Shown piece by piece: positions 1 through 64,000 of a DNA stretch of 64,000 nucleotides. Position 1 is the stretch's first letter. Every line of letters starts with the position of its first letter. The position numbers and the translations under genes were made by a program. The stretch comes from Neolewinella aurantiaca (GTDB taxonomy: Bacteria; Bacteroidota; Bacteroidia; Chitinophagales; Saprospiraceae): NCBI RefSeq assembly GCF_008014675.1, contig NZ_VOXD01000004.1, positions 124,001 through 188,000 of the forward strand, read 5' to 3'. The notes under the pieces are model-generated. The model saw only the letters and a list, made by a program, of their open reading frames with translations, was not told the DNA's origin and made no database searches.

Positions 1-1
1 G

Positions 2-967
2 GAAAACTTCCCGGTAAAGCAACTTCTGAAAGCCCGCCAGGCCTTCCCTTTTCTTTACCTGACCGACGACGGCGGTGTACGGTACCGGCAACAAGCGTAT
101 CACAAGGCATGCAAATTAATCGAAAAACACGGTATCACTACCGTGTTTTCGTCGTTTAGGCCCTGGTCGGATCACTTGGTTGCCCGCCAACTGAAGCGCA
201 AATATCCTCATCTTGTCTGGATTGCCGATTTTCGCGATTTGCCCGTTGATCCCGTCCGTAAGGATGTCTGGTGGCCGGGCCTGCAAAAATGGTGGGGAAG
301 GAAAGTTGTTGCGCGGGCCGATGAAATGTGGGCCGTATCTGAAGGGCAAGAAGAGCAGTTCATGGGGTGGCACCCCAACATAAAAGTGCAACGCAATGCG
401 TTGCTGAAAATGCCGCCGATATGTTCCACTCCGCTGACCGATCGTTTTACGATCGTGTACACCGGAAGCCTTTACCCCGGCTTGCAGTCGGTGGCGCCTC
501 TGGTCGGGGCACTGCGAAAAATGTTGGCAGCAGGGACGATGAGCCCCGAAAAACTATGTCTGGTATACCGGGGTAAAGACGCTCCGGTTTTTGCAGAATG
601 GACCAAAGAGTTGCCCGCTGCCTGCCTTGACATTCAACCTTCCATTGCACCCGCGGCCGCGCAAAAAATGCAACAAAACGCCCAGTTATTGCTCCTGCTC
701 AACTGGTCTGCTCCTGGGTATTTCGGCGTGCTGACGGCGAAGCTGTGGGACTACCTCGCGACCGCAAGACCGGTGCTCGCACTGGTAAACGGGCCGGGTG
801 ATAAGGAACTTAAAGGCATAATAGAGGGCGCAAACGCAGGTGCCGTGTTTGCGGATGAGGAGCAAGGGAGGTTGGAGAAATGGCTCTCCGAGCAGTACGC
901 AGCCTGGCTGAAAAACGGCGAACTGCCCTGGTTTCCTGACCGGCAAAAACTAACCAGCTACTTATGA
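2..967 (+). CDS. Glycosyltransferase family 4-like protein, 5' end outside window
   Basis: The reading frame is open from base 2, so the N-terminus lies upstream of the window; 321 residues are visible. The segment IADFRDLPVDP followed by a Trp-rich stretch and VSEGQ is typical of the N-terminal GT-B fold domain of GT4 glycosyltransferases, and the later part (VYTGSLYPG, then a C-terminal half with LWDYLATARPVLAL) fits the nucleotide-sugar-binding Rossmann half. It probably transfers a sugar during assembly of a surface polysaccharide on the cytoplasmic face of the membrane. Its stop codon overlaps the next start (ATGA at 964-967), so the two genes are translationally coupled. Two Ala/Gly-rich words here (645-663 and 826-844) resemble the interspersed element described elsewhere. 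Donor and acceptor cannot be told from sequence. Confidence 0.75.
   Translation, partial: ENFPVKQLLKARQAFPFLYLTDDGGVRYRQQAYHKACKLIEKHGITTVFSSFRPWSDHLVARQLKRKYPHLVWIADFRDLPVDPVRKDVWWPGLQKWWGRKVVARADEMWAVSEGQEEQFMGWHPNIKVQRNALLKMPPICSTPLTDRFTIVYTGSLYPGLQSVAPLVGALRKMLAAGTMSPEKLCLVYRGKDAPVFAEWTKELPAACLDIQPSIAPAAAQKMQQNAQLLLLLNWSAPGYFGVLTAKLWDYLATARPVLALVNGPGDKELKGIIEGANAGAVFADEEQGRLEKWLSEQYAAWLKNGELPWFPDRQKLTSYL
645..663 (+). repeat. Interspersed GC element, copy R1 (coding)
   Basis: Matches TTGCACCCGCGGCCGCGC with the last base changed. It is read in frame as Ile-Ala-Pro-Ala-Ala-Ala-Gln within the glycosyltransferase. Confidence 0.6.
826..844 (-). repeat. Interspersed GC element, weak copy R2 (coding)
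   Basis: On the minus strand this reads as the element with centre GTTTGC. It encodes Gly-Ala-Asn-Ala-Gly-Ala on the plus strand. It may be ordinary protein conservation rather than a true copy. Confidence 0.3.
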
Positions 968-2067
968 TCGTTGCTGTAGTCGCCAATACCGCCTGGAACC
1001 TGTTGAACTTCCGGAAGAGCCTGATCGGCGCCCTCCTGGCGGAGAACCACCGGGTCGTGCTACTCGCCCCTGACGGTCCCGAGTGCGAACAATTGTCGGC
1101 GTCGGGAGCAGAATTTATCCGGCTCCGGCACTTGCGGAGAAAAGGAGTAAATCCCCTGCGGGACCTGGCGCTACTGTACGAGTTGCGTACCGTTTACGCC
1201 CGGGAAAAAATTGATGTAGCACTTCATTTTACCATAAAACCGGTCATCTACGGATCGTTCGCTGCGCGGATGACAGGAGTGCGCAACATCAGCACCCTCA
1301 CCGGCCTGGGCTATACGTTTTTATCGGGCGGATGGGCAAACGGATTGGTTCGGAGTATGTACCGTATTGCCCTGCGCCATGCCGCAGCGGTTCTGTTCCA
1401 TAACCACGACGACCGGCAGTTGTTTCTTGACGGCGGCCTCGTCACGGAGGCACAATCACAAGTCGTAGCGGGCTCCGGCCTGCAACTGGACGATTACCCG
1501 CTAAGCCCTTACGAAGAAGCTATACCCAACCGTTTTTTGTTCGTTGCGCGCCTGCTGACCGACAAGGGAATCCGAGAGTACGTAGCCGCCGCAGAAGCGG
1601 CCAGGGAGGTGAACCCAGAGCTGTCTTTCCATATTCTGGGGCCGCTCGATCCCGAGAACCCGGCGGGCATTAAGGCGGAAGAACTGGAGCGATGGGTTGC
1701 CGAAGGCATCATTGCCTACGACGGGGTATCGGCCGATGTATGGCCGCACCTTGCCCGGGCGTCTGTTGTCGTATTGCCTTCTTACCGGGAAGGTTGTCCG
1801 CGGGTACTGCTGGAGGGAGGCGCCGTCGGCAGGCCACTCCTGACCACTGATGTGCCCGGTTGCCGGGCCGTCGTTACGGCCGGAGAGAACGGTTGTCTGG
1901 TGCCAGCCTGCAATGCGGATGCGCTGGCCCGTGCGATGCTCGAGATGAGCGCCCTCCCAAAGGAAGAACTGAAGGCGATGGGCCTGAGGGGGCGAAAAAT
2001 AGTAGAAGAGCAATTTGATGATCAGGTGGTGAACCGGGTTTACCTGAGCAAAGTCAACATTACCTGA
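964..2067 (+). CDS. GT4 family glycosyltransferase (CapM/PglA-like)
   Basis: This 367-residue protein has the full length of a GT-B fold enzyme. The N-terminal half begins with a Rossmann strand (MIVAVVANTAWNL) and carries the segment NISTLTGLGYTFLSGG seen in PglA/CapM-type transferases that add N-acetylated hexoses to undecaprenyl-linked sugars. The C-terminal half has the EX7E motif of retaining GT4 enzymes (EGCPRVLLE, about residues 276-284) followed by GRPLLTTDVPGC. The start ATG overlaps the stop of the preceding glycosyltransferase, so both are in one transcript. The likely role is adding one residue to an exopolysaccharide or O-antigen repeat unit at the inner membrane; the sugar specificity is unknown. 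Confidence 0.82.
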   Translation: MIVAVVANTAWNLLNFRKSLIGALLAENHRVVLLAPDGPECEQLSASGAEFIRLRHLRRKGVNPLRDLALLYELRTVYAREKIDVALHFTIKPVIYGSFAARMTGVRNISTLTGLGYTFLSGGWANGLVRSMYRIALRHAAAVLFHNHDDRQLFLDGGLVTEAQSQVVAGSGLQLDDYPLSPYEEAIPNRFLFVARLLTDKGIREYVAAAEAAREVNPELSFHILGPLDPENPAGIKAEELERWVAEGIIAYDGVSADVWPHLARASVVVLPSYREGCPRVLLEGGAVGRPLLTTDVPGCRAVVTAGENGCLVPACNADALARAMLEMSALPKEELKAMGLRGRKIVEEQFDDQVVNRVYLSKVNIT

Positions 2068-2253
2068 AAACGGACCTTCGGGTTGGTGCCCGTGCCGAGC
2101 CGGGTGGGGGAGAGAGCCGTGAATCGCGTGATGGAAACGCAAAGCTATGCGCTGACGGGAGATTAGTGGGAAGGTCTTACCTTTGGGGCAAGCGACCTGC
2201 TGCCTGATTGTAGTGGTAGATCTCAACCTGGTTTTTGGTAAATCGTATTCTCT

Positions 2254-3702
2254 TTGCTTTTCAATTCTCTGGACTTTGCGATTTTTCTGCCGGTAGTATT
2301 TATACTTTACTGGTTTGTATTCAACGGGAATCTGCGACGCCAGAACATGCTGGTTGTTGCTGCAAGTTATTACTTCTACGGTTCGTGGGATTACCGCTTT
2401 CTCGGGCTCATTGTTTTTAGCACTGTAGTTGATTTCGTCATCGGTAACCGACTCAGGACGATAGAGAGGGCCCGGGGGCGCCAGCTGTTGCTTGGCCTGA
2501 GTTTGGCCGTCAACCTCGGCTTGCTTGGATACTTCAAGTACTGGAACTTTTTCCTGGACAGCTTCGTGGAAGCATTTCGGTTTTTCGGAAGTGAAATAAG
2601 CGCGGACCGGCTGGAAATAATTTTACCGGTTGGGATCAGCTTTTATACTTTTCAGACACTTAGTTACACGATTGATGTGTACCGCAAAAGGCTTGAGCCA
2701 GCAGGTAGCCTCATCGATTTTGCTGCTTTTGTTAGTTTTTTTCCGCAGTTGGTCGCTGGTCCGATTGAGCGGGCTTCAAACCTTTTGCCCCAGTTTTACC
2801 GCAAGAGAAATTTTGAATACGCCAAGGCGGTTGACGGTATGCGTCAAATTCTTTGGGGATTGTTCAAAAAGGTTGTCATTGCTGACGGCTGCGCTGAGTA
2901 CGTAAATTTGATTTTTGATGGCTCTTCGGATTATCCCGGCAGTGTTCTCCTGATTGGAGCGGTTCTTTTCGCCTTCCAGATTTACGGTGATTTTTCCGGG
3001 TATTCTGACATCGCTATCGGAACCTCCCGGCTGTTTGGGTTTAACCTGATGCGCAACTTTGCTTACCCATACTTCTCGCGGGATATCGCTGAGTTCTGGC
3101 GGAGATGGCATATTTCTCTTTCTACCTGGTTCCGTGACTACCTGTACATCCCCCTGGGGGGAAGCAGAGGTGGTACCTGGATGAAAGTGCGAAATACCTT
3201 CATCATTTTTCTGGTAAGTGGGTTTTGGCACGGCGCCAACTGGACTTTCATTGTATGGGGCGGACTCAACGCTTTATTGTTCCTTCCCCTGTTGCTGAGG
3301 AAACGAAACCGATCGAATCTTGAGATCGTGGCTGCAGACCGGCTTTTGCCGACATTACCGGACTTTCTGCGAATGGTTGCTACTTTCAGCCTGGTAACCC
3401 TGGCCTGGGTGTTCTTCCGGGCAGAATCCATCGAGCATGCGGTGAATTACCTGAGCGGTATTTTTTCTCCTTCTCTCTTTGAATTGCCAGGCAGGAGTAT
3501 GCTAAAAGGAGTAGCTAAGCTTGTGGTGCTCATCTCTTTCTTTCAGGCCCTGGAATGGATCGGGCGGCGAGAAGAGTTTGCAATAGCGCGTTTCGGACTT
3601 AGCTGGTGGCGGCCGTTGCGGTGGGCTTTTTACTTTACCCTTATACTAAGTGTTTTGTACTGCAGCAGCGACCAGCAAAGCTTTATATACTTTCAGTTTT
3701 AG
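2254..3702 (+). CDS. MBOAT O-acyltransferase, AlgI-like
   Basis: A 482-residue polytopic membrane protein of the MBOAT family, resembling AlgI of alginate acetylation. The N-terminus MLFNSLDFAIFLPVVF matches the family start, which makes TTG at 2254 the initiation codon; there is no ATG nearby. The conserved block HISLSTWFRDYLYIPLGGS and the catalytic-type histidine in FWHGANW (His326) are present. Such proteins carry acyl groups across the inner membrane to a periplasmic transferase that modifies an exopolysaccharide. The SGNH-like protein at 8188-9069 is the obvious candidate partner. The gene follows the two GT4 genes after about 190 bp and is convergent with the flippase gene. Confidence 0.88.
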   Translation: MLFNSLDFAIFLPVVFILYWFVFNGNLRRQNMLVVAASYYFYGSWDYRFLGLIVFSTVVDFVIGNRLRTIERARGRQLLLGLSLAVNLGLLGYFKYWNFFLDSFVEAFRFFGSEISADRLEIILPVGISFYTFQTLSYTIDVYRKRLEPAGSLIDFAAFVSFFPQLVAGPIERASNLLPQFYRKRNFEYAKAVDGMRQILWGLFKKVVIADGCAEYVNLIFDGSSDYPGSVLLIGAVLFAFQIYGDFSGYSDIAIGTSRLFGFNLMRNFAYPYFSRDIAEFWRRWHISLSTWFRDYLYIPLGGSRGGTWMKVRNTFIIFLVSGFWHGANWTFIVWGGLNALLFLPLLLRKRNRSNLEIVAADRLLPTLPDFLRMVATFSLVTLAWVFFRAESIEHAVNYLSGIFSPSLFELPGRSMLKGVAKLVVLISFFQALEWIGRREEFAIARFGLSWWRPLRWAFYFTLILSVLYCSSDQQSFIYFQF

Positions 3703-3798
3703 CGGGCAGAGTCTCTTTTGTTGCGCGAGGACTTGCCCGTTCAATTTACTGGCCACGTGCCAGGCATGGCTTCCCCTTCCTTCCTGTATTTTGCCAAT

Positions 3799-5313
3799 CT
3801 ACTTCCCTCTCCTGCGGAGGACATTTACCGCCTGAAGAGCATGCTTGTTCAAGGCGCTGTAAATTTCAGGACATACATTCCACCATTTCAGGCCAAGGAG
3901 AAGAACCACAACTGCCAAAAGGGTACGTATTCCGACATTCACTAAGCTGAAGCCAGTCTCGACAGGGACCCAACTGATAGAAAAAGCAATTAAGCCAAGA
4001 GCTATGATTTTAAGGGTTTCAATTGAAAATGGCTGCATTTTCATTTTAAATAAAATGAAAAGGTACTTAGTCAGATTGTACAGGAAGATAGAAATCAGGG
4101 TAGAGCTTGCTACTCCGATCAGGCCCCATTCCAAATGGACAATAAATATGTAGTTGAAGGAAAGGTTCAACGCCGCAAGGATGAAAATTGCCACCATGTT
4201 GAACCGAAAGTAATCGGAGAATGTGATCAGGTGACTGTTAATCCCGGTGTAGAGATCAATGAGGCGGACAAATCCTAGAATGTAGAAAACACTCAGGTTT
4301 GCAAGGATCTCCGTGGGGTTCGGGGTCCAGCCAACGATATCACGAAGGTTTATGGCAATGATCACGAAGAGGGATGTTCCTACAAAACCGAGAACAGCCG
4401 AAGACCGGTCGTATATATTGCTGATCTTTTCAAGGTCCTGTTGTTTCCAGGCTTCGGCAATTATTGGTGAGGAAATGGCTCTTATTGACCTTGCCGGAAC
4501 CTCAATCACTATCGCCATAAACGCAATGACCTTGTAGACGCCGGTGCTTTCGATGTTGATGAGAGTCGTAATCATCAGGCTGTCCATCTGGGTAGCGAGG
4601 ATGGCTCCCATCGCACCGAAGGTGGTGTAGGAGGCATAAGTCGCCATCTCTTTACGCAGCCCTGGCTGGAGTATTTTATAGTTCACCTTCAAGTCGAAGG
4701 CTGTAACGCGCCAGGCATATGCAATCAAGCCCAGTAATGCTAAAGTGTACAGTCCCAGTAGCCCCCAGACGAACTCATTCTGATTGATGTACTGAAAATA
4801 CAGCAACAGAATAAGCATGGGCAGTCCCAGCTTGGGCAAAATTCCGGTAAAAACGGACTGAATGGCTATCCGGTTGTAGTTCCTCGTGTAGTTGTCGAAG
4901 AGCAGGATCAAGGCGTGTACAACGACGAAAAGAGCAAGAGGGTACTGATAAGTAGCAAAAAGGCTGAGGTCGAATCCTAACCAATCGAGGATGCTGGCCC
5001 CATAGCCCCCCAGAGAAAAAGCGATTGCAGCGCTTACTGCAAGGGTAGCAAAGGTGATCAGAAGCAGGACGCCCAGGTAGCCGTTGTCGTTGTCTTTTGT
5101 TTTCCGGAAATGGGGAAAGAACCGTAGGGCAAGATGAGTCGCTCCAAACGTAGCAAGTGGTGCCATGAAAGTGACAAAGTCGAGGCAGGTTTGTGCCAGA
5201 CCATAAGCTGCGTAATCGTAAGGGTAGATGAAGAGTGTACTGAGAGCACCTAAAATGACTCCTACGTATTGGATGAAACTGCTCTTGATGCCTTGGCGCT
5301 CAATAACTCCCAT
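3799..5313 (-). CDS. Polysaccharide flippase (Wzx/MATE-like)
   Basis: This 504-residue protein consists of about 12-14 hydrophobic segments spread over its length, beginning MGVIERQGIKSSFIQYVGVILGALST, which is typical of oligosaccharide flippases of the Wzx/RfbX (polysaccharide biosynthesis protein) family in the MOP exporter superfamily. It would move lipid-linked repeat units across the inner membrane. It is transcribed against its neighbours, convergent with the MBOAT gene and divergent from the TylF-type methyltransferase gene. A TACCTTTG element on the minus strand at 5334-5341, 20 bp before the start, is a plausible promoter. Homology is inferred from overall pattern; no short catalytic motif exists in the family. 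Confidence 0.85.
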   Translation of the reverse strand: MGVIERQGIKSSFIQYVGVILGALSTLFIYPYDYAAYGLAQTCLDFVTFMAPLATFGATHLALRFFPHFRKTKDNDNGYLGVLLLITFATLAVSAAIAFSLGGYGASILDWLGFDLSLFATYQYPLALFVVVHALILLFDNYTRNYNRIAIQSVFTGILPKLGLPMLILLLYFQYINQNEFVWGLLGLYTLALLGLIAYAWRVTAFDLKVNYKILQPGLRKEMATYASYTTFGAMGAILATQMDSLMITTLINIESTGVYKVIAFMAIVIEVPARSIRAISSPIIAEAWKQQDLEKISNIYDRSSAVLGFVGTSLFVIIAINLRDIVGWTPNPTEILANLSVFYILGFVRLIDLYTGINSHLITFSDYFRFNMVAIFILAALNLSFNYIFIVHLEWGLIGVASSTLISIFLYNLTKYLFILFKMKMQPFSIETLKIIALGLIAFSISWVPVETGFSLVNVGIRTLLAVVVLLLGLKWWNVCPEIYSALNKHALQAVNVLRRRGK

Positions 5314-5333
5314 GCATGTGCGGATTTATCCCG

Positions 5334-5341
5334 CAAAGGTA
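5334..5341 (-). promoter_or_regulatory. -7 promoter element for the flippase gene
   Basis: TACCTTTG on the minus strand matches the Bacteroidota -7 consensus TAnnTTTG and lies 20 bp upstream of the ATG. I see no clear TTG at the -33 position. Confidence 0.5.
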
Positions 5342-5712
5342 GTGTAAACAATCCTACTGCCCGGGAACCAGTTTCACAGAAGAGGCTGGGAAGGAACTGC
5401 AAATAACGAGGCTGAATTTGTCCTGCTTCGGAAACGAACCAGAGCTACAGAGCAGAGTAGACCAACCTGTGGTGAGAGAATAAACGCCGAAGGTTTAGGC
5501 GGGTTTTGCTGAGGATGAAACACCCTTTTCGGCGTCAGCCGTCTGCTTTCATAGTAAGGCAAAAAGCGTACCTTGTGCCCGCTTCCACCCGGTGGAAGCT
5601 TACCCTGTGGGAACTATTCTCACCTGAACTAAATGACTACGCCAGCTCTTCTCTTCGCCTTTCTTAAGTCTACTGCGCTGAAGACATATTCGTTGGTCCG
5701 GAATAAATAATA
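5342..5712. other. Noncoding region between divergent genes, with a hairpin
   Basis: No convincing gene in these 371 bases. They separate the divergent flippase and methyltransferase genes. A perfect inverted repeat with 8-bp arms (GCTTCCAC, three-base loop, GTGGAAGC) lies at 5581-5599. It has no T-tract and so does not look like a terminator. Confidence 0.5.
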
Positions 5713-6471
5713 ATGAAAACACTCATCCGTAAATTCTTAAACTCGTTCGGATACGAAGTTGTGAAATTGGCAGAAATGAACGTCCCCCCGGATATTTTGG
5801 GAGACAAAGAGTTCATGGATCTTTATAAAGACTGTCGGCCCTTTACGATGACGTCTCCCGAAAGGATGTACTCTCTCTACAATTCGGTTAACTATGTCCT
5901 GGACAAAAAGATTCCCGGAGATTTTGTCGAGTGCGGTGTTTGGCGGGGCGGAAGCTCCATGATGATTGCTAAATGCCTCGCTAAGCGAGGAGTGCAAGAC
6001 CGGAAGATTTACCTCTATGATACCTACGAAGGAATGTCTAAACCTGACGACAACGACTTCACCGTGGATACGAAGGAAGACGCAATGATCAAGTTCGAGT
6101 CTACCTCGAAATCGGAGGACTCGTCTGACTGGTGTTACGCCAGTATTGATGAGGTAAAGCAGAATATGTTCAATACGGGCTATAATCAGAAAAACCTTCA
6201 CTTTATTAAAGGAAAGGTCGAAGACACAATTCCTGGTACAATTCCCGGTCAGATCGCTTTGCTCCGACTGGATACCGACTGGTACCAATCGACCAAGCAC
6301 GAACTTGAATATCTGTACCCTTTGCTAGAAAAGAACGGAGTACTGATCATCGATGATTTCGGTCATTGGGAGGGGTGTAAAAAAGCGGTTGTTGAATACT
6401 TTGACAATGACGAAAATGAGGTGTTGCTGGGCCGGATAGATCGCGCAGGACGAATCGTTCTGAAAGCATAA
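5713..6471 (+). CDS. TylF/MycF-type O-methyltransferase
   Basis: A 252-residue class I SAM-dependent methyltransferase of the TylF (macrocin O-methyltransferase) family. The SAM-binding motif I is VECGVWRGGSS, followed by the lid-region segment with DTYEGM. The metal-binding/catalytic aspartates typical of TylF are seen in LLRLDTDWYQST and IIDDFGHWEG. Family members methylate sugar hydroxyls on macrolides or on polysaccharide precursors. Here, inside a glycan cluster and followed 15 bp later by the next gene, it most likely methylates a sugar of the exported polysaccharide. The start codon follows an AT-rich stretch with no strong Shine-Dalgarno sequence, which is normal in this phylum. Confidence 0.86.
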   Translation: MKTLIRKFLNSFGYEVVKLAEMNVPPDILGDKEFMDLYKDCRPFTMTSPERMYSLYNSVNYVLDKKIPGDFVECGVWRGGSSMMIAKCLAKRGVQDRKIYLYDTYEGMSKPDDNDFTVDTKEDAMIKFESTSKSEDSSDWCYASIDEVKQNMFNTGYNQKNLHFIKGKVEDTIPGTIPGQIALLRLDTDWYQSTKHELEYLYPLLEKNGVLIIDDFGHWEGCKKAVVEYFDNDENEVLLGRIDRAGRIVLKA

Positions 6472-6486
6472 ACAGAGATCTGATCA

Positions 6487-7506
6487 ATGGCCGTAACTCA
6501 CTTGGAGTCTGAAACCGGAAGTACCGAAGGACTTAAGAGCAAGATCGCCTTTGTTCGTGAGTGCCTGCAAAAAGACGAGCTTGATCCGCTTCTGAACGTT
6601 AGTTCTGGCAAAATCCCTCTGGGAGAACGAGGGCTTGTTGGTGTCGACATGCCCCGGTCAGAAGTGGTAATGACGACTTATTTTACGGGTAAGCGTGATC
6701 CGCAACGAAATACTTTTGTTGCTGCCGATGCCTATGCCTACATCCAACCACTTTACGATAGCGTTCGTGATCTCGGCCTGGGCTGCATCATTTTCCATGA
6801 TGGTTTACGAGAGTCTTTCATCGAGCAATACACCACCGAAACCATTAAGTTCGTGAAGGCAGAACTCGGAACGCTCTCGTTAAACGACGACAGGTACCTG
6901 CTCTACTACGAATATATTCTAAGGTTCGGTCAGGGGTTCTCCAGAATAATTCTATCGGATGTGTCTGATGTGATTTTCAGGGCCGATCCTTTTCCTCTCA
7001 TCAAGGGTCATCCGGAATTGCTCTTTACCGGGAGAAGCCATATCGGTGTGGTAAAGCATAATTATGTGAATTACCAAAGAATAAGGAGGTTTGAGGAGGA
7101 TGCTAATCTGAAAATCCCCTCTAATTTCTACAACATGCGGATATTCAACGCAGGAACCATTGGAGGGAGCAAAGAAGTAGTAGTTTGTCTGTTGCATCAA
7201 ATGATCTCATTTTTTCTGAGGTACAACACTGACAGAAACCATAATATGACCATTTTCAACTATTGCATCTATCTGTACTGGTTGGAGTCCGTTCATTTGC
7301 CCGAATTGAAGATGATTGGTCCTCGCCATGCTTTGCTCAAGGCAATTGTCTTGCTCGAGGATAAACTGAATCGGGATTTGCTCCCTGATAAGTTTCTTTG
7401 TGACAATGTTACGTACCAGACGCCGGCTCTTTTCGCCGGCTTTCCGTTTACCAGCGCATTCAAAAAGTATGAGGTAAACAGCAACGCCTACCTTATCCAC
7501 AAGTAA
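6487..7506 (+). CDS. Unrecognised protein, possible nucleotide-sugar transferase
   Basis: A 339-residue soluble protein whose family I do not recognise with certainty. After about 55 residues it contains VVMTTYFTGKRDPQR, then a central segment IILSDVSDVIFRADPF. The latter resembles the region around the DXD motif of GT-A fold glycosyltransferases, in which the acidic pair binds metal and the nucleotide sugar. Aromatic-rich segments follow (NFYNMRIFNAGTIGG), also reminiscent of GT-A enzymes. It lies 15 bp after the TylF-type gene and 12 bp before another methyltransferase, so it shares an operon and is probably part of glycan synthesis. The glycosyltransferase assignment is an inference from this pattern and context. 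Confidence 0.55.
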   Translation: MAVTHLESETGSTEGLKSKIAFVRECLQKDELDPLLNVSSGKIPLGERGLVGVDMPRSEVVMTTYFTGKRDPQRNTFVAADAYAYIQPLYDSVRDLGLGCIIFHDGLRESFIEQYTTETIKFVKAELGTLSLNDDRYLLYYEYILRFGQGFSRIILSDVSDVIFRADPFPLIKGHPELLFTGRSHIGVVKHNYVNYQRIRRFEEDANLKIPSNFYNMRIFNAGTIGGSKEVVVCLLHQMISFFLRYNTDRNHNMTIFNYCIYLYWLESVHLPELKMIGPRHALLKAIVLLEDKLNRDLLPDKFLCDNVTYQTPALFAGFPFTSAFKKYEVNSNAYLIHK

Positions 7507-7518
7507 AGAATACAATTC

Positions 7519-8160
7519 ATGGCTTTAGAATTTATAAAAGACATAACGATCCGCAAACACTACCTGCTCAAACTATGGTGGGACAGGAAGAGCGGATTCC
7601 TGGAACAGTCAGGATGGATAAGATCGTTTGAGGAACGTAAGTGCGTTGATGCCGACGGTCAGCCCGTGCCCTGGCTAACGTACTCACTGAATAAAATCCT
7701 GGACAACCGATTGGGTAAAGAGGTAAAAGTATACGAGTTCGGATCAGGCTTTTCAACGTTGTTTTTTGCAAAGCGCGTGAAGCACGTTTATACGATTGAG
7801 TATGATAAGAAATGGTATGACTTGCTCATCGGTCAGCTTCCGGAAAACACGACCATCGACTTTAGCGAATTCGAACAACCCGGCTACGTAGCGAATATCA
7901 TCGACGTTCCTGAACTATTCGACCTCATAGTAATTGATGGGCGAAGAAGAAACGAATGTGCAGCTAACGCTATTAATAAAGTAGCCGAAGGTGGCGTAAT
8001 CATCTTTGATGATACCCACCGTGATAAGTACCGGGAGGGAACCAAACTGATCGAAGACCTTGGGTACAAACGGCTCGATTTTTGGGGATTCGTTAACGGG
8101 AGCATCGACCTTAAGTGTACTTCTGTTTTCTACAAGGCGAATAATATCCTGAATATATGA
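7519..8160 (+). CDS. Class I SAM-dependent methyltransferase
   Basis: This 213-residue protein shows the class I methyltransferase layout: motif I VYEFGSGFSTLFFA (glycine-rich SAM loop, about residues 73-86), an acidic residue ending the next strand (VYTIEYDKKWYDLL), and FDLIVIDGRRRNE plus GGVIIFDDTHRD later. The last two elements are seen in methyltransferases acting on sugars or small hydroxyl compounds. It is the third gene of the plus-strand operon starting at 5713 and ends 28 bp before the stop of the convergent SGNH gene. Its substrate is unknown; the setting suggests glycan modification. Confidence 0.75.
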   Translation: MALEFIKDITIRKHYLLKLWWDRKSGFLEQSGWIRSFEERKCVDADGQPVPWLTYSLNKILDNRLGKEVKVYEFGSGFSTLFFAKRVKHVYTIEYDKKWYDLLIGQLPENTTIDFSEFEQPGYVANIIDVPELFDLIVIDGRRRNECAANAINKVAEGGVIIFDDTHRDKYREGTKLIEDLGYKRLDFWGFVNGSIDLKCTSVFYKANNILNI

Positions 8161-8187
8161 GCTTTTCCGGTGGTTGGGGTAAATCCC

Positions 8188-9069
8188 TCAATCCTTCAGA
8201 TGGTCGGCAATCAGGTCGTAGTATGATCTCGTAAACTCTTCTTTGTGAGCGGGGTGGACATGGTCTCCGGTGTCTCCCTTCTGATTTTCCTTTATGCCCA
8301 AAGGTATGAGTGAGGTCGGGCTGACTCCAGTTTCGGCTATTCGGCTATTCGCCACTTCAATGTAGTCCGCAGAGTTATTAAGTGTTTTCTCATAGATCGG
8401 ACCGTGCAGGTAAATGAGGTTCAATTCGTTTTGATCCGCGTAGGTTACTATCTTGGCGAGAAAGATATTTTTGTCGGATTTAATGTCCGTAACAGAGATT
8501 TCGTTGGAGAATTGACTTAGGACAGGCTCAGGAGCCTGTTTGATGTAATCTTCTACAAGTACATCGCGTATGTCTTTTCGGTTGCGGAGGGGGATAGAAC
8601 GGAAGTAAGAGGGCATTTCAGTTATGATCGTCCTTTTCTGAGAAATACTCAGTTCCCAAAAATCTGAGAAAGAATGCATCGTTCTCAGGTAGCCCGCATA
8701 GGCTACGTCTCTGGTCTGCATATCCAGGGCCTGCACCAGAATTACGTTCTTCAACTCGGGGTGTTTGCGGTGAGCCGCTTTTAAAACATTGTACGATCCA
8801 GCATAACCGTATAGTCCGGTCAGTGCCAGGTTTAGGGTGTGCTGTCCTGATAGTTCGCTGAAAAGTTTAGCGTCGATAGAATTGCCAAGGGAACTGTCTC
8901 CAATCAGGATCGTCCGGACCTTTTCGTCCGCCGCTATTTTTTCCTGTTGATAGCGGTAGAGTTCCTGATAAGTGCTGGTATCCGACCGAATCAATAGTAT
9001 GCTGAGGGCGGTTAGTGCCACCAGTGAGCTAGCCGAAAACAGAAGCAGTTTTGTAATAAATCGTTTCAT
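8188..9069 (-). CDS. SGNH/AlgJ-like periplasmic protein, probable acetyltransferase partner
   Basis: A 293-residue protein with one N-terminal membrane anchor (residues about 5-27), so the rest is periplasmic. ILIGDSSLGNSID (about residues 55-67) matches the GDS nucleophile block of SGNH hydrolases, and GDHVHPAHKEEF near the C-terminus supplies the Asp-x-x-His pair. In alginate and related systems an MBOAT membrane protein hands acyl groups to such an SGNH protein, which acetylates the polymer. The MBOAT gene 5 kb away at 2254-3702 is the likely partner. The gene is convergent with the methyltransferase operon. I assign the fold with fair confidence and the partnership by inference. Confidence 0.62.
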   Translation of the reverse strand: MKRFITKLLLFSASSLVALTALSILLIRSDTSTYQELYRYQQEKIAADEKVRTILIGDSSLGNSIDAKLFSELSGQHTLNLALTGLYGYAGSYNVLKAAHRKHPELKNVILVQALDMQTRDVAYAGYLRTMHSFSDFWELSISQKRTIITEMPSYFRSIPLRNRKDIRDVLVEDYIKQAPEPVLSQFSNEISVTDIKSDKNIFLAKIVTYADQNELNLIYLHGPIYEKTLNNSADYIEVANSRIAETGVSPTSLIPLGIKENQKGDTGDHVHPAHKEEFTRSYYDLIADHLKD

Positions 9070-9174
9070 GAACTTAACCTCATTGAGTTTTGGCCTCCCC
9101 TCGCGTGCTGAAGCCCGTAGTTTTAGGGGGAGCGAAAGCCCGTATATTTGTCTCCCTATGGTTGGTTGAGCAGT

Positions 9175-9205
9175 TTTGTTAGTGGGCTTTGGCCGCCTAC
9201 CTTTG
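9175..9205 (+). promoter_or_regulatory. Bacteroidota promoter TTTG-N19-TACCTTTG
   Basis: TTTG at 9175-9178 and TACCTTTG at 9198-9205 are separated by 19 bases, an excellent fit to the -33/-7 consensus of this phylum. It should drive the GT2 gene that starts about 80-120 bp downstream. Confidence 0.7.
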
Positions 9206-9285
9206 TCGCTTTACGGGGTATACCTTAACCCTGCCGCTAAGCTAAGCATCATTGCAATATGGTTTAGCAGTTTTGATTTAAAGAG

Positions 9286-10209
9286 ATGATTTCCACGGAT
9301 TTTACCCAAAGCATTAACCCCCCCATGAACCTCCACGTCCTCCTCCCAACTCATAACCGACAAGACCTCCTCCGGCGTTGCCTCAACAGCCTGGAGCAGA
9401 TGGCCGTGGAATTCACCGGTGCAACCGTTCACGTAATCGAAAACGGGTCCGCAGTGGCGGAACAGATCGCCAATAGCTATCGGGATCGGTTACCCGTCAG
9501 GTACCACCATTTCGCTCAGGGCAATAAAAGTCTTGCCCTTAATGCTGTCGTACAGACGTTGCCGAAAGACAGTCTCCTCGTGTTCTTCGACGACGACGTA
9601 GCCGTTAGACCAGGAACCATAGCTGCCTTTAGGGCTGCAGGAGAAAAATACGGTCCTAAGCACTACTTCGGAGGTGTGCTCCACCCCGACTACGACGCAC
9701 CACCCTCAAAAGACGTAATTCCTTATTTGCCCCCATCAGCCCGGAAAATCGATCACTCTAATGGTACCGACTACCGTGAATTCGGCAAGTTCCGCTTTTT
9801 CATGGGCGCCATCTGGGCTTGCTTCCTCGAAGACCTGACGGGAGCGGGAAGCTTCGATAAGCAATTCGGACCCGGCGCAAGTTCCGGCGCCCGGGGGCAG
9901 GAAACCGATGCTCAACTCCGCCTTTATACTACGGGGTGTCAACCGGTATTTGTCCGCGCCGCAGCCGTAGATCACTACGTAGCTCCGCATATGGTGACCG
10001 CAGATTATGCCGTAGAGCGGATCTTCCTGGCCAGCATCCACAAAGGGGAACAGTGGCCGGGATTTGTACATACTTTGGGGATGCTGACAAAGTTGGCTTT
10101 CAGTTCATTACTGCTGCCCCTGCAACCCAACAGCGTCGGGCACCGTTACCGGATTGCTAAGGCTGCGGGCTACTTCCGTGGATTAGCCAAACGAAGCAAA
10201 GAAAAATAA
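9286..10209 (+). CDS. GT2 family glycosyltransferase
   Basis: A 307-residue GT-A fold glycosyltransferase. LLPTHNRQDLLRRCLNSLEQ is the family 2 N-terminus, LVFFDDDVAV carries the DXD-like acidic cluster, and MGAIWACFLEDL with a later acidic/basic segment forms the acceptor region. The frame contains two possible starts: ATG 9286 and ATG 9325. The family usually begins only a few residues before the first strand, which favours 9325 (MNLHVLLPTHNR). A run of seven C directly precedes that second ATG and would lie inside the coding region if 9286 is used. It probably completes the surface-glycan cluster; the sugar is unknown. Confidence 0.82.
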   Translation: MISTDFTQSINPPMNLHVLLPTHNRQDLLRRCLNSLEQMAVEFTGATVHVIENGSAVAEQIANSYRDRLPVRYHHFAQGNKSLALNAVVQTLPKDSLLVFFDDDVAVRPGTIAAFRAAGEKYGPKHYFGGVLHPDYDAPPSKDVIPYLPPSARKIDHSNGTDYREFGKFRFFMGAIWACFLEDLTGAGSFDKQFGPGASSGARGQETDAQLRLYTTGCQPVFVRAAAVDHYVAPHMVTADYAVERIFLASIHKGEQWPGFVHTLGMLTKLAFSSLLLPLQPNSVGHRYRIAKAAGYFRGLAKRSKEK

Positions 10210-10343
10210 CAGGGGGCAAGGCTTCGGGGTAAAACGAAGATTTTGCAAGGTAATGCTCTGATTCACGCTGTTTTCAGTCGCATGGGGGAGGGAGGCTTTG
10301 CTCTCTTTAGCCAGCCTGATCGTGTCGGAACAGCTTGCTTTAA

Positions 10344-10351
10344 TATCTTTA
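10344..10351 (+). promoter_or_regulatory. -7-like element immediately before the transporter start
   Basis: TATCTTTA resembles TAnnTTTG and ends four bases before the ATG at 10356. If used, the mRNA would be leaderless or nearly so. No clear -33 element was found. Confidence 0.4.
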
Positions 10352-10355
10352 TGAC

Positions 10356-11987
10356 ATGATCGAAGCCTTGGTTCAGTCCCCCTTGCTCTTATTATTCACC
10401 GTTATCGCTATTGGTTACGGCGTTGGTGAACTGCGTATTCGTGGCTTCAAACTTGGTGTGGCCGCCGTGCTTTTTGTTGGTCTGGCCTTCGGAGCGCTCA
10501 GCCCTGAGCTTACCATCACCCCCTTCATCATTACCCTGGGCCTGGCCATTTTCGTGTATACGATCGGGTTAAGCTCAGCTTCGGGGTTCTTTGCGAGTTT
10601 CAGGAGGCACGGTTTCAACGATGTATATTTTGCCTTGTTCTCGGTCCTCGTTTCCGGAGGCCTATCCTGGTTAATCGGCCGGTGGTTGGGGTTCGATGCT
10701 GCTCTGACGGGAGGTTTGTATGCCGGTGCTTCTACCAATACCCCGGCGTTGGCGGGGCTGCTAGATGCGATTCAGCGGGGCGGGGCCGCAGGTGCAGTGG
10801 AAGCTGTAAGCAAGCAGGCGGTAGTCGGCTATTCTCTGGCGTACCCTATGGGCGTACTTGGCGTTATGCTCGGAATACTTCTGATGGAAAAGCTCTTTAA
10901 GGTAAGTTATGCCGACGAAGCAGAAAGCCTGCAAAACGAATATCCCCTCGGAGAAGACCTCACCAGCCGTACCGTAGACGTGGAACATCCCGACATCATC
11001 GGGAAAAGCCTCCGTGAATTCCTGCGCGGAAAGGATGCACGAGTCGCCTTCGGAAGAATCCAGCATAAAGATAAAATGACCCTCTCCAACTGGGACACCA
11101 TCCCCAGGGCCGGAGACCGTCTTGTACTGGTCGGTACCGAAGAGGCGATTGCCGAAGCAGCGGCCAACATCGGCCCTCTGGCCGAAATCCAACTGTCTTA
11201 CGATCGCACGGTTTTCGATGTTCGCCGCATTTTTATCTCCAACGACGAAATCGCGGGCAAAACGATCGCAAGTCTCAACCTGCAGGAACGTTTCAATCTA
11301 CTCATCACCCGCGTTCAACGCGGGGATATGGACCTGCTCGCCACCGGAGATACCGTCCTCGAACTCGGAGACCGGATCCTGTTGGTCGCCCACCGGAGCG
11401 ATCTCCCCGAACTGTTCAAGGTGTTTGGCAACAGCTACGAAGCCCTGTCCCGTATCAACCTCCTGTCTTTCGGATTGGGAATTACCCTGGGCCTGCTACT
11501 GGGGATGATCGAAATTACCCTGCCAGGAGGTTATACCTTCAGCCTTGGCTACGCCGGCGGCCCGCTGATCGTAGCCCTCATCCTTGGGCAGCTCCGGCGT
11601 ACCGGCCCGGTGGTGTGGACGTTGCCCTACGGCGCCAATCTCACCCTGCGGCAGGTAGGGCTCATCTTCTTACTGGCAGGAATCGGCATCAGCTCGGGGC
11701 AGACTTTCTACCAAACCCTGATGACCGACCTGGGGTATAAGATTTTTCTGGCTGGCGGTGCCATTTCCGTACTGGCCACGATCACCACCATCGTGATCGG
11801 ACTCAAAGTGCTGAAGATTCCCTTTAGCTTCCTCAGCGGGATGGTCGGGAGCCAGCCCGCCGTTCTCGACTTTGCGGTAGAGCAGGCAGGTAATAAATAC
11901 CCCACCATCGGCTACACGCGGCTGCTGCCGGTCGTCCTGATCGGAAAGATTCTGGCCGTGCAAATCCTGTACAACCTGATGGGGTGA
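10356..11987 (+). CDS. AspT/YidE/YbjL family transporter with two TrkA-C domains
   Basis: A 543-residue membrane protein with the architecture of the aspartate:alanine antiporter-like family. About five transmembrane segments (residues 8-180) are followed by two cytosolic TrkA-C (RCK_C) regulatory domains (about 205-285 and 290-375), then a second hydrophobic block of about five segments. The paired membrane halves share small-residue motifs (GLYAGASTNTPALAG and GMVGSQPAVLDFA), as expected of the internal duplication in this family. Substrate is unknown; relatives exchange aspartate and alanine or transport other carboxylates. The stop codon lies one base from the stop of the convergent LamG gene. 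An interspersed-element-like word (10777-10796) encodes GGAAGA in the first hydrophobic half. Confidence 0.85.
   Translation: MIEALVQSPLLLLFTVIAIGYGVGELRIRGFKLGVAAVLFVGLAFGALSPELTITPFIITLGLAIFVYTIGLSSASGFFASFRRHGFNDVYFALFSVLVSGGLSWLIGRWLGFDAALTGGLYAGASTNTPALAGLLDAIQRGGAAGAVEAVSKQAVVGYSLAYPMGVLGVMLGILLMEKLFKVSYADEAESLQNEYPLGEDLTSRTVDVEHPDIIGKSLREFLRGKDARVAFGRIQHKDKMTLSNWDTIPRAGDRLVLVGTEEAIAEAAANIGPLAEIQLSYDRTVFDVRRIFISNDEIAGKTIASLNLQERFNLLITRVQRGDMDLLATGDTVLELGDRILLVAHRSDLPELFKVFGNSYEALSRINLLSFGLGITLGLLLGMIEITLPGGYTFSLGYAGGPLIVALILGQLRRTGPVVWTLPYGANLTLRQVGLIFLLAGIGISSGQTFYQTLMTDLGYKIFLAGGAISVLATITTIVIGLKVLKIPFSFLSGMVGSQPAVLDFAVEQAGNKYPTIGYTRLLPVVLIGKILAVQILYNLMG
10777..10796 (-). repeat. Interspersed GC element, partial copy R3 (coding)
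   Basis: Reads GGCGGGGCCGCAGGTGCA on the plus strand, one or two changes from the consensus, and encodes Gly-Gly-Ala-Ala-Gly-Ala in the transporter. Confidence 0.4.
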
Positions 11988-11988
11988 T

Positions 11989-13491
11989 TTAACGGACCAA
12001 GGCAAAACTACCACCTTCTTCCTTTAGCTCTCCGTTGAGCCGGAACCGCATCAGATAGAGGTAACTACCCGTTTCCTGAGGCTCGCCGCCAATGGAACCG
12101 TCCCAAATCAGGTCCGGATTGTCGGAGGAGAAAATTTTCTGGCCCCACCGGTTAAAGATCAATAGGGTATAATTCTCTACCGACCCGTTGTAATAGAGGC
12201 GAAACTCGTCGTTCACATTGTCTCCGTTGGGAGTAATCAGTTCGGGTATCGCGTAATCGCCAGCGCAGGCCTCGATGATCACGGCTACTGCGGCAGTCAG
12301 CGTGTCGCAGTTGGCGTCGTCGATGAAGGTGACAACGTACTCACCGGATATTGCACCCTCCAACCTCAGCACTGCACCTGCGGCCGCGCCCATGTCAGGA
12401 AACGCCAAAGTATATGTTCCACTGACCCCGGGAGTACGCGAAGCAGCGTTGAGCACAAGTTCATCTTCTGAACAAAGTGCAGTTTCGCCCTCAATAAAAA
12501 TGCTGTTGTCTGAAGGGCTGAGGCTGATTTCAATCGTATCCGTCAGAAAGCGGCACGCTTCGGTTTCAACGATCACGCTGTACGCGCCGGGACTCGTTAT
12601 TCCCGTCGTGATGCTGGTGTCTCCCGTGCTCCACATGACGGATTTGTACCCGATGTCGGGCAAGGAGAGGGTCGCCGAAGGTGAAATACAGGTTAGAGGT
12701 TCCGCTTCAATGGGCACCGCAAAGGTGTCATATTCCGCAGGTGAAGTAATGTACGGGGTTCCGTTACCGGCTCCCATCGGGACCGCGTGAGAAGGATTGT
12801 CGATAATCGCTTTATTCACCAGGGTCAGGGCGTTGCCGGTTCCGGTATCTTCCATGTCCAGATACAGCGCAAGGTTTGTTTCGTTACCGGAAAGCGGGGC
12901 GCCCATGCGGCTGTTGATGTCCCCGGCTGAGAGTGCCGCCGACCAGACGCGAAGCTCGTCCATCAAACCGGAGTAGTACGCAAAGAAACTTCGGTCCAGA
13001 GCTTGGTAAACCCCGATCCTGAGTGGTTCATTACTGTTGATTGGCAGGCCAAAACTCCCACTGATGTAGGTCGCTGCACGCTCAATTCCGTCTACGTAGA
13101 GCTTGATGTCGGTCGGGCTGTGAACGACCGCGACATGATGAAATGTGCCGGGCGTGATGAGTTGGTCCGTGGTTTCGAACTGATTGGGCGTATTGCAGTT
13201 GCCGTTTTTCGAAAATGTGTACAGAAGTCGTTGCTCACGTACCGACAACGTGTAGGCGTATTCTTGCTGGCACCATTCTTTTGCTACGATCATGCGATTA
13301 CCATCGTCACAATTCGGATTGATCCAGGCTTCGACCGTCAGGCCGTTCTGGAAATCGAGCCTGTCGTCGTCTGCTATTTCGAAGAAATTGGTGCAGCCAT
13401 CCAGGAGGAGGGAGTTATTCGTTTGCGCTCTCAATGATAAGGAAAAGAAGAGGCTGGCAGTTAGAAGCAGTAAAACTCTGGTGGTCATCAA
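11989..13491 (-). CDS. Secreted LamG-domain protein with T9SS type B sorting domain
   Basis: A 500-residue secreted protein. A signal peptide (MMTTRVLLLLTASLFFSLSL) is followed by a LamG/concanavalin A-like domain (about residues 25-230; FEIADDDRLDFQNGLTVEAW and LYVDGIERA are diagnostic), an Ig-like middle region with paired cysteines, and a C-terminal domain with ELITPNGDNVNDEF, IFNRWGQKIF and GSYLYLMRF. The last is the gliding-motility-type C-terminal (CHU_C, type B) sorting domain recognised by the T9SS. The protein should be exported and bound at the cell surface, perhaps binding glycans. The gene is alone on the minus strand. An interspersed element lies inside it (12372-12391) and another 34 bp before its start. 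Confidence 0.88.
   Translation of the reverse strand: MMTTRVLLLLTASLFFSLSLRAQTNNSLLLDGCTNFFEIADDDRLDFQNGLTVEAWINPNCDDGNRMIVAKEWCQQEYAYTLSVREQRLLYTFSKNGNCNTPNQFETTDQLITPGTFHHVAVVHSPTDIKLYVDGIERAATYISGSFGLPINSNEPLRIGVYQALDRSFFAYYSGLMDELRVWSAALSAGDINSRMGAPLSGNETNLALYLDMEDTGTGNALTLVNKAIIDNPSHAVPMGAGNGTPYITSPAEYDTFAVPIEAEPLTCISPSATLSLPDIGYKSVMWSTGDTSITTGITSPGAYSVIVETEACRFLTDTIEISLSPSDNSIFIEGETALCSEDELVLNAASRTPGVSGTYTLAFPDMGAAAGAVLRLEGAISGEYVVTFIDDANCDTLTAAVAVIIEACAGDYAIPELITPNGDNVNDEFRLYYNGSVENYTLLIFNRWGQKIFSSDNPDLIWDGSIGGEPQETGSYLYLMRFRLNGELKEEGGSFALVR
12372..12391 (+). repeat. Interspersed GC element, copy R4 (coding)
   Basis: Perfect 18-base core TGCACCTGCGGCCGCGCC. In the minus-strand gene it is read as Gly-Ala-Ala-Ala-Gly-Ala. 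Confidence 0.75.
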
Positions 13492-13524
13492 TGGGGTGAT
13501 TTAGTGGAAGAGCGCTGAGCTGAT

Positions 13525-13545
13525 GCGGCGCGAACGCAGGTGCAG
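13525..13545 (-). repeat. Interspersed GC element, copy R5 (intergenic)
   Basis: On the minus strand this reads CTGCACCTGCGTTCGCGCC. It lies 34 bp upstream of the LamG gene start and in the same direction. Confidence 0.7.
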
Positions 13546-13571
13546 GGAAGGGTAAAAGGAGCAGTATAATA

Positions 13572-13610
13572 AAAGCCCCCATCAGTACTGAAACTGATGG
13601 GGGCTTTTTC
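13572..13610. terminator. Rho-independent terminator, usable on both strands
   Basis: Sixteen-base complementary arms (AAAAGCCCCCATCAGT and its complement) around a six-base loop, with T-tracts on both strands. It lies downstream of the minus-strand sigma factor gene. Confidence 0.85.
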
Positions 13611-13796
13611 ATTTTCCATTGCCGTTGGCTCAACCTCCTTCGGGTAAAACCTCAATTCCGGGATGGTTTGAATACGGTTAACTCCGCTGAGCCGGTCAAC
13701 AGAAACTGAGGGTGCAACCTGAATTTCTGAGGGGGTGGGGTGGAAAAAGGATGCGCTGCCCGGGCGTTGCCGCGCCACGGGCCAGCGACTTGTATC

Positions 13797-14378
13797 TTAC
13801 TGGAGTGCGATTTGCTTCTCGTCGATCATTTTGCGCATATTGATCAGAGCGTAGCGCATACGGCCAAGAGCAGTATTGATGGAAACGCGGGTGAGTTTAG
13901 CGATTTCCTTGAAGCTCATGTCGGCGTAGTGACGCAGAATCACGACCTCGCGCTGCTCGGGAGGGAGAGCGTCTACGAGGTTGCGCACTTTGTCGTGGGT
14001 TTGGCTCCGGATCATGTCCGCCTCGGCATTGCGCTCGGGGCTTTGGAGTACATCGAAGATGTTGAAGGTCTCCGTCTGGCCGACCTTGGGGCGGCGCTTA
14101 TGGCGACGGAAAGAGTCTACGCACATGTTGTAGCTGATGCGCATGGCCCACTGGAGGAACTTGCCTTCGTGGTTGTATTTGCCGCGGCGCAGGGTATCGA
14201 TGATTTTGATGAACACCTCCTGGAAGATGTCCTCAGCCTGGCTGTGGTCTTTGGTGAAGAGATAGATGCTGGTGTAGATCTTCTGTTGGTGGCGGCCGAG
14301 GAGTTCCTCGAACGCACGATCTTCACCAGAAAGGTATTGGGTGATCAGTTCCTGATCATTCAGCGACTTAAAGTCCAT
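13797..14378 (-). CDS. ECF-type RNA polymerase sigma factor
   Basis: A 193-residue sigma-70 family protein of the extracytoplasmic function type. Region 2 is seen in LGRHQQKIYTSIYLFTKDHSQAEDIFQEVF and the following promoter-melting segment WAMRISYNMCVDSFRRHKR. Region 4 (helix-turn-helix, about residues 130-180) contains LPPEQREVVILRHYADMSFKEIA and ends in RVSINTALGRMRYAL. I chose ATG 14378 because the family starts close to MDFKSLNDQELI; an upstream ATG (14429) would add 17 residues without similarity. No anti-sigma gene is adjacent, so control must lie elsewhere or be transcriptional. A good promoter (TTTG-N21-TATCTTTG, minus strand) lies 139 bp upstream. Confidence 0.9.
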   Translation of the reverse strand: MDFKSLNDQELITQYLSGEDRAFEELLGRHQQKIYTSIYLFTKDHSQAEDIFQEVFIKIIDTLRRGKYNHEGKFLQWAMRISYNMCVDSFRRHKRRPKVGQTETFNIFDVLQSPERNAEADMIRSQTHDKVRNLVDALPPEQREVVILRHYADMSFKEIAKLTRVSINTALGRMRYALINMRKMIDEKQIALQ

Positions 14379-14516
14379 AACTAACGTGTTATACAATCTT
14401 GGGATTATTCCCGAAGGAAAGCCATTCAATTCTGGCAGGAGTTAGTGTAGACTTGCTTTATAGGAGTCGCTTTTAATTAGAGGGATGTTGACAAACCGAT
14501 TTGTTCGGCTGTAACC

Positions 14517-14549
14517 CAAAGATAAGGCACACTTTTTTAGAATCACAAA
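14517..14549 (-). promoter_or_regulatory. Promoter of the ECF sigma factor gene
   Basis: On the minus strand, TTTG (14549-14546) and TATCTTTG (14524-14517) are separated by 21 bases, matching the Bacteroidota consensus. The leader would be about 130 bases. Confidence 0.65.
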
Positions 14550-14784
14550 CTTTATAGTGTCAGCTACTTGTCTTTAACGGCTCTTTAACGTAGAAGGGCG
14601 TCAAATTTATTGACAAAGCTGATTTTTGTTGCGGTCTGTAAGGTTTTTACGGTGCTTGGCAGAATTTTATATGTTCACTGTTTTTTTTGTTGCAGGGCAA
14701 TATTTTTTACGGAGACTACGGTGTGGAGATCAGATTCGGGAGACAACATTCTTTCTCTTGCTGGCAACTTTTGACGTCGTTTTG

Positions 14785-14792
14785 TAGTTTTG
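14785..14792 (+). promoter_or_regulatory. -7 promoter element of phoH
   Basis: TAGTTTTG matches TAnnTTTG. The transcription start would fall near 14799, which argues that translation starts at ATG 14825 rather than at the upstream in-frame ATGs. Confidence 0.5.
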
Positions 14793-14824
14793 AACCCATG
14801 CATGAGTTGCCAATAAAGGCAGCT

Positions 14825-15886
14825 ATGGAAACTATTATTCATTTGAGCGAAATCGTACTATCCATCGGCGGGGTTGACCCGGTTGCCCTTCTGGGCGAGA
14901 ACAATAAGAAGCTTAACCAGATTCGGGCTGCCTACCCGGAAACCACCATAACCCAGCGGGGTACCAAGGTGAAGGTGAGTGGAGATAAAAGCGAAGCACA
15001 GCAGATAAAGCATCATTTTGAGTTGATGATGAGGTTGCTGGAGGATAACCGCGAGTTGAACAACCAGACCATCGATGACATTCTGGCCGGAGAAAATCCC
15101 TTTATTACCAAGCTCGGCAACGGAGCTTCCAACAAGACCATAGTATATGGTCGTAACGGTAAGCCGATCAAGGCCCGTACTGCCAACCAGGCCAAGCTTG
15201 TTGAAGCTGCTGAGAAAAACGACATCGTTTTTGCCCTCGGACCTGCAGGAACGGGTAAAACGTATACCGCAGTAGCACTGGCGGTACGTGCGCTCAAAAA
15301 TAAAGCCGTTAAAAAGATCATCCTTACCCGGCCGGCGGTAGAGGCTGGCGAAAGCCTGGGCTTTCTGCCCGGAGACCTTCAGGATAAGATTGATCCCTAT
15401 CTGCGCCCGCTCTACGACGCTCTGGACGATATGATTCCCGCCGAGAAACAGGCCCGGTTTCGTGAAGACCGTACAATTGAAATCGCACCGCTGGCCTACA
15501 TGCGCGGCCGGACGCTGGACAACTGCTTCGTGATTATGGATGAAGCCCAGAACACGACGACGAGCCAGATAAAAATGTTCCTTACCCGTCTCGGTCCGTC
15601 GGCCAAGGCAATCATTACCGGCGATTTGAGTCAGGTCGATTTGCCGCGCAACCAACAATCCGGTCTACGCAGAGCGGTTAACCTGCTCAGCCCGATCAAA
15701 GGAATCGGTACTGTTCGGCTTACTGCAGACGATGTGGTTCGTCACCGCCTGGTTAAATCGATCATCAAAGCATATGATGCTGCGGATGAAGCCGAAGGCA
15801 GGGGCCGCTTCACGGCCCGTGATGAAAATACTTTCGAAAGCCTGGGGGCACCTGGCCGTAGCAGAAAGGACCAAAATGAAGGGTAA
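14825..15886 (+). CDS. phoH: PhoH family protein (ATPase)
   Basis: A 353-residue PhoH-like NTPase. After an N-terminal region with a KH-like segment (residues about 10-75), the P-loop ATPase carries Walker A GPAGTGKT (about 139-146), the PhoH block RPAVEAGESLGFLPGDL, and Walker B VIMDEAQNTT with TGDLSQVDLP. PhoH proteins are cytoplasmic ATPases linked to RNA metabolism and phosphate or stress responses; their exact reaction is unsettled. The start METIIHLSEI is chosen by family length and by the -7 element 33 bp upstream. The gene is divergent from the ECF sigma gene and is followed by a strong terminator. Confidence 0.9.
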   Translation: METIIHLSEIVLSIGGVDPVALLGENNKKLNQIRAAYPETTITQRGTKVKVSGDKSEAQQIKHHFELMMRLLEDNRELNNQTIDDILAGENPFITKLGNGASNKTIVYGRNGKPIKARTANQAKLVEAAEKNDIVFALGPAGTGKTYTAVALAVRALKNKAVKKIILTRPAVEAGESLGFLPGDLQDKIDPYLRPLYDALDDMIPAEKQARFREDRTIEIAPLAYMRGRTLDNCFVIMDEAQNTTTSQIKMFLTRLGPSAKAIITGDLSQVDLPRNQQSGLRRAVNLLSPIKGIGTVRLTADDVVRHRLVKSIIKAYDAADEAEGRGRFTARDENTFESLGAPGRSRKDQNEG

Positions 15887-15934
15887 ATAAAACCCTTTTA
15901 ATAGCGTTTTGGAGCACAAAGTGCTTACAAAATG

Positions 15935-15970
15935 AAAGAAAGTCAATGGTGTAAACCATTGGCTTTCTTT
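15935..15970 (+). terminator. Rho-independent terminator after phoH
   Basis: Sixteen-base arms (AAAGAAAGTCAATGGT and a near-perfect complement) around the loop GTAA, followed by a T-rich stretch. It separates phoH from the tandem peptide island. Confidence 0.75.
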
Positions 15971-16005
15971 GTTTTATGATGAAATTTTGGGGAAAACAGA
16001 TATTT

Positions 16006-16071
16006 CTTCATGCTTTTGGAGGCTGTTTTTTGACCCTGCGAAAAAGTTATTGTGTCCCGACATTTGTACCA
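16006..16071 (+). promoter_or_regulatory. Putative control element, left copy, upstream of the tandem peptide array
   Basis: CTTCATGCTTTTG (16006-16018), six variable bases, then GTTTTTTGACCCTG (16025-16038). Twenty bases further is GACATTTG (16059-16066), a one-mismatch version of TAnnTTTG. The same two blocks with the same spacing recur at 18540-18602. It probably holds the promoter of the peptide array, perhaps with a regulator site. Confidence 0.55.
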
Positions 16072-16157
16072 GACAAGAACGGAAACGTAGTGATTATTTC
16101 TACAAGTAAAGCTACGATTTCTGGTCTCAACCCGTAATCACCCCTAAACAAAATTTG

Positions 16158-16200
16158 TCATGATCGACGATATCATGCTCTGATCCCCAGAGCGTACCAA
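16158..16200 (+). pseudogene. 5'-truncated remnant of a tandem peptide unit
   Basis: ATG ATC GAC GAT ATC ATG CTC TGA reads MIDDIML, similar to the last residues (IEDMIL) of the intact units, and the bases after the stop also resemble the spacer that follows each unit. It looks like the decayed end of an older unit. The palindrome CATGAT/ATCATG overlaps it. Confidence 0.35.
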
Positions 16201-16264
16201 CCTCTCATTGCCCTTACCGAAGGGTCGCATAACAACTTATCAACTTCTCTAAAATCAGTTCCTC

Positions 16265-16393
16265 ATGGACGCCATTCTCAACCTCCTTACTCCCGATCAG
16301 ATCGAATTCATCATCACCGCCTACGGCTCTGTTGTGGATTTCCTCACGATCCAGCAAACCACTTCCATCGCTATCGAAGACATGATCCTCTAA
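16265..16393 (+). CDS. Acidic 42-residue peptide, array unit 1
   Basis: A complete small frame, ATG to TAA, starting MDAILNLLTPDQIEF and ending SIAIEDMIL. The 42 residues include six acidic ones (Asp2, Asp11, Glu14, Asp25, Glu39, Asp40) and no Lys, Arg or His, the rest being mostly hydrophobic. There is no recognisable signal peptide or cysteine. I do not recognise the family. Conservation of frame, start and stop in three tandem units supports translation. Candidates are an intracellular protein-binding microprotein, a peptide signal read by the neighbouring helical protein, or a membrane-active peptide; none is proven. Confidence 0.6.
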   Translation: MDAILNLLTPDQIEFIITAYGSVVDFLTIQQTTSIAIEDMIL

Positions 16394-16445
16394 GGATTCT
16401 GCCCGGAAGACCACTCTCTCATCATAAACCTCTGACAAACCTCTT

Positions 16446-16574
16446 ATGGACGCCATTCTCAACCTCCTTACTCCCGATCAGATCGAATTCATCATCGCCA
16501 CCTACGGCTCTGTTGTGGATTTCCTCACGATCCAGCAAACCACTTCCATCGCTATCGAAGACATGATCCTCTAA
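16446..16574 (+). CDS. Acidic 42-residue peptide, array unit 2
   Basis: Same peptide as unit 1 except that Ile-Thr-Ala-Tyr becomes Ile-Ala-Thr-Tyr near the middle (two base changes that swap the two small residues). The reading frame is intact, with ATG in the same context (CTCTTATGGAC). Confidence 0.6.
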   Translation: MDAILNLLTPDQIEFIIATYGSVVDFLTIQQTTSIAIEDMIL

Positions 16575-16626
16575 GGATTCTGTCCGGAAGACCACTCTCT
16601 CATCACAAACCTCTGACAAACCTCTC

Positions 16627-16755
16627 ATGGACGCCATTCTCAACCTCCTTACTCCCGACCAGATCGAATTCATCATCACCGCCTACGGCTCTGTTGTGGA
16701 TTTCCTCACGATCCAGCAAACCACTTCCATCGCTATCGAAGACATGATCCTCTAA
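16627..16755 (+). CDS. Acidic 42-residue peptide, array unit 3
   Basis: Encodes the same peptide as unit 1; the only difference in the frame is a synonymous change in the Asp11 codon (GAT to GAC). Start and stop are intact. The following spacer begins like the others but then diverges. Confidence 0.6.
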   Translation: MDAILNLLTPDQIEFIITAYGSVVDFLTIQQTTSIAIEDMIL

Positions 16756-16802
16756 GGATTCTGCCCGGAAGACCGCTCTCCTATTGTAACCTCCTGTGGG
16801 AG

Positions 16803-16928
16803 GCTATTCTTAAGCTACTTACTCCCGACCAGATCTAATTCATCATCGCTACCTACGGCTCAGTCACCGACTGGTTTTCTGCCTACGGAAGCAATTGTTC
16901 TATTACTTTTCTGGACATGATGTTTTGA
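16803..16928 (+). pseudogene. Degenerate fourth array unit
   Basis: In frame it reads Ala-Ile-Leu-Lys-Leu-Leu-Thr-Pro-Asp-Gln-Ile then TAA, and continues past the stop as a diverged version of the peptide ending LDMMF and TGA. The ATG is missing. Its distal half lies antisense to the last 23 codons of the 527-residue protein gene. Confidence 0.6.
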
Positions 16929-18443
16929 TCGGCCTCTCTTTGGCTTTTCTTCCAGATGAGAAAGAAGAATCATCCATAGATCTTCGTAAGGGATAATCTC
17001 TGTGTTATTGAGAGAAGACCAATCGGTCGTATCTCTCAGCTTCCCAAAGGTGTACTTACCTTTTTCAATGGCCTTAGCCCGATTGAAGTTTGCTTTGATA
17101 ACGATGAGCAAGAGTTTGAAGAAAGCGTCATTCCTGCGGTTCTCATCGTTTTTCAGATAGCGTTTGCAGTAAGCATTCAACGCATCTGTCCGCTCCACCA
17201 TGTCATCATACTTCTTCATGATGATGAAGTAAAGTGCCTGTATAACGAGAATTTGAATGTTGACTCCCCTTTTTTCACGGCCGAAGGAAGGCACGTCATT
17301 AATGAATTTCTTGGTACGGAATTTACGAAGTACCGGCCAGGATTCATCGGGGATGATTTCTCCGGCAGTCAGCAGCAGGTTGATGGCAGCCTCCAGAATG
17401 AGCCAATACTCTGCATGGCGGGGCGTTAGTAAGCGCTTGATGCTGCTTTTGTCCAGGGCTACAAATTCACGGTAAGCGAACTCATAATTCCTTGTTCGGA
17501 GCCCGAGCTTTATAGCGTATTCCACCAGTTTTAGCTCGTGCATTGATTTTTTAGCGATTTGGAGCCTGGCGGACGCGATCTGTTGCTTCCCCATTTCAAA
17601 ATCGTTTAGCCTGATAGCACAATCAACCCGCTCCAGCGCAAGGATGCTAAGTACCGTCTGGCTGACCCCTTCACATTTCATGAGGATTTTTTCACCTTGT
17701 TCGGCCACCTTGATTGCTTCGTTGTACTCTCCCCTGAGAATGCAGCCGGTCATCTCCATACTGATATACATACCCTGCAGCTGGGACACAGCTGGGTAGT
17801 TTTTTGCAATTTTAGCGCAGATTCCAGCGTATTCACGTGCCCGTTGGCCGGTTGTTGAAGGGCTCTCTCTCTGTGCGTAGATCGAGTTTCTGATTTCCCG
17901 ATAGTAATTGCTGATGACATTGAGATCGAACGCAGCCTGACTGTAATGCCGGTGCAGATCACTGTAGTATTCAAAAAGCTTTTGATTGTAAGCCACACCA
18001 AGGTGAAGAGACGCCAGAATATCCGTCAGCCCCTGGTTAAGAGGAATGATCTCGTAGTTTCTCACGTTTTTGAATACTACAACAGCGATGTCCCGTGCAA
18101 CCTTATAAGCACGTTTACCCGCCAGCACCCTGAGTAAGGCCAGTTGCTGGTAGCCGTGTTGATAGGCTTGCTCGTAGGTAGTGTACGAAGGATTACGGGT
18201 TTCTTGCATCATGAAGGCTTCCAGGAAGATGTTCCGTAACCTGGTTCGTAGTGCTTTATACTTGGCATGATCGGCAGTAGCATCTTTTCCGTAGATCTTT
18301 TTCGCGATCTCGTCTTCCGTGTATTTACCCGAGTGTACAAGCCGGTAAAGGCTCTGAATCAACGAATCTCCCTCAGTATTTTTGAAAAATTTGGTTACTG
18401 AACGAGAACTGCACAACTGATTTAGTTCGAAAATGATGCTCAT
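16860..18443 (-). CDS. Unknown helical repeat-like protein facing the peptide array
   Basis: A 527-residue protein of no family I recognise. It is almost wholly helical in composition, with repeated aromatic/Ala-rich helices (such as EYNEAIKVAEQGEKIL and NYEFAYREFVALDK) that resemble tetratricopeptide-like hairpins, and a basic C-terminal tail (KPKRGRSKHHVQKSNR). The N-terminal 80 residues (KYTEDEIAKKIYG) could be a helix-turn-helix-like part. There is no signal peptide. ATG 18443 is preferred over an in-frame ATG at 18545, because a TTG-N20-TATTTTTA promoter ends six bases before it. The 3' end overlaps the degenerate peptide unit. TPR-like proteins next to small peptides suggest a sensor, but that is speculation. 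Confidence 0.7.
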   Translation of the reverse strand: MSIIFELNQLCSSRSVTKFFKNTEGDSLIQSLYRLVHSGKYTEDEIAKKIYGKDATADHAKYKALRTRLRNIFLEAFMMQETRNPSYTTYEQAYQHGYQQLALLRVLAGKRAYKVARDIAVVVFKNVRNYEIIPLNQGLTDILASLHLGVAYNQKLFEYYSDLHRHYSQAAFDLNVISNYYREIRNSIYAQRESPSTTGQRAREYAGICAKIAKNYPAVSQLQGMYISMEMTGCILRGEYNEAIKVAEQGEKILMKCEGVSQTVLSILALERVDCAIRLNDFEMGKQQIASARLQIAKKSMHELKLVEYAIKLGLRTRNYEFAYREFVALDKSSIKRLLTPRHAEYWLILEAAINLLLTAGEIIPDESWPVLRKFRTKKFINDVPSFGREKRGVNIQILVIQALYFIIMKKYDDMVERTDALNAYCKRYLKNDENRRNDAFFKLLLIVIKANFNRAKAIEKGKYTFGKLRDTTDWSSLNNTEIIPYEDLWMILLSHLEEKPKRGRSKHHVQKSNRTIASVGRKPVGD

Positions 18444-18448
18444 AACCG

Positions 18449-18479
18449 TAAAAATAAGGCCGAAAATCGTCAAATTCAA
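18449..18479 (-). promoter_or_regulatory. Promoter of the 527-residue protein gene
   Basis: Minus strand TTG (18479-18477), 20-base spacer, TATTTTTA (18456-18449). It ends six bases from ATG 18443, implying an almost leaderless mRNA. Confidence 0.55.
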
Positions 18480-18539
18480 ATTCAACAAGCGGTTATAAAT
18501 CAGTGAATTATGCTTTTTTGGCTCAAAAAAAGAGCTGAT

Positions 18540-18602
18540 CTTCATGCTTTTGAAACCCGTTTTTTGACCCTGTTTATGTTTTCGGTCCCTCCTATCTTTG
18601 AA
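18540..18602 (+). promoter_or_regulatory. Putative control element, right copy
   Basis: CTTCATGCTTTTG (18540-18552) and GTTTTTTGACCCTG (18559-18572) are identical to the left copy at 16006. TATCTTTG at 18593-18600, 20 bases after the second block, is a perfect TAnnTTTG. It points to the right, away from the 527-residue protein gene, towards the small frame at 18642. Confidence 0.6.
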
Positions 18603-18641
18603 CTATCAAGAGTAAAACACCTGTAACTATCTGGTTCTACG

Positions 18642-18737
18642 ATGTGCTCTGAAAGAGAATATGTGTTTGTTTATAGTGTCTCTTATAAAGTGTTGTTCAT
18701 AGTATTTCAGTCAGTAATGTTTCAGAGGGTACTGTAA
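18642..18737 (+). CDS. Possible 31-residue hydrophobic peptide
   Basis: ATG to TAA frame beginning MCSEREYVFVYSV and rich in Val, Phe and Tyr, downstream of the right control element. Nothing but position and the promoter supports it; it is not similar to the array peptide. It may be a chance frame in a noncoding RNA. Confidence 0.25.
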   Translation: MCSEREYVFVYSVSYKVLFIVFQSVMFQRVL

Positions 18738-18776
18738 TTACAGTATTAACATTTATCTGGCACGCCATGAGGCGTT

Positions 18777-18823
18777 GGTAAAAAGAGTAAAAACTGTTCG
18801 ATTAACGGTTTCTTCTTTTTACC
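18777..18823. repeat. AT-rich inverted repeat
   Basis: GGTAAAAAGA at the left end pairs with TCTTTTTACC at the right, with further partial pairing inside. It may end the transcript from the 18593 promoter, although the stem is AT-rich. Confidence 0.4.
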
Positions 18824-19087
18824 ACGCACATGGCGCTTTTTTTTGCCCAAACCGAACCTTTTATGGCTTTTGGGCGGCCTATCGTCCTCTTCCTTAATGG
18901 TTTATTGATGACAAAGCAACAGGCAAACGAACCGGCATCATGACGAATTGGTGCTGAAGCAGGCGCTCGGGATGCATAAATCCGTGGGGCTGAATTCTGG
19001 CTTTTCGTCTCTTCTTCCAATCTTGCTTAAAACTTGAGGGCAAGGCATCCGAAAGATGCCCGGGTGTGGCTCGCACCACAAACAAAA
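18824..19087. other. Noncoding stretch before the sigma factor terminator
   Basis: No gene could be supported here. A small hairpin GGCATC/GATGCC lies at about 19046-19062, next to a second one built on GTGG/CCAC. Confidence 0.4.
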
Positions 19088-19115
19088 GACCGGCACCCAT
19101 GGAAGGGGGCCGGTC
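19088..19115 (-). terminator. Rho-independent terminator of the second ECF sigma gene
   Basis: Seven-base perfect arms (GACCGGC and GCCGGTC) with T-tracts on both strands. It lies about 80 bp beyond the minus-strand sigma factor stop. Confidence 0.7.
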
Positions 19116-19196
19116 AAAAAACACGTTAGTTATCTTTTAAATCGTATGTCTTATCTGCTGACCAGAGGAGGTTCTTCCGCTGGCGAGCCTTAGTCT

Positions 19197-19709
19197 TTAA
19201 ACAGCAACCGGGCGCGTACCGATGATAGCCTTCAGTTTTTTACGGGCCAGGAAAATGCGGCTTTTCACCGTTCCGATCGGGATGTTCAGGTGATCAGCAA
19301 TCTCTTTGTACTCATAGCCCCGGTAGAACATCAGGAAAGGTACGCGGTAGATTTCGTTGATCAGAGCGAGCTTGCCCTGAAGCTCCTGAAGGTGAATATT
19401 TGCCTCACCGCCGTTGGCGGTGGCTGCTTTGTTTTCTACGGCATAAAGGAAGTTCTCGACCGGCTCGTTTACGTGCTTGCGGTTCTTCATTTTGCGGTAG
19501 CGGTTAATGTAAGTGTTGCGCATGATGGTGGAAGACCAGCTTTTGAAGTTAGTTCCTACCGCAAATTTGTCCCGGTGCTTGTAAGCACGAAAGGTTGTCT
19601 CCTGAACAAGATCCTGAGCATCCTCGTAGTTGCGGGTCAGGCGGAGCGCAAAAGCGAAGAGGATATTTTCGAGGCGGCTCATCTCGGCCACAAATTGCTG
19701 ATTGGTCAT
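19197..19709 (-). CDS. ECF-type RNA polymerase sigma factor
   Basis: A 170-residue sigma factor with region 2 (LFAFALRLTRNYEDAQDLVQ, then FKSWSSTIMRNTYINRYRK, about residues 15-80) and region 4 (ALINEIYRVPFLMFYRGYEY, KEIADHLNIPIGTVKSRIFL, about 110-160). The two conserved regions are separated by a linker of about 30 residues. It resembles short Bacteroidota ECF factors that lack an adjacent anti-sigma gene. The gene stands alone, with a terminator downstream. A clear promoter was not found; TAACTTTT before the start is only a weak -7 candidate. Confidence 0.9.
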   Translation of the reverse strand: MTNQQFVAEMSRLENILFAFALRLTRNYEDAQDLVQETTFRAYKHRDKFAVGTNFKSWSSTIMRNTYINRYRKMKNRKHVNEPVENFLYAVENKAATANGGEANIHLQELQGKLALINEIYRVPFLMFYRGYEYKEIADHLNIPIGTVKSRIFLARKKLKAIIGTRPVAV

Positions 19710-20131
19710 GCTGATTGGGTATTAAAAGTTAGAGAGTATCTATGGGTAAAGAAAGTGTTAAGTGAGAGACGCCAAAGTCTTATCAAGTACCGTGCCAAAA
19801 ATGTAAGTTGTTGATTATCAATATTTTGAAATTGTCTCGAGACGCGAAGTTGGGTTGATATATCGTCCGTTCGCGAAATACAGTAAGCAGGAGCCTCTCG
19901 CTTTCTGGCAAGGGGCCGCTTCTTTTTAAAATAGTGCCGTTAACCTCGAAAAAATCCCCACTCCTGAGTAAACACATGCAGACAAAGCGACTTCTATACC
20001 CGCAAAACGGGCCCAAGGCATTAACTTGCCGGCAATGGGCTTATTCTCAAGAGATGATGAAACCCTGGCTTCAGGTTTCCGGACAGGATGGCTTATCGAT
20101 TCTTCATCTCTAACTTAACCCGACAACCGGA
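19710..20131. other. Noncoding region between divergent genes
   Basis: No gene supported in these 422 bases between the divergent sigma factor and thioredoxin-fold genes. A short hairpin (GAAACC/GGTTTC) lies at about 20058-20079. Confidence 0.4.
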
Positions 20132-20461
20132 ATGGCTACCAAAGTAATGAGCAAACTTAATTCTATCGAAGACCGCCAAATCGCCGAAGTACTGAGCCAT
20201 CAGGGACTAACCGTTATCCTGATGTCTTCCCCCTGGGATGGCAACGGCATCATTTTGCGTGGCATTCTGGAAGGATTCACCAGCCGCTACCGTTCCGTAA
20301 ATTTCTGCGCGGCAGATTATGAAACCTCTCCCCGGCTGGCCCGTTTGTTTAATTTGCTTTCTCCTCCCGGCATTCTGTTCGTTAAAGACGGAGAGATGGT
20401 ACAGCGTATAACCGGGCCGGTAAGTGCAGGGCGGATCGAAGAATTGCTCACCAGCATATAA
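20132..20461 (+). CDS. Thioredoxin-fold protein lacking the CXXC motif
   Basis: A 109-residue protein with the thioredoxin pattern: a strand (LTVILMSSPWD), a helix, a second strand (SVNFCAADYE), and a segment LLSPPGILFVKDGEMVQRITGPVSAGRIEELL with the cis-proline and terminal helix of the fold. At the active-site position it reads SPWDGNG, so both catalytic cysteines are missing and disulfide exchange is impossible; a binding or chaperone role is more likely. The gene precedes a response regulator by 128 bp, with an interspersed element between them. The fold is a pattern-based call. Confidence 0.6.
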   Translation: MATKVMSKLNSIEDRQIAEVLSHQGLTVILMSSPWDGNGIILRGILEGFTSRYRSVNFCAADYETSPRLARLFNLLSPPGILFVKDGEMVQRITGPVSAGRIEELLTSI

Positions 20462-20501
20462 ATGGCTTCGTCCCGAAGGTGCAATCCGGATTCCAACCTG
20501 C

Positions 20502-20522
20502 TTTGCACCTGCGGCCGCGCCC
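20502..20522 (+). repeat. Interspersed GC element, copy R6 (intergenic)
   Basis: Perfect consensus core preceded by TT, in the same direction as the response regulator gene that starts 68 bp downstream. Confidence 0.8.
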
Positions 20523-20589
20523 CAACCAAAGACGGGAAAGGACAAAACTTCCGCTTTATTATTCATAACCACGAACCTGACCTGATATT

Positions 20590-21123
20590 ATGGACCCTGA
20601 AATCTTCAAAGTTTTCATCCTCGAAGACCAACAGCTCGACCTGGAGCTCAATAAACGCCAGGTCCGGAAGTACCGGCCCGATGTACTCTTTGCCGTCGCC
20701 CGCAACCGCACCGAATTCAGGGAGAAACTGGTAGACTTTCAGCCCGACATCGTGCTGTCTGATTACAACCTTCCGGATATGAACGGCCTGGACGCACTGC
20801 TGTACGTGAGGGAACACCTCGACGGCACGCCTTTCGTTTTCATCACCGGGGTGCTCAACGACGAAGAAAAGGTTGCCGATACCATCCTCAACGGAGCTTC
20901 AGGGTACTTACTCAAAGAAAACCTCCGCAAGTTACCCGAGCTGCTGACAACCATCGTGGAGCAAAACAGCCAGGTAATGCAACAACGGGAACGGGATTGG
21001 GAACGCCGGAAAACCAACCAAACACTGCTCGCAAAATCCATTGCAGAGCTGAAGGGCGTTGACTTTCCCGGGAACGAAAAGATCATTAGTTCGCTACAGG
21101 AAGTAGCTGATAATCTGGGGTAG
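20590..21123 (+). CDS. Response regulator, receiver domain with C-terminal helical tail
   Basis: A 177-residue protein. Residues 7-125 form a CheY-like receiver: acidic pair Glu12-Asp13, phosphoacceptor Asp58 in IVLSDYNLPDMNG, Thr in FVFITGV and Lys in GYLLKEN. The remaining 50 residues are charged and helical and contain no DNA-binding domain, so the protein probably works by protein-protein contact in a phosphorelay. No histidine kinase is near. The N-terminus MDPEIFKVFILED agrees with the family start. Confidence 0.85.
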   Translation: MDPEIFKVFILEDQQLDLELNKRQVRKYRPDVLFAVARNRTEFREKLVDFQPDIVLSDYNLPDMNGLDALLYVREHLDGTPFVFITGVLNDEEKVADTILNGASGYLLKENLRKLPELLTTIVEQNSQVMQQRERDWERRKTNQTLLAKSIAELKGVDFPGNEKIISSLQEVADNLG

Positions 21124-21260
21124 AGGTGCTTTCGTCGAAAAAAAGCAAGCCTGGATCGGAAAATGACCGTTATATCGAACAAAATATAATGACCAGGCGA
21201 TTTATATACAGACGGTCGCAACATGCGATGGTTTTTTAATCCCAATTCAATTTTCCAGCA

Positions 21261-21662
21261 ATGAATAATTACAGCAACGACAATTCTAAAGGATGGGCAC
21301 TCGGTTTCGGACTTCTCGCCGGAATCGCCATTGGCTACTACCTCAATTCTAACGAAGGCCGCGCCGCACGCCGCAAAGCAGCCGTTCGTTTCGATGAATA
21401 TGGTAATCAGATTACTGAGTACGGCCAGCAGGTTAGCCAGCAGGTCTCTGAGCGTGCTACCGCTCTTGCCGACGACGCAAAGACTAAGTACGAAGAAGGT
21501 AAAAACTGGGCCGGTGAAACCGCTGATTCTCTGAAGTCCACAATCAACCAGAAAACTTCTGCCCTCAAATCAAGCGCTACCGAAACGGTAAATTCCGTAG
21601 AGGAAAGCTTCAAGCGTGGTGTAGATAAAGCTAAAACAAAGGTGAACGCCACCAAAGCCTGA
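21261..21662 (+). CDS. YtxH domain-containing protein
   Basis: A 133-residue protein with one N-terminal hydrophobic segment (GWALGFGLLAGIAIGYYLNS, about residues 10-30) followed by charged, Ala/Lys-rich amphipathic helix to the end. This is the layout of YtxH/general-stress proteins, which are membrane-anchored with a long helical tail. It is the first of a three-gene group (YtxH, holin-like, hypothetical), although a strong terminator separates it from the next gene. The role is probably envelope stress; no biochemical activity is known. Confidence 0.8.
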   Translation: MNNYSNDNSKGWALGFGLLAGIAIGYYLNSNEGRAARRKAAVRFDEYGNQITEYGQQVSQQVSERATALADDAKTKYEEGKNWAGETADSLKSTINQKTSALKSSATETVNSVEESFKRGVDKAKTKVNATKA

Positions 21663-21689
21663 GTTTCTCCGCATTCGCGGGTTTAAAGT

Positions 21690-21731
21690 AACGGCCGCGT
21701 GAGCAGAATGCTCTGCGGCCGTTGTTTTTTT
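21690..21731 (+). terminator. Rho-independent terminator after the YtxH gene
   Basis: Nine-base perfect arms (AACGGCCGC and GCGGCCGTT) with an inner GAGCA/TGCTC hairpin, followed by seven Ts. Confidence 0.9.
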
Positions 21732-21792
21732 CCCTGATCCCACCACCTGCGGATCTGTTACCTGATTTCTACGATCACCCACAACCTAAACT

Positions 21793-22179
21793 ATGCACGC
21801 GAAAGAACAACTAGCCGAGCAACTAGGTGAAGCTTACGGTTTCATCAGTGAGATGCTCGATCATAAAGTTGAGGAAGTTAAACTGGCGGCGGCCGAAAAA
21901 TCTGCGCTCACGATTTCAAAACTTCTTACGGCAGTCATAATGGGCATACTGGCCATCATTATGGCTATCTTCGGGCTCATTTCGTTGGCTTTTCTACTCG
22001 CCGGTGATATGCAGACGACCGCCAGAGGCTTCGGGATTGTCGCCCTGATAATGCTGGTCTTGCTGGTTGCCGTTTTTTTCCTCCGCCGGTACATCATCGT
22101 CAACCCTACTGTAACCAAAGTCATTGAATTGTTCTTTTCCGAAGACCCCAAAGAAATTCCCCATGAGCAAGGCAAGTAA
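21793..22179 (+). CDS. Holin-like phage-holin family (DUF1469 type) membrane protein
   Basis: A 128-residue protein with a charged N-terminal helix (about residues 1-40) and two adjacent transmembrane segments (about 45-75 and 80-100). This matches the putative holin superfamily (PF07332 type) found in chromosomal stress clusters with YtxH proteins rather than in phages. The stop overlaps the next start by 17 bases. No phage genes are nearby, so a lysis role is unlikely; it is probably an inner-membrane component acting with its two neighbours. Confidence 0.7.
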   Translation: MHAKEQLAEQLGEAYGFISEMLDHKVEEVKLAAAEKSALTISKLLTAVIMGILAIIMAIFGLISLAFLLAGDMQTTARGFGIVALIMLVLLVAVFFLRRYIIVNPTVTKVIELFFSEDPKEIPHEQGK

Positions 22180-22672
22180 CATCAATAGTCTGACCGAACT
22201 CCGCGAACGGCGTGAAGCCATCAAAGCTGAGCAGGAAGCTGCCCGGCGCGGTCTCACTACCACCCTCGCTGCCGCCCCGGCCAAAGCAAAAGAATATGCG
22301 CTGGAAGACCTGGCGTTGCCCGCACTGGGCATCGGCCTGGCAGCATACGTTGGCTACCGGGTATTCCGGAGCAATAAGAGCGAAGCCACCCCGTATATCA
22401 ACGAGCCTACTGGTCCATTACTTCCCGTTCCGTTGGCGCGGCCCCGCGAAGAAGCACAGCCTGCATACACACCTCCGGTTAGGAAACAACAAGTGATCCG
22501 CCCTGTTCCTGAGCAAAAGAGAACAGAGAGATTCGAAAAGAACGGGTTCAACTTCCTGAAGCTACTTACTGCCGGGCGTTTACTCATCCCCGCTGCTCAG
22601 GCTATTTACAGTGCCGTGCAAAAGCAAACAGAGCAACGAAGGGGCGCGGACGCAGGTGCAGAGGAGGCTTAA
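22163..22672 (+). CDS. Hypothetical membrane-associated protein of the YtxH group
   Basis: A 169-residue protein. ATG 22163 is chosen because it overlaps the preceding gene (translational coupling) and the N-terminus MSKASNINSLTELRERREAI is a plausible charged helix; an in-frame ATG at 22124 would overlap deeper. One hydrophobic segment is seen at about residues 49-67 (LPALGIGLAAYVGYRVF), and the middle is Pro-rich. The C-terminal end GADAGAEEA is supplied by an interspersed GC element at 22641-22661. Function is unknown, but it is likely co-translated with the holin-like gene. Confidence 0.65.
   Translation: MSKASNINSLTELRERREAIKAEQEAARRGLTTTLAAAPAKAKEYALEDLALPALGIGLAAYVGYRVFRSNKSEATPYINEPTGPLLPVPLARPREEAQPAYTPPVRKQQVIRPVPEQKRTERFEKNGFNFLKLLTAGRLLIPAAQAIYSAVQKQTEQRRGADAGAEEA
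22641..22661 (-). repeat. Interspersed GC element, copy R7 (coding, C-terminal end)
   Basis: GGGGCGCGGACGCAGGTGCAG on the plus strand (21 bases at the 3' end of the gene), encoding Gly-Ala-Asp-Ala-Gly-Ala seven codons before the stop. Confidence 0.7.
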
Positions 22673-22699
22673 GGTTAAGCATCCTTCCTGCTTTTACCC

Positions 22700-22707
22700 T
22701 ACCTTCG
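22700..22707 (+). promoter_or_regulatory. -7-like element of the GT9 gene
   Basis: TACCTTCG, one change from TAnnTTTG, ends five bases before the ATG at 22712, suggesting a leaderless transcript. Confidence 0.45.
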
Positions 22708-22711
22708 CACG

Positions 22712-23728
22712 ATGCCACAAAAGGTCCTAATTGTCCGCTTTTCTTCCATCGGAGACATCGTACTGACAACTCCGGTAATCCGCTGCGTCAAGCAGCAGAC
22801 CGACTTTGAAGTACACTTTCTGACCAAAAAATCGTTCGCCGCCACGCTCAAGGGTAATCCCTACATCGACAGGCTGTGGACGATCGATAAAGACATCAGC
22901 GAACTGTCCCGGACGCTGCTCACCGAGCACTACGCCTGGGTATTGGACCTCCACGGAAACCTGCGCACCCGGGAGTTGAAAACCCGACTTTCACTTAACG
23001 CACTTCGGCACCTGCGTCTGCGCCCCAAAACCAGGACCTTCCCCAAACTCAACCTTCAGAAGTTCCTGCTTACCCGTTTCGGTATCAACCGGATGCCGGA
23101 TGTCCATATCGTAGACCGGTATCTTCAGACTGGTCGTGATCTCGGCGTGGTCAATGATGGCAAAGGGCTGGATTATTTCATCAGCCCGAACGACGAGGTC
23201 GACCTTCTCGCAGAAGGGCTTCCCCCTAAATACATCGCTTTTGTGATTGGTGCTGCTCATGCGACCAAGCGTCTCACCCCGCCCCAAATGGCAGAGTTTT
23301 GCCGCAACTCCAGGCAACCGGTAATTCTGTTGGGCGGACCCGCCGAAGCCGAAACGGGGGAAGAAATTGCCGCGGGCCTCACTCATGTCTACAATGCTTG
23401 TGGCCGGTTCAATCTCGGAGGATCAGCAGATCTCGTTCGCAAGGCCAGTGTGGTGGTTTCGCACGATACCGGCCTGATGCACATCGCGGCTGCATTCCGT
23501 AAGCCCATTTTCAGCATTTGGGGTAACACGGTCCCTGACCTTGGGATGTACCCATACCTGCCCGGCACGGAAGCACTTGAAAAACAAAGACGACAGGAAG
23601 TCGAAGGACTTTCCTGCCGCCCTTGTTCGAAGATTGGCCATCAGGAGTGCCCGCAAGGGCACTTCCGTTGTATAATGGATCAACACCCCGCAGCAATTGC
23701 CTCCCGTGTAGAAGAGGCTTACACCTAA
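22712..23728 (+). CDS. GT9 family glycosyltransferase (heptosyltransferase-like)
   Basis: A 338-residue enzyme of glycosyltransferase family 9. It starts MPQKVLIVRFSSIGDIVLT, a classic heptosyltransferase N-terminus, and carries VVSHDTGLMHIAAAF (about residues 247-261) and FSIWGNTVPDLGMYPYLPG, the nucleotide-sugar-binding part of the GT-B fold. A Cys-rich patch near the end (SCRPCSKIGHQECP) is common in this family. It probably adds a heptose or related sugar to lipopolysaccharide core on the cytoplasmic side. The gene stands alone and is convergent with the metalloprotease gene. Confidence 0.88.
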   Translation: MPQKVLIVRFSSIGDIVLTTPVIRCVKQQTDFEVHFLTKKSFAATLKGNPYIDRLWTIDKDISELSRTLLTEHYAWVLDLHGNLRTRELKTRLSLNALRHLRLRPKTRTFPKLNLQKFLLTRFGINRMPDVHIVDRYLQTGRDLGVVNDGKGLDYFISPNDEVDLLAEGLPPKYIAFVIGAAHATKRLTPPQMAEFCRNSRQPVILLGGPAEAETGEEIAAGLTHVYNACGRFNLGGSADLVRKASVVVSHDTGLMHIAAAFRKPIFSIWGNTVPDLGMYPYLPGTEALEKQRRQEVEGLSCRPCSKIGHQECPQGHFRCIMDQHPAAIASRVEEAYT

Positions 23729-23828
23729 ACATTCCGGCTCAGGTACAGCCTCTTCGTAGTTCTCGGACAAGCTGCTCTGCGGTTACGTAAGGTCACCGCA
23801 GAAAGGGCTTGCTGGTGATTGTTTTCCC

Positions 23829-26306
23829 TTACCGGGCTACCACAAAACGGCGGCTGCCCTTTTCAGTGTCGCCTTCGTACCGGAAAAAATAGGAACCGTT
23901 TGGTAAGTCACCTACTGACAGCTGGGTTTTACCGTTGGTGAAAGTTCCTTGTTTTACGGCACGGCCGGTAAGGTCGATCACCTCGTAACTTATTTCACTG
24001 TTTGTGGCCGGAAGGTTAACCGTGATTTCCCGGCTGGCGGGATTGGGCGTAAGCAGCAGGCCGGCATCAGTTTGTTGCATAAGGCCTGTTGCCGGAAGCT
24101 CGGATGTTGCAGGCTCGCAGGGCTGACCTTCGGTGATTACCACGTCGCGGAAGTAGCTGTTACCATCGCGTGTGCCCACATCGTGGTCGGCAGTAAAGAA
24201 GAGGTACCTCGCCTGAAGGGTGTAGTACTGTCCGATCGGAATCTGGTAGTGGCGCCAGGATCCGTCTCCGGGGTAATTGTTGAAGTCACCAAGGCCCCAG
24301 CCCTGGGTACCGTACACCCGGAAGGTGAGGTTAGAGGAGAGTACCTCGTTATCATCCATACCGATACCGTGGACTTCGCCCTGCATCGTTGACCTGAACC
24401 AGAAAGATACCCAGGTGTCTGGAGTCATTTCATAATCTACTTCAATGGCTTTCCAGGCGTTGTTTTGGAGGAAAATACCTTCGCCACCTGAAAGCAGGCT
24501 TACGGTTCCTGCGTCCTGATTGGTACCGTAGGTTACAACGGTGTTTTCAACGAAGTCGATTACGTCACAGTCGCTTGCGGGCTCATCATCATCGTCCTCT
24601 ACTTCAGGCAAGCAGAAGTCTATCACGTCCAGGGTGTCGAATTGGCTTCCGGAACCGATTACGTTACCGGTCGAGTCCTGCAGGAGGTAGCTTCCCTGGC
24701 CATAATCGCAGCAGATACCGTCTCCGTCGGAGTCGCTGATTTCAAAGATGTAGCATCCGTCGATCACACAAACAGTGTCTTTGAATACTTGTCCTTTTTT
24801 CTTCTTGGCGTAAGGCCCTCCTGTAGCGACTACGGTTCCTGTCTCCGTTTTGATCAGCCAGGTGGTTTCCATCCCGAAATCATCGAGGGTGAGGTTTACG
24901 TAGACGGTTTGCTGGTCGCAACTGATGGGTTCCTGCGGGGGATCGTTGTCATCGTTGTCATCATCGTCGTCATTGTTGTCGTCGTCATCATCATTGTTTC
25001 CTCCGGGAGGGGTGGAACAAACAGACTGTACGCAACCCTGAGCGGCCGCAACGCGGTTTGCAATCACGGCAGTCGGCTGAGGACCAAAGCCGAAGTTGAA
25101 GTTGATGCCCTGAGGACGCAGGTGGCAGTAAGACATGATGGTTCCGCCCTGAGCGGGAATCCCGGGGGTGCCACAAAATCCTTCGGTGATGCCGGCGCAA
25201 CCGTCGATAGCGGTGTTGTCACCGTTCCAGACACAGGCGTGAGTATGCTGACTGCCGAGTAAGTGGCCCAGTTCGTGGGCAATTACCATTGTCGACCAGC
25301 TGTAAACAGGAACCGCTGCGTAGTTGGAGGCAATACTGGAGAAACTCATCCGGGCTGCCGTCCAGGGGTGGCAGAGCCCGTCGAGAACCGCGATACCTCC
25401 GCTGGCCTGGTAGCTGACGAGTTGAGCGAGATCACCGTTGAAGCTGGTACGGGCCGACTGGAATTGGGTGAGCATGGCGCTGCTGCTCGTTCCGCCGTAG
25501 GGGCTGATCTGGTCCCAGACCAGGATCTCGCTGATGTGCAGGTTTACCCCGATCTCGGAATAGAGGGAGGCGACTTCATTGAAGTTGGCGGCAAGGTGTT
25601 GCGCCGCAGCGTTGGCTCCGCCTTTGTCGAAAAAGATGTCGTAATCAATTTCGAAGTAAACATCGACACAACCTACGTCGGTTTTTTCGTCGGCAGGGTA
25701 GTCGAGTTCCTTTGCGGAGTAGGGTTGGCCGCTATCGGCAGTACCACAATCAAATTCCTGACCTTCGGCAAGCTGAGCATCAGGGAAAAGAAGGTAGGTC
25801 GTCTGCGGGTTCTTTGCTACCTGGTTTTGGATTTTCCCCAGGGCGAGGCGACTGCCGTCGGCACGGGAAATGGTGGCGGTTAGTTCCCCATCCAGCAGGG
25901 AAAGAGCGACCCGACTACCTGGTTCGCCGGCAACGCTGCCGGTGTAGTGCAGACCGAGGTCTGCGTTGGCAACGACCCGGTTATCCGAAGCAAGTCGGAG
26001 AATGAAGTCGTGACGCAGGAAGTCGTTTTGCTCCAACTCGAGCCGTAAACCGGAGCTGAGGCCTGTTATTGCCGGGAGTTCGAGCTCCCAGGTGACGGGA
26101 GCCTCGGCGAGGAGTTGAGAGTAATCTTCAGCATCTACCTCCAGGAGGCCGTAATTTTTAAGCTCTTTGCCCACAAGGCTTTCCGTTGCAGCTTTGTTGG
26201 TAACAGTACGGAATAGTGTGGATTTCTGAGCAGTGAGTGAATGAGAGACAGAGAAAAATAAGATCGGCAAAAAGGTGCCAATCACTAGGTTTAAAATAGA
26301 TTTCAT
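23829..26306 (-). CDS. Secreted reprolysin-like zinc metalloprotease with T9SS type A sorting domain
   Basis: An 825-residue exported protease. The signal peptide starts MKSILNLVIGTF; ATG 26306 is chosen over 26333 for that reason. A propeptide-like region (about 25-200) is followed by a metzincin domain with HELGHLLGSQH (344-354), whose three histidines bind zinc and whose Glu345 is catalytic, as in M12 reprolysins. A linker of about 20 Asp/Asn residues follows, then domains with calcium-type acidic repeats. The end has PNPASREITVNLP and GSYFFRYEG, a type A Por sorting domain. It should be released or surface-bound and degrade extracellular protein. A promoter candidate lies at 26635-26666. 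Confidence 0.9.
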   Translation of the reverse strand: MKSILNLVIGTFLPILFFSVSHSLTAQKSTLFRTVTNKAATESLVGKELKNYGLLEVDAEDYSQLLAEAPVTWELELPAITGLSSGLRLELEQNDFLRHDFILRLASDNRVVANADLGLHYTGSVAGEPGSRVALSLLDGELTATISRADGSRLALGKIQNQVAKNPQTTYLLFPDAQLAEGQEFDCGTADSGQPYSAKELDYPADEKTDVGCVDVYFEIDYDIFFDKGGANAAAQHLAANFNEVASLYSEIGVNLHISEILVWDQISPYGGTSSSAMLTQFQSARTSFNGDLAQLVSYQASGGIAVLDGLCHPWTAARMSFSSIASNYAAVPVYSWSTMVIAHELGHLLGSQHTHACVWNGDNTAIDGCAGITEGFCGTPGIPAQGGTIMSYCHLRPQGINFNFGFGPQPTAVIANRVAAAQGCVQSVCSTPPGGNNDDDDDNNDDDDDNDDNDPPQEPISCDQQTVYVNLTLDDFGMETTWLIKTETGTVVATGGPYAKKKKGQVFKDTVCVIDGCYIFEISDSDGDGICCDYGQGSYLLQDSTGNVIGSGSQFDTLDVIDFCLPEVEDDDDEPASDCDVIDFVENTVVTYGTNQDAGTVSLLSGGEGIFLQNNAWKAIEVDYEMTPDTWVSFWFRSTMQGEVHGIGMDDNEVLSSNLTFRVYGTQGWGLGDFNNYPGDGSWRHYQIPIGQYYTLQARYLFFTADHDVGTRDGNSYFRDVVITEGQPCEPATSELPATGLMQQTDAGLLLTPNPASREITVNLPATNSEISYEVIDLTGRAVKQGTFTNGKTQLSVGDLPNGSYFFRYEGDTEKGSRRFVVAR
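24940..25010 (-). repeat. Asp/Asn codon microsatellite in the protease gene
   Basis: Repeated GAT/GAC/AAC codons encode the Asp/Asn linker. Such runs can change length by slippage without breaking the frame in steps of three. Confidence 0.6.
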
Positions 26307-26634
26307 AAAGTTTGAGCGTGTATATGATCGCACGGTCCCATTGGACCAACACGACCAAGTTAGTGGAAAAACTGGTAACAGAAGGTTAGCCCGGAGCGTG
26401 CAGACCCCTTATTCCCGCGCAGAAGGACGCGAAAACGAGGTTATTCCTCAGTACCAGCGATGTAATAAAGGGTTGGGCGGCGGGGAGAATCGCCAGATTA
26501 CAGCTACGGGGAAGGGTATAGCATTGACCAAAATGTTCAGCGGGGATATCGTGTAGCGCGCGCTTTTATTTTTTTAAATTCAAAGCTCTGTGTGCGTCGC
26601 GCGTTCTTTTGTGCAATGTTTCAACTAATAAACC
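26307..26634. other. Noncoding leader and upstream region of the protease gene
   Basis: No gene supported. If the promoter at 26635-26666 is right, this is mostly an unusually long leader of about 320 bases. Confidence 0.35.
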
Positions 26635-26666
26635 AAAAGGTAGGTCGTCTTTATTACGGTCGCAAA
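26635..26666 (-). promoter_or_regulatory. Putative promoter of the metalloprotease gene
   Basis: Minus strand TTTG (26666-26663), 20-base spacer, TACCTTTT (26642-26635), one change from the -7 consensus. Confidence 0.5.
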
Positions 26667-26810
26667 TGTAACACCAGCAGGTCGTGCTAAATTTCATTGC
26701 TTAGGCAGCGTTTAGTGAACGGTAGGGAAGTGTTAGACACCGGAAGGAGAAAAATCGGGAGATCACGGTTTTAACATTGTTCGGTATAGGGAGGCTTACC
26801 TCTAAACGAC

Positions 26811-26846
26811 AAAACCGCCGCCCCGAGAAGATCGGGACGGCGGTTT
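26811..26846 (-). terminator. Rho-independent terminator of the DUF4783 gene
   Basis: Arms AAAACCGCCG with CCCGA and their complements around a five-base loop. It lies 24 bp after the minus-strand stop. The T-tract on that strand is short (four). Confidence 0.7.
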
Positions 26847-26869
26847 GCCTTATTTTGTTAAAAAGCGTT

Positions 26870-27265
26870 CTATTCCCGCTCAAAGCGTAGCTCTTGCAGC
26901 AAAACACCGCTGCCTTTCTTCGCAACGTATACATAAACCCGGAAGGGGCCTTTAGCCGTAGCCAGGGTGCCGATGCAGTATTCTGCATCAGCAGATTTCG
27001 ATGCACCCTGATGAACCTTACCGAAACTGGAAGGAGTATTGGTAGCGAAAAAGGTCTTCAACTCGCTAACTGCCTGGTCGCGGCTGTACAGGTCCTCTTT
27101 ATCAAGGATGCTGAGTTCTACTTCCGCATCCATAACGGCAGCAAGGTCCTCAACGTTGCCGCTGCCGATAGCACGGCAGACGTCGTCGAGTGCAACGGGA
27201 GCCTGATCAGGCTGTGGGAACAGGTTGCTGAAAATGGCCAGGGAGATGATGAGAAGCGTTTTCAT
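26870..27265 (-). CDS. DUF4783 family exported protein
   Basis: A 131-residue protein with a signal peptide (MKTLLIISLAIFSNLF) and one domain with the length and pattern of DUF4783, an NTF2-like fold found in Bacteroidota. Typical segments are IGSGNVEDLAAVMDAEVEL, AVSELKTFFA and a C-terminal strand LLQELRFERE. The domain is probably periplasmic; its ligand or function is unknown. The gene is alone, ends at a terminator, and is divergent from gpmI. Confidence 0.75.
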   Translation of the reverse strand: MKTLLIISLAIFSNLFPQPDQAPVALDDVCRAIGSGNVEDLAAVMDAEVELSILDKEDLYSRDQAVSELKTFFATNTPSSFGKVHQGASKSADAEYCIGTLATAKGPFRVYVYVAKKGSGVLLQELRFERE

Positions 27266-27719
27266 GGGATAGTATTTAGGTCACTAATTTAACCAAATTC
27301 CCGAAGGGCGCGGCGGCTAGCCGAAAACTCGCGCAGGGTTTAAACCCCTTTTGGTAGCTGGATGACTGTTAATTAGACGATTATGCCCGTAAAGGTCACA
27401 AATTCATCACCTACAAAACGCCCCCATGGCAATGGGGATTGCTACCAAAAAGTTAATGTTTTTGGAGGAACCAACCCGTTTAGCGGCCAAGGACTCGCTT
27501 TAGGCCTCCGGAAAATCGCTTTAGTACAGAATAATGCCTCTTTGCGCAAATTAAAATTTTGCTGCGGTTAAGGTGACGTGGCGTAATCCAGAGCAACACC
27601 GGGGAGATCTGAGCCGAACCTGGCAATACCGCCGAAAAAGGAAGCGGAGCGGTGGCTGGCGACCGGAAATCTCTCAGGAACATACCGGCAAATCTGCTGC
27701 TCAACCATCATCCCCTTTG
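27266..27719. other. Noncoding region upstream of gpmI
   Basis: No supported gene in 454 bases between the divergent DUF4783 and gpmI genes. Short open frames exist on both strands but have no recognisable features. Confidence 0.4.
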
Positions 27720-27727
27720 TACCTTCG
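27720..27727 (+). promoter_or_regulatory. -7-like element of gpmI
   Basis: TACCTTCG, 24 bp before the ATG. The -33 region has no TTG, only CTG at a spacing of 20. Confidence 0.4.
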
Positions 27728-27751
27728 CCCCGTAATTAATACCCAGAAAAT

Positions 27752-29287
27752 ATGAAAACCGGCAAAGCACTATTAGTAATCCTCGACGGTTGGGGAATCG
27801 GCGGACGGCCCGAAGATGATGCCATCGCAATGGCCCGAACACCTAATTACGACCGGATATATAAGGAACGCCCTCATTCTACCCTCGTAACTTACGGCGA
27901 ACAGGTCGGTTTGCCCGAAGGGCAAATGGGTAACTCTGAAGTAGGCCACCTCAATATCGGGGCCGGCCGGGTGGTGTACCAAAGCTTTGCCAGGATCAAT
28001 AAAGCCATCCGGGAGGGTGAGCTCGAAAAACTGGAAGCCCTTCAGGAACAACTCACCTACGCCCGCGAGAACAATAAAGCTGTTCACCTGATGGGACTGC
28101 TCTCCGACGGTGGTGTACACTCCCACATCAATCACCTGCTTCGGCTTACCGAAATCGTTACCGCGGCCGGAAACGAAAAAGTATTCGTACACGCGTTCAC
28201 CGACGGGCGCGATGTTGCGCCCGGCTCCGGGCGGGGCTACCTGGAGACCCTCACCGGTCATATCGCTGATCAGCCAACGGAGTTGGCTACCGTTACCGGT
28301 CGCTTTTACGCAATGGACCGCGACACGCGTTGGGAACGTATTCGTAAGGCCTACGACGCAATGGTTAAAGGTGTCGGTGAATCATCCGAAGACGTAATTA
28401 AAAGCATTCAGCAGCAGTACGACAACGGGGTGACGGATGAATTTCTGGAGCCAATCGTCATGAAAGGGGCTGACGGCAAGCCGGTCGCAAAGATTGAAGA
28501 AGGCGACGTCGTCATCAGCTTCAACTTCAGAACCGACCGGCCCCGGCAGATCACCCGTGCCCTTACGCAGGAGTCCTTCCCCGAGCAGGAAATGAGCCCC
28601 GTGCCCAACCTGCACTACGTTTGCATGACAACCTACGATGAGAAGTTCAGGAACATGGTCGTCCTCTTCCCTTCTACCGATCTCGTGAAGACCATGGGGG
28701 AAGTAGTCAGCGAAGCAGGTAAAACGCAGGTTCGGATTGCCGAAACAGAGAAGTATGCTCATGTGACGTTCTTTTTCAACGGTGGAAAAGAAGACGAATT
28801 CCCCGGCGAACGCAGAATCCTGATCGATAGCCCCCGCGATGTGGAAACCTACGACCTCAAACCGGAAATGGGAGCATACGGCATCACCGAAGCTATCGTA
28901 AACGACATCAACACGAATCAGCCGGATTTTATCTGTCTCAACTTTGCCAATACGGATATGGTGGGACACACCGGAGTTTGGGATGCGGCTATAAAAGCCG
29001 CCGAAGTAGTGGACGAATGCCTCGGAAAGTTGCTTTCTGCTGCCGAGAATCACGATTACCACACGCTCGTTATTGCAGATCACGGCAACTCCGACGTTAT
29101 GCGCAACGAAGACGGAAGCGTTCATACAGCCCATACTACGAACCCCGTTCCGGTTGTTTACGTTGGTTCTAATACTGATCTGAAACTCAACCCCGGTGGC
29201 AAACTCGGCGATGTGGCTCCCACTTTACTGGCCCTGATGGGGCTGGAGAAGTCCGCAGAAATGGATGGTGTTTCGCTTATCGCATAA
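27752..29287 (+). CDS. gpmI: 2,3-bisphosphoglycerate-independent phosphoglycerate mutase
   Basis: A 511-residue enzyme of the expected length that interconverts 3- and 2-phosphoglycerate in glycolysis, using two metal ions (Mn) and a phosphoserine intermediate. The metal-ligand block ILDGWG (Asp12) and the nucleophile Ser62 in MGNSEVGHLNIGAGRVVYQ are present. Further conserved blocks are HAFTDGRDVAPGSG, GRFYAMDRD, FNFRTDRPRQITRA, FANTDMVGHTG and IADHGNSDVM. It is cytoplasmic. The gene is monocistronic or leads the META-domain gene, 138 bp away. An interspersed GC element begins eight bases after the stop. Confidence 0.96.
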   Translation: MKTGKALLVILDGWGIGGRPEDDAIAMARTPNYDRIYKERPHSTLVTYGEQVGLPEGQMGNSEVGHLNIGAGRVVYQSFARINKAIREGELEKLEALQEQLTYARENNKAVHLMGLLSDGGVHSHINHLLRLTEIVTAAGNEKVFVHAFTDGRDVAPGSGRGYLETLTGHIADQPTELATVTGRFYAMDRDTRWERIRKAYDAMVKGVGESSEDVIKSIQQQYDNGVTDEFLEPIVMKGADGKPVAKIEEGDVVISFNFRTDRPRQITRALTQESFPEQEMSPVPNLHYVCMTTYDEKFRNMVVLFPSTDLVKTMGEVVSEAGKTQVRIAETEKYAHVTFFFNGGKEDEFPGERRILIDSPRDVETYDLKPEMGAYGITEAIVNDINTNQPDFICLNFANTDMVGHTGVWDAAIKAAEVVDECLGKLLSAAENHDYHTLVIADHGNSDVMRNEDGSVHTAHTTNPVPVVYVGSNTDLKLNPGGKLGDVAPTLLALMGLEKSAEMDGVSLIA

Positions 29288-29294
29288 GCATTTC

Positions 29295-29315
29295 GGGGGC
29301 GCGGCCGCAGGTGAA
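29295..29315 (-). repeat. Interspersed GC element, copy R8 (intergenic)
   Basis: GGGCGCGGCCGCAGGTGAAA on the plus strand, the last part changed from GTGCAA. It starts eight bases after the gpmI stop and points against both neighbouring genes. Confidence 0.65.
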
Positions 29316-29425
29316 ATAAACGTTGTCGTTACAAGGCACTGTCGGGTTTACGGATATCCGTAAACCTCTGAGGTGCTCTTGATGGCGCTGGCTGTCCCTT
29401 ATTGTCCAAAAATAAATAATCAATC

Positions 29426-29881
29426 ATGCGTATTAGTCTGATTTTTTGCTGTCTTTGTCTTTTCATCGCCAGCGCCTGCCAACCCAAACCCGACACGGGC
29501 GTTGGAGTTGTTAAATCCGAAAAAGCAATGGCCAATACTATCCCAACCCCTTCTGCCTGGAAAATCATCAGCTGCTCCAGCGGGGGCAAAACCGTTGACG
29601 CCGTTAACGACAAAGGCTTCGTCGCCATCCGCGACGGACAAATCGGTGGCAACACGGGCTGTAATTCTTTCGGGGGAGAGTGGACAGGACCTTCGGCTAA
29701 AATGAAGGTTGGAGGTGTAATGGCGACCAAAATGTTTTGCGCCGACGCTAACAAACAGGAAGTTATGGTGCTCGATGTCTTCAACGGTACCGTTTCCGCC
29801 AAGCTGGCCGGCGACGAACTCACGCTTACCGGGAACGGAATTACTCTGCAACTGGAAAGGGACGACTCCAGGCTGAATTAA
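29426..29881 (+). CDS. META domain lipoprotein (HslJ-like)
   Basis: A 151-residue lipoprotein: signal peptide followed by the lipobox LFIASAC, then a single META domain (about residues 45-145). Its typical block GQIGGNTGCNSFGGEW is present, as is a second segment MATKMFCADANKQEVMVLD. Relatives include HslJ, an outer-membrane lipoprotein linked to heat shock and novobiocin resistance in E. coli. It is anchored in the envelope; the partner is unknown. The 138-bp gap from gpmI and a short 73-bp gap to the next gene leave the operon structure open. Confidence 0.85.
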   Translation: MRISLIFCCLCLFIASACQPKPDTGVGVVKSEKAMANTIPTPSAWKIISCSSGGKTVDAVNDKGFVAIRDGQIGGNTGCNSFGGEWTGPSAKMKVGGVMATKMFCADANKQEVMVLDVFNGTVSAKLAGDELTLTGNGITLQLERDDSRLN

Positions 29882-29954
29882 ACACCACCCGCCTCTCCGA
29901 TTTATTCTGCCGGGACTCGCAGTAGATACTGAGAGCGCCTGACCTGCATCTTAC

Positions 29955-30731
29955 ATGACCAAAGCTGAACTCAAAGCGACCCTGGAGCATTTTCACGATC
30001 GCCATAACAAACCGGACTTTATCCCCGACGACCCCATCGGGCTGGTCCACGCCTTTGATGATCCGCGCGACAGAGAGATTATCGGGTTTTGGGTGGCCAC
30101 ACTTGCCTGGGGGCGTCGGGCAACGATAATCGACAAGGGAACCCAGCTGATCGAACTGATGGGCGGTGAACCCTACCGCTTCATCACCGAGCACCACGAG
30201 GAAGACCGGGCACGCTTCGCCGATTGGAAACACCGGACCTTCAATTTTACCGATACCCTGTATTTCCTTGAGTTTTTGCAGCACTTCTACCGCGAAAACG
30301 AAAGCCTGGAAACTGCATTTTCCCGACACCTTAAGCCGGAAGACAAAAATATCGAGCCCGCGCTGATCGGTTTTCATAACGATTTTTTCAGCCTGCCCGA
30401 CGCACCCCAACGCACCCGTAAGCACGTAGCTACACCTGCCCGAAAATCTCGTTGCAAACGCCTGTGTATGTACCTGCGCTGGATGGTCAGGAAAGATGAC
30501 CGGGGTGTAGACTTCGGCGACTGGAACCAGATATCTCCCGCTCAACTCTGCCTCCCGCTCGATGTTCACGTGGAGCGCCAGGCCCGCCGCCTCAAACTGC
30601 TGAAGCGAAAGCAGAACGACTGGAAAGCCGTAGTGGAACTCACCGATGCCGTACGACGCTTTGACCCGGAAGATCCGGTGCGCTTCGACTTCGCGCTGTT
30701 CGGGATGGGGATAGAGGCCGGAAATAAATGA
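29955..30731 (+). CDS. TIGR02757 family protein
   Basis: A 258-residue protein matching the conserved hypothetical family TIGR02757 found widely in Bacteroidota. Features are FIPDDPIGLVHAFDDPRDREI near the N-terminus, a central KHVATPARKSRCKRLCMYLRWMVR segment with basic and Cys residues, DHFGDWNQISPAQLCLPLDVHV-like text, and the C-terminal DPVRFDFALFGMGI. It has no signal peptide and is likely cytoplasmic. The family resembles helix-hairpin-helix DNA glycosylases in its second half, but no activity is established. The start at 29955 fits the family. It is followed immediately by a long imperfect palindrome. Confidence 0.82.
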   Translation: MTKAELKATLEHFHDRHNKPDFIPDDPIGLVHAFDDPRDREIIGFWVATLAWGRRATIIDKGTQLIELMGGEPYRFITEHHEEDRARFADWKHRTFNFTDTLYFLEFLQHFYRENESLETAFSRHLKPEDKNIEPALIGFHNDFFSLPDAPQRTRKHVATPARKSRCKRLCMYLRWMVRKDDRGVDFGDWNQISPAQLCLPLDVHVERQARRLKLLKRKQNDWKAVVELTDAVRRFDPEDPVRFDFALFGMGIEAGNK

Positions 30732-30736
30732 CAGGG

Positions 30737-30899
30737 TATACCTAAGCCGGAGTGGTTTGGGACAATTAGCGCGAAGCTAACGCGGTTCCTGACAAGGCAA
30801 AAAACGTAGCCGAAGCCTTAGCTTCGGCGAGGCTTTTTAACGAAGTCAGGAATCGCGATAGCGAGTGAAAAAGTCCCAAACCATTCTGACTTAGGTATA
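30737..30899. repeat. 163-bp imperfect palindrome (possible MITE or structured RNA)
   Basis: Outer arms TATACCTAAG and CTTAGGTATA pair exactly. Further in, GGTTTGGGAC pairs with GTCCCAAACC and TTCCTGAC with GTCAGGAA, and the centre is the hairpin GCCGAAGC-CTTA-GCTTCGGC. It lies between convergent genes. No transposase is nearby. It could be a palindromic mobile element, a large terminator structure or a structured RNA. Confidence 0.75.
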
Positions 30900-30942
30900 G
30901 TACCCTTTTTCGGGTCGGTTGAAAAAGCGGTAGTACAATCTT

Positions 30943-32628
30943 TTACATTCCAGACCCCATTCCATCCCGAAGGGGCTTATTCCATTCTACCCGTTCCCGG
31001 GGAGGGGAGGGGAGGGTGCCGAAGGGGTAATATACATCTCCATCCGGACGTGCGCGCGAGAGATGACGGAGGTACAAGCTATCCGTTTGGATGACCTCGA
31101 GGCCTGGATACTCGATCGGTGAAACGAGGTAGTGCGTTGTGGAGTCGAAGCCTTCGAACTGGCGCCGAACGACGTGGCCCCTGGCTTTGGTGAGGTAGTA
31201 CCCGGTGGCCGGTTCGATGAGGGTGTAACCGAAGATAGCAACCGAATCCTTTTCATGCCCTTCCATTACGTTGTAGGCGGTGTTACGAACCAGAATACCG
31301 CGCTCGTCCTGATCTGCCCTTGGCGGAAGGACGAAGAAATTAAATCCGATCCGGAGAAGAAGCAGAAATACGGTGAAGAGGATCAGCAAATTTCGTTCGC
31401 TTTGCCACGCCATCCACACTATTGCACCTGCGGCCGCGCCCAACAGAATACTCTTGAGCCAGGCATAGCTTACAACTTCTGTTCCCGGAAACAACGGAGC
31501 GAACGGAATGACCACAGCGCAGAGTGTCATGAGGGCCAGAAAGGTATAGCGCAGGGTCCGGTAAGAACGCGTGTTGTTGGCTGCGTGGCTCTGATGAAGA
31601 AACAACAAACTGCCGAAGAGAAGTGGAAACAACATCAGCAGGTAACGGGGGTAAACATTGGGTGATAACCAGTAAATGGGGATGTTCGCCAGGAAAGCGA
31701 CCAGCATGAAGGCCGCGAAGTCATTCTTCTTCAATTTAGCCCAGCTACCGGGTTGTAAAAGATAGACGAGCAACAGGGTCCAGGGTAGAAAATGGTAGCT
31801 CATCTCGAAGGGGAAGGCAACAACGTGCTGCACCGATTCCACCAAGCCATGGGCTACGGCCGTGCGCTTGCCGCTTTCCACAAATAGCCGGCGGGCTACT
31901 TTTTCCAAGTCTACGTACTCGCTGTACTGCCAGTAGTACAAAGCCAGTACCGCCAGGCAGGCGATGCCGCTGAAAATATGCGCAGGGCGGAAAAACTGCT
32001 TCCAGGAACGGGTCCAGCCCAGAACAGCAAACACGCTCAGCCCCTGAAAAACGATGGCGGGAAGGCCCTTGAGCATGAAGCCGACGGCGGTGAGGGCGTA
32101 GGTCCACCCGAAAGCTTTCCACCAGTTTCCGTTGCGCCCGTGTTCGTACAGCAGCATGATCTGAACGTAAACAACCCAGCTGAAAGTGACGTCGATCAGG
32201 GCCAGCATGGAATCCCAGAATAACATCCGACCGCAGGTAATAACGGTCAGCGCATGTATAGCCGCCAGGTAGGAGGGGAAATGTTTCCGGCTGAAGTAAT
32301 AGGTCGTGGCCGCAAATCCGAGCAGACCTAATACGGTGGGCAGCCGGGCTGCCCATTCATTCACCTCGCCGTGGAGCGTAAAGCTCAGCGCGAGAATCCA
32401 GTTCCAGAGCGGTGGTTTGTTCAGGTACGCATCGCCGTGCATGGTCGGGGAAACAAAATTTCCACTCCAGAGCATTTCCTGGGCCACCAACGAACGAATG
32501 GCTTCGTCGTCGATAAAAACCATGATACCCAGGTTGATCAGCAGGGCAGCAGGAAGAAGAAGGAGACTTAGATAGAGAAGCTTTTTGCGCACGGCGCGAA
32601 GGTAAGGGCTGGAGTGTTTCAAATTCAA
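30943..32628 (-). CDS. ArnT/PMT-like membrane glycosyltransferase
   Basis: A 561-residue integral membrane protein with about 11-12 transmembrane segments in the first two thirds and a soluble C-terminal part. The first extracytoplasmic loop has DDEAIRSLVAQEML and PTMHGDAYLNKPPLWNW, the signature of GT39/GT83 lipid-phosphate-sugar transferases (PMT_2 domain; ArnT, RgtB-like). Such enzymes take a sugar from a polyprenyl phosphate donor and place it on lipid A, glycan or protein at the periplasmic face. DPM1-like genes that could supply such donors lie at 59358-60338 and 61430-62134. The ORF contains a consensus interspersed element at 31421-31441 (GAAAGA). Confidence 0.85.
   Translation of the reverse strand: MNLKHSSPYLRAVRKKLLYLSLLLLPAALLINLGIMVFIDDEAIRSLVAQEMLWSGNFVSPTMHGDAYLNKPPLWNWILALSFTLHGEVNEWAARLPTVLGLLGFAATTYYFSRKHFPSYLAAIHALTVITCGRMLFWDSMLALIDVTFSWVVYVQIMLLYEHGRNGNWWKAFGWTYALTAVGFMLKGLPAIVFQGLSVFAVLGWTRSWKQFFRPAHIFSGIACLAVLALYYWQYSEYVDLEKVARRLFVESGKRTAVAHGLVESVQHVVAFPFEMSYHFLPWTLLLVYLLQPGSWAKLKKNDFAAFMLVAFLANIPIYWLSPNVYPRYLLMLFPLLFGSLLFLHQSHAANNTRSYRTLRYTFLALMTLCAVVIPFAPLFPGTEVVSYAWLKSILLGAAAGAIVWMAWQSERNLLILFTVFLLLLRIGFNFFVLPPRADQDERGILVRNTAYNVMEGHEKDSVAIFGYTLIEPATGYYLTKARGHVVRRQFEGFDSTTHYLVSPIEYPGLEVIQTDSLYLRHLSRARPDGDVYYPFGTLPSPPRERVEWNKPLRDGMGSGM
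31421..31441 (+). repeat. Interspersed GC element, copy R9 (coding)
   Basis: Perfect core ATTGCACCTGCGGCCGCGCC. In the minus-strand gene it encodes Gly-Ala-Ala-Ala-Gly-Ala between predicted transmembrane segments. Confidence 0.8.
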
Positions 32629-32731
32629 GTCCAGTGCAAACCGTGTTCGTAACGAAATGCACCTTACGAGAGACTTTGCCGTTTAACTCGCCCGCAACGT
32701 ACGTAGAATGCGGTAGGTTTCCTTTTTTCGT

Positions 32732-34267
32732 TTACTTCACGGATACTTCAAAAGAGTGGTTCGCGGCGCGTACTTTCCCTTCTGCACTACGCGTAACCAC
32801 GAAGACGCGGTATTTGCCAATATCATCGGTAGCGGGAAGGTCGAAAGTGGCATCCCCGGCTCCGGTTTCCCAAAGTAGTACCGGGGAGATAGCGGGTACA
32901 TCACTTTCGGCGGCGTCACGAACCGGAAAGTCGGCTGCTGGCTGCAGCCCTTTGACGGAGAAGCTGTCTTCGGCGTCTGCTGCAGGGAATTTAGAAAGGC
33001 CACGGATGGTTTCGATACGGACCACACCGTTGTTCCCTAATGCAGGGAAATTGCGCCGCAACTCACTTCCTACGTAATAGAAGGCGAGGTAACGAATCTC
33101 GGAAGGGGAGAGGTTCATGACGTAATTATCGTCCCGGGTAAGGCGGCCGTCGATGATGTAAAGCGGGTTTTCACCGAAGTAGCGCTGATTGGGTGCGTTG
33201 TACAGCCGGGCGGTGTAGTTGCCTTTCTTTAGCCGCACTTTGAGCTCTCCCGCTACCTCTTTGAAGAAGGTGAACATGTCCGGAAAAGCCTTGTAATCCT
33301 GCACATTAAAGTCCCGGTTGGGCCGCACTTCGCGGGGTGTTTCCCGGCTTGCGGCAGCATCGATTTCGGTTTCTACGGTCGCGAACAACTGGTAGATTTT
33401 ACGGCGACGCCGGCTTAAATCGATGTAAGTGGCGACGGCCTGGGTAACGACTGGCTTCTCTGCGATTGGAGATAACTTGAACTCTACGGTAGATGGTTTC
33501 AGATCAGCACCGTTCAAATCTCGAAGCTGGAGCATTTTCTCCCCTTCAAAAGGAGGAGTCTGGAGGGTTACACTTCCTGCTTCGTCTGACTTGGCGAAGC
33601 CGAATTCGTAGCGGTTGGGGTCGAAAACGGGCAGAAGGTTGGTGGTCAGGGGAGTGCCCGCAGCCGTCATAACCTCAGCGGGGTAGAACAGAGTGTCTAC
33701 CCAAGTGTCGGCAGCCGGAATATTGGAACCACCGGAGGTAAGAAAGAAGGCTTCTGCGTTAGACGTAATGACGTCTTCGTTGACAATGCTGAGGCTGTAC
33801 GCATCACCGTTGGTGCCGGAAAGGGTAAGCTTGTTGCCGGTCATGCCGAGTGCAAGCCCCGCCGCAGGCGGGGTGTCAGAAGCGGCCGTATTCCCTTCGG
33901 CCTCGCTGGGCTCAACGCGCTTATCCGCGTAGACAGGGTGGCGTACAGTCCCGATGTCAAGGGTTTGTCCGCTGGAAGAGAGCCCGGTAAAGGAGACACG
34001 GAAATAGCCGGTTTGAGCCTCAAAAGGCCAACGATAGTACCCTTGGTAGCGGCCACCGTCTTCGGCGGAGAGAAAGAAATAGTCGATGGCGTCACCGTTG
34101 GGGCTATAGACGGTTGCTCTCACTTTGGGGGGAGCCGGGCTGGGCGGGTACACCGAAAACCAGGCTACTTCGCCCGCTACATGGAAGGGGCGGTCGAAAT
34201 GAACAGATGTCTGGGCCGAAACCGCACCCATCGTCAGGAAAAGAATAAATACTGTCAGCAAACGCAT
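32732..34267 (-). CDS. Exported MG2-like protein with TonB-plug-like end, unknown role
   Basis: A 511-residue protein with a signal peptide (MRLLTVFILFLTMGAVSAQ). The N-terminal domain (about 20-120; HVAGEVAWFSVY, DAIDYFFLSAEDGGRYQGYY) resembles the MG2 domain of alpha-2-macroglobulin-like proteins. The C-terminal part (NPLYIIDGRLTRDDNYVMNL, then IRYLAFYYVGSELRRNF) resembles the plug region of TonB-dependent receptors, but there is no barrel. It is the last gene of a minus-strand series with the DUF4249 lipoprotein and TonB receptor (spacing 75 and about 100 bp), suggesting a shared outer-membrane uptake or assembly role. Domain calls are by pattern. Confidence 0.6.
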   Translation of the reverse strand: MRLLTVFILFLTMGAVSAQTSVHFDRPFHVAGEVAWFSVYPPSPAPPKVRATVYSPNGDAIDYFFLSAEDGGRYQGYYRWPFEAQTGYFRVSFTGLSSSGQTLDIGTVRHPVYADKRVEPSEAEGNTAASDTPPAAGLALGMTGNKLTLSGTNGDAYSLSIVNEDVITSNAEAFFLTSGGSNIPAADTWVDTLFYPAEVMTAAGTPLTTNLLPVFDPNRYEFGFAKSDEAGSVTLQTPPFEGEKMLQLRDLNGADLKPSTVEFKLSPIAEKPVVTQAVATYIDLSRRRRKIYQLFATVETEIDAAASRETPREVRPNRDFNVQDYKAFPDMFTFFKEVAGELKVRLKKGNYTARLYNAPNQRYFGENPLYIIDGRLTRDDNYVMNLSPSEIRYLAFYYVGSELRRNFPALGNNGVVRIETIRGLSKFPAADAEDSFSVKGLQPAADFPVRDAAESDVPAISPVLLWETGAGDATFDLPATDDIGKYRVFVVTRSAEGKVRAANHSFEVSVK

Positions 34268-34342
34268 GGCTGGGAAATTGGAGGAGTTAGAGGGATTTGC
34301 AGCGTCGGGTTTGCCCGATGCCCGTGGTAGCGAAAGCCGGTA

Positions 34343-35413
34343 CTAAAGCTCCCACCACGGCGGGCGGATGGTTGTGGAAGTATTGCTTGCTACCAGACAA
34401 TCGGTACACCTGTTGACAGGTGGCGGCATGGGGGAGTTAAGCGGACAGGCGGCGGTAGGGTTGCCGGCCTGTTCCTTTGTAACCGGAACACGAATGATGG
34501 AAGGCTGCGTGACATAAAAATAGCCGAATACATTGTCGATACTGCCATCCTCGCTTTTCACGTTACCGATGACCGGGCCGCCGGGGGCTTCGAATATGCT
34601 GAGTTCGGTACTCGCAATGGCGCTCACCTGATCGAAGTACGTGAAAGCCTCGCGGGAGATGGCTTCCTGCCGGATTTCCATATAGTTGGCTTCGGCGTAA
34701 CGGAAAGAGACGGGGTTTTTACCCAAAGAGTAATCATTGAGCTCGGTTACGTTTGAGCTGGGGCCTACAACCTTTACGGAAGTTCCCTCAAAAGGCAGGT
34801 CGATATAGCAGGTTTTTATCCCGGTAGAGGTATCGCTGCTCATGTCGGTTTGCTGGTAGTATTCAGTGAGGAGCCACCGCACGTAGGCGGAAGATCCGTC
34901 GGGGTAGCGCAGAGGGGTGGAAATGGTGTACTCGATGGCGGGCTCTTCTCCCGGCACGCCTACCTGGTTTTCTACCGTTATGGTGGTTAGAGTTGCCGAG
35001 GCACTGCTGGCCTCGAGGGTAGGAGGCAGGGTCTCGGGCGTACTGACAAAGGTGTTGCCCTCGCGGGTACGGACGACGACGTTGAATTCCATCCCCTCTT
35101 CGGTCCGGAACGAAGGATCTCCGGCAGGGATGGTGGCACGGTAGATACCATCGCGGTAGAGCAGTTCGAGTTCCTGGCCGTCATTGTTTACGATGCGGAC
35201 ATCGGCGGTAACGATCTGCCCGGGGCGGTTGCTGTTCTCGAAGCGGAAGAGTTCTTCCAGCAAGACTTCGGCGTCCGTGAATTCCTCATCGACCAGGAGG
35301 CGCCCCGACACAACAATTCCGTCGGGTAGGGGAAGCCCCTGGGTAAGATCAATCTCATCGACACATCCGAAAAGGAGGACCGCCAGGAGGGCGGCTAAAG
35401 AGATACGTTTCAT
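34343..35413 (-). CDS. DUF4249 family outer-membrane lipoprotein
   Basis: A 356-residue lipoprotein with signal peptide and lipobox LLFGC (Cys17), followed by VDEIDL and the family text with LPDGIVVSGRLLVDEEFTDAEVLLEE-type strands (about 25-60). DUF4249 genes are characteristically next to TonB-dependent receptors in Bacteroidota, as here, and are presumed to be surface or periplasmic partners of the receptor. The body is beta-rich; a conserved Cys pair lies near the C-terminus (CTDC-like segment). It lies 105 bp after the receptor gene in the same direction, with an interspersed element in the gap. Confidence 0.85.
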   Translation of the reverse strand: MKRISLAALLAVLLFGCVDEIDLTQGLPLPDGIVVSGRLLVDEEFTDAEVLLEELFRFENSNRPGQIVTADVRIVNNDGQELELLYRDGIYRATIPAGDPSFRTEEGMEFNVVVRTREGNTFVSTPETLPPTLEASSASATLTTITVENQVGVPGEEPAIEYTISTPLRYPDGSSAYVRWLLTEYYQQTDMSSDTSTGIKTCYIDLPFEGTSVKVVGPSSNVTELNDYSLGKNPVSFRYAEANYMEIRQEAISREAFTYFDQVSAIASTELSIFEAPGGPVIGNVKSEDGSIDNVFGYFYVTQPSIIRVPVTKEQAGNPTAACPLNSPMPPPVNRCTDCLVASNTSTTIRPPWWEL

Positions 35414-35479
35414 TGGGTATGGTTTAGAATCAGGGGGCGGTTACACGGTGCGGGCAGGGCGGCATTTCCCAACGCTTCT

Positions 35480-35498
35480 CTGCACCTGCGTTTGCGCC
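35480..35498 (+). repeat. Interspersed GC element, copy R10 (intergenic)
   Basis: CTGCACCTGCGTTTGCGCC, between the DUF4249 gene and the TonB receptor gene, opposite in direction to both. Confidence 0.65.
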
Positions 35499-35517
35499 AT
35501 ACTGCAATCGCTGTTTT

Positions 35518-38286
35518 TTAACGGGTTTCGATGTTGAACGTGATGGCGGGAAATACGGTGCCGAGGACCGCCAGGCGGTTGGCAACGTTGCTGCGGTCGG
35601 GGGCCTGGGTGTAATAGACCGAGAAGGCATTCTTGCGACCGTAAACGTTGTAGAGCGAAATGGTCCAGCTCGTTTGTACCTTCTTGGTTTCATCGTATCC
35701 TTTACCCAGGGTGTAGGCAAGATCGAGGCGGTGGTAATCAGGAATGCGGACCGCGTTGCGGTCGCTGTAGACGGGAACGGAAAGTCCGTTTTCCACCCGG
35801 TAGCTGCCTACCGGTGCGGTTACGGGCCGCCCCGTGCCGTAAGTGAAGTTGGCGGTCAGGGTATTTCTTTTATTGGGGTTCCAGTTGATGGTGGCCACGA
35901 AGTTGTGGGGTTTATCGAAGTTGGAGTTGTAATACTCGCCACCGTTGATGCCAGCGATCTTACGCTGGGTGCTGGAGTAGGTGTAACTGAGCAGACCGTT
36001 GAGTGTACCGACCTTGCGCTTGGCACTAAGCTCGAGACCGTAAGCCCGTCCTTCACCGATCAGGATTTCTGTTTCCAGACTGGGGTTTACGATCACTTCG
36101 GCGAAGTCGCGGTAGTCCCACAACTCATCGATTTGGCGGGCGTAAATTTCGGCACCGAGCTCAACGTTGTTGTTGTCTTTATTGATGAAGTAACCCAGCG
36201 ATACGTTGTGACTCAGAAAAGGAGGAATGTAGCGGGTCGCCAACTGATACTGTGAACTGGGAGTAGGAGAATCGCTTACGTAGATCTGGTTGAGGAACTG
36301 CGCCGTACGGCCGTATCCTGCCCGGATAGAAGCGTTGCCGTTGAGGCGGAAACGCATACTCAGGCGTGGTTGCAGACTGTTGAAGGAGGTGATGAGGTCT
36401 CCTGACCCGTAGCGAACGGAGTCGATGATTCCGCCCCGCACAGGAATGTCATCTTCGTAGAGGTTTTCGGTACCGGGGCCGAGGAAACGGTAATTGGTGT
36501 AGCGCAATCCTGCACTGATGCTGAACCGGTCGCTGACGGCGTAGTCCACACTGCCGAAGGCGCTGGCCTCCATGGCCTGTTCATCTTCAAGGCCTGCGGG
36601 GTCCACAAAGGATTCATCAGAGGCGGGCGCGCGGCTGCCCGGATTTACGGTGAAACGGTTGATTTCTAATCCGCCTTCAAATTGCATCTTCTCCGTAGCA
36701 TCGAAGTTGATCTTTGGCTTGATGGTGAAGTACTGGATTCCGTTGTCGACCTGCTCGGCGGTTAACGCCCGGAGATCGCTTTGGCTGCTTTGGTAGTCGC
36801 TGAAGACGAGGCTGAGGTCGCCATAGAGCTTGTCGCTGAAAATTTGTTTCCAGGTAGCCTGCCCCATCGTTGTCTGGTAGTCGAAGGCGAAGGTTTCGTT
36901 GTAGTTGAATTCGTCCTGCGAGCCGTAGCCCTGAAGGATCAGCGTGGAGTTCTCGCCGATGCGCTGCGTGAAGCGCAGGTTGCCATCGAAGAAGAAGGTG
37001 CTGGAGTTTTTCACTTCGTCCACGCTGGCGAGTTTAAGGGCCCAGTCGGCGTAGCTGGAGCGTGCCCCGAAGATGAAACTGCTGCGGTCCTTCACAATCG
37101 GTCCTTCCAGCATCACCTTTCCGGTAACGGGGCCGATACCGGCCTTGACGCGGAAGTGGTCGAAGTTGCCGTCGCGCAACTGAACGTCGAGGACCGAAGC
37201 GAGGCGGCCACCAAAACGAGCGGGCATGTTGGCTTTGTAGAGGTCTACCGATTTGATCACATCGGCATTGTACGTGCTGAAAAAGCCAAGTGCGTGGCTG
37301 GAGTTGATGAGTGCGCCGTTGTCCATCAGCAAGAGGTTCTGATCGATTTCTCCGCCGCGGACGTTAAAGCCGGAGGCGCCTTCACCGATGGAACTTACGC
37401 CGGGGTTAAGCAGCAAAGCTTTTACAACATCGGCTTCGCCCATGAAAGTAGGCAGTTTTTCGAGCTGTGCCAGGTCGAGACGCTGCACGCCGGCCTGCAC
37501 GCGGTTGACGTTAGCATCGGCGGCCTGCTCGGTGACCACGATTTCCTGAAGATTGGTGCCGGAGGCACCGAGTGCGATGTCGTACTCACCACTACCGTTC
37601 ACTTTTATTTCGCGGCGGTTGGCACCGAAGCCGACGTAGGAGATGATCATCGTATAACTGCCGGGGCGAAGTTTCAGTTCGTAGTTGCCGTCAATATCTG
37701 TTGCGGCAGCAGCGGTGTTGTTTTCAACCTGTACGGTGGCACCGATGAAAGTCTCGCCCGTAGACTGATCGGTTATTTTTCCGGTGATGGTTGCCAGGCC
37801 GTCGGCACCGAGACTTTCGAGGGTGCCGATGTAAGCAGGGCCAGAGGGCTCTCCCTGGCTGGTGGCGGGGAGGTCTTCCTCGATCCGGTCGGCAACGGCG
37901 GCGTAGTACGCCGCGTCGAATTCTGTACCGATAGTGATTGCGGAGCCAATTACGTAAACACGATCGCGGTAATCCACAAAATCAAGGACGGAGCCCTTGA
38001 GGATGGCATCGAGGGCTTCCCGCATGGTGGCGTCTTTCAGGTCGAGGCTGATGTCGCTTTTTGGGAGCTGGTCTTCTTCAAAAAATACCTTTACCGGCAA
38101 GTTTGCGTTGATCTGGCGCAGGGCTTCTGCACGGGAGATCGAAGCATCCGTCAGGTTCAAAGTTACGGGAGCTCTTTGGGCACTTATTCCGTTACAAGCA
38201 TCGGGACCGGCAATCGCGCATATCAATATGTCGCTGACGCAGGTGCATAGCAAGATTAGGAAGGCAATGGGAATTAACTGTTTCAT
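35518..38286 (-). CDS. TonB-dependent receptor with STN and carboxypeptidase-regulatory domains
   Basis: A 922-residue outer-membrane receptor. A signal peptide is followed by a secretin/TonB short N-terminal (STN) domain (about residues 40-115; VKVFFEEDQLPKSDISLDLK), a carboxypeptidase-like regulatory domain (about 155-245; ITGKITDQSTGETFIGATV), the plug (about 255-390; GEGASGFNVRGGEIDQNLLL) and a 22-stranded barrel ending in Thr-Arg. It imports a large substrate or transduces a signal with TonB energy. STN-containing receptors are often regulated by a FecR/sigma pair, but none is adjacent here. The substrate is unknown. It leads the minus-strand group with DUF4249 and the MG2-like gene. Confidence 0.93.
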   Translation of the reverse strand: MKQLIPIAFLILLCTCVSDILICAIAGPDACNGISAQRAPVTLNLTDASISRAEALRQINANLPVKVFFEEDQLPKSDISLDLKDATMREALDAILKGSVLDFVDYRDRVYVIGSAITIGTEFDAAYYAAVADRIEEDLPATSQGEPSGPAYIGTLESLGADGLATITGKITDQSTGETFIGATVQVENNTAAAATDIDGNYELKLRPGSYTMIISYVGFGANRREIKVNGSGEYDIALGASGTNLQEIVVTEQAADANVNRVQAGVQRLDLAQLEKLPTFMGEADVVKALLLNPGVSSIGEGASGFNVRGGEIDQNLLLMDNGALINSSHALGFFSTYNADVIKSVDLYKANMPARFGGRLASVLDVQLRDGNFDHFRVKAGIGPVTGKVMLEGPIVKDRSSFIFGARSSYADWALKLASVDEVKNSSTFFFDGNLRFTQRIGENSTLILQGYGSQDEFNYNETFAFDYQTTMGQATWKQIFSDKLYGDLSLVFSDYQSSQSDLRALTAEQVDNGIQYFTIKPKINFDATEKMQFEGGLEINRFTVNPGSRAPASDESFVDPAGLEDEQAMEASAFGSVDYAVSDRFSISAGLRYTNYRFLGPGTENLYEDDIPVRGGIIDSVRYGSGDLITSFNSLQPRLSMRFRLNGNASIRAGYGRTAQFLNQIYVSDSPTPSSQYQLATRYIPPFLSHNVSLGYFINKDNNNVELGAEIYARQIDELWDYRDFAEVIVNPSLETEILIGEGRAYGLELSAKRKVGTLNGLLSYTYSSTQRKIAGINGGEYYNSNFDKPHNFVATINWNPNKRNTLTANFTYGTGRPVTAPVGSYRVENGLSVPVYSDRNAVRIPDYHRLDLAYTLGKGYDETKKVQTSWTISLYNVYGRKNAFSVYYTQAPDRSNVANRLAVLGTVFPAITFNIETR

Positions 38287-38759
38287 TTTAGTTGTTGACT
38301 GGGGTGATCGCGTGATCCTGCCGCTAATGTACGTAGTAAAAAGCCTTATGCATCGGCCTGGGCCCTCAAGAAACCGGCCAATGGTAAGCTGGACAACGAA
38401 AATAGGCTGCCGCTTAAAATTCTGTAACGGTGGGTAAAGTACACTAAAAAGGGATAATCGGTTTTGTTTTATTTTGTTTTTCGAAATTATTTATGGTTGG
38501 GATTGGTTTCGCTTTGTTGAAACCCAAAATAGACTATGATTAACCACCCCGTGAAAGGGCCATAATGACCGGATATACACGGGGAAACTTGTTTGTTTAA
38601 CCGGTTATTTTTTCTAAACCGGAGTGGCTCTTGCTGTGAGGGCGGTTCTTTTGGAGGAGGGCATGGTCATCCGGCGAATGAACGAGTAACCAGAAACGTT
38701 GCTTTGCACCTGCGTCCGCGCCAGTGCCGTACCTTTACGACGCATACCAATCTGACCAA
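38287..38759. other. Divergent promoter region with an interspersed element
   Basis: No gene supported in 473 bases between the divergent receptor and PorE-like genes. An AT-rich stretch (about 38458-38530) and the interspersed copy R11 (38703-38722) are the visible features. TATTTTCG on the minus strand (about 38396-38403) is a weak -7 candidate. Confidence 0.4.
38703..38722 (+). repeat. Interspersed GC element, copy R11 (intergenic)
   Basis: TTTGCACCTGCGTCCGCGCC, 38 bp upstream of and in the same direction as the PorE-like gene. Confidence 0.75.
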
Positions 38760-40706
38760 ATGAAATCCGCGTTCTTTTTACTTCTGTTTTTCGTTGCAAC
38801 AGCATTACCTGCTCAGGGCACACTCCTGACCAGCGTAGTGAACAGTGAAATAGAAATCGAGAACTGCGCCCGTATTAACGACCGGGAAGTTCAGTTCGGG
38901 CCCGCCGTGTACGGAGAAGACCTCGTGTTTCTGACGAGGCCACGTGTAGGCAACATCGATCCGCTGACGCGTAAGACCTATTTCAAGCTTTTCCGTTCTC
39001 CGCTGGGCCGTGATGGTATGCCGGCGCGCGCCAAAAAATTTTCTGTAGAACTCAATTCAAATTACAACGAAGGCCCGGTTTCTTTCACCCAGGAAGACAG
39101 GGTGATCTTTTTTACCCGGACACAGCTCGACGACGGTGCCACGATTGAGGACCTGAACGGCAAGGCCAACCTGGGCATCTACTCTGCTTATCGTGCTGAA
39201 TACGACTGGGCCGGCGTGCGTGCTTTACCTTTCAATGGCCGGAATTTCAGTAACCAGCATCCTTCGGTTACGCCGGATGGTCGCCGGGTTTTCTTCTCCA
39301 GTAACCGCGAAGGCGGGTACGGCGGGTACGATCTGTACTTCTCGGACTTTTTCGAAGGTCGCTGGAGTGATGCCATCAATATGGGGCCCGATATCAATAC
39401 GGAAGCCAACGAAGCGTTCCCTCATATTCACCCGAGTGGCCGGCTGTTCTTTTCAAGCCAGGGCCATGGCGGCCAGGGTGGCTACGATATTTTTATGGTA
39501 GACCTCAGCGGTCGTCGGTGGGGCTCGGTGATTAACCTGCCCACCCCCGTGAATTCGCCGGGCGATGATGTAGGGATAACCCTTACGCCCGATGGTACAC
39601 GGGCATACCTTGCTTCCGATCGGGAGGGAGGAATGGGGATGGACGATATCTACATGTTGCGCCTGAAACAGGGAATTACCTCTCTACAGGGGCCCGAAAT
39701 CGACGGAGAAACATTTACCGTTTACGACGGAGCCAACAGCCGCCGGGTTAGCGGCGCCCAGGTCTGGTTCGGGGAAGTAGACCCATCTGGCCGGTTACCG
39801 GCCAGTTATTACTCGTTTGAGCTGGAGCAGAAAGCAGGCGAAAAGAAGTTGGTCCCGGTAGTGAAACCTTTAGGGTTGCTTGCTCCTTCTTCGCTGAGGA
39901 CCGATCGCGAGGGAAGTCTGAGGCTAGAGCTCACCGTTGGCAAAACCTACGAACTGCGGGTGTATAAAGACGGGTTCTCTCCGGATGTACTTCGGTTCAT
40001 TTACACAAAAAACGGTCCCAGCCGGCCGTTGGTGATGACACTTTTGCCCAACAATTGCCGGCTCGTTTCGGGCCGGATCTGGGACGTGAAGGGAGGAGGT
40101 ATCGAGAACGTACCGATTCAGTTTCGTCCGGAAAACTGCAATGCTGCCAGTATATCGACGAGTACGGACGCAGCGGGAAACTATGAGATTTGTCTGCCCA
40201 TGGGCTGCAACTTTATGGCGGTAGCGGGGCGGCCCGGCTACCAAACGGGGACCGGGCGTCTTTCTGCCGAACAGTTGGCGGGGAGCGAACTTCCGGTCTT
40301 TGATATAGCATTGCAACCTGAGGGTAACGTTAGCCGGAGAGGACTGAATACAGTAGATGCTGTTCTTTCCTTGCCAGGACTGAATTTTTTCGACAATACG
40401 GCTATTCTACAGGAGAATCTTTCTCCCGATTTAGACTTGATTCAACGGTTGCTGGAAACCCGACCGGACGTTAATTTCCTGATTATAGCTCATACAGATG
40501 GGGTTGGCAGTCAGGCTGAATTGCTTCAGATGGGGGAAAAGCGGGCGGAGGCCGTTCGTCAGAGTCTGTTGCTGCGCGGGGTCGAAAATAATCGGTTACG
40601 GACGGTCTCTTACGGCAATGCTTACCGTCTCCGGCAGTGTACCAATTGCACCACAGCAGACTTTGCTGCAAATACCCGACTGGAGGCCAAGGTGATCGGC
40701 TGGTAG
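38760..40706 (+). CDS. PorE-like OmpA family protein with PD40 repeats
   Basis: A 648-residue exported protein beginning MKSAFFLLLFFVATALP (signal peptide; ATG 38760 chosen over 38724). A WD40-like/PD40 beta-propeller (about residues 30-330) has repeats RVFFSSNREGGYGGYDLYF, RLFFSSQGHGGQGGYDIFM and RAYLASDREGGMGMDDIYM. It is followed by a carboxypeptidase regulatory-like region (about 430-515) and a C-terminal OmpA peptidoglycan-binding domain (about 545-648) with IAHTDGVGSQAELLQMGEKRA. This is the architecture of PorE, a periplasmic T9SS component that contacts peptidoglycan. A true T9SS role is inferred, since other OmpA/PD40 proteins exist. An interspersed element sits 38 bp upstream. Confidence 0.82.
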   Translation: MKSAFFLLLFFVATALPAQGTLLTSVVNSEIEIENCARINDREVQFGPAVYGEDLVFLTRPRVGNIDPLTRKTYFKLFRSPLGRDGMPARAKKFSVELNSNYNEGPVSFTQEDRVIFFTRTQLDDGATIEDLNGKANLGIYSAYRAEYDWAGVRALPFNGRNFSNQHPSVTPDGRRVFFSSNREGGYGGYDLYFSDFFEGRWSDAINMGPDINTEANEAFPHIHPSGRLFFSSQGHGGQGGYDIFMVDLSGRRWGSVINLPTPVNSPGDDVGITLTPDGTRAYLASDREGGMGMDDIYMLRLKQGITSLQGPEIDGETFTVYDGANSRRVSGAQVWFGEVDPSGRLPASYYSFELEQKAGEKKLVPVVKPLGLLAPSSLRTDREGSLRLELTVGKTYELRVYKDGFSPDVLRFIYTKNGPSRPLVMTLLPNNCRLVSGRIWDVKGGGIENVPIQFRPENCNAASISTSTDAAGNYEICLPMGCNFMAVAGRPGYQTGTGRLSAEQLAGSELPVFDIALQPEGNVSRRGLNTVDAVLSLPGLNFFDNTAILQENLSPDLDLIQRLLETRPDVNFLIIAHTDGVGSQAELLQMGEKRAEAVRQSLLLRGVENNRLRTVSYGNAYRLRQCTNCTTADFAANTRLEAKVIGW

Positions 40707-40727
40707 GCATAAGGGGCAATTTTGCCT

Positions 40728-40735
40728 TATCTTTA
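40728..40735 (+). promoter_or_regulatory. -7-like element of radC
   Basis: TATCTTTA resembles TAnnTTTG and lies 56 bp before the ATG of radC; no clear -33. Confidence 0.35.
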
Positions 40736-40791
40736 CTGCGCAAAAGAGAAAGATTTCAACCGGTCCCCGGGCATTCGCCAGAGCAATAGCC

Positions 40792-41523
40792 ATGACGAAG
40801 ACCCCTTCTTCTTCCTCCTCCGCCTTACGTATCCGTGATCTCGGACCGGGTGATCAACCCCGCGAAAAACTGCTGGCGCACGGGCCGCGCTCCCTTTCGG
40901 ATGCCGAAATTATTGCGATTATTCTAGGATCGGGAATACCCGGTGCGTCCGCCCTTGATGTTGCCCGGCGGTTGCTGCTGTCGGTAGATCATAACCTGCA
41001 CGACCTGGCCCGCAGAGAAGTGGCTGATTTTCGTCGGTTTAAGGGAGTGGGCAAGGTCAGAGCGATTAAACTGGTTGCCGCCCTGGAACTAGGACGGAGA
41101 CGGGAAGCAGCACTGGTTCAGGAGAAGCCTGAACTGGGAAACAGCGAACAATGTTACCGGTTTCTGCGACCGGTTTTGGGGGATCTGCCCCACGAGGAAT
41201 TTTACCTTCTGGTACTCAACCGGGCTAACCGTTTACTCGGTTCTCACCTCATCAGCCGGGGCGGGGTGACGGGAACGGTGGCTGACGCGAAAACGATTTT
41301 CCGGGCTGCGCTTTCTCACGGCAGCGCTACGTCTTTAGTGCTGGCGCACAATCACCCCAGCGGGCAGGCGTTCCCGAGTCAGGCAGACATCCGGCTTACC
41401 CGTAAACTGCGCGACGGCGCCCGTAACCTCGATCTGTACGTTCTGGATCACGTCATTGTAGCGGGAGAGGGGTACTATAGCTTTGCAGACGCAGGAGTCC
41501 TCTATCCTGAGGATAACCATTGA
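40792..41523 (+). CDS. radC: RadC family JAMM/MPN+ protein
   Basis: A 243-residue protein. The N-terminal half (about residues 15-100) has the UPF0758 helical domain with LGPGDQPREKLLAHGPRSLS and helix-hairpin-helix-like FKGVGKVRAIKL. The C-terminal half is a JAMM metalloprotease-type domain with HNHPSGQAFPSQAD: His186, His188 and Asp199 as metal ligands and Ser196. Named a DNA repair protein historically, its role is unclear in most bacteria. The start follows an -7-like element. The gene stands alone after the PorE-like gene with an 85-bp gap. Confidence 0.9.
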   Translation: MTKTPSSSSSALRIRDLGPGDQPREKLLAHGPRSLSDAEIIAIILGSGIPGASALDVARRLLLSVDHNLHDLARREVADFRRFKGVGKVRAIKLVAALELGRRREAALVQEKPELGNSEQCYRFLRPVLGDLPHEEFYLLVLNRANRLLGSHLISRGGVTGTVADAKTIFRAALSHGSATSLVLAHNHPSGQAFPSQADIRLTRKLRDGARNLDLYVLDHVIVAGEGYYSFADAGVLYPEDNH

Positions 41524-41835
41524 ACATGAAGTGCTGTAATTTCCCGGGGCAGAGAGGATGAACCCACTAATGAGTGGGGGGTAGATGGCTTAACCGACGG
41601 GCTCCGGAGGCGTGTCGGGAGGCCGTTCGGGACGATGGGTGCAATGTTGTTTCGGGCGGGACAAGAGCGAATTTTGGTGGGGCAAAGCCAGTGTAACCCT
41701 CAATTTGCGGGCATGGATTTGCATCCAGAAACATCATACTATCCCGCTATCAATCCAGAAACCCTATCTTCGCGCCACAAATAGCGGATCGGGCCTCCCG
41801 AGCCAGCCCAACCACCAACATAAAACACAAGCTGT
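41524..41835. other. Noncoding region before efp
   Basis: No gene supported in 312 bases. TATCTTCG at 41765-41772 is a possible -7 element for efp. Confidence 0.4.
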
Positions 41836-42402
41836 ATGGCTACTACATCGGACATTAAGAACGGCTTTACGTTCAAGCACAACCAGGACATCTACACTAT
41901 CGTAGAGTTTCAACACGTGAAGCCAGGTAAGGGGCCGGCTTTCGTCCGTACCAAATTCAAAAGCCTTTCTACCGGCAAAGTCCTGACCGAAACTTTCCCC
42001 TCCGGCCACAAGATCGAAGAAGTACGCGTGGAGCGCCACAAGATGCAGTACCTCTACAAAGATGATATGGGGTACCACTTCATGAACAACGAAACCTATG
42101 ATCAGGCTGCGATTGCAGACTATCTGATCGAGAACCCGGGCATGCTGCGTGAAGGAGATACCGTAGAAGTATTGTACAATACGGAAAACAACTCTCCCCT
42201 TACGGTAGACCTGCCCCAGTACATCGAAATGGAAATCACCTACACTGAGCCAGGAATTAAAGGTGATACAGCGACCAATACGCTGAAACCTGCTACCGTA
42301 GAGACTGGTGCAGAAGTACGGGTGCCTTTGTTCATCAACGCCGGTGACCGGATCAAGATCGATACGCGCACCAACACTTACGTTTCCCGCGCTAAAGACT
42401 AG
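41836..42402 (+). CDS. efp: Translation elongation factor P
   Basis: A 188-residue protein of standard length with three beta-barrel domains. The KOW-like N-terminal domain has the loop with the modifiable lysine (Lys32) in KPGKGPAFVRTK; the middle domain has ENPGMLREGDTVEVLYN; the C-terminal domain has TYTEPGIKGDTATNT and VPLFINAGDRIKIDTR. EF-P rescues ribosomes stalled on consecutive prolines. It is followed by accB and accC on the same strand, an order common in Bacteroidota, though gaps of over 200 bp suggest separate promoters. Confidence 0.96.
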   Translation: MATTSDIKNGFTFKHNQDIYTIVEFQHVKPGKGPAFVRTKFKSLSTGKVLTETFPSGHKIEEVRVERHKMQYLYKDDMGYHFMNNETYDQAAIADYLIENPGMLREGDTVEVLYNTENNSPLTVDLPQYIEMEITYTEPGIKGDTATNTLKPATVETGAEVRVPLFINAGDRIKIDTRTNTYVSRAKD

Positions 42403-42637
42403 TAGGGCTGCAATACAGTCGTGTTGCTTTACGCGCGGATCTTCCGTGCACCGTGTAGCGACTATATTGTGCCATCGTGAGGTGTTCCTGTTCCCGCAAA
42501 TTGCTGCTGCCGAAATTATTTAGCATGCAGCAGTCTTGCTCTGCCCTCATAACGTGGCAGCGACGACAATACCCCACACGACATTATTATACGATTACAT
42601 TACTATTTATATTGAGGACCAAAACAAACTCGTCCGT

Positions 42638-43162
42638 ATGACGCTGAAAGAAATCCAGGAGTTGATCAAGCTCGTAGCCAAAACCGAACTTTCCGAATTC
42701 CGTTACAAAGACGGAGACGTAAAACTGCACATTCGTGGTAAGTCCTACGTTGGCAGCGGAGGTGGTAACCGCCAGTCCGGTGCGGGGCCATCCATCATTA
42801 ATGTTCCCGCAGCAGCTCCTGCTTACGGACCTGCTCCGGCAGCTCCTGCTCCGGCAGCACCCGTTGCTCCGCAAGCACCCGCTGCACCCGCGGCCGCGCC
42901 TAAAGCAGATGATGAAAGTCGCTACGTAGAAGTGAAGTCACCCATGATCGGTACTTTCTACCGTTCTCCTTCGCCCGACAAAGACCCTTACGTGAAGGTG
43001 GGAGACATGATCAAAAAAGGCGATACGGTATGTATCGTGGAAGCAATGAAGCTGTTCAATGAAATTGAATCTGAAGTAAGCGGGAAAATCGTGAAGATGC
43101 TGGTAGATGATGCCTCTCCGATCGAGTATGATCAGCCGCTCTACCTCGTAGATCCAGCTTAA
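42638..43162 (+). CDS. accB: Acetyl-CoA carboxylase biotin carboxyl carrier protein
   Basis: A 174-residue protein with a conserved N-terminal helix region (MTLKEIQELIKLVAKTELSE), a flexible Pro/Ala linker (about 60-95), and a biotinyl domain with IVEAMKLFNEIES, in which Lys138 carries biotin. It shuttles carboxybiotin in the first step of fatty-acid synthesis. ATG 42638 is chosen because the family starts with this helix; the longer frame beginning 42536 adds a non-conserved extension. Within the linker, an interspersed element (42881-42900) encodes Ala-Pro-Ala-Ala-Ala-Pro. accC follows 175 bp later. Confidence 0.95.
   Translation: MTLKEIQELIKLVAKTELSEFRYKDGDVKLHIRGKSYVGSGGGNRQSGAGPSIINVPAAAPAYGPAPAAPAPAAPVAPQAPAAPAAAPKADDESRYVEVKSPMIGTFYRSPSPDKDPYVKVGDMIKKGDTVCIVEAMKLFNEIESEVSGKIVKMLVDDASPIEYDQPLYLVDPA
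42881..42900 (+). repeat. Interspersed GC element, copy R12 (coding, AccB linker)
   Basis: GCTGCACCCGCGGCCGCGCC, read as Ala-Pro-Ala-Ala-Ala-Pro. The linker is already Ala/Pro-rich, so this could partly be chance. Confidence 0.6.
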
Positions 43163-43337
43163 GCATTTATTGTACAGAGTATTTGTACCGTGGCGTTCAG
43201 CATTCGGACTGCACACAATTCGTGGGCATCCCGAATGCCGGATACCAACGCCCAGATACTATTAAGTAATACTTCAACGGTACCGGCCTTCCCCTTTGTG
43301 TGGGGCATGTACCGACTGATATAAAGCTACGCCTTCT

Positions 43338-44690
43338 ATGGCTGAGAAGTTCAAGAAAATCCTCATCGCCAACCGCGGCGAAATTGCTCTGCGCATTATC
43401 CGGACAGCCCGGGAGATGGGCATCAAAACAGTTGCGATCTACTCTACGGCAGACCGGGAAAGCCTGCACGTTCGTTTTGCCGACGAAGCAGTCTGCATCG
43501 GCCCTCCCTCTTCTACCGACAGCTACCTGAGTATTCCCAAAATCATGGCCGCGGTGGAAATCACCAACGCAGATGCCGTGCACCCCGGTTACGGGTTCTT
43601 GTCGGAGAACGCTGACTTTGCGGAAATCTGTACCGAATACGGCGTCAAATTCATCGGGCCAAAGCCAGAGCACATCCGCCAGATGGGTGATAAGATCACG
43701 GCTAAAGATACCATGATCAAAGCCGGTGTACCGGTAGTGCCGGGAGACGGCGAGTTGCTGAAAAGCGTCGAAGATGGCCTTCAGCAGGCAGAAGTAATGG
43801 GCTACCCCGTTATCATCAAAGCCACCGCCGGAGGCGGTGGAAAAGGAATGCGTATGATCGCCGCCCCGGAAGAATTTCAGGGGGCGTGGGACAGCGCCCG
43901 GGCCGAAGCCAAAGCGGCTTTCGGTAACGACGGAATGTACATGGAAAAGTACATTACGGAGCCTCGCCACATCGAAATTCAGGTAGTAGGAGACCAGTAC
44001 GGAAAAGTTATTCACCTTTCTGAACGTGACTGCTCCGTACAGCGCCGCCACCAGAAACTTCTCGAAGAATGCCCCAGCCCGTTCATGACCGACGAACTAC
44101 GCGAACGCATGGGCCAGGCCGCCATTAAAGCCGGTGAAGCCATCAATTATGAAGGGGTGGGAACGGTAGAGTTCCTCGTTGACTCTGACCGGAATTTCTA
44201 CTTCATGGAGATGAATACCCGTATCCAGGTAGAGCATCCGGTAACCGAAGAAGTTCTTGATCTCGACCTGATTCGGGAGCAGATTAAAGTTGCCTACGGA
44301 GAACACCTGACCGGTATGAACTACGTGCCGAAAGGTCACGCGATCGAGTGCCGGATCAACGCTGAAGACCCCTGGAATAACTTCCGCCCAAGCCCGGGGA
44401 AAATCACCAGCTTCCACAGTTCCAAAGGACACGGCGTACGGGTAGACACCCACGTTTACGCCGGTTACACGATCAGCCCCTACTACGACAGTATGATCGC
44501 GAAGATCATCGTTCGGGCACCCACACGGGCGGATGCCATCACCAAGATGGAAAGAGCACTGAACGAATTCATCATCGAAGGCGTCAAAACAACCGTCCCT
44601 TTCCATCAATGGCTGATGAAGCAGGAGGATTTCCGTGAAGGGAATTTCGACACCGGCTGGTTGGGGCAACAGACCTTGCCAAAAGGATAA
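43338..44690 (+). CDS. accC: Acetyl-CoA carboxylase biotin carboxylase subunit
   Basis: A 450-residue enzyme of standard length. The N-terminal biotin carboxylase domain starts [18 protein letters not shown]. The ATP-grasp domain has the glycine-rich loop [13 protein letters not shown], the catalytic segment [17 protein letters not shown] and [15 protein letters not shown]. The C-terminal domain has [15 protein letters not shown]. It carboxylates biotin on AccB with ATP and bicarbonate. It forms the efp-accB-accC segment and ends in a strong terminator at 44718-44777. The carboxyltransferase subunits are not in the window. Confidence 0.97.
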
Positions 44691-44717
44691 GCGCCTGCGG
44701 GCTTGATTTTCCGTAAT

Positions 44718-44777
44718 AAAAAAGCGTTCAGTATCCTAACTACCTCATATGGTTGTCAGCATACTGAACGCTTTTTT
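44718..44777 (+). terminator. Rho-independent terminator after accC
   Basis: Seventeen-base perfect arms (AAAAAAGCGTTCAGTAT and complement) with a 26-base loop and a T-tract. It works on both strands and also ends the convergent isomerase gene. Confidence 0.88.
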
Positions 44778-44797
44778 TTTGGGAGCACAGCTTGAGC

Positions 44798-45778
44798 TTA
44801 CGCAGCCATTTTCAGAAGTTCAATAGTCTTCTTGATGCCTTCTTCTTCGGAGAGGCTGTCTCCTTCGTACTCTACGCCGATCCATCCGGTGTAGCCAGCA
44901 TCCTTGACGGTTTTCAGGATTTTCTTGTAGTCCGATTCTTTTTCCCAGCCATCTGCATCGAAAACGTTGGCTTTGGCGGATACTGCTTTGGCGTAGGGCA
45001 TGAGTTCCTCAACGCCTTTGTAACGATCGTATTCTTCCAGGCAATTGCGCCAGTTCCCTTCTTCGCGGGTGATGCAGAAATTGCCGAAATCCGGTAGTGT
45101 CCCGCAGTTGTCCATACCCGTGTTCTTGATGACATTGGCCAGCCATTGCCCGTTGGAACTGTAGCCTCCGTGGTTCTCGACGATGACGTTGATGCCGTTG
45201 GTTTTTCCGTATTCAGACAGTTTTGCGAGCCCTTCAGTAGCAGCTTTAGCAACTTCTTCGGCGGTGCCTTTTCCTGCGGCGTTGACGCGGATGCTGTGGC
45301 AACCGAGGAATTTGGCGGCGTCAATCCACTTGTGGTGGTTGTTCACGGCTTCCATCCGTTTGTTCTTGTCGGTATCGCCGAGGTTGCCTTCGCCGTCGCA
45401 CATGATGAGCACAGAGGTGACGCCGTTGTCGTCGGCCCGTTGTTTCATTTGCTTGAGGTAGTCCATGTCGGTAGCCTTGTCCTTGAAGAACTGGTTGACG
45501 TATTCGATGCCGGACAGGCCGAAGGTTTCGCGGGTAACTTTGGCGAAGTCGAGGTTGTCCATTTCACCGGCTTTAAGGGTGCGGTGGAGGCTCCATTGAG
45601 CGAGGCTGATGTCGAACCACAGGGAGGGCTCGGCAGCAGGTGCGGGGGTGGCTGCTTCGGCAGTAGCTCCGTCTTCGGAGGTAGTGCTGTTACCACAACT
45701 CAGGAGGCCGGTAGTGCCCAGGAGGCCGAGCGCAAGGCCAGCTTTGGAGGAAGTGCGGAGGAAATTTCGTCTTTGCAT
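44798..45778 (-). CDS. Sugar phosphate isomerase/epimerase-like TIM-barrel protein, exported
   Basis: A 326-residue protein with a twin-arginine-like signal (MQRRNFLRTSSKAGLALGLL) and a Cys at the end of the signal region (LLSCG), so it may be a lipoprotein exported by Tat. The remaining part is a xylose isomerase-like TIM barrel: segments SLAQWSLHRTLKAGEM, NVIVENHGGYSSNGQW (metal-ligand Glu/His) and GTLPDFGNFCITREEG, and WIGVEYEGDSLSEEEG near the end. It is probably a periplasmic or surface sugar isomerase/epimerase with a metal ion. Substrate unknown. It is convergent with accC across the shared terminator. Confidence 0.85.
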   Translation of the reverse strand: MQRRNFLRTSSKAGLALGLLGTTGLLSCGNSTTSEDGATAEAATPAPAAEPSLWFDISLAQWSLHRTLKAGEMDNLDFAKVTRETFGLSGIEYVNQFFKDKATDMDYLKQMKQRADDNGVTSVLIMCDGEGNLGDTDKNKRMEAVNNHHKWIDAAKFLGCHSIRVNAAGKGTAEEVAKAATEGLAKLSEYGKTNGINVIVENHGGYSSNGQWLANVIKNTGMDNCGTLPDFGNFCITREEGNWRNCLEEYDRYKGVEELMPYAKAVSAKANVFDADGWEKESDYKKILKTVKDAGYTGWIGVEYEGDSLSEEEGIKKTIELLKMAA

Positions 45779-45867
45779 GAATGTGTGTTTTTGGAAGTGT
45801 AGAGATACGGAAAATTTAGACTATTTCTGTAGTCATTAACTTACAGCATAACCAATTACCTGAAGCA

Positions 45868-46296
45868 ATGGCAAAGAACGAACCCAAAACAAAACCCACC
45901 GCAGTAAACCCACAGACTTTTGTGGCTGCAGTCGAAGATGAGCAGAAGCGTGCAGATGCAGAATGGGTGATGGCCATGATGGAGGAAGTTACCGGAGAGC
46001 CGCCCGTGATGTGGGGCCCAAGCATTATCGGGTTCGGAACCTACCACTACGTCTACGAATCAGGGCGCGAAGGCGACTGGATGCTTACCGGATTCAGCCC
46101 GCGGAAAGCGGCTCTTTCGATTTACCTGATGAGCGGCCTTAAACAGGAGGAAGAGTACCTGGCCAAACTTGGGAAATACAAAACGGGTAAGAGCTGCCTC
46201 TACGTAAAGCGACTGAGCGATATTGATACCGATGTGCTGCGCGCGATGGTGGTGGCGTCGGTAGCTAAGGTTCGGGCGGGAGAGATCCGGTACTGA
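45868..46296 (+). CDS. DUF1801 domain protein
   Basis: A 142-residue cytoplasmic protein with the DUF1801 (YdhG-like) fold. Diagnostic parts are FVAAVEDEQKRADAEWVMAMM, PVMWGPSIIGFGTYHYVYESG and FSPRKAALSIYLMSG. The role of the family is unknown. The gene is divergent from the exported isomerase gene and separate from the DUF5916 gene downstream (226-bp gap, with an interspersed element in it). Confidence 0.85.
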   Translation: MAKNEPKTKPTAVNPQTFVAAVEDEQKRADAEWVMAMMEEVTGEPPVMWGPSIIGFGTYHYVYESGREGDWMLTGFSPRKAALSIYLMSGLKQEEEYLAKLGKYKTGKSCLYVKRLSDIDTDVLRAMVVASVAKVRAGEIRY

Positions 46297-46320
46297 GCCA
46301 TGCTTGCCCTCTAACCTTTA

Positions 46321-46340
46321 TTGCACCCGCGGCCGCGCCC
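46321..46340 (+). repeat. Interspersed GC element, copy R13 (intergenic)
   Basis: TTGCACCCGCGGCCGCGCCC, full length, one base from consensus, upstream of and in the same direction as the DUF5916 gene (183 bp). Confidence 0.8.
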
Positions 46341-46522
46341 GGATTGCCCCTCGTCATTCACCATGGAAAATCCTTGAGCCACTCTCCCCGCACAGTGGTG
46401 CCGGAAGACTGTCGGAATTGGGAGGACAGAAATTATAATGTTTAAACTTTTTTCTCCGGAGAGTGCAACCCCGACGAGAGGGATGCGTCTATACGAATAC
46501 ACTAGTAGTTAGACATATCCAC

Positions 46523-49165
46523 ATGAGACGAATCAACCTGTTATTACTGTTGCAGCTTCTTTTATTTGCAGGACTTTACGCGCAGAGTACCCGCCCGGAA
46601 TACACCACCACACGCATCGAAGGCGAAGCGCCAACCATAGATGGCCACCTCGATGATAAAGCCTGGAACCAGGTAGAGTGGGGCGGCGACTTTCATCAGC
46701 GCCAGCCCAGCGATATTGAACCGGTGAGCCAGGAAACCGCTTTCAAAATCCTTTACGACGACCGTTACGTCTACGTAGCGTGGCGCGCCTTCGATACGGA
46801 ACCGGAAAAAATTGAAGCCCGCCTTGGCCGGAGAGATGATTTTCCCGGCGACTGGGTAGAGATCAACTTCGATAGTTTTAACGATAAGCGTTCCGGATTC
46901 TCTTTTTCCGCCTCGGCGAGCGGCGTGCGGGGTGATGAGTTCATCAGTAACGACGGCAACAACTGGGACAGCAGCTGGAACCCGACCTGGTTCTTCAAAT
47001 CGAGGACTGATGACCAAGGCTATACAGCAGAAGCGCGGATACCACTCTCTCAGCTCCGCTTCGGCAAGGAGGAAAACCAAACATGGGGCCTGCAGGTGAA
47101 CCGTCACTTCTTCCGCGGGCAGGAGCACAGCTCCTGGGCTCCCGTTAAACAGACCCAGAACGGATGGGTTAGCCGGTTCGGCGTACTGAAAGGGCTAGAT
47201 GGCATCAAGGCCCGTAAGCCTCTTGAGATTCAACCCTACGTACTCGGCCAACTGCGCACCGGCGGAGACTTCGCCGGAGATGATCCCTTTGAGCGTACTA
47301 CTGACACACGCCTCAGTGCAGGCTTCGACGGCCGGGTAGGAATAACGAACGACGTAGTGGTAGACTTTACCGTGAATCCTGATTTTGGCCAGGTAGAAGC
47401 CGATCCGGGAGCCATCAACCTGGATGGCTTTCAGATTTTCTTCCAGGAGCAGCGTCCGTTCTTTGTTGAGGGCCGGAATATCTTCGATTACCGCCTGACC
47501 CAGGCTGAAGCCGGGGGCTCGTACAATGGCGATTTATTGTTTTACAGCCGCCGGATCGGAGGTGCGCCCAGCAGGTTTGTTGGCGAAAACCCGGGAGTTG
47601 GCAGGTTTGTACAGCAGCCTGAGAACACCACGATTATCGGTGCTGCCAAGGTGAGCGGTAAAACGCAAAGTGGCCTTTCGTTGGGGCTGCTGTCCAGTTT
47701 CACGGAGCGTGAGTTCGCCACAGTTATTGACAACAACGGTGAGAGCAAAGAGCAGGTAGAGCCTTTCACCAGTTACAACGTTGGCCGGGTACAGCAGGAT
47801 TTCAACGATGGGCAAAGCTCCATCGGGGTAATGCTTACCAGCGTGAACCGGGATTTGCACACCGAGGAACTTAACTTCCTGCACAACAATGCTTACTCCA
47901 GCGGCGTCGATCTGGTTCATCGGTGGAAAGACCGGGCGTGGCAATTGCGGGCGAACATGGTCTGGAGTCAGGTACGTGGTTCGGAGCAGGCCATTACACG
48001 CACGCAGCGGGCCTTTGAGCACAACTTTCAGCGACCGGACGCAGACCACCTTTCAGTTGACAGCACGGCCACCCGCCTCAACGGTACGGGCGGTACGGTA
48101 GCTATCGGCGAGTTCAACGGCGACTGGGTCTTTGAAACGGGAGCAACTTTTCGCAGCCCGGGGCTGGAGCTGAACGATATCGGTTTTCTCAACAACACGG
48201 AACAGATGAACTTCTTCGCGTGGGGTGCCCGCCGTTGGCGGAACCCGACCAAAGCCTTTAACCGGTTCCAGTGGAACCAGAACATTTATGCGGGCTGGGA
48301 TTGGAGCGGAGCGGCCCTGAACCGCAGTTACAATACCAACGTTTGGGGGCAGTTCAAGAATTTCTCCAATTTCAACTTCTTCGTTAATCTGGAACAACAG
48401 GACATTAGCCGGAACGCACTGAGGGGCGGGCCCCTCTTCCGGAGATCTCCCGGTTTTGCGACCGGAGGAGGAATCGGGACCGACCAGCGGAAAAAACTCC
48501 GTGCTTACCTGTACTTCAACGGCGGCCAGAGCTACGACGGAAACGTGATGGGAGGATCAGTAAGCCTGGATGTAGCCTACCAGCCTACCGATGCCCTTTC
48601 GTTGAGTGTTGAGCCAAGCTTTAATCCGTCTACCCGCCGGGATCAGTACATCACTACACAGACTATTGGTGGGCGTACCGGCTACATCCACGGCCAGATT
48701 GAACAGCAGGTCTTCAGCCTTACGATGCGGGCGACGTATAACCTTACCCCCGACTTCACGATCCAGTACTACGCTCAGCCATTCGTGGCCCGGGGCGTGT
48801 ACGACGAATTTAAGATCGTGGACAATCCGCTGGCTAAGGATTTTGACAATCGTTTCATCGTTTTTCCCGAATCCTCCGTCACCTATGACGCTGTAAACGA
48901 TAACTACAGCATCAACGATCAGGAAGACGGGGCCACCGACTGGGCGTTCAGGAACCCGGACTTTAATTTCCTGCAGTTCCGCTCCAACCTGGTCATCAGG
49001 TGGGAGTACCGGCCCAGTTCAACGGTGTTTTTGGTATGGTCTCAGGGTACTTCGGGCGGCACCGATCCGGCCAAGGGCGTTTTCTCTGCCTTGTCCGAAG
49101 ATTTATTTGCCGGAGACCTGCGGAACACTTTTTTGGTAAAGGGAACTTACCGGCTGGTGAGGTAG
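46523..49165 (+). CDS. DUF5916 outer-membrane protein with CBM9-like N-terminal domain
   Basis: An 880-residue protein beginning MRRINLLLLLQLLLFAGLYA (signal peptide; ATG 46523 chosen over 46463). The N-terminal 200 residues resemble carbohydrate-binding module family 9 (IDGHLDDKAWNQVEW, YVYVAWRAFDTEP), and the remainder matches DUF5916, a beta-barrel-like region (VEGRNIFDYRLTQAEAGG and many aromatic strands) ending in Val-Arg. The protein is predicted to sit in the outer membrane and may bind glycans; no function is established for the family. It is monocistronic. Confidence 0.85.
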   Translation: MRRINLLLLLQLLLFAGLYAQSTRPEYTTTRIEGEAPTIDGHLDDKAWNQVEWGGDFHQRQPSDIEPVSQETAFKILYDDRYVYVAWRAFDTEPEKIEARLGRRDDFPGDWVEINFDSFNDKRSGFSFSASASGVRGDEFISNDGNNWDSSWNPTWFFKSRTDDQGYTAEARIPLSQLRFGKEENQTWGLQVNRHFFRGQEHSSWAPVKQTQNGWVSRFGVLKGLDGIKARKPLEIQPYVLGQLRTGGDFAGDDPFERTTDTRLSAGFDGRVGITNDVVVDFTVNPDFGQVEADPGAINLDGFQIFFQEQRPFFVEGRNIFDYRLTQAEAGGSYNGDLLFYSRRIGGAPSRFVGENPGVGRFVQQPENTTIIGAAKVSGKTQSGLSLGLLSSFTEREFATVIDNNGESKEQVEPFTSYNVGRVQQDFNDGQSSIGVMLTSVNRDLHTEELNFLHNNAYSSGVDLVHRWKDRAWQLRANMVWSQVRGSEQAITRTQRAFEHNFQRPDADHLSVDSTATRLNGTGGTVAIGEFNGDWVFETGATFRSPGLELNDIGFLNNTEQMNFFAWGARRWRNPTKAFNRFQWNQNIYAGWDWSGAALNRSYNTNVWGQFKNFSNFNFFVNLEQQDISRNALRGGPLFRRSPGFATGGGIGTDQRKKLRAYLYFNGGQSYDGNVMGGSVSLDVAYQPTDALSLSVEPSFNPSTRRDQYITTQTIGGRTGYIHGQIEQQVFSLTMRATYNLTPDFTIQYYAQPFVARGVYDEFKIVDNPLAKDFDNRFIVFPESSVTYDAVNDNYSINDQEDGATDWAFRNPDFNFLQFRSNLVIRWEYRPSSTVFLVWSQGTSGGTDPAKGVFSALSEDLFAGDLRNTFLVKGTYRLVR

Positions 49166-49250
49166 CAGCGTGCACGATTTAGCTGGTCTTTATCAGGATT
49201 TGGCTGTTCTTTAAGTTGGAACTGCAGAGAACATCAATTTTCTTCTGCCT

Positions 49251-49448
49251 TTAATTCATCTTTCTTCTCGTCTTTTTATCAAACAATCCTGAGCTTGCTT
49301 TATGACGTGGCTTACCGTTTTTTTTTAGGGCCGTCTTGGTGGTGTGTTCGATCGCTGCGCAGCCTGATTTGCGCGCACACCCTGTGGAAACAAAGGTTAC
49401 GGAGAAGGAGATAAGAATAACAATAAAGTAAACCCGTAGCTGTTTCAT
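49251..49448 (-). CDS. Small lipoprotein, unknown
   Basis: A 65-residue protein: signal peptide MKQLRVYFIVILISFSV, lipobox STGC (about Cys24), then a short Lys-rich basic tail with two further Cys. ATG 49448 is chosen because it starts the signal peptide; an upstream in-frame start at 49520 would add 24 residues of unlikely sequence. It has no known family. It lies between the DUF5916 gene and the HU gene; no promoter was recognised. Confidence 0.5.
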   Translation of the reverse strand: MKQLRVYFIVILISFSVTFVSTGCARKSGCAAIEHTTKTALKKNGKPRHKASSGLFDKKTRRKMN

Positions 49449-49543
49449 ACGTTGTAGCGATTGTGCATTTGCCTTTGAGAACGCCAAAATTGGGCATTTA
49501 AGCACGAAAAACCTTATCAAATCAAAAATTTAGCTCAAAAATG

Positions 49544-49574
49544 TTGCAAGGGGCTTTCTCCCGACCAATATTTG
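49544..49574 (+). promoter_or_regulatory. Promoter of the HU gene
   Basis: TTG (49544-49546), 20-base spacer, AATATTTG (49567-49574), one mismatch from TAnnTTTG. Confidence 0.6.
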
Positions 49575-49607
49575 CCGCTCTTAATCCATATCCAAAATCC
49601 TGAACCA

Positions 49608-49880
49608 ATGAATAAAGGAGAACTCGTGGCGTCTATCGCCGACAATGCTGGTCTTACTCAAAGCCAAGCCGAAGCTGCTCTTAGCGCCACTCTCGACGCC
49701 ATCCAGGGCGCCCTCAAAGGCGGCGACAGCGTAAGCCTCGTAGGCTTTGGTACTTTCTCTGCCAACGAACGCCCTGCGCGCGAAGGCCGTAACCCACGTA
49801 CCGGTGAGACCATCCAGATTGCTGCTAAAACCGTTGCTAAATTCAAGCCCGGTAAGAAACTCAGCGATGCTTTGAACTAG
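49608..49880 (+). CDS. HU family DNA-binding protein
   Basis: A 90-residue histone-like protein with the HU layout: two N-terminal helices (MNKGELVASIADNAGLTQSQAEAAL), strands, and the arm motif GFGTFSANERPAREGRNPRTGE with the conserved proline, followed by KFKPGKKLSDAL. It binds DNA without strong sequence preference and compacts the chromosome. ATG 49608 is chosen by family length; an in-frame frame from 49572 would add 12 residues. A promoter and a downstream terminator (49911-49950) make it monocistronic. Confidence 0.93.
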   Translation: MNKGELVASIADNAGLTQSQAEAALSATLDAIQGALKGGDSVSLVGFGTFSANERPAREGRNPRTGETIQIAAKTVAKFKPGKKLSDALN

Positions 49881-49910
49881 TCTTAACCGACCAGTTAATC
49901 TTAAATGATC

Positions 49911-49950
49911 AGCGACCCGCTCTCCTTGTGAGGGTGGGTCGCTTTCGTTT
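49911..49950 (+). terminator. Rho-independent terminator after the HU gene
   Basis: Eight-base arms AGCGACCC and GGGTCGCT around a 16-base loop, followed by a T-rich stretch. Confidence 0.75.
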
Positions 49951-50069
49951 TCGGCAAACCCCGGCACGCAGGGAGCGACCTGAAGGTGGAAGAGATCACC
50001 GGCAGGAGAGCGAACATCCTCACCATTTCTACCTTATAAAAAGTAATGCACAGTTAACGGCAAAAGACT

Positions 50070-50077
50070 TAGCTTTG
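50070..50077 (+). promoter_or_regulatory. -7 element of the transketolase operon
   Basis: TAGCTTTG matches TAnnTTTG, 53 bp upstream of the first transketolase gene. The -33 region is not clear. Confidence 0.45.
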
Positions 50078-50129
50078 CATTTAACTTATCTCCCGAAAAA
50101 ATCGTTTTCGGAGAAACAACCAAGATTTT

Positions 50130-50975
50130 ATGGCAGACATCCAAGAACTAGAACGCATCGCCAGCCAGGTGAGACGCGACATCATCCGCCAGGTTTACCT
50201 TTGTCAGAGTGGTCACCCCGGTGGTTCCCTCGGCAACGCTGACCTGCTTACAGCGCTATATTTTGAGGTGATGGAGAATGACCCCAGCTTCAATATGGAA
50301 GGCAAGGGTGAAGATATTTTTCTCCTCTCCAACGGTCACATCAGTCCGGTGTTTTACTCCGTACTTGCGCACCGCGGTTACTTCCCGGTGAAGGAACTGG
50401 CGACTTTCCGCCAGATCAACTCCCGCGTTCAGGGCCACCCAACTACCCACGAAGGACTGCCGGGTATCCGGATCGCATCCGGCTCTTTGGGCCAGGGCCC
50501 GTCCGTAGCCTGCGGTATGGCACTCGCCAAACGCATGAACGGAGACGACAAGACCATCTTTGTACTTACCGGCGACGGCGAGCAGCAGGAAGGCCAGATC
50601 TGGGAAGCAGCACTCTTTGCTCCCCACAACAAACTGGAGAACCTGGTACTCATCATCGATGACAACGGCCAGCAAATCGACGGACCTACCGAAGATGTAC
50701 TCAAGCTTGGCAGCTTTGAGGACAAGTACAAGGCTTTTGGTTGGGACATCATGCACATGGACGGCAACAACATGGCCGAGACAGTAAAGGTGCTCAAAGA
50801 AGCCCAGGCCAAGCGCAACGGTAAGCCAACCTGTATTGTGATGAAAACAGCAATGGGTAAAGGGGTAGACTTCATGGAAGGAACCCACCACTGGCACGGA
50901 AAGGCCCCGAGCGAAGAGCAGACAAAAGTTGCTCTGGCTCAACTGGAAGAAACCCTTGGTGACTTCCCGGCATAA
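50130..50975 (+). CDS. Transketolase, N-terminal (ThDP-binding) subunit
   Basis: A 281-residue protein equal to the N-terminal third to half of a transketolase, as in split transketolases. It has SGHPGGSLG, GSLGQGPSVACGMA, and the thiamine diphosphate/metal motif GDGEQQEGQIWEAA with IDDNGQQIDGPTEDVL. It transfers two-carbon ketol units in the pentose phosphate pathway together with the second subunit, whose gene starts 136 bp downstream. The gap holds a C13 run and an interspersed element. A -7 element is 53 bp upstream. Confidence 0.93.
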   Translation: MADIQELERIASQVRRDIIRQVYLCQSGHPGGSLGNADLLTALYFEVMENDPSFNMEGKGEDIFLLSNGHISPVFYSVLAHRGYFPVKELATFRQINSRVQGHPTTHEGLPGIRIASGSLGQGPSVACGMALAKRMNGDDKTIFVLTGDGEQQEGQIWEAALFAPHNKLENLVLIIDDNGQQIDGPTEDVLKLGSFEDKYKAFGWDIMHMDGNNMAETVKVLKEAQAKRNGKPTCIVMKTAMGKGVDFMEGTHHWHGKAPSEEQTKVALAQLEETLGDFPA

Positions 50976-51041
50976 CCGGCCCTTCCTTAGCTGCTAACGA
51001 GCACCCCGGTTACCTCAACTTGTAACCTTCACTGCTACCGT

Positions 51042-51054
51042 CCCCCCCCCCCCC
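51042..51054 (+). repeat. Homopolymeric C13 tract between the transketolase halves
   Basis: Thirteen consecutive C bases, 57 bp before the start of the second transketolase gene and just ahead of interspersed copy R14. Such runs slip readily in replication and are also difficult for sequencing. Confidence 0.9.
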
Positions 51055-51058
51055 AACA

Positions 51059-51078
51059 TTGCACCTGCGCGCCCGCCC
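51059..51078 (+). repeat. Interspersed GC element, copy R14 (intergenic)
   Basis: TTGCACCTGCGCGCCCGCCC with a changed centre, 33 bp upstream of the second transketolase gene and in its direction. Confidence 0.65.
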
Positions 51079-51110
51079 AGATGCCTCTCCTAATAAAGAA
51101 TTTCATAGCT

Positions 51111-52073
51111 ATGCTATCCTTAGATAAATTGCAACAAACTGGCAAAAAAGCCACCCGCGATGGTTTCGGCGCCGGCCTTAAAGCCGCTGGCGATCAGCAC
51201 GACAACGTAGTCATGCTTACCGCCGACCTGCGCGGCTCCATGAAGTCTGAAGACTTCATCAATACTTACCCCGATCGTTTCATTCAGTGTGGTATTTCCG
51301 AAGCCAACATGATGGGCGTTGCCGCCGGTCTTGCTACTTCGGGTAAGATCCCGATGACGACGACTTTTGCCAACTTCAGTACCGGCCGCGTTTACGATCA
51401 GATCCGTCAGAGTATCGCTTACAGCGATAAAAACGTGAAGATTTGTGCCAGCCACGCCGGCCTTACCCTCGGCGAAGATGGTGCTACCCACCAGATTCTT
51501 GAGGACATCGGTATGATGCGGATGCTTCCCGGCATGACGGTCATCAACCCTTGTGACTACAACCAGACCAAAGCTGCTGTGCAAGCCATTGCCGACCACC
51601 ACGGCCCGGTTTACCTGCGTTTCGGTCGTCCCGGATGGCCCATCTTCATCCCCGAAGATCAGGAGTTCGTGATCGGTAAAGCGCTGCACCTCAACGAAGG
51701 CTCCGATGTGTCCATCTTCGCGACCGGCCACCTCGTATGGCACGCCGTTGAAGCTGCGCGTGAACTCGAAGCCGAAGGCATTAGCGTTGACCTCATCAAT
51801 ATCCACACGATTAAGCCGCTCGACGAAGAGGCGGTGATCGCCAGTGCCAAAAAGACCGGCGCGGTGGTGTCCTGCGAGGAGCACAACAAATACGGTGGCC
51901 TGGGCTCTGCTATCGCGGAATGCCTGAGCAAAAACCAGCCTACCTTCCAGGAGTACGTCGCTACTGACGATACCTTTGGTGAGTCTGGAACCGCCGCTCA
52001 GTTGCTTGACAAGTACGGCCTTGGTGTCAAAGACATCGTTGCCGCAGCTAAGCGGGCGATTGCGAAGAAATAG
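51111..52073 (+). CDS. Transketolase, C-terminal subunit
   Basis: A 320-residue protein with the pyrimidine-binding domain of transketolase: LTADLRGSMKSEDF, the catalytic-glutamate segment QCGISEANMMGVAAGLATSG, then GLTLGEDGATHQILEDIGMM, and a C-terminal transketolase domain with VISCEEHNKYGGLGSAIAE-like text. It completes the split enzyme. An in-frame ATG at 51081 overlaps the interspersed element region; ATG 51111 (MLSLDKLQQTGKKATRDGFG) is the better family start. The gene ends 32 bp before a strong terminator. Confidence 0.93.
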   Translation: MLSLDKLQQTGKKATRDGFGAGLKAAGDQHDNVVMLTADLRGSMKSEDFINTYPDRFIQCGISEANMMGVAAGLATSGKIPMTTTFANFSTGRVYDQIRQSIAYSDKNVKICASHAGLTLGEDGATHQILEDIGMMRMLPGMTVINPCDYNQTKAAVQAIADHHGPVYLRFGRPGWPIFIPEDQEFVIGKALHLNEGSDVSIFATGHLVWHAVEAARELEAEGISVDLINIHTIKPLDEEAVIASAKKTGAVVSCEEHNKYGGLGSAIAECLSKNQPTFQEYVATDDTFGESGTAAQLLDKYGLGVKDIVAAAKRAIAKK

Positions 52074-52104
52074 TATTCAGCCTGTCGCTGTTTCGATGCA
52101 CGAT

Positions 52105-52143
52105 AAAACGGCTCTCTTACTTCGGTAGGAGAGCCGTTTTTTT
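52105..52143 (+). terminator. Rho-independent terminator after the transketolase operon
   Basis: Twelve-base arms AAAACGGCTCTC and GAGAGCCGTTTT around a 12-base loop, with seven Ts following. Confidence 0.92.
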
Positions 52144-52145
52144 AT

Positions 52146-52165
52146 GGCGCGGACGCAGGTGCAAA
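52146..52165 (-). repeat. Interspersed GC element, copy R15 (intergenic)
   Basis: GGCGCGGACGCAGGTGCAAA on the plus strand, starting two bases after the terminator T-tract and opposite in direction to the neighbouring genes. Confidence 0.75.
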
Positions 52166-52198
52166 AAAAAGTTCAAGAGGCAAGGAGTACCGCTGGCG

Positions 52199-52254
52199 CG
52201 GCTTCAGCCGCAGCCTTTGAAAATAATCTTTGTAAGGCAAGGGCTAAAGCCGAA
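52199..52254. repeat. REP-like element, copy 1 of 2
   Basis: CGGCTTCAGCCG hairpin, then CAGCCTTTG and a second block AAGGCAAGGGCTAAAGCCGAA. The same arrangement is found at 63761-63814. Confidence 0.6.
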
Positions 52255-52286
52255 CCTGCTGTAACTTGACCCCAAACTGGTACATC

Positions 52287-52856
52287 ATGGAAAACCCCAT
52301 CCGCATTACTCTGGCCCGTAAGAAAACCGAACTGAAGCAGATCATTGAACTTCAGAAGAAAAACCTGCTGGAAACAGTAGATGAAAATACGGCCAAAGAT
52401 CAGGGCTTCGTTACGGCGGTACACAAGTACGAAGTACTGGAAGCCATGAACAATGCCGCCGCGACGGTGATTGCTAAAGACGGCAAATATGTGGTTGGTT
52501 ACGCCCTTACCATGAAGCGGGAGTTTGCCAACGACGTCCCAGCCCTCACCGAACTCTTCCACCAGCAAGACGAAGCGATCTGGAACGGTAGCCGCCTCGG
52601 CGACGAGAATTATCTCGTGATGGGCCAGATCTGCGTCGCCGAAGAAGCACGCGGTCACCGCGTGGCCGACCGGATGTACAAATACATGCGGTCTTGCTAC
52701 AGCCTGCATTACCCCTACCTCGTTACGGCCATAGATGCCCGAAACACGCGGTCGCAACGCGTGCATGAGCGGGTGGGCTTTAAGGAGCTTGTGCGCTTTT
52801 CATCGGAAGAAACGGGGAAGGACTGGATCATTGTCATCTGGGAATGGCGGGAGTGA
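52287..52856 (+). CDS. GNAT family N-acetyltransferase
   Basis: A 189-residue protein beginning MENPIRITLARKKTELKQII; ATG 52287 is chosen, since an in-frame ATG at 52266 adds only seven residues. The GNAT fold is seen in the strand VGYALTMKREF, the acetyl-CoA loop MGQICVAEEARGHRVADRMY (Q/R-x-x-G-x-G/A) and AIDARNTRSQRVHERVGF. It acetylates an unknown amine. The gene lies between the transketolase operon and the photolyase gene. Confidence 0.85.
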   Translation: MENPIRITLARKKTELKQIIELQKKNLLETVDENTAKDQGFVTAVHKYEVLEAMNNAAATVIAKDGKYVVGYALTMKREFANDVPALTELFHQQDEAIWNGSRLGDENYLVMGQICVAEEARGHRVADRMYKYMRSCYSLHYPYLVTAIDARNTRSQRVHERVGFKELVRFSSEETGKDWIIVIWEWRE

Positions 52857-52904
52857 TTTCTGCACTTATTACGATAAAAGGCCGCGGACCGGAAGCTGAA
52901 GGCT

Positions 52905-52932
52905 GCGCTCTTCTGAGCGCGTGGTTTTTTTT
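52905..52932 (+). terminator. Rho-independent terminator after the acetyltransferase gene
   Basis: Six-base arms GCGCTC and GAGCGC with loop TTCT, followed by GTGG and eight Ts. Confidence 0.7.
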
Positions 52933-53121
52933 GGGGCAAGGCAGACGCATAGGATTCGATTTTAAGCTTTTAACTCGAGACCATAGTCACCGCCTAAGAG
53001 CTTGCAACCCAAAACGCGTAGCGTTTTCACTAGCCCGTCCCCCGTGGAGAGGGGATTTGCATCCGATCCGTAAACCAGGGAGGAGAGTGAACCATTTTCC
53101 GACATCCGGGATTATAGCACT

Positions 53122-54474
53122 ATGTCTCAACCAACCCTCTTTTGGCACCGCCGCGATCTAAGAATACACGACAACGCTGGCCTCTACCGCGCGCTCAAGG
53201 CTGGCGGGCCGGTTATTCCCATTTTCATTTTCGATTACGAAATCCTGACCCAGTTGCCTTCTGAAGACGCGCGCGTCGTCTTTATCCACAATAGTGTGAC
53301 GGAGTTAGCGGAAGCATACCGGGAGCATGGCGGAGACCTGCGGGTCTACTATGGCAAGCCACTAAACGTATGGGATGAGATCAGAAAGGAGTATGACCTC
53401 GCTGCTGTTTATACGAATCGTGATTACGAGCCCTACGCTAAAGTCCGTGACCTGGCCGTAAAGGAATTACTGGCAAAACACGGTGTCAGTTTTCATGACT
53501 TCAAAGATCATATCATCTTTGAGAGCGAGGAAGTACAGAAAAACGACGGAGGCCCCTATACCGTCTACACGCCTTACTGGCGTAAATGGAAGACGATGAT
53601 GGAAAGCCGGATGGTGCCGTTTGAAGGAGGAGAGGTGAGCTTTTACCTCAAGCCTTACCCAACGGAGAAATACCTGAAAAACCTCAGGCAGGGTAAAGCG
53701 AAGGAATCGATCCCGACCCTGGCAGAAATGGGGTTTAAAGAGGTTAAGCCGGACATCCCAGCTAAGGAGGTGCCGCGCAAGGTCATCCGCACTTACGATG
53801 AAACCCGCGACATTCCCGGCGTAAAGGGAACCAGTGAGCTGAGCGTACACTTCCGCCACGGAACTGTCTCCATCCGTGAAAAGGCACGCAAGGCACTGGG
53901 CCTGAACGAGACCTACCTGAAAGAGCTGGTGTGGAGAGATTTTTATTCCAACATCCTCCAGGCTTTTCCGAAGGTGGTAGATGGCCCCTTCCGCGAAGAG
54001 TACAAAGCAATACCGTGGGAAAACAATGAGGAGCAGTTCAAAGCCTGGTGCGAGGGCAAAACGGGAGTACCTATCGTTGACGCAGGAATGCGCCAGCTGA
54101 ACGAATCGGGTTGGATGCACAACCGGGTGCGGATGATCGTAGCCAGCTATCTCACCAAGCACCTCCTCATCGACTGGCGCTGGGGTGAAGCCTACTTCGC
54201 AGAGAAACTGCTGGATTACGAACTGGCCAGTAACAACGGCGGCTGGCAGTGGGCCGCTGGTTGCGGTACCGACGCCCAGCCCTACTTCCGGATATTCAAC
54301 TACGACAGCCAGCAGAAGAAATTCGATAAAGACTACAAATACGTCAAAGAGTGGGTGCCGGAGTACGGGACTCCCGATTATCCCTCAGAGCCCCTGGTGG
54401 AACACAAATGGGGCCGGGAACGCGCACTGCGCGTCTACAAAGAAGCACTTGCGGAGGCAAGAGGAGAGAAGTAA
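53122..54474 (+). CDS. phr: Class I CPD DNA photolyase (cryptochrome/photolyase family)
   Basis: A 450-residue flavoprotein. The N-terminal antenna domain begins WHRRDLRIHDNAGL. The C-terminal FAD-binding part has VPIVDAGMRQLNESGWMHNRVRM, WRWGEAYFAEKLLDYELASN, NGGWQWAAGCGTDAQPYFR, and further conserved tryptophans that form the electron-transfer chain. It repairs cyclobutane pyrimidine dimers with blue light. The start ATG 53122 is preceded by a short leader without a clear promoter. No neighbouring repair genes are present. Whether it is a CPD photolyase or a related class cannot be settled without a tree. Confidence 0.92.
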   Translation: MSQPTLFWHRRDLRIHDNAGLYRALKAGGPVIPIFIFDYEILTQLPSEDARVVFIHNSVTELAEAYREHGGDLRVYYGKPLNVWDEIRKEYDLAAVYTNRDYEPYAKVRDLAVKELLAKHGVSFHDFKDHIIFESEEVQKNDGGPYTVYTPYWRKWKTMMESRMVPFEGGEVSFYLKPYPTEKYLKNLRQGKAKESIPTLAEMGFKEVKPDIPAKEVPRKVIRTYDETRDIPGVKGTSELSVHFRHGTVSIREKARKALGLNETYLKELVWRDFYSNILQAFPKVVDGPFREEYKAIPWENNEEQFKAWCEGKTGVPIVDAGMRQLNESGWMHNRVRMIVASYLTKHLLIDWRWGEAYFAEKLLDYELASNNGGWQWAAGCGTDAQPYFRIFNYDSQQKKFDKDYKYVKEWVPEYGTPDYPSEPLVEHKWGRERALRVYKEALAEARGEK

Positions 54475-54522
54475 GAAGGAGCACGAGCCAGCTGCCGGAG
54501 GAGAGGATTTAGTAAGCTCGCC

Positions 54523-54541
54523 CTGCACCTGCGATCGCGCC
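54523..54541 (+). repeat. Interspersed GC element, copy R16 (intergenic)
   Basis: CTGCACCTGCGATCGCGCC, in which the centre is GCGATCGC. It lies 97 bp upstream of the next gene in the same direction. Confidence 0.75.
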
Positions 54542-54586
54542 GAAAAAAATACTTGTTTTAACGCCGATAATGGGGTGAGTATGGGG

Positions 54587-54617
54587 TTGAGTTAGGGTAG
54601 TGATAAAACTAACTTTG
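54587..54617 (+). promoter_or_regulatory. Promoter TTG-N20-TAACTTTG
   Basis: TTG (54587-54589) and TAACTTTG (54610-54617) are spaced exactly 20 bases. Transcription would start near 54624, which excludes the GTG at 54617 and supports ATG 54638. Confidence 0.7.
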
Positions 54618-54637
54618 TGGCAAACCCAATCACCGCA

Positions 54638-55870
54638 ATGAATTCCTTCCTTTCCTCCGTCATGCTGACGGCCCTCACCCTCATTTTTACCACGAACGTT
54701 TCTGCTCAGGCACGCCTGAACCTGTTTACCGATTGCCAGTGTAACAAAACCCTGCTGAAGCAGGAAATCAACTATGTCAACCATGCGCTCGACCCGGCCA
54801 GCGCACAGGTCAACCTGTTCATCGTCACCAATTACCTGAGCAATGGCGGCAAGGTTTTTAACCTGAGTTTTAAGGGGCAGCACGAACTGGAGGGTAATCA
54901 ACTGAGCTTTAAGGTGCCCGTATCAGCCGTGATGACCGGCCGGGAAGTAGATGAGGAACTAACAAGCCGGATCAAGCTCGGTCTTGCGGGCTTTCTGGCG
55001 GGGACCTCTTACGCCGCCCTGGCTGATGTGAAGGTAGATATCGAAGAGGAAAACCAGGATGAAGCGGAAGACCGAACAGACAATTGGAATGCCTGGATTT
55101 TCGAAGCTTATGCCCGCTTCAATACCAATAAGGAGAGCCAACGGGGCCGTACCGATCTGCGTATGGGGTTCGAGGCCGACCGCACAACCCCCGAATTGCG
55201 CGTTCGCTTTGCACCGAACTTCTTTTACCGGAGTCAGTCCGTTACCCAAACCGATGGCTCTGAACTCATATCGTTGCGTAAAGACATCTGGGCCAATTCA
55301 TCGGTGGTGAAGAGTATCGGTGATCATTGGTCGGTTGGCTTTTTTGCCAGCGGAAGTTCCTCTACCTTCCGGAACATCGATTATGGAATCTGGATCGCCC
55401 CGGCGATTGAGTACAATTTTTTCAACTACAACGAGGTCCCGTTCAAAGAATTTACGGTCGCTTACCGCGTGGGCTGGACGCACAATGATTACAGCGAAGA
55501 GACGGTCTTTTTAAGAACAGAGGAAAGTCTGGTCCGGCAGGTGCTCGACGCCAATCTGAGGATGCGCCAGCGCTGGGGGAACATCTTTGCGGGGCTCTCC
55601 GGCGGTAACTATCTCAACGATTTCAGCAAAAACCGCCTCTCGCTCAACGGTCAGGCAGATGTGCGCCTCATCAAAGGGCTTTCTTTCAATGTTGGCGGTA
55701 GCTACCAGATCATCAACGACCAAATCAGTTTGCCGCGTGGTGAAGCTTCCGTAGAAGACATCCTTTTGGGCCAGTCTCAGTTAGCGACGAACTTCGAAGC
55801 AGACCTCAGTTTTGGGCTCAAATACACCTTCGGGTCGCTTTACAACAACGTGGTCAATACACGACTGTAA
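54638..55870 (+). CDS. Exported protein with an outer-membrane barrel-like end, unknown
   Basis: A 410-residue protein with a signal peptide (MNSFLSSVMLTALTLIF), a Cys pair just after (DCQCNK), a helical/beta middle region, and a C-terminal half of amphipathic beta strands rich in aromatic and polar residues (LSFNVGGSYQIINDQISL, FEADLSFGLKYTFGSLYNN) that looks like a small outer-membrane barrel. I do not recognise the family. ATG 54638 is supported by the promoter. It is convergent with the next lipoprotein gene. Confidence 0.6.
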   Translation: MNSFLSSVMLTALTLIFTTNVSAQARLNLFTDCQCNKTLLKQEINYVNHALDPASAQVNLFIVTNYLSNGGKVFNLSFKGQHELEGNQLSFKVPVSAVMTGREVDEELTSRIKLGLAGFLAGTSYAALADVKVDIEEENQDEAEDRTDNWNAWIFEAYARFNTNKESQRGRTDLRMGFEADRTTPELRVRFAPNFFYRSQSVTQTDGSELISLRKDIWANSSVVKSIGDHWSVGFFASGSSSTFRNIDYGIWIAPAIEYNFFNYNEVPFKEFTVAYRVGWTHNDYSEETVFLRTEESLVRQVLDANLRMRQRWGNIFAGLSGGNYLNDFSKNRLSLNGQADVRLIKGLSFNVGGSYQIINDQISLPRGEASVEDILLGQSQLATNFEADLSFGLKYTFGSLYNNVVNTRL

Positions 55871-55906
55871 TCAGGAGGAGCTTTCACTCTGCGTTCAGGA
55901 TACAGT

Positions 55907-57019
55907 TTACCTCGATTCGGGGAGCTTAACTCTGATCATCAGTTGCTCGACTTCCGGGCCCCACTCATGAAAGCTGACTATTTTCCCCCGGCTGTCAACC
56001 CTGACTGCAGAGGGCAGGTAACCGGTGCAATTGAGGCGCAGACAGGTTTTTGACGTTGCCTGAAACAAAGGGATGAGAATCCCTTCCTCTTCGATCAGGG
56101 TTCTGATGTGATCCCCCGAGCTGAAACGGGAAATGGCCACGAGATCGAACGTTTCGCGCTGTTGTTCCGGGATGGACTGGTAGAGGCTGTCCAGTTTCAA
56201 CAGCTTCTTTTCTCCCCGGAACCCGCCCCAGAAGTATATGATGAGCTCTTTCCCCGGGGTTCGTTTAATGTGGGTGAGGCTACCGTCGGGGTCCTTGACG
56301 GGAACCTGCTTGTAGTTGAGGTCTATCTCGGCGGTAAGCGACAGGCCCCGGCTGTTGGTCAGGCGCTCAATGATGATCGAGCCGTAATCTTCTCCGATGG
56401 AACGAAGGACATACGTATGTTGCCCGACCCGAAAAACGGTTTGCCGACTCACGGGGCCTACACTTTCCATATCCAGCACGATGGGCATGGTATCGTTGCC
56501 CGGAGTGGTGAGCAGTAGTTGATCCGGTTGGGGCTGGTATTCCCGGAAATCCCAGTCGAAAGCCGGGCCGGTGGTATGGATAATTGCGATCCTGATCGAA
56601 TCTCCGCCCAGCACAACGTCCGCAGCCGGGATGTCTACTCTCACGCGATGGTTGTTGAGCAGAGAAATGATGTTGATTCCGGAGTCGATGGAGTCGATTT
56701 TTCGCTCCCACCCGGGGTATTGCTGACGGGAACGGTAACCGGTGGGTGATTCCGTCATTTCGTACCAGATCCGGTCGCTGCGGAATTTGAGGTGTGGCCC
56801 TTCCTGAACGATGGTGTCCTGTGTATTCCAGATTTCGGCCCACCTCGTAGAGTCTTCGATGGAATAGTAAATCTGTTTATAACTGTAGGTGACGTTCTTG
56901 ATGCGTTTGTCTAACCTGATTTCCTGCACGAGGGGGTTGGCTTGAAAATCGGGTGCACACGCGGTGAGTGCACCCAAAAGGGACGCAAGGATCAGAGAAA
57001 TGAGGGAAGCGGGTTTCAT
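55907..57019 (-). CDS. Lipoprotein with thioredoxin-like C-terminal region, unknown
   Basis: A 370-residue lipoprotein: signal peptide, lipobox LTAC, then about 220 residues of beta-rich unknown sequence (VRVDIPAADVVLGGDSIRIA). The final 120 residues (GKELIIYFWGGFRGEKKLLKL, then LVAISRFSSGDHIRTLI, then CLRLNCTGYLPSAVRVDSRG) resemble a TlpA/thioredoxin fold with cysteines in an unusual position. It is probably tethered in the periplasm. An interspersed element lies upstream in the same direction. Confidence 0.6.
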   Translation of the reverse strand: MKPASLISLILASLLGALTACAPDFQANPLVQEIRLDKRIKNVTYSYKQIYYSIEDSTRWAEIWNTQDTIVQEGPHLKFRSDRIWYEMTESPTGYRSRQQYPGWERKIDSIDSGINIISLLNNHRVRVDIPAADVVLGGDSIRIAIIHTTGPAFDWDFREYQPQPDQLLLTTPGNDTMPIVLDMESVGPVSRQTVFRVGQHTYVLRSIGEDYGSIIIERLTNSRGLSLTAEIDLNYKQVPVKDPDGSLTHIKRTPGKELIIYFWGGFRGEKKLLKLDSLYQSIPEQQRETFDLVAISRFSSGDHIRTLIEEEGILIPLFQATSKTCLRLNCTGYLPSAVRVDSRGKIVSFHEWGPEVEQLMIRVKLPESR

Positions 57020-57106
57020 CCTTGCAAGGTCGGGGGCAGGGTGGAGGCGAGCAACTTTCGGGGTGTGAATAAATGGTTAAAACACCGAGCGATCAGCCTG
57101 CCGACC

Positions 57107-57127
57107 GGGCGCGGCCGCAGGTGCAAT
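57107..57127 (-). repeat. Interspersed GC element, copy R17 (intergenic)
   Basis: Perfect consensus on the minus strand (TTGCACCTGCGGCCGCGCCC), 88 bp upstream of the lipoprotein start and in its direction. Confidence 0.82.
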
Positions 57128-57172
57128 AATGGTTGTTCGGGAAGGCCCGGACTGTTTTGTGCGGGGCTGACT

Positions 57173-58372
57173 CTAGTTCAGGCTTTTGTCCGGCGCCGGA
57201 GCCGCAGCGTGATAATCCCGCGCAATGATGTCGGCGTATTTGTCGAGCAGTTCACGTACCCTGGCCGAAGAATCGGACGCAACAATCACCCCTACGTGCT
57301 GGGGCTTGTCCATTTTCCAGACAACCTCGGGGTCATTGAAAGGAGCCATGTCTGGCCGCTCGAAGCGAGAGAGGGAGACGACGATGCCGGCCTGATCGTA
57401 GCGGCGTTCGGGCAAATGATAGGCTTGTTTGTGTGCTTTTGCGGATTCGAGCCTGGCCCATTCTTCCCACAGGCTGATGCCTGTGGCGGCTTCTACCATT
57501 TCGGCAAGGTGGGCGCCGCCCACCCGGCTGGCGGTTTCCAAAAAAACGAACTCTCCGGAGGGAAGCTTAATGAACTCGGTGTGGCTGGCGCTGAACTGCA
57601 TCTTGAAAGCGTGCATCACGTCGGCCGTAAGCCTGCGAAGGTGCTCGGCATCAGCATCGTTGTAGGGGACGCTAACGGAGCGGAAGATGCCCCCGCCGTG
57701 CGCCACCTCGAAGGGAGTGTCAAGGTAGCGGGAAACCTGGCAGAAGACGATTTCGCCGTCGACGCTGATCGAGTCGGCATGATAGACATCGCCGGGCCGA
57801 AACTGCTCAACGAGGTACTGGCTGCGCTTATCGCCAAGGCTGTGTACTACCCGCCAGAGCTCTTCGGCGGAGTGGACTTTTGTGATTCCCGTGGCGCTGG
57901 CTTCGCCGCGCGGCTTCACCAGGCAAGGGTACTCAATGGTGTTCGCAAACTCCGTCAGCTCAATGTCGTTGAACAGCGAAGAGAACTTCGGTACCGGCAC
58001 GCCCTGGTCACGGGCTTGTATTCGCATAGCGAGCTTATCGCGGAAATAACGGGCCGTGGTTTGGCCCATGCCCGGAATACGAAACTCCTCACGGAGGTAG
58101 GCGGCCTTCTCTACGTCAAAATCGTCCATGGCAATGATCCGGTCGATCTTGCGGCTTTTCATCAGCCAGGCCAGGCCTTTGGCCAGGTTGCCGAGGTTGG
58201 CCGGTTCGTTGCTGTCGGACTCCATAAACAGCATTTCGTCAATTGCTTCGGTGGGCCAGCCGATGTGCTCCAGCTTCTTCATCGTCAGCAATATGATGTT
58301 ATTGCCGGCGGCTTTGGCTGCTTTCAGAAAAGGAGCACCTTTATGGTAACAGGAAATGCAGAGGAAAGTCAT
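57173..58372 (-). CDS. ATP-grasp domain protein
   Basis: A 399-residue enzyme with an ATP-grasp fold (about residues 95-310): EYPCLVKPRGEASATGITKV is the ATP-binding loop and EFIKLPSGEFVFLETASRVGG the metal-binding end. The N-terminal domain starts MTFLCISCYHKGAPFLKAA; ATG 58372 is chosen over 58549 because this is the usual beginning. ATP-grasp enzymes ligate carboxylates to amines or thiols; relatives include carbamoyl phosphate synthase-like and amino-acid ligases. The product is unknown, as no neighbour gives a hint. Confidence 0.8.
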   Translation of the reverse strand: MTFLCISCYHKGAPFLKAAKAAGNNIILLTMKKLEHIGWPTEAIDEMLFMESDSNEPANLGNLAKGLAWLMKSRKIDRIIAMDDFDVEKAAYLREEFRIPGMGQTTARYFRDKLAMRIQARDQGVPVPKFSSLFNDIELTEFANTIEYPCLVKPRGEASATGITKVHSAEELWRVVHSLGDKRSQYLVEQFRPGDVYHADSISVDGEIVFCQVSRYLDTPFEVAHGGGIFRSVSVPYNDADAEHLRRLTADVMHAFKMQFSASHTEFIKLPSGEFVFLETASRVGGAHLAEMVEAATGISLWEEWARLESAKAHKQAYHLPERRYDQAGIVVSLSRFERPDMAPFNDPEVVWKMDKPQHVGVIVASDSSARVRELLDKYADIIARDYHAAAPAPDKSLN

Positions 58373-58701
58373 AGTTAGATCGTTGGTCTTTTGGATCATT
58401 GATTTTTCAGAGGAGCCGCTGTTGCACGCCCCAACATTTATTGAGGGCCACGGGAAGGTGTACGCTACGCAAACGGCTGCATTCTTATTAATGCGCAACT
58501 GCGAGGCAATAACCTCCGGTAAATCTAACCATAGTTTTGTGAAATGCATTGTTCTCCGATAAACTTACTTTGCATCCTGCGTTTGCGCCTGAAAATGGAC
58601 CGCAGGTGAACCCAAAAAGCCCCGGAGGTTGTACTATTGTTGCGGTTACCGCCGATATGCCTGCGGTGACCCTGAATTTTTAACAATATAAAACACTAAT
58701 A
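58373..58701. other. Noncoding region between divergent genes
   Basis: No supported gene in 329 bases. It contains interspersed copy R18 (58569-58589). The segment TTACTTTGC at its left edge resembles a -7 element. Confidence 0.4.
58569..58589 (+). repeat. Interspersed GC element, variant copy R18 (intergenic)
   Basis: TTTGCATCCTGCGTTTGCGCC with one inserted base, upstream of and in the same direction as the thioredoxin-like gene. Confidence 0.6.
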
Positions 58702-59259
58702 ATGGCTCTCGTAGAATCCACCATGCTTCCCATCGGTACCAAGGCACCCTGGTTCGAACTGCAAGACACGATCTCACCGGTACAACTGAACCTCGACGAT
58801 GTCCGGGGCGAAAAGGGCACCCTCGTCTATTTCATCTGCAACCACTGTCCCTACGTAATTTACACGATCGATGAACTGGTGAACGTTGCCATGGATTTTG
58901 AAGATAAAGGCGTTGGCGCAGTTGCCATCAGTAGCAATGATGTCGATAATTACCCCCTCGACAGCCCCGACAATATGGAGGCTTTCGCGATGAAGCATTA
59001 TTTCAATTTCCCCTACCTCTACGACGAAGACCAGTCGGTTGCCAAAGCCTACGCCGCCGCCTGCACACCTGATATTTACCTTTTCGACGGAGAAGATAAA
59101 CTCTACTACCGCGGCCGCCTCGATGCCAACCGCCCCGGCTCCGGCCTCGGCTCCGACGGGAAAGACCTGCGCGCCGCCATCAAATCTATGCTCGCCGGTG
59201 AACCCTCTCCTGAGAAACAGTACCCAAGCGCCGGCTGCAACATCAAATGGAAGTCTTAG
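58702..59259 (+). CDS. Thioredoxin/peroxiredoxin-like family protein
   Basis: A 185-residue protein with a thioredoxin fold: LEDDTISPVQLNLDDVRGEK-type start (about 20-40), the redox motif FICNHCPYV (CNHC, about residues 50-53), and the cis-proline segment CTPDIYLFDGED. Relatives are AhpC/TSA- and TlpA-like proteins. There is no signal peptide, so it is probably cytoplasmic. The stop at 59259 abuts a dense tandem/inverted repeat. Confidence 0.85.
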   Translation: MALVESTMLPIGTKAPWFELQDTISPVQLNLDDVRGEKGTLVYFICNHCPYVIYTIDELVNVAMDFEDKGVGAVAISSNDVDNYPLDSPDNMEAFAMKHYFNFPYLYDEDQSVAKAYAAACTPDIYLFDGEDKLYYRGRLDANRPGSGLGSDGKDLRAAIKSMLAGEPSPEKQYPSAGCNIKWKS

Positions 59260-59260
59260 A

Positions 59261-59394
59261 GTCGGGAGTATCTGAGTCGGGAGTCGGGAGTCGTGAGTCA
59301 CGACTCCCGACTCCCGACTCCTATACTCCCGACTCCCGACTCAGACACTCCCGACTCCTACACTCCCGACTCCCGACTCAGATACTCCTGATTC
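59261..59394. repeat. Heptamer repeat cluster containing a 23-bp perfect inverted repeat
   Basis: About fifteen copies of the word TCGGGAG or its complement CTCCCGA in 134 bases. A perfect inverted repeat with 23-base arms (59274-59296 and 59298-59320) is included. It lies between two convergent genes and runs into the 3' end of the glycosyltransferase, encoding its last residues. Confidence 0.88.
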
Positions 59395-60338
59395 ACCAAC
59401 TCTCCCCTCCGGACTTCACGCACCTTATACGGCCGTTTGTTCTGGCTTTCGTAGTAAGTACGCATCAGGACTTCTACGATAATGCCAACGGTGATCAATT
59501 GGATCCCGGCCATTACGAGCAGGACACCGAGGATGAGAATCGGTCTTCCCCATACATCTTCGCCCATCAGTTTGATCACAAAGAGGTAGACATTGATCAG
59601 TGCTCCGATGCTGAAGAGTAACAGGCCGGCCTGCGCAAACAAGTGCATCGGCTTCTGCATGTATTTCTTGAAGAAAAGCATCAGCATAAGATCGCTTACT
59701 ACTTTAAACGTGCGGCCAAGGCCGTACTTACTGACGCCGAACTGCCGGGCGTGGTGGCGCACGGGAATCTGCGTGATACGGGCGCCTTCCAGGCTGGCAA
59801 GTACGGAAATGAAACGGTGGAGCTCACCGTAAATCCCCATGTCTTTCGCTATTTCGGAACGAAATACCTTCAGTGCACAACCGTAGTCGCGGAGGTGGAC
59901 GCCGCTGAGGTTGCGAATAATCCAGTTGGCGATCCGGCTGGGAATCTTGCGGAGCAGCGCTCCGTCCTGGCGGTTTACGCGCTCTCCCACCACGAGGTCC
60001 CATTCGTCGCCCTCAACGAGTTTGAGCATGTCGGGGATGTCGAGCGGATCGTTCTGGAGGTCACCATCCATTGTGGCGATGAAATCGCCCCTTGCGATGT
60101 CGATGCCCGCCATAAGTGCGAGGCTTTGACCATAGTTCTTGCGGAACTCCACAAAAACGAGCCGGGGGTCATCGATGCTTTTGAGTTCTTTGACGGTTCC
60201 ATCGGTACTGCCGTCGTCTACGTAGACGATCTCGTAGTCGGTGATGTTGGCGCCCAAAAGGGCGCCGTTGATCCGGTCGATCAGGGGCCGGATGTTCTCT
60301 AGCTCGTTGTAAACGGTTACTACTACGGATAGCTTCAT
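59358..60338 (-). CDS. DPM1/ArnC-like GT2 polyprenyl-phosphate glycosyltransferase
   Basis: A 326-residue membrane-anchored GT2 enzyme. The catalytic domain has VVVTVYNELENI, YVDDGSTDGTVKEL and TMDGDLQNDPLDIPDML (DXD, about residues 90-110); two transmembrane helices follow (about 233-260 and 270-295). This is the layout of dolichyl/polyprenyl phosphate sugar synthases such as ArnC and DPM1, which supply lipid-phosphate sugar donors to enzymes like the ArnT-like protein at 30943-32628. The extreme C-terminus (EYLSRESGV) is encoded by the heptamer repeat and is probably not functional. Confidence 0.88.
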   Translation of the reverse strand: MKLSVVVTVYNELENIRPLIDRINGALLGANITDYEIVYVDDGSTDGTVKELKSIDDPRLVFVEFRKNYGQSLALMAGIDIARGDFIATMDGDLQNDPLDIPDMLKLVEGDEWDLVVGERVNRQDGALLRKIPSRIANWIIRNLSGVHLRDYGCALKVFRSEIAKDMGIYGELHRFISVLASLEGARITQIPVRHHARQFGVSKYGLGRTFKVVSDLMLMLFFKKYMQKPMHLFAQAGLLLFSIGALINVYLFVIKLMGEDVWGRPILILGVLLVMAGIQLITVGIIVEVLMRTYYESQNKRPYKVREVRRGELVNQEYLSRESGV

Positions 60339-60428
60339 GGAGGCAAAGGTAATGTGGGAAGGCCGGAAGCCGAAGTGTATGATTAGACCTTCGGAGACCC
60401 GAAGCTCCTGGTGGAACAGCTGAGGGCC

Positions 60429-60935
60429 TTATTTCAGTTTTTCAACGATCTGGTTGAGAGGGAGGTTAAGCCCGATCACGATCCCTTCGGGATCGATGAG
60501 GTAATTAGTGGGCACCTGCTTGATACCATAAAGGGAAGCAACGTTGCCACTAAGGAATTTGAAGCTGTTCGTTTGGTCCATCACCTGATAGGGCCAGTTG
60601 CGGTGATCTTTGGTTATTGCCCGCTGCCAGGCCGCGCTGTCCCGCTCGATGGCAATACTCACGATGGTAAGCCGGTCCCGGGTTTGTTGGTTGAGTTGCA
60701 CCAGATCGGGGCTTTCGCGGCGGCACGGGCCGCACCAGCTTCCCCAGAAATCAAGCAGGACGTAGCGCCCCCGCAGATCATGCAGGCTGAATGTTTTGCC
60801 GTCGGCACGCATGGCGGTGAAGTCGGCAGCGGTGTCTAGCGCTCCTACGTTTGGGGTGAAGTACCAGGCCCGTCCGCCAAACCAGAGGGCAAGGATGACG
60901 AGAGGGATGAAAAACTTTCTACCAGGCATCTTCAT
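60429..60935 (-). CDS. TlpA-like thioredoxin domain protein, membrane-anchored
   Basis: A 168-residue protein with one N-terminal transmembrane segment (residues about 5-25) and a TlpA/ResA-type thioredoxin domain. The active-site sequence WGSWCGPCRRESP is intact, and the cis-proline occurs in VPTNYLIDPEG. It acts as a periplasmic thiol-disulfide reductase, for instance in cytochrome c or envelope-protein maturation. ATG 60935 (with an alternative at 60929) is chosen as the start of the membrane anchor; it overlaps the upstream gene's end by about 17 bases, so the two are coupled. Confidence 0.85.
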   Translation of the reverse strand: MKMPGRKFFIPLVILALWFGGRAWYFTPNVGALDTAADFTAMRADGKTFSLHDLRGRYVLLDFWGSWCGPCRRESPDLVQLNQQTRDRLTIVSIAIERDSAAWQRAITKDHRNWPYQVMDQTNSFKFLSGNVASLYGIKQVPTNYLIDPEGIVIGLNLPLNQIVEKLK

Positions 60936-61416
60936 CGTCGAGAGGTTCAGGTTTAATGGTGTTTTTGGTGTGCAGGCGTTGTACCTGCCGGGCGTAAAGC
61001 AGGCGTGCGAGGCCGACGTTGGCTGGCTCGTCAGCGTTGGGGTGGAAAGCTTCGGCAACGGCTGCCTCGCTGACGTCGAGCGTATAGCACAGGCTCATCA
61101 GTTGTTCCATCCGGTGTTGCATCCAGTAGTCGACCACGTCGGCCAGTTGGCGGATAAAGGCAGCTTCGTCGGTGCCTTCGGCCGGTTCGGGAAAATCCAG
61201 CGATCGGGAGAGCAGGGTAGTTGGTTTGATGGCGGTTTGGCTTGTTCTGTTGGGAGAACCCCTCAGTAGCAGAAGGGTTGAGCGGGAGGCAACGGTGTTC
61301 CCCGCAGTGCAGGTGTAGCCGTTCTCCGGCAGGTGGTATCGGCCCCATTTGCGGCTGTTGTCCTGTTCCGACAGTGCCGACCCACCGGGTAGCCGTATCT
61401 TTGCGGACCCAACCAA
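60919..61416 (-). CDS. Conserved hypothetical protein, start uncertain
   Basis: A frame of up to 165 residues ending EPLDDEDAW. The convincing part begins near SRSLDFPEPAEGTDEAAF (about 61215) and contains VVDYWMQHRMEQLMSLCYTL and ANVGLARLLYARQVQRLH; no Met lies at its start, so it may begin at a non-ATG codon or the upstream frame may be part of it. The upstream part overlaps the promoter and start of the divergent GT2 gene. I do not recognise the family. It overlaps the TlpA-like gene at its 3' end and is co-translated with it. Confidence 0.5.
   Translation of the reverse strand: MVGSAKIRLPGGSALSEQDNSRKWGRYHLPENGYTCTAGNTVASRSTLLLLRGSPNRTSQTAIKPTTLLSRSLDFPEPAEGTDEAAFIRQLADVVDYWMQHRMEQLMSLCYTLDVSEAAVAEAFHPNADEPANVGLARLLYARQVQRLHTKNTIKPEPLDDEDAW
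61396..61403 (+). promoter_or_regulatory. -7 element of the third GT2 gene
   Basis: TATCTTTG is a perfect TAnnTTTG. It puts transcription start near 61410 and translation start after it, at TTG 61430. Confidence 0.5.
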
Positions 61417-61429
61417 ACAGCCAAACTAC

Positions 61430-62134
61430 TTGCCAACCCCGGTCCCCATCATTGATGTTATCATTCCTGCTTACAACGAAGAGGAGAGTATTGCTCTGGT
61501 TGTCAATGAGTTGCCGCGCCATCTGGTGCGAGATGTCATTGTGTGCAACAACAACAGCAAAGACGATACGGCTAATGTGGCGCGCAACGCAGGTGCAGTG
61601 GTGGTTGACGAAACAAGGCCCGGTTACGGCAGTGCCTGCCTCCGGGGGATGGCTTACATCGCTGCCCGCCCCGAAGCAGAACAGCCGGATATAGTAGTCT
61701 TCATCGATGGAGATCACAGCGATTACCCAGAACAACTGCCCGACCTGACGGCTCCGATCCTCAACGACGGCACAGACCTCGTTATCGGCTCTCGCGCCCT
61801 CGGAGACCTGGAGCCGGGAAGCATGCAACCCCAACAGATTTTTGGAAACTGGCTGGCGACCACGCTCATCAAGATGATCTACGGCGTCTCGTTTACCGAT
61901 CTGGGGCCGTTCCGGGCCATCCGCTACGACAAATTAAAATCACTCGGCATGTGTGACCCTGACTTCGGCTGGACCGTCGAAATGCAGGTGCGTGCAGCCA
62001 AAGCCGGGTTGCAATGCGTGGAAGTCCCCGTACGCTACCGCAACCGCATCGGTGTTTCCAAGATTTCGGGGACACTGCGTGGCACCATTCTGGCTGGCCA
62101 CAAGATTCTCTGGACTATTTTCAAACTGATCTGA
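61430..62134 (+). CDS. GT2 family polyprenyl-phosphate or glycan glycosyltransferase (DPM1-like)
   Basis: A 234-residue GT-A enzyme without transmembrane segments: IDVIIPAYNEEESIALVV, VCNNNSKDDTANVA, RPGYGSACLRG and FIDGDHSDYPEQLP (DXD), then DLGPFRAIRYDKLKSLGM and a basic C-terminus. This resembles soluble DPM1-type transferases. There is no ATG near the conserved start, so TTG 61430 is proposed, in agreement with the promoter; a longer frame from ATG 61349 would start upstream of the transcription start. It is followed after six bases by the next GT2 gene, so both are one operon. Confidence 0.85.
   Translation: MPTPVPIIDVIIPAYNEEESIALVVNELPRHLVRDVIVCNNNSKDDTANVARNAGAVVVDETRPGYGSACLRGMAYIAARPEAEQPDIVVFIDGDHSDYPEQLPDLTAPILNDGTDLVIGSRALGDLEPGSMQPQQIFGNWLATTLIKMIYGVSFTDLGPFRAIRYDKLKSLGMCDPDFGWTVEMQVRAAKAGLQCVEVPVRYRNRIGVSKISGTLRGTILAGHKILWTIFKLI
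61579..61598 (-). repeat. Interspersed GC element, weak copy R19 (coding)
   Basis: GGCGCGCAACGCAGGTGCAG on the plus strand. It encodes Arg-Asn-Ala-Gly-Ala in a place where this enzyme family often has AAGA, so it may be natural. Confidence 0.3.
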
Positions 62135-62140
62135 TCTGTT

Positions 62141-63757
62141 ATGACCGGACTAGCGCTTTTCGTTCTCGCCGTCTACACGGTATCTCTGCTGTACATCACG
62201 GTTTACTGCTTGCTGCAGTTCAACCTGCTGTACCATTACAAACAGAGCAACAACCCGACGCACCACCCCGTATCCTTTGCGGATATGGTGCCCAATGAAG
62301 TCGATGCCCGGGAACCCGCACTCGTAGGAGCGGGTACTCCGGAGGTGCCTTTTACCAAAACCTCCCTTGCACCTGCTGCCGAGCCCCCTTACGCTGCGGC
62401 AACCACTGCAACGTACTATCCGTTCGTGACCATTCAGTTGCCCATCTACAACGAGCTTTACGTCATCGCGCGCCTGATCGATGCCTGTACGAAGTTCGAT
62501 TACCCAAAAGACCGTTTCGAGATTCACATCCTGGACGACAGCACGGACGAAACGGTCGAAATCGTGGCCGATAAAGTCCGGGAATACCAGGCCAAAGGCT
62601 TCAACATCGAGCAGATCATCCGCGAAAAACGGCAGGGTTTCAAGGCCGGAGCCTTGCGCGACGCCATGCCCCGCGCCAACGGCGAGTTTGTCGCTATTTT
62701 CGACGCCGACTTCGTTCCCGATCCCTCATTCCTGCAACGCACGATTCCTCATTTCGCCGACCCCGAAGTGGGCGTTGTGCAGACCCGCTGGGAACACATC
62801 AACGAAGACTACAACATCATTACCCGCCTGCAGGCGTTGCAACTGAACGTACACTTTACCGTAGAGCAAACTGGCCGGATGAACGGCGAGCACCTGCTGC
62901 AGTTCAACGGAACTGCCGGCGTATGGCGCGCCAAAACCATCGAAGCCGGCGGCGGCTGGCAGCCCGATACCCTGACCGAAGACCTGGACCTCAGCATCCG
63001 CAGCCAACTGGCCGGATACAAGATTCACTTCCTCGAAGAAGTGGGCAGCCCCGCGGAGCTACCCGTTGAGATGAACAGTTTCAAAAGCCAGCAGCACCGC
63101 TGGATGAAGGGTGGGGCAGAAACCGCAAAGAAAATGCTGCCAGACGTTTGGCGCTCGGAGCTCGGGCTAAGCCACAAAGTGCAGGCTACGGCCCACCTGC
63201 TGGGCAGTACAATTTTCCTGTTCGTGTTCCTCTGCGGCGTGTTTTCCGTTCCCCTGCTCTTCCTGATGGGAGAATTGTCGATCCTTGGTATCAATAAAAA
63301 CATCTTCGCCATTTTCCTAACCGGATTGCTCTCCGTAATTGGAATTTACTACACCGCCAATGTGAACAGCGTGGCTGTAGAGGGGCAGAGTTTTGGTAAA
63401 AAAGTACTGAAGTTCGTTGTGCTCTTCCCTCTTTTTCTGGCGCTGAGTATGGGGCTTTCGCTACACAACACCGTCGCGGTGTTGCAGGGCTACCGTGGCA
63501 AGAAGAGTCCGTTCGTCCGTACGCCGAAGTTCAACATCAATACCGTTAAGGATAAACTCTCCGCCAGTAAGTACATGAAAGGCAAGTTGAACCTGATTAC
63601 CATCGGTGAAGGCCTACTGAGCCTCTACTTCCTGGTGGCACTGGCTGGTGGTTTCTATCTTCAGAATACGACGTTCATCTTTTTCCACGGCTTGCTGGCG
63701 TTGGGCTACGGCGCTATTTTCTTCTTTAGCGTTAAGCACCTGAAGCTCGTACAGTAG
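62141..63757 (+). CDS. GT2 cellulose synthase-like processive glycosyltransferase
   Basis: A 538-residue inner-membrane enzyme. An N-terminal hydrophobic segment (about 5-30) is followed by a long cytoplasmic GT-A domain with all four processive motifs: DDSTDETVE, IFDADFVPDP, TEDLDLSIRS and QQHRWMKGG. C-terminal transmembrane segments (about 345-430 and 485-535) follow. This is the cellulose/hyaluronan synthase-like arrangement, which makes a beta-linked polymer from UDP-sugar and secretes it through the membrane. No BcsB or GGDEF/PilZ partner is near. The polymer is unknown. It ends before a strong terminator. Confidence 0.92.
   Translation: MTGLALFVLAVYTVSLLYITVYCLLQFNLLYHYKQSNNPTHHPVSFADMVPNEVDAREPALVGAGTPEVPFTKTSLAPAAEPPYAAATTATYYPFVTIQLPIYNELYVIARLIDACTKFDYPKDRFEIHILDDSTDETVEIVADKVREYQAKGFNIEQIIREKRQGFKAGALRDAMPRANGEFVAIFDADFVPDPSFLQRTIPHFADPEVGVVQTRWEHINEDYNIITRLQALQLNVHFTVEQTGRMNGEHLLQFNGTAGVWRAKTIEAGGGWQPDTLTEDLDLSIRSQLAGYKIHFLEEVGSPAELPVEMNSFKSQQHRWMKGGAETAKKMLPDVWRSELGLSHKVQATAHLLGSTIFLFVFLCGVFSVPLLFLMGELSILGINKNIFAIFLTGLLSVIGIYYTANVNSVAVEGQSFGKKVLKFVVLFPLFLALSMGLSLHNTVAVLQGYRGKKSPFVRTPKFNINTVKDKLSASKYMKGKLNLITIGEGLLSLYFLVALAGGFYLQNTTFIFFHGLLALGYGAIFFFSVKHLKLVQ
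62366..62385 (+). repeat. Interspersed GC element, diverged copy R20 (coding)
   Basis: CTTGCACCTGCTGCCGAGCC, encoding Leu-Ala-Pro-Ala-Ala-Glu-Pro in the cytoplasmic region before the catalytic domain. Two to three bases differ from consensus. Confidence 0.35.
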
Positions 63758-63760
63758 GCC

Positions 63761-63814
63761 CGGCTTCAGCCGGAGCCTTACAGTCGCTTTTTCAAGACAA
63801 GGGTTGAAGCTGAA
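63761..63814. repeat. REP-like element, copy 2 of 2
   Basis: CGGCTTCAGCCG hairpin, GAGCCTTAC, and later AAGACAAGGGTTGAAGCTGAA; matches 52199-52254 in order and spacing. Confidence 0.6.
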
Positions 63815-63878
63815 TCGTAGCGATAGCCCAACACGTTTTCCTCCCCCGAAGAAGGAAGAGGGGGGGGCTACTAATCAT

Positions 63879-63916
63879 AAAAAGCCCACCCTTCAACTTC
63901 GAAGGGTGGGCTTTTT
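63879..63916. terminator. Rho-independent terminator
   Basis: Sixteen-base perfect arms (AAAAAGCCCACCCTTC and complement) with a six-base loop and T-tracts on both strands. It closes the GT2 operon. Confidence 0.93.
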
Positions 63917-64000
63917 ATTTAGCGGGAATATTCGTTTACTGCTCAGTGACCGGCCTACCCCGACTATGGCTACTGGTTTAATCTCATTCATCCCTTCCTC

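Follow-up and report, generated by a model that had tools for sequence, protein, structure and literature searches.

Tandem peptide genes beside a TPR-like protein gene in Neolewinella: a locus that looks like a peptide signalling device

The array and its neighbouring genes

The window, which is the whole 64 000-nucleotide stretch of Neolewinella aurantiaca DNA analysed here, contains a tandem array of short genes between phoH (14828–15883, plus strand; Pfam PhoH, E=2e-91) and a convergent gene on the minus strand (16860–18443). The array is made up of three direct repeats of 181 nt each (16262–16442, 16443–16623 and 16624–16804), the second and third being 97% and 91% identical to the first (TRF score 989). 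Each repeat carries one intact 42-codon frame on the plus strand (unit 1, 16265–16393; unit 2, 16446–16574; unit 3, 16627–16755) for a putative precursor with the C-terminal sequence IAIEDMIL. The three intact units given in the preliminary description of this locus were recovered both by the repeat search and as open reading frames.

The diverged fourth unit of that description is also present (plus strand, about 16792–16928). It was recognized by a 73-nt match at 81% and by a protein match containing one TAA, and it overlaps the 3′ end of the convergent gene. The proposal that the array grows and decays is supported. At the place where the intact units read VDF, and relatives ADW or ANW, the decayed unit has retained TDW, and it may therefore be the older copy.

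Between units 1 and 2 there are five differences, two in the coding part (Thr to Ala and Ala to Thr) and three outside it. Unit 3 departs from unit 1 at 16 sites, namely one synonymous change within the 129 coding bases and 15 changes in the other 52 bases. As had been proposed, the coding differences are either synonymous or Thr/Ala swaps. Every intact unit specifies six acidic residues (Asp or Glu) and neither Lys nor Arg.

Upstream of the array, at 16160–16183 on the plus strand, lies a seven-codon ORF, MIDDIML, which echoes the C-terminal message of the 42-residue peptide. It had been taken for a 5′ remnant of the array but is complete from ATG to stop, and 16 of 17 array-bearing genomes have similar ORFs next to the orthologous gene. 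A promoter element, TGCTTTTG-N8-TTTTTGACCC, precedes the array at 16011–16036 (plus strand). Its second copy, found as a repeat match at 18545–18570 on the same strand, precedes a conserved, apparently non-coding RNA with a terminator-like end (18601–18839, plus strand; nhmmer). Three further tandem repeats were reported by TRF in the window (59301–59388, 24942–24998 and 42830–42881), one of them an ACTCCCGACTCC array.

Packagings of the peptide in the genus

A profile of the peptide (A3) matched 17 of the 21 genomes of the genus, whose named members are Neolewinella. When the profile was run against 199 genomes drawn from the family, four genus genomes matched and three others did so weakly. 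Matches in G088, G176 and G218 contained two stops or were partial matches in long frames, and were discarded as noise. Records with such loci that carry a name are Neolewinella and Lewinella strains (aquimaris, litorea, marina, xylanilytica, maritima, agarilytica, antarctica, persica, lacunae and others) and two MAGs. The preliminary description knew no family for the peptide; this stands in so far as neither Pfam nor NCBIfam has a named family for it, but relatives are found genus-wide. The usual gene order in the genus is phoH, array and a convergent gene of about 510 codons; in G015, the array is flanked by two such genes. At the genus loci seen, which are chromosomal and next to phoH, no phage genes were noticed.

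The genome of the window contains a second, unlinked pair (G000:C35, locus L027). There, a 51-residue ORF with the tail VVNEDIHL is convergent with a gene whose product is 28–29% identical to the protein encoded beside the array.

Across species, it is chiefly the C-terminal heptapeptide that is conserved, approximately as VVEDII[LM]. Conservation of the N-terminal leader is weaker and follows the pattern L[ST]x(2)x[ILV], with YG[ST] in several peptides and AS in G002. The leaders of the array peptides contain no GG, and no double glycine is conserved among them.

The heptapeptide occurs in three packagings. The first consists of single-unit precursors of 39–51 residues; the window genome (at both loci), G002, G005, G006, G008, G014, G015 and G019 carry between one such gene and about nine consecutive ones. 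The second consists of the seven-codon ORFs. The third, found in nine genomes (L061–L068 and L098), consists of polyproteins in which a leader of about 29 residues is followed by in-frame copies of IVVED[IV][IV], 6–10 of them in complete chains of 114–196 residues; the L098 polyprotein runs off its contig. The spacers between the copies are basic (for example RGAEVASNN). The designation of the peptide as purely acidic thus fits the units of the window but is not general. Repeat periods of the gene arrays are 181, 182, 349, 226, 217 or 169 bp depending on the species, while the polyproteins have units of mostly 33–51 bp. Since the periods differ between species, the increase in copy number appears to have happened separately, along two routes.

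Seven-codon ORFs of the form M[IVT][ED]D[ILV][ILVM][LIMFY] were counted manually. Of the 17 array-bearing genomes, all but G014 have them, with 33 ORFs in total that begin with ATG; where another in-frame ATG lies farther upstream, as in some of them, the start is uncertain. A DNA pattern for these mini-ORFs, which misses some codons and whose matches differ from the ORFs counted manually, also gave 33 matches in 60 genomes, as compared with nine in all for the reversed pattern. Of the 33 matches, 29 lie in the array locus; the remainder are in G020:C53, which is the other half of a locus split by a contig end, and elsewhere in G004:C33, G045 and G054.

The peptide had been proposed to be a real microprotein under purifying selection, as opposed to a frame that is broken in relatives. 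The frames proved to be intact except for single decayed copies in the window and in G002. Pooled comparisons within arrays, covering 27 ORFs, revealed 173 synonymous changes at 1266 sites and 112 others at 4044 sites (pN/pS 0.20, from pairs that are not independent and from ORFs of listed peptides), which indicates that selection acts on the peptide. Between the window units and the peptide of G008, pS is 0.86–0.89 and pN is 0.24–0.26. In L060–L068, 111 copies of the motif use 50 different 21-mers for three peptides; these copies were picked by peptide, and the constancy at codon positions 1 and 2 is partly by construction. The concentration of mini-ORF matches at one locus, set against the reversed pattern, and the ratio of 0.20 together show that the recurrence of the motif is more than chance.

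The convergent gene and a shared promoter element

The convergent gene encodes a protein of 527 residues, its start being set by homologues (the longest ORF would start at 18545). We propose it as the receptor of the peptide on the basis of co-occurrence, its modelled structure, fold matches and its position in the tree. The array-bearing genomes are exactly those with a near-complete orthologue of this protein (at least 41% identity). As to the other four genomes of the genus, G003 gave no match and G011 distant relatives only; G010, a genome 55% complete, gave a weak fragment at the edge of a contig, and in G018 the orthologue is cut by the contig end, so that an array there cannot be judged. 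The preliminary description had recognized a real array but had overlooked both the heptapeptide as its chief conserved part and the convergent gene as its co-occurring partner.

The association is also seen in gene order. Among 19 distinct array-associated genes, 17 have an ORF ending in the motif on their convergent 3′ side, as compared with none of 31 distant relatives, one of which (L084) has no 3′ flank while others have short ones; the 51 entries examined represent 50 distinct genes, L059 being a duplicate of L026. L024:5660 and L027 depart from this order: the former has the array on its other side, and in the latter the peptide tail falls outside the regular expression. A looser expression gave four hits around the 31 distant relatives, none of them on the convergent 3′ side, and such peptides beside distant relatives were rejected as a general feature. 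In one of the four, at L096 (G002), a 41-residue ORF with the tail VIEDVVM lies about 248 bases beyond the 5′ end of a distant relative, which may be a pair or a chance match.

In a tree of 44 proteins, the 18 peptide-bearing members form one clade together with L024:5660 (support 100/99), and the putative receptors of the nine polyprotein genomes form a clade of their own (100/100). The family of about 510 residues is wider than the peptide: it occurs in 39 of 60 genomes, many of them with several copies. Candidate residues for a peptide pocket, conserved in 16 or 17 of the 17 orthologues as compared with 0–2 of 25 distant relatives, include R182, R185, Y189, R272, H343 and Q397.

Sequence searches did not assign the protein to a known family. 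It had no NCBIfam match and no significant Pfam match; the Pfam and NCBIfam searches with the peptides and the protein gave, between them, one sub-threshold Pfam hit (DUF134). Pfam searches with the 17 orthologues gave nine families, each in one member only, the best at E=0.016 and TPR_12 at 0.099. No PDB chain matched a sequence profile up to E=10. In a contig scan, the 527-residue protein alone found no relative; a second scan, with A2, gave names for 15 genus loci.

AlphaFold2, run with 44 sequences, predicts an all-helical, TPR-like structure (pLDDT 88.5, pTM 0.83). Foldseek gave no match below E=0.001 in the PDB, AimR (6hp3) being third at E=0.010. In VIA-align, where differences in Z below 1 are ties, the model scored 17.0 with Rap of pLS20 (rmsd 4.0, 271 aligned), 16.9 with RapI, 16.7 with Rap with CSF, 15.8 with NprR and 15.2 with AimR (6jg8; rmsd 6.8, 312 aligned, residues 3–499). 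The TPR proteins LGN, MalT and Rpn6 reached 16.8, 16.3 and 15.8. As Rap, NprR and AimR are tied with other TPR proteins, the modelled fold is best described as one that peptide-binding TPR proteins have in general and that is not specific to RRNPP receptors. The N-terminal 90 residues were also folded alone (pLDDT 79.4). Sigma region 4 domains came first (Z 5.5, 5.0 and 4.8) and several other DNA-binding domains followed in the next rows, all of these matches being weak, as is the case for an HTH at the N-terminus.

The promoter elements before the array and before the RNA are part of a 34-bp stretch (16005–16038) that recurs at 18539–18572 with 88% identity. The 6-Mb genome of the window contains three sites for the element at up to two mismatches and five at up to three, while a reversed control gave none; this argues against a common promoter. 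At its third site in this genome, 26 of 30 bases are alike, and the site lies 64 bp before the gene for a 729-residue ABC transporter with a C39 peptidase domain (G000:C66; E=4e-30). This exporter gene (L178, 762–3040) is 90% identical in G002, with the element at its promoter in the window genome only. A short ORF after the exporter gene resembles, by eye, the start of an HlyD-type protein in L218.

The element is present at the array and RNA promoters in the window genome and in G008. A search of 14 genus and seven other genomes also found it in G005, with two mismatches and before an unrelated gene, and gave one control match in G003. An element common to array and RNA throughout the genus was rejected: scores were strong in the window (24.0 vs. 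a shuffle maximum of 12.0) and in G008 (23.0 vs. 19.0) only. They were moderate in L064 (17.5 vs. 11.0) and L068 (14.5 vs. 12.5), 12 vs. 11.5 in L021 and L022, and within the shuffles in the other nine loci compared (L026 left out). The same holds for a genus-wide element of array and exporter. Among 20 comparisons in 15 genomes, one was strong (the window genome, 20.0 vs. 12.5) and one marginal (L208 of G015, 11.5 vs. 10.0); the rest fell within the shuffles.

The RNA is located between the putative receptor gene, from which it is divergent, and a sigma-factor gene, about 1.7 kb from the array and not antisense to it. Its conservation as detected by nhmmer is clear in G008 (E=1e-23) and weak in G005 and G018. 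In the polyprotein genomes a short core occupies the corresponding position, as it does, judged by eye, in G002, G006 and G015. No Rfam family was above threshold, two matches being far below theirs. An RNA-like core, AAAGTGTTGTTCATAGTGTTT, also occurs at G000:C22 and, in part, at G003:C233, away from any receptor gene.

The flanks of the array loci gave no tblastn hit with one SPASM, one LanB-type, two exporter and two HlyD queries. Distant relatives of the 527-residue protein lie within about 15 kb of genes for peptide export or maturation in L214, L215, L216 and L217, loci which were picked because exporter and relative shared a contig and which are examples, not a rate. Among loci taken without such choice, only L133 has an exporter, and exporters beside distant relatives were rejected as a general rule. 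In L214 (5187–12864), a canonical double-glycine precursor, LTDSELANIFGG, faces two relatives of the protein in convergent orientation, and HlyD-like and peptidase-ABC exporter genes come next. Such precursors are likewise not general beside the family: this was the only ORF of its kind in 462 695 bases, the reversed sequence giving none. The relative in L216 is near a grasp-with-spasm locus (maturase TIGR04193), and that in L217 is near lanthipeptide-like precursors with CCxKSCNRR ends and a TIGR03891 protein.

A possible role in peptide signalling

With moderate confidence, we interpret the locus as a module of peptide ligand and receptor that operates, here in Bacteroidota, in the manner of the RRNPP systems known from Firmicutes. 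The starting points, all read from the sequence, are the array, the packagings, the selection on the peptide, its co-occurrence with the protein, the TPR-like model and the common element. We count in favour of such a module that one message occurs in three packagings beside the same neighbour gene, and that in the second, unlinked pair of the window genome a diverged peptide tail goes with a diverged putative receptor. Copy number was increased in more than one way across species, which suggests that dose or multivalency is what selection favours.

For the steps of such a module, namely transcription, translation, cleavage, peptide binding, DNA binding, export and uptake, we infer the following scheme. 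From each array gene a short precursor would be made, with the active ligand formed by its last six to eight residues, an E/D-D pair and then hydrophobic residues. The seven-codon ORFs would give an almost identical peptide that needs no processing, and polyproteins in other species would supply many ligand copies per chain. The ligand may occupy the groove of the convergent TPR-like protein, and a possible HTH-like domain at the N-terminus of the latter may act on the element common to the array, the small RNA and, in this species, the peptide-exporter gene. As to the peptide leaving the cell, the precursors without a basic residue and the processing-free seven-codon ORFs speak against it, while the exporter promoter hints at it.

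An intracellular role without any cell–cell signal appears unlikely to us. Here the peptides would be multivalent docking motifs that titrate the TPR-like protein or another partner or bring it into clusters, with stoichiometry set by copy number. Such a role would agree with the single-unit precursors, which have no Lys or Arg and thus no Sec-type, signal-like start, with seven-codon ORFs that would give a cytosolic peptide directly, and with polyproteins that are strings of one motif. Against it stand the element before a peptide exporter and the family relatives beside peptide-export genes in the chosen examples.

It is rather improbable that the peptides are themselves the product, as secreted bacteriocin or RiPP precursors, with the TPR-like protein as regulator or immunity factor. 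A leader with a short core, tandem cores, the C39-peptidase exporter behind the same element in this species and the TPR-like relatives near grasp-with-spasm and lanthipeptide-type genes would suit this explanation. However, the array-locus flanks searched have no exporter, HlyD, SPASM or LanB-type relative, the peptides have no conserved modifiable pattern beyond the acidic pair, and the seven-codon ORFs lack a leader. Type I toxin–antitoxin-like repeats or another RNA-level element, with the RNA itself or small toxic peptides under antisense RNA as the active part, are highly improbable: a tandemly duplicated small hydrophobic ORF with a conserved small RNA nearby would fit, but the peptides are acidic with charges spread along them, the codons vary beneath a constant peptide (the 21-mers of the peptide-selected motif copies), the pN/pS ratio is low and Rfam gave no family above threshold.

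In Firmicutes and their phages, cytoplasmic TPR receptors that read linear peptide ligands have been described. The RRNPP(A) receptors, except for Rap, all have an N-terminal HTH domain. The ligand/receptor module proposed here is like the RRNPP/RRNPPA systems (Rap-Phr, NprR-NprX, PlcR-PapR, PrgX, Rgg-SHP, AimR-AimP) in its small precursor genes with a presumed C-terminal ligand, which adjoin the gene for a TPR-like protein with a possible HTH start. It is unlike them in belonging to Bacteroidota, in having no detected sequence homology and no Sec-type precursor, and in its seven-codon ORFs, its 6–10 copies per polyprotein and its convergent gene order. We do not class the locus as RRNPP, since sequence homology and an export signal were both tested and neither was found. 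The locus resembles the arbitrium system (AimR-AimP-aimX), in which aimX is an RNA, in two respects: AimR ranks with the closest folds, aligned across almost the entire protein, and an RNA gene is close to the putative receptor gene. In contrast to arbitrium, the loci are chromosomal and next to phoH, and the RNA is divergent from the receptor gene, its control by the receptor being putative.

Among the RRNPP(A) systems covered in one paper, the receptors have 5–9 TPRs, propeptides with up to six pheromone copies occur, some Rap systems have several propeptide genes, and a higher pheromone/receptor ratio is the proposed effect of multiplied pheromones (PMC9765709). Both routes to a multiplied ligand are seen in the Neolewinella loci, with more copies and in another phylum. 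A large survey, by its own account, was confined to complete genomes of Firmicutes (PMC10075063). Genes of seven codons have a precedent in mccA of microcin C7, described as encoding MRTGNAN (PMC11241378); the Neolewinella peptide is unrelated to it in sequence and has a hydrophobic end, not Asn. The exporter with the same element in this genome and the distant TPR-like relatives near such genes recall systems with double-glycine leaders and C39 exporters, including grasp-with-spasm and lanthipeptide systems, from which the array peptides differ by a leader lacking a conserved double glycine and by the absence of maturase and exporter from the flanks searched.

In the open-licence literature searched, we found neither a description of such a locus nor an RRNPP system in Bacteroidetes/Bacteroidota, and the locus looks like an undescribed peptide signalling device. 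A wider proposal can be offered only tentatively. Neolewinella may have a peptide language of its own, in which heptapeptides from seven-codon genes are amplified as arrays or polyprotein repeats and read by a new class of HTH-TPR receptors. These would be widespread in the order, with several per genome and some near RiPP or peptide-export genes, and would be tied by a common element to a small RNA and an exporter. This might amount to independently evolved RRNPP-like signalling in a Gram-negative phylum.

The locus suggests a function for a large unnamed protein family. The genus offers a natural series (single gene, gene array and polyprotein) for the evolution of signal copy number. Since the paired locus occurs in cultured marine Bacteroidota and the ligand is presumably spelled out by a seven-codon ORF, the proposal is directly testable with synthetic heptapeptides. 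Finally, the stretch (E)IIPYExLW near the C-terminus of the 527-residue family (residues 482–497) resembles the acidic-hydrophobic motif of the peptides, either as a possible internal mimic or by chance.
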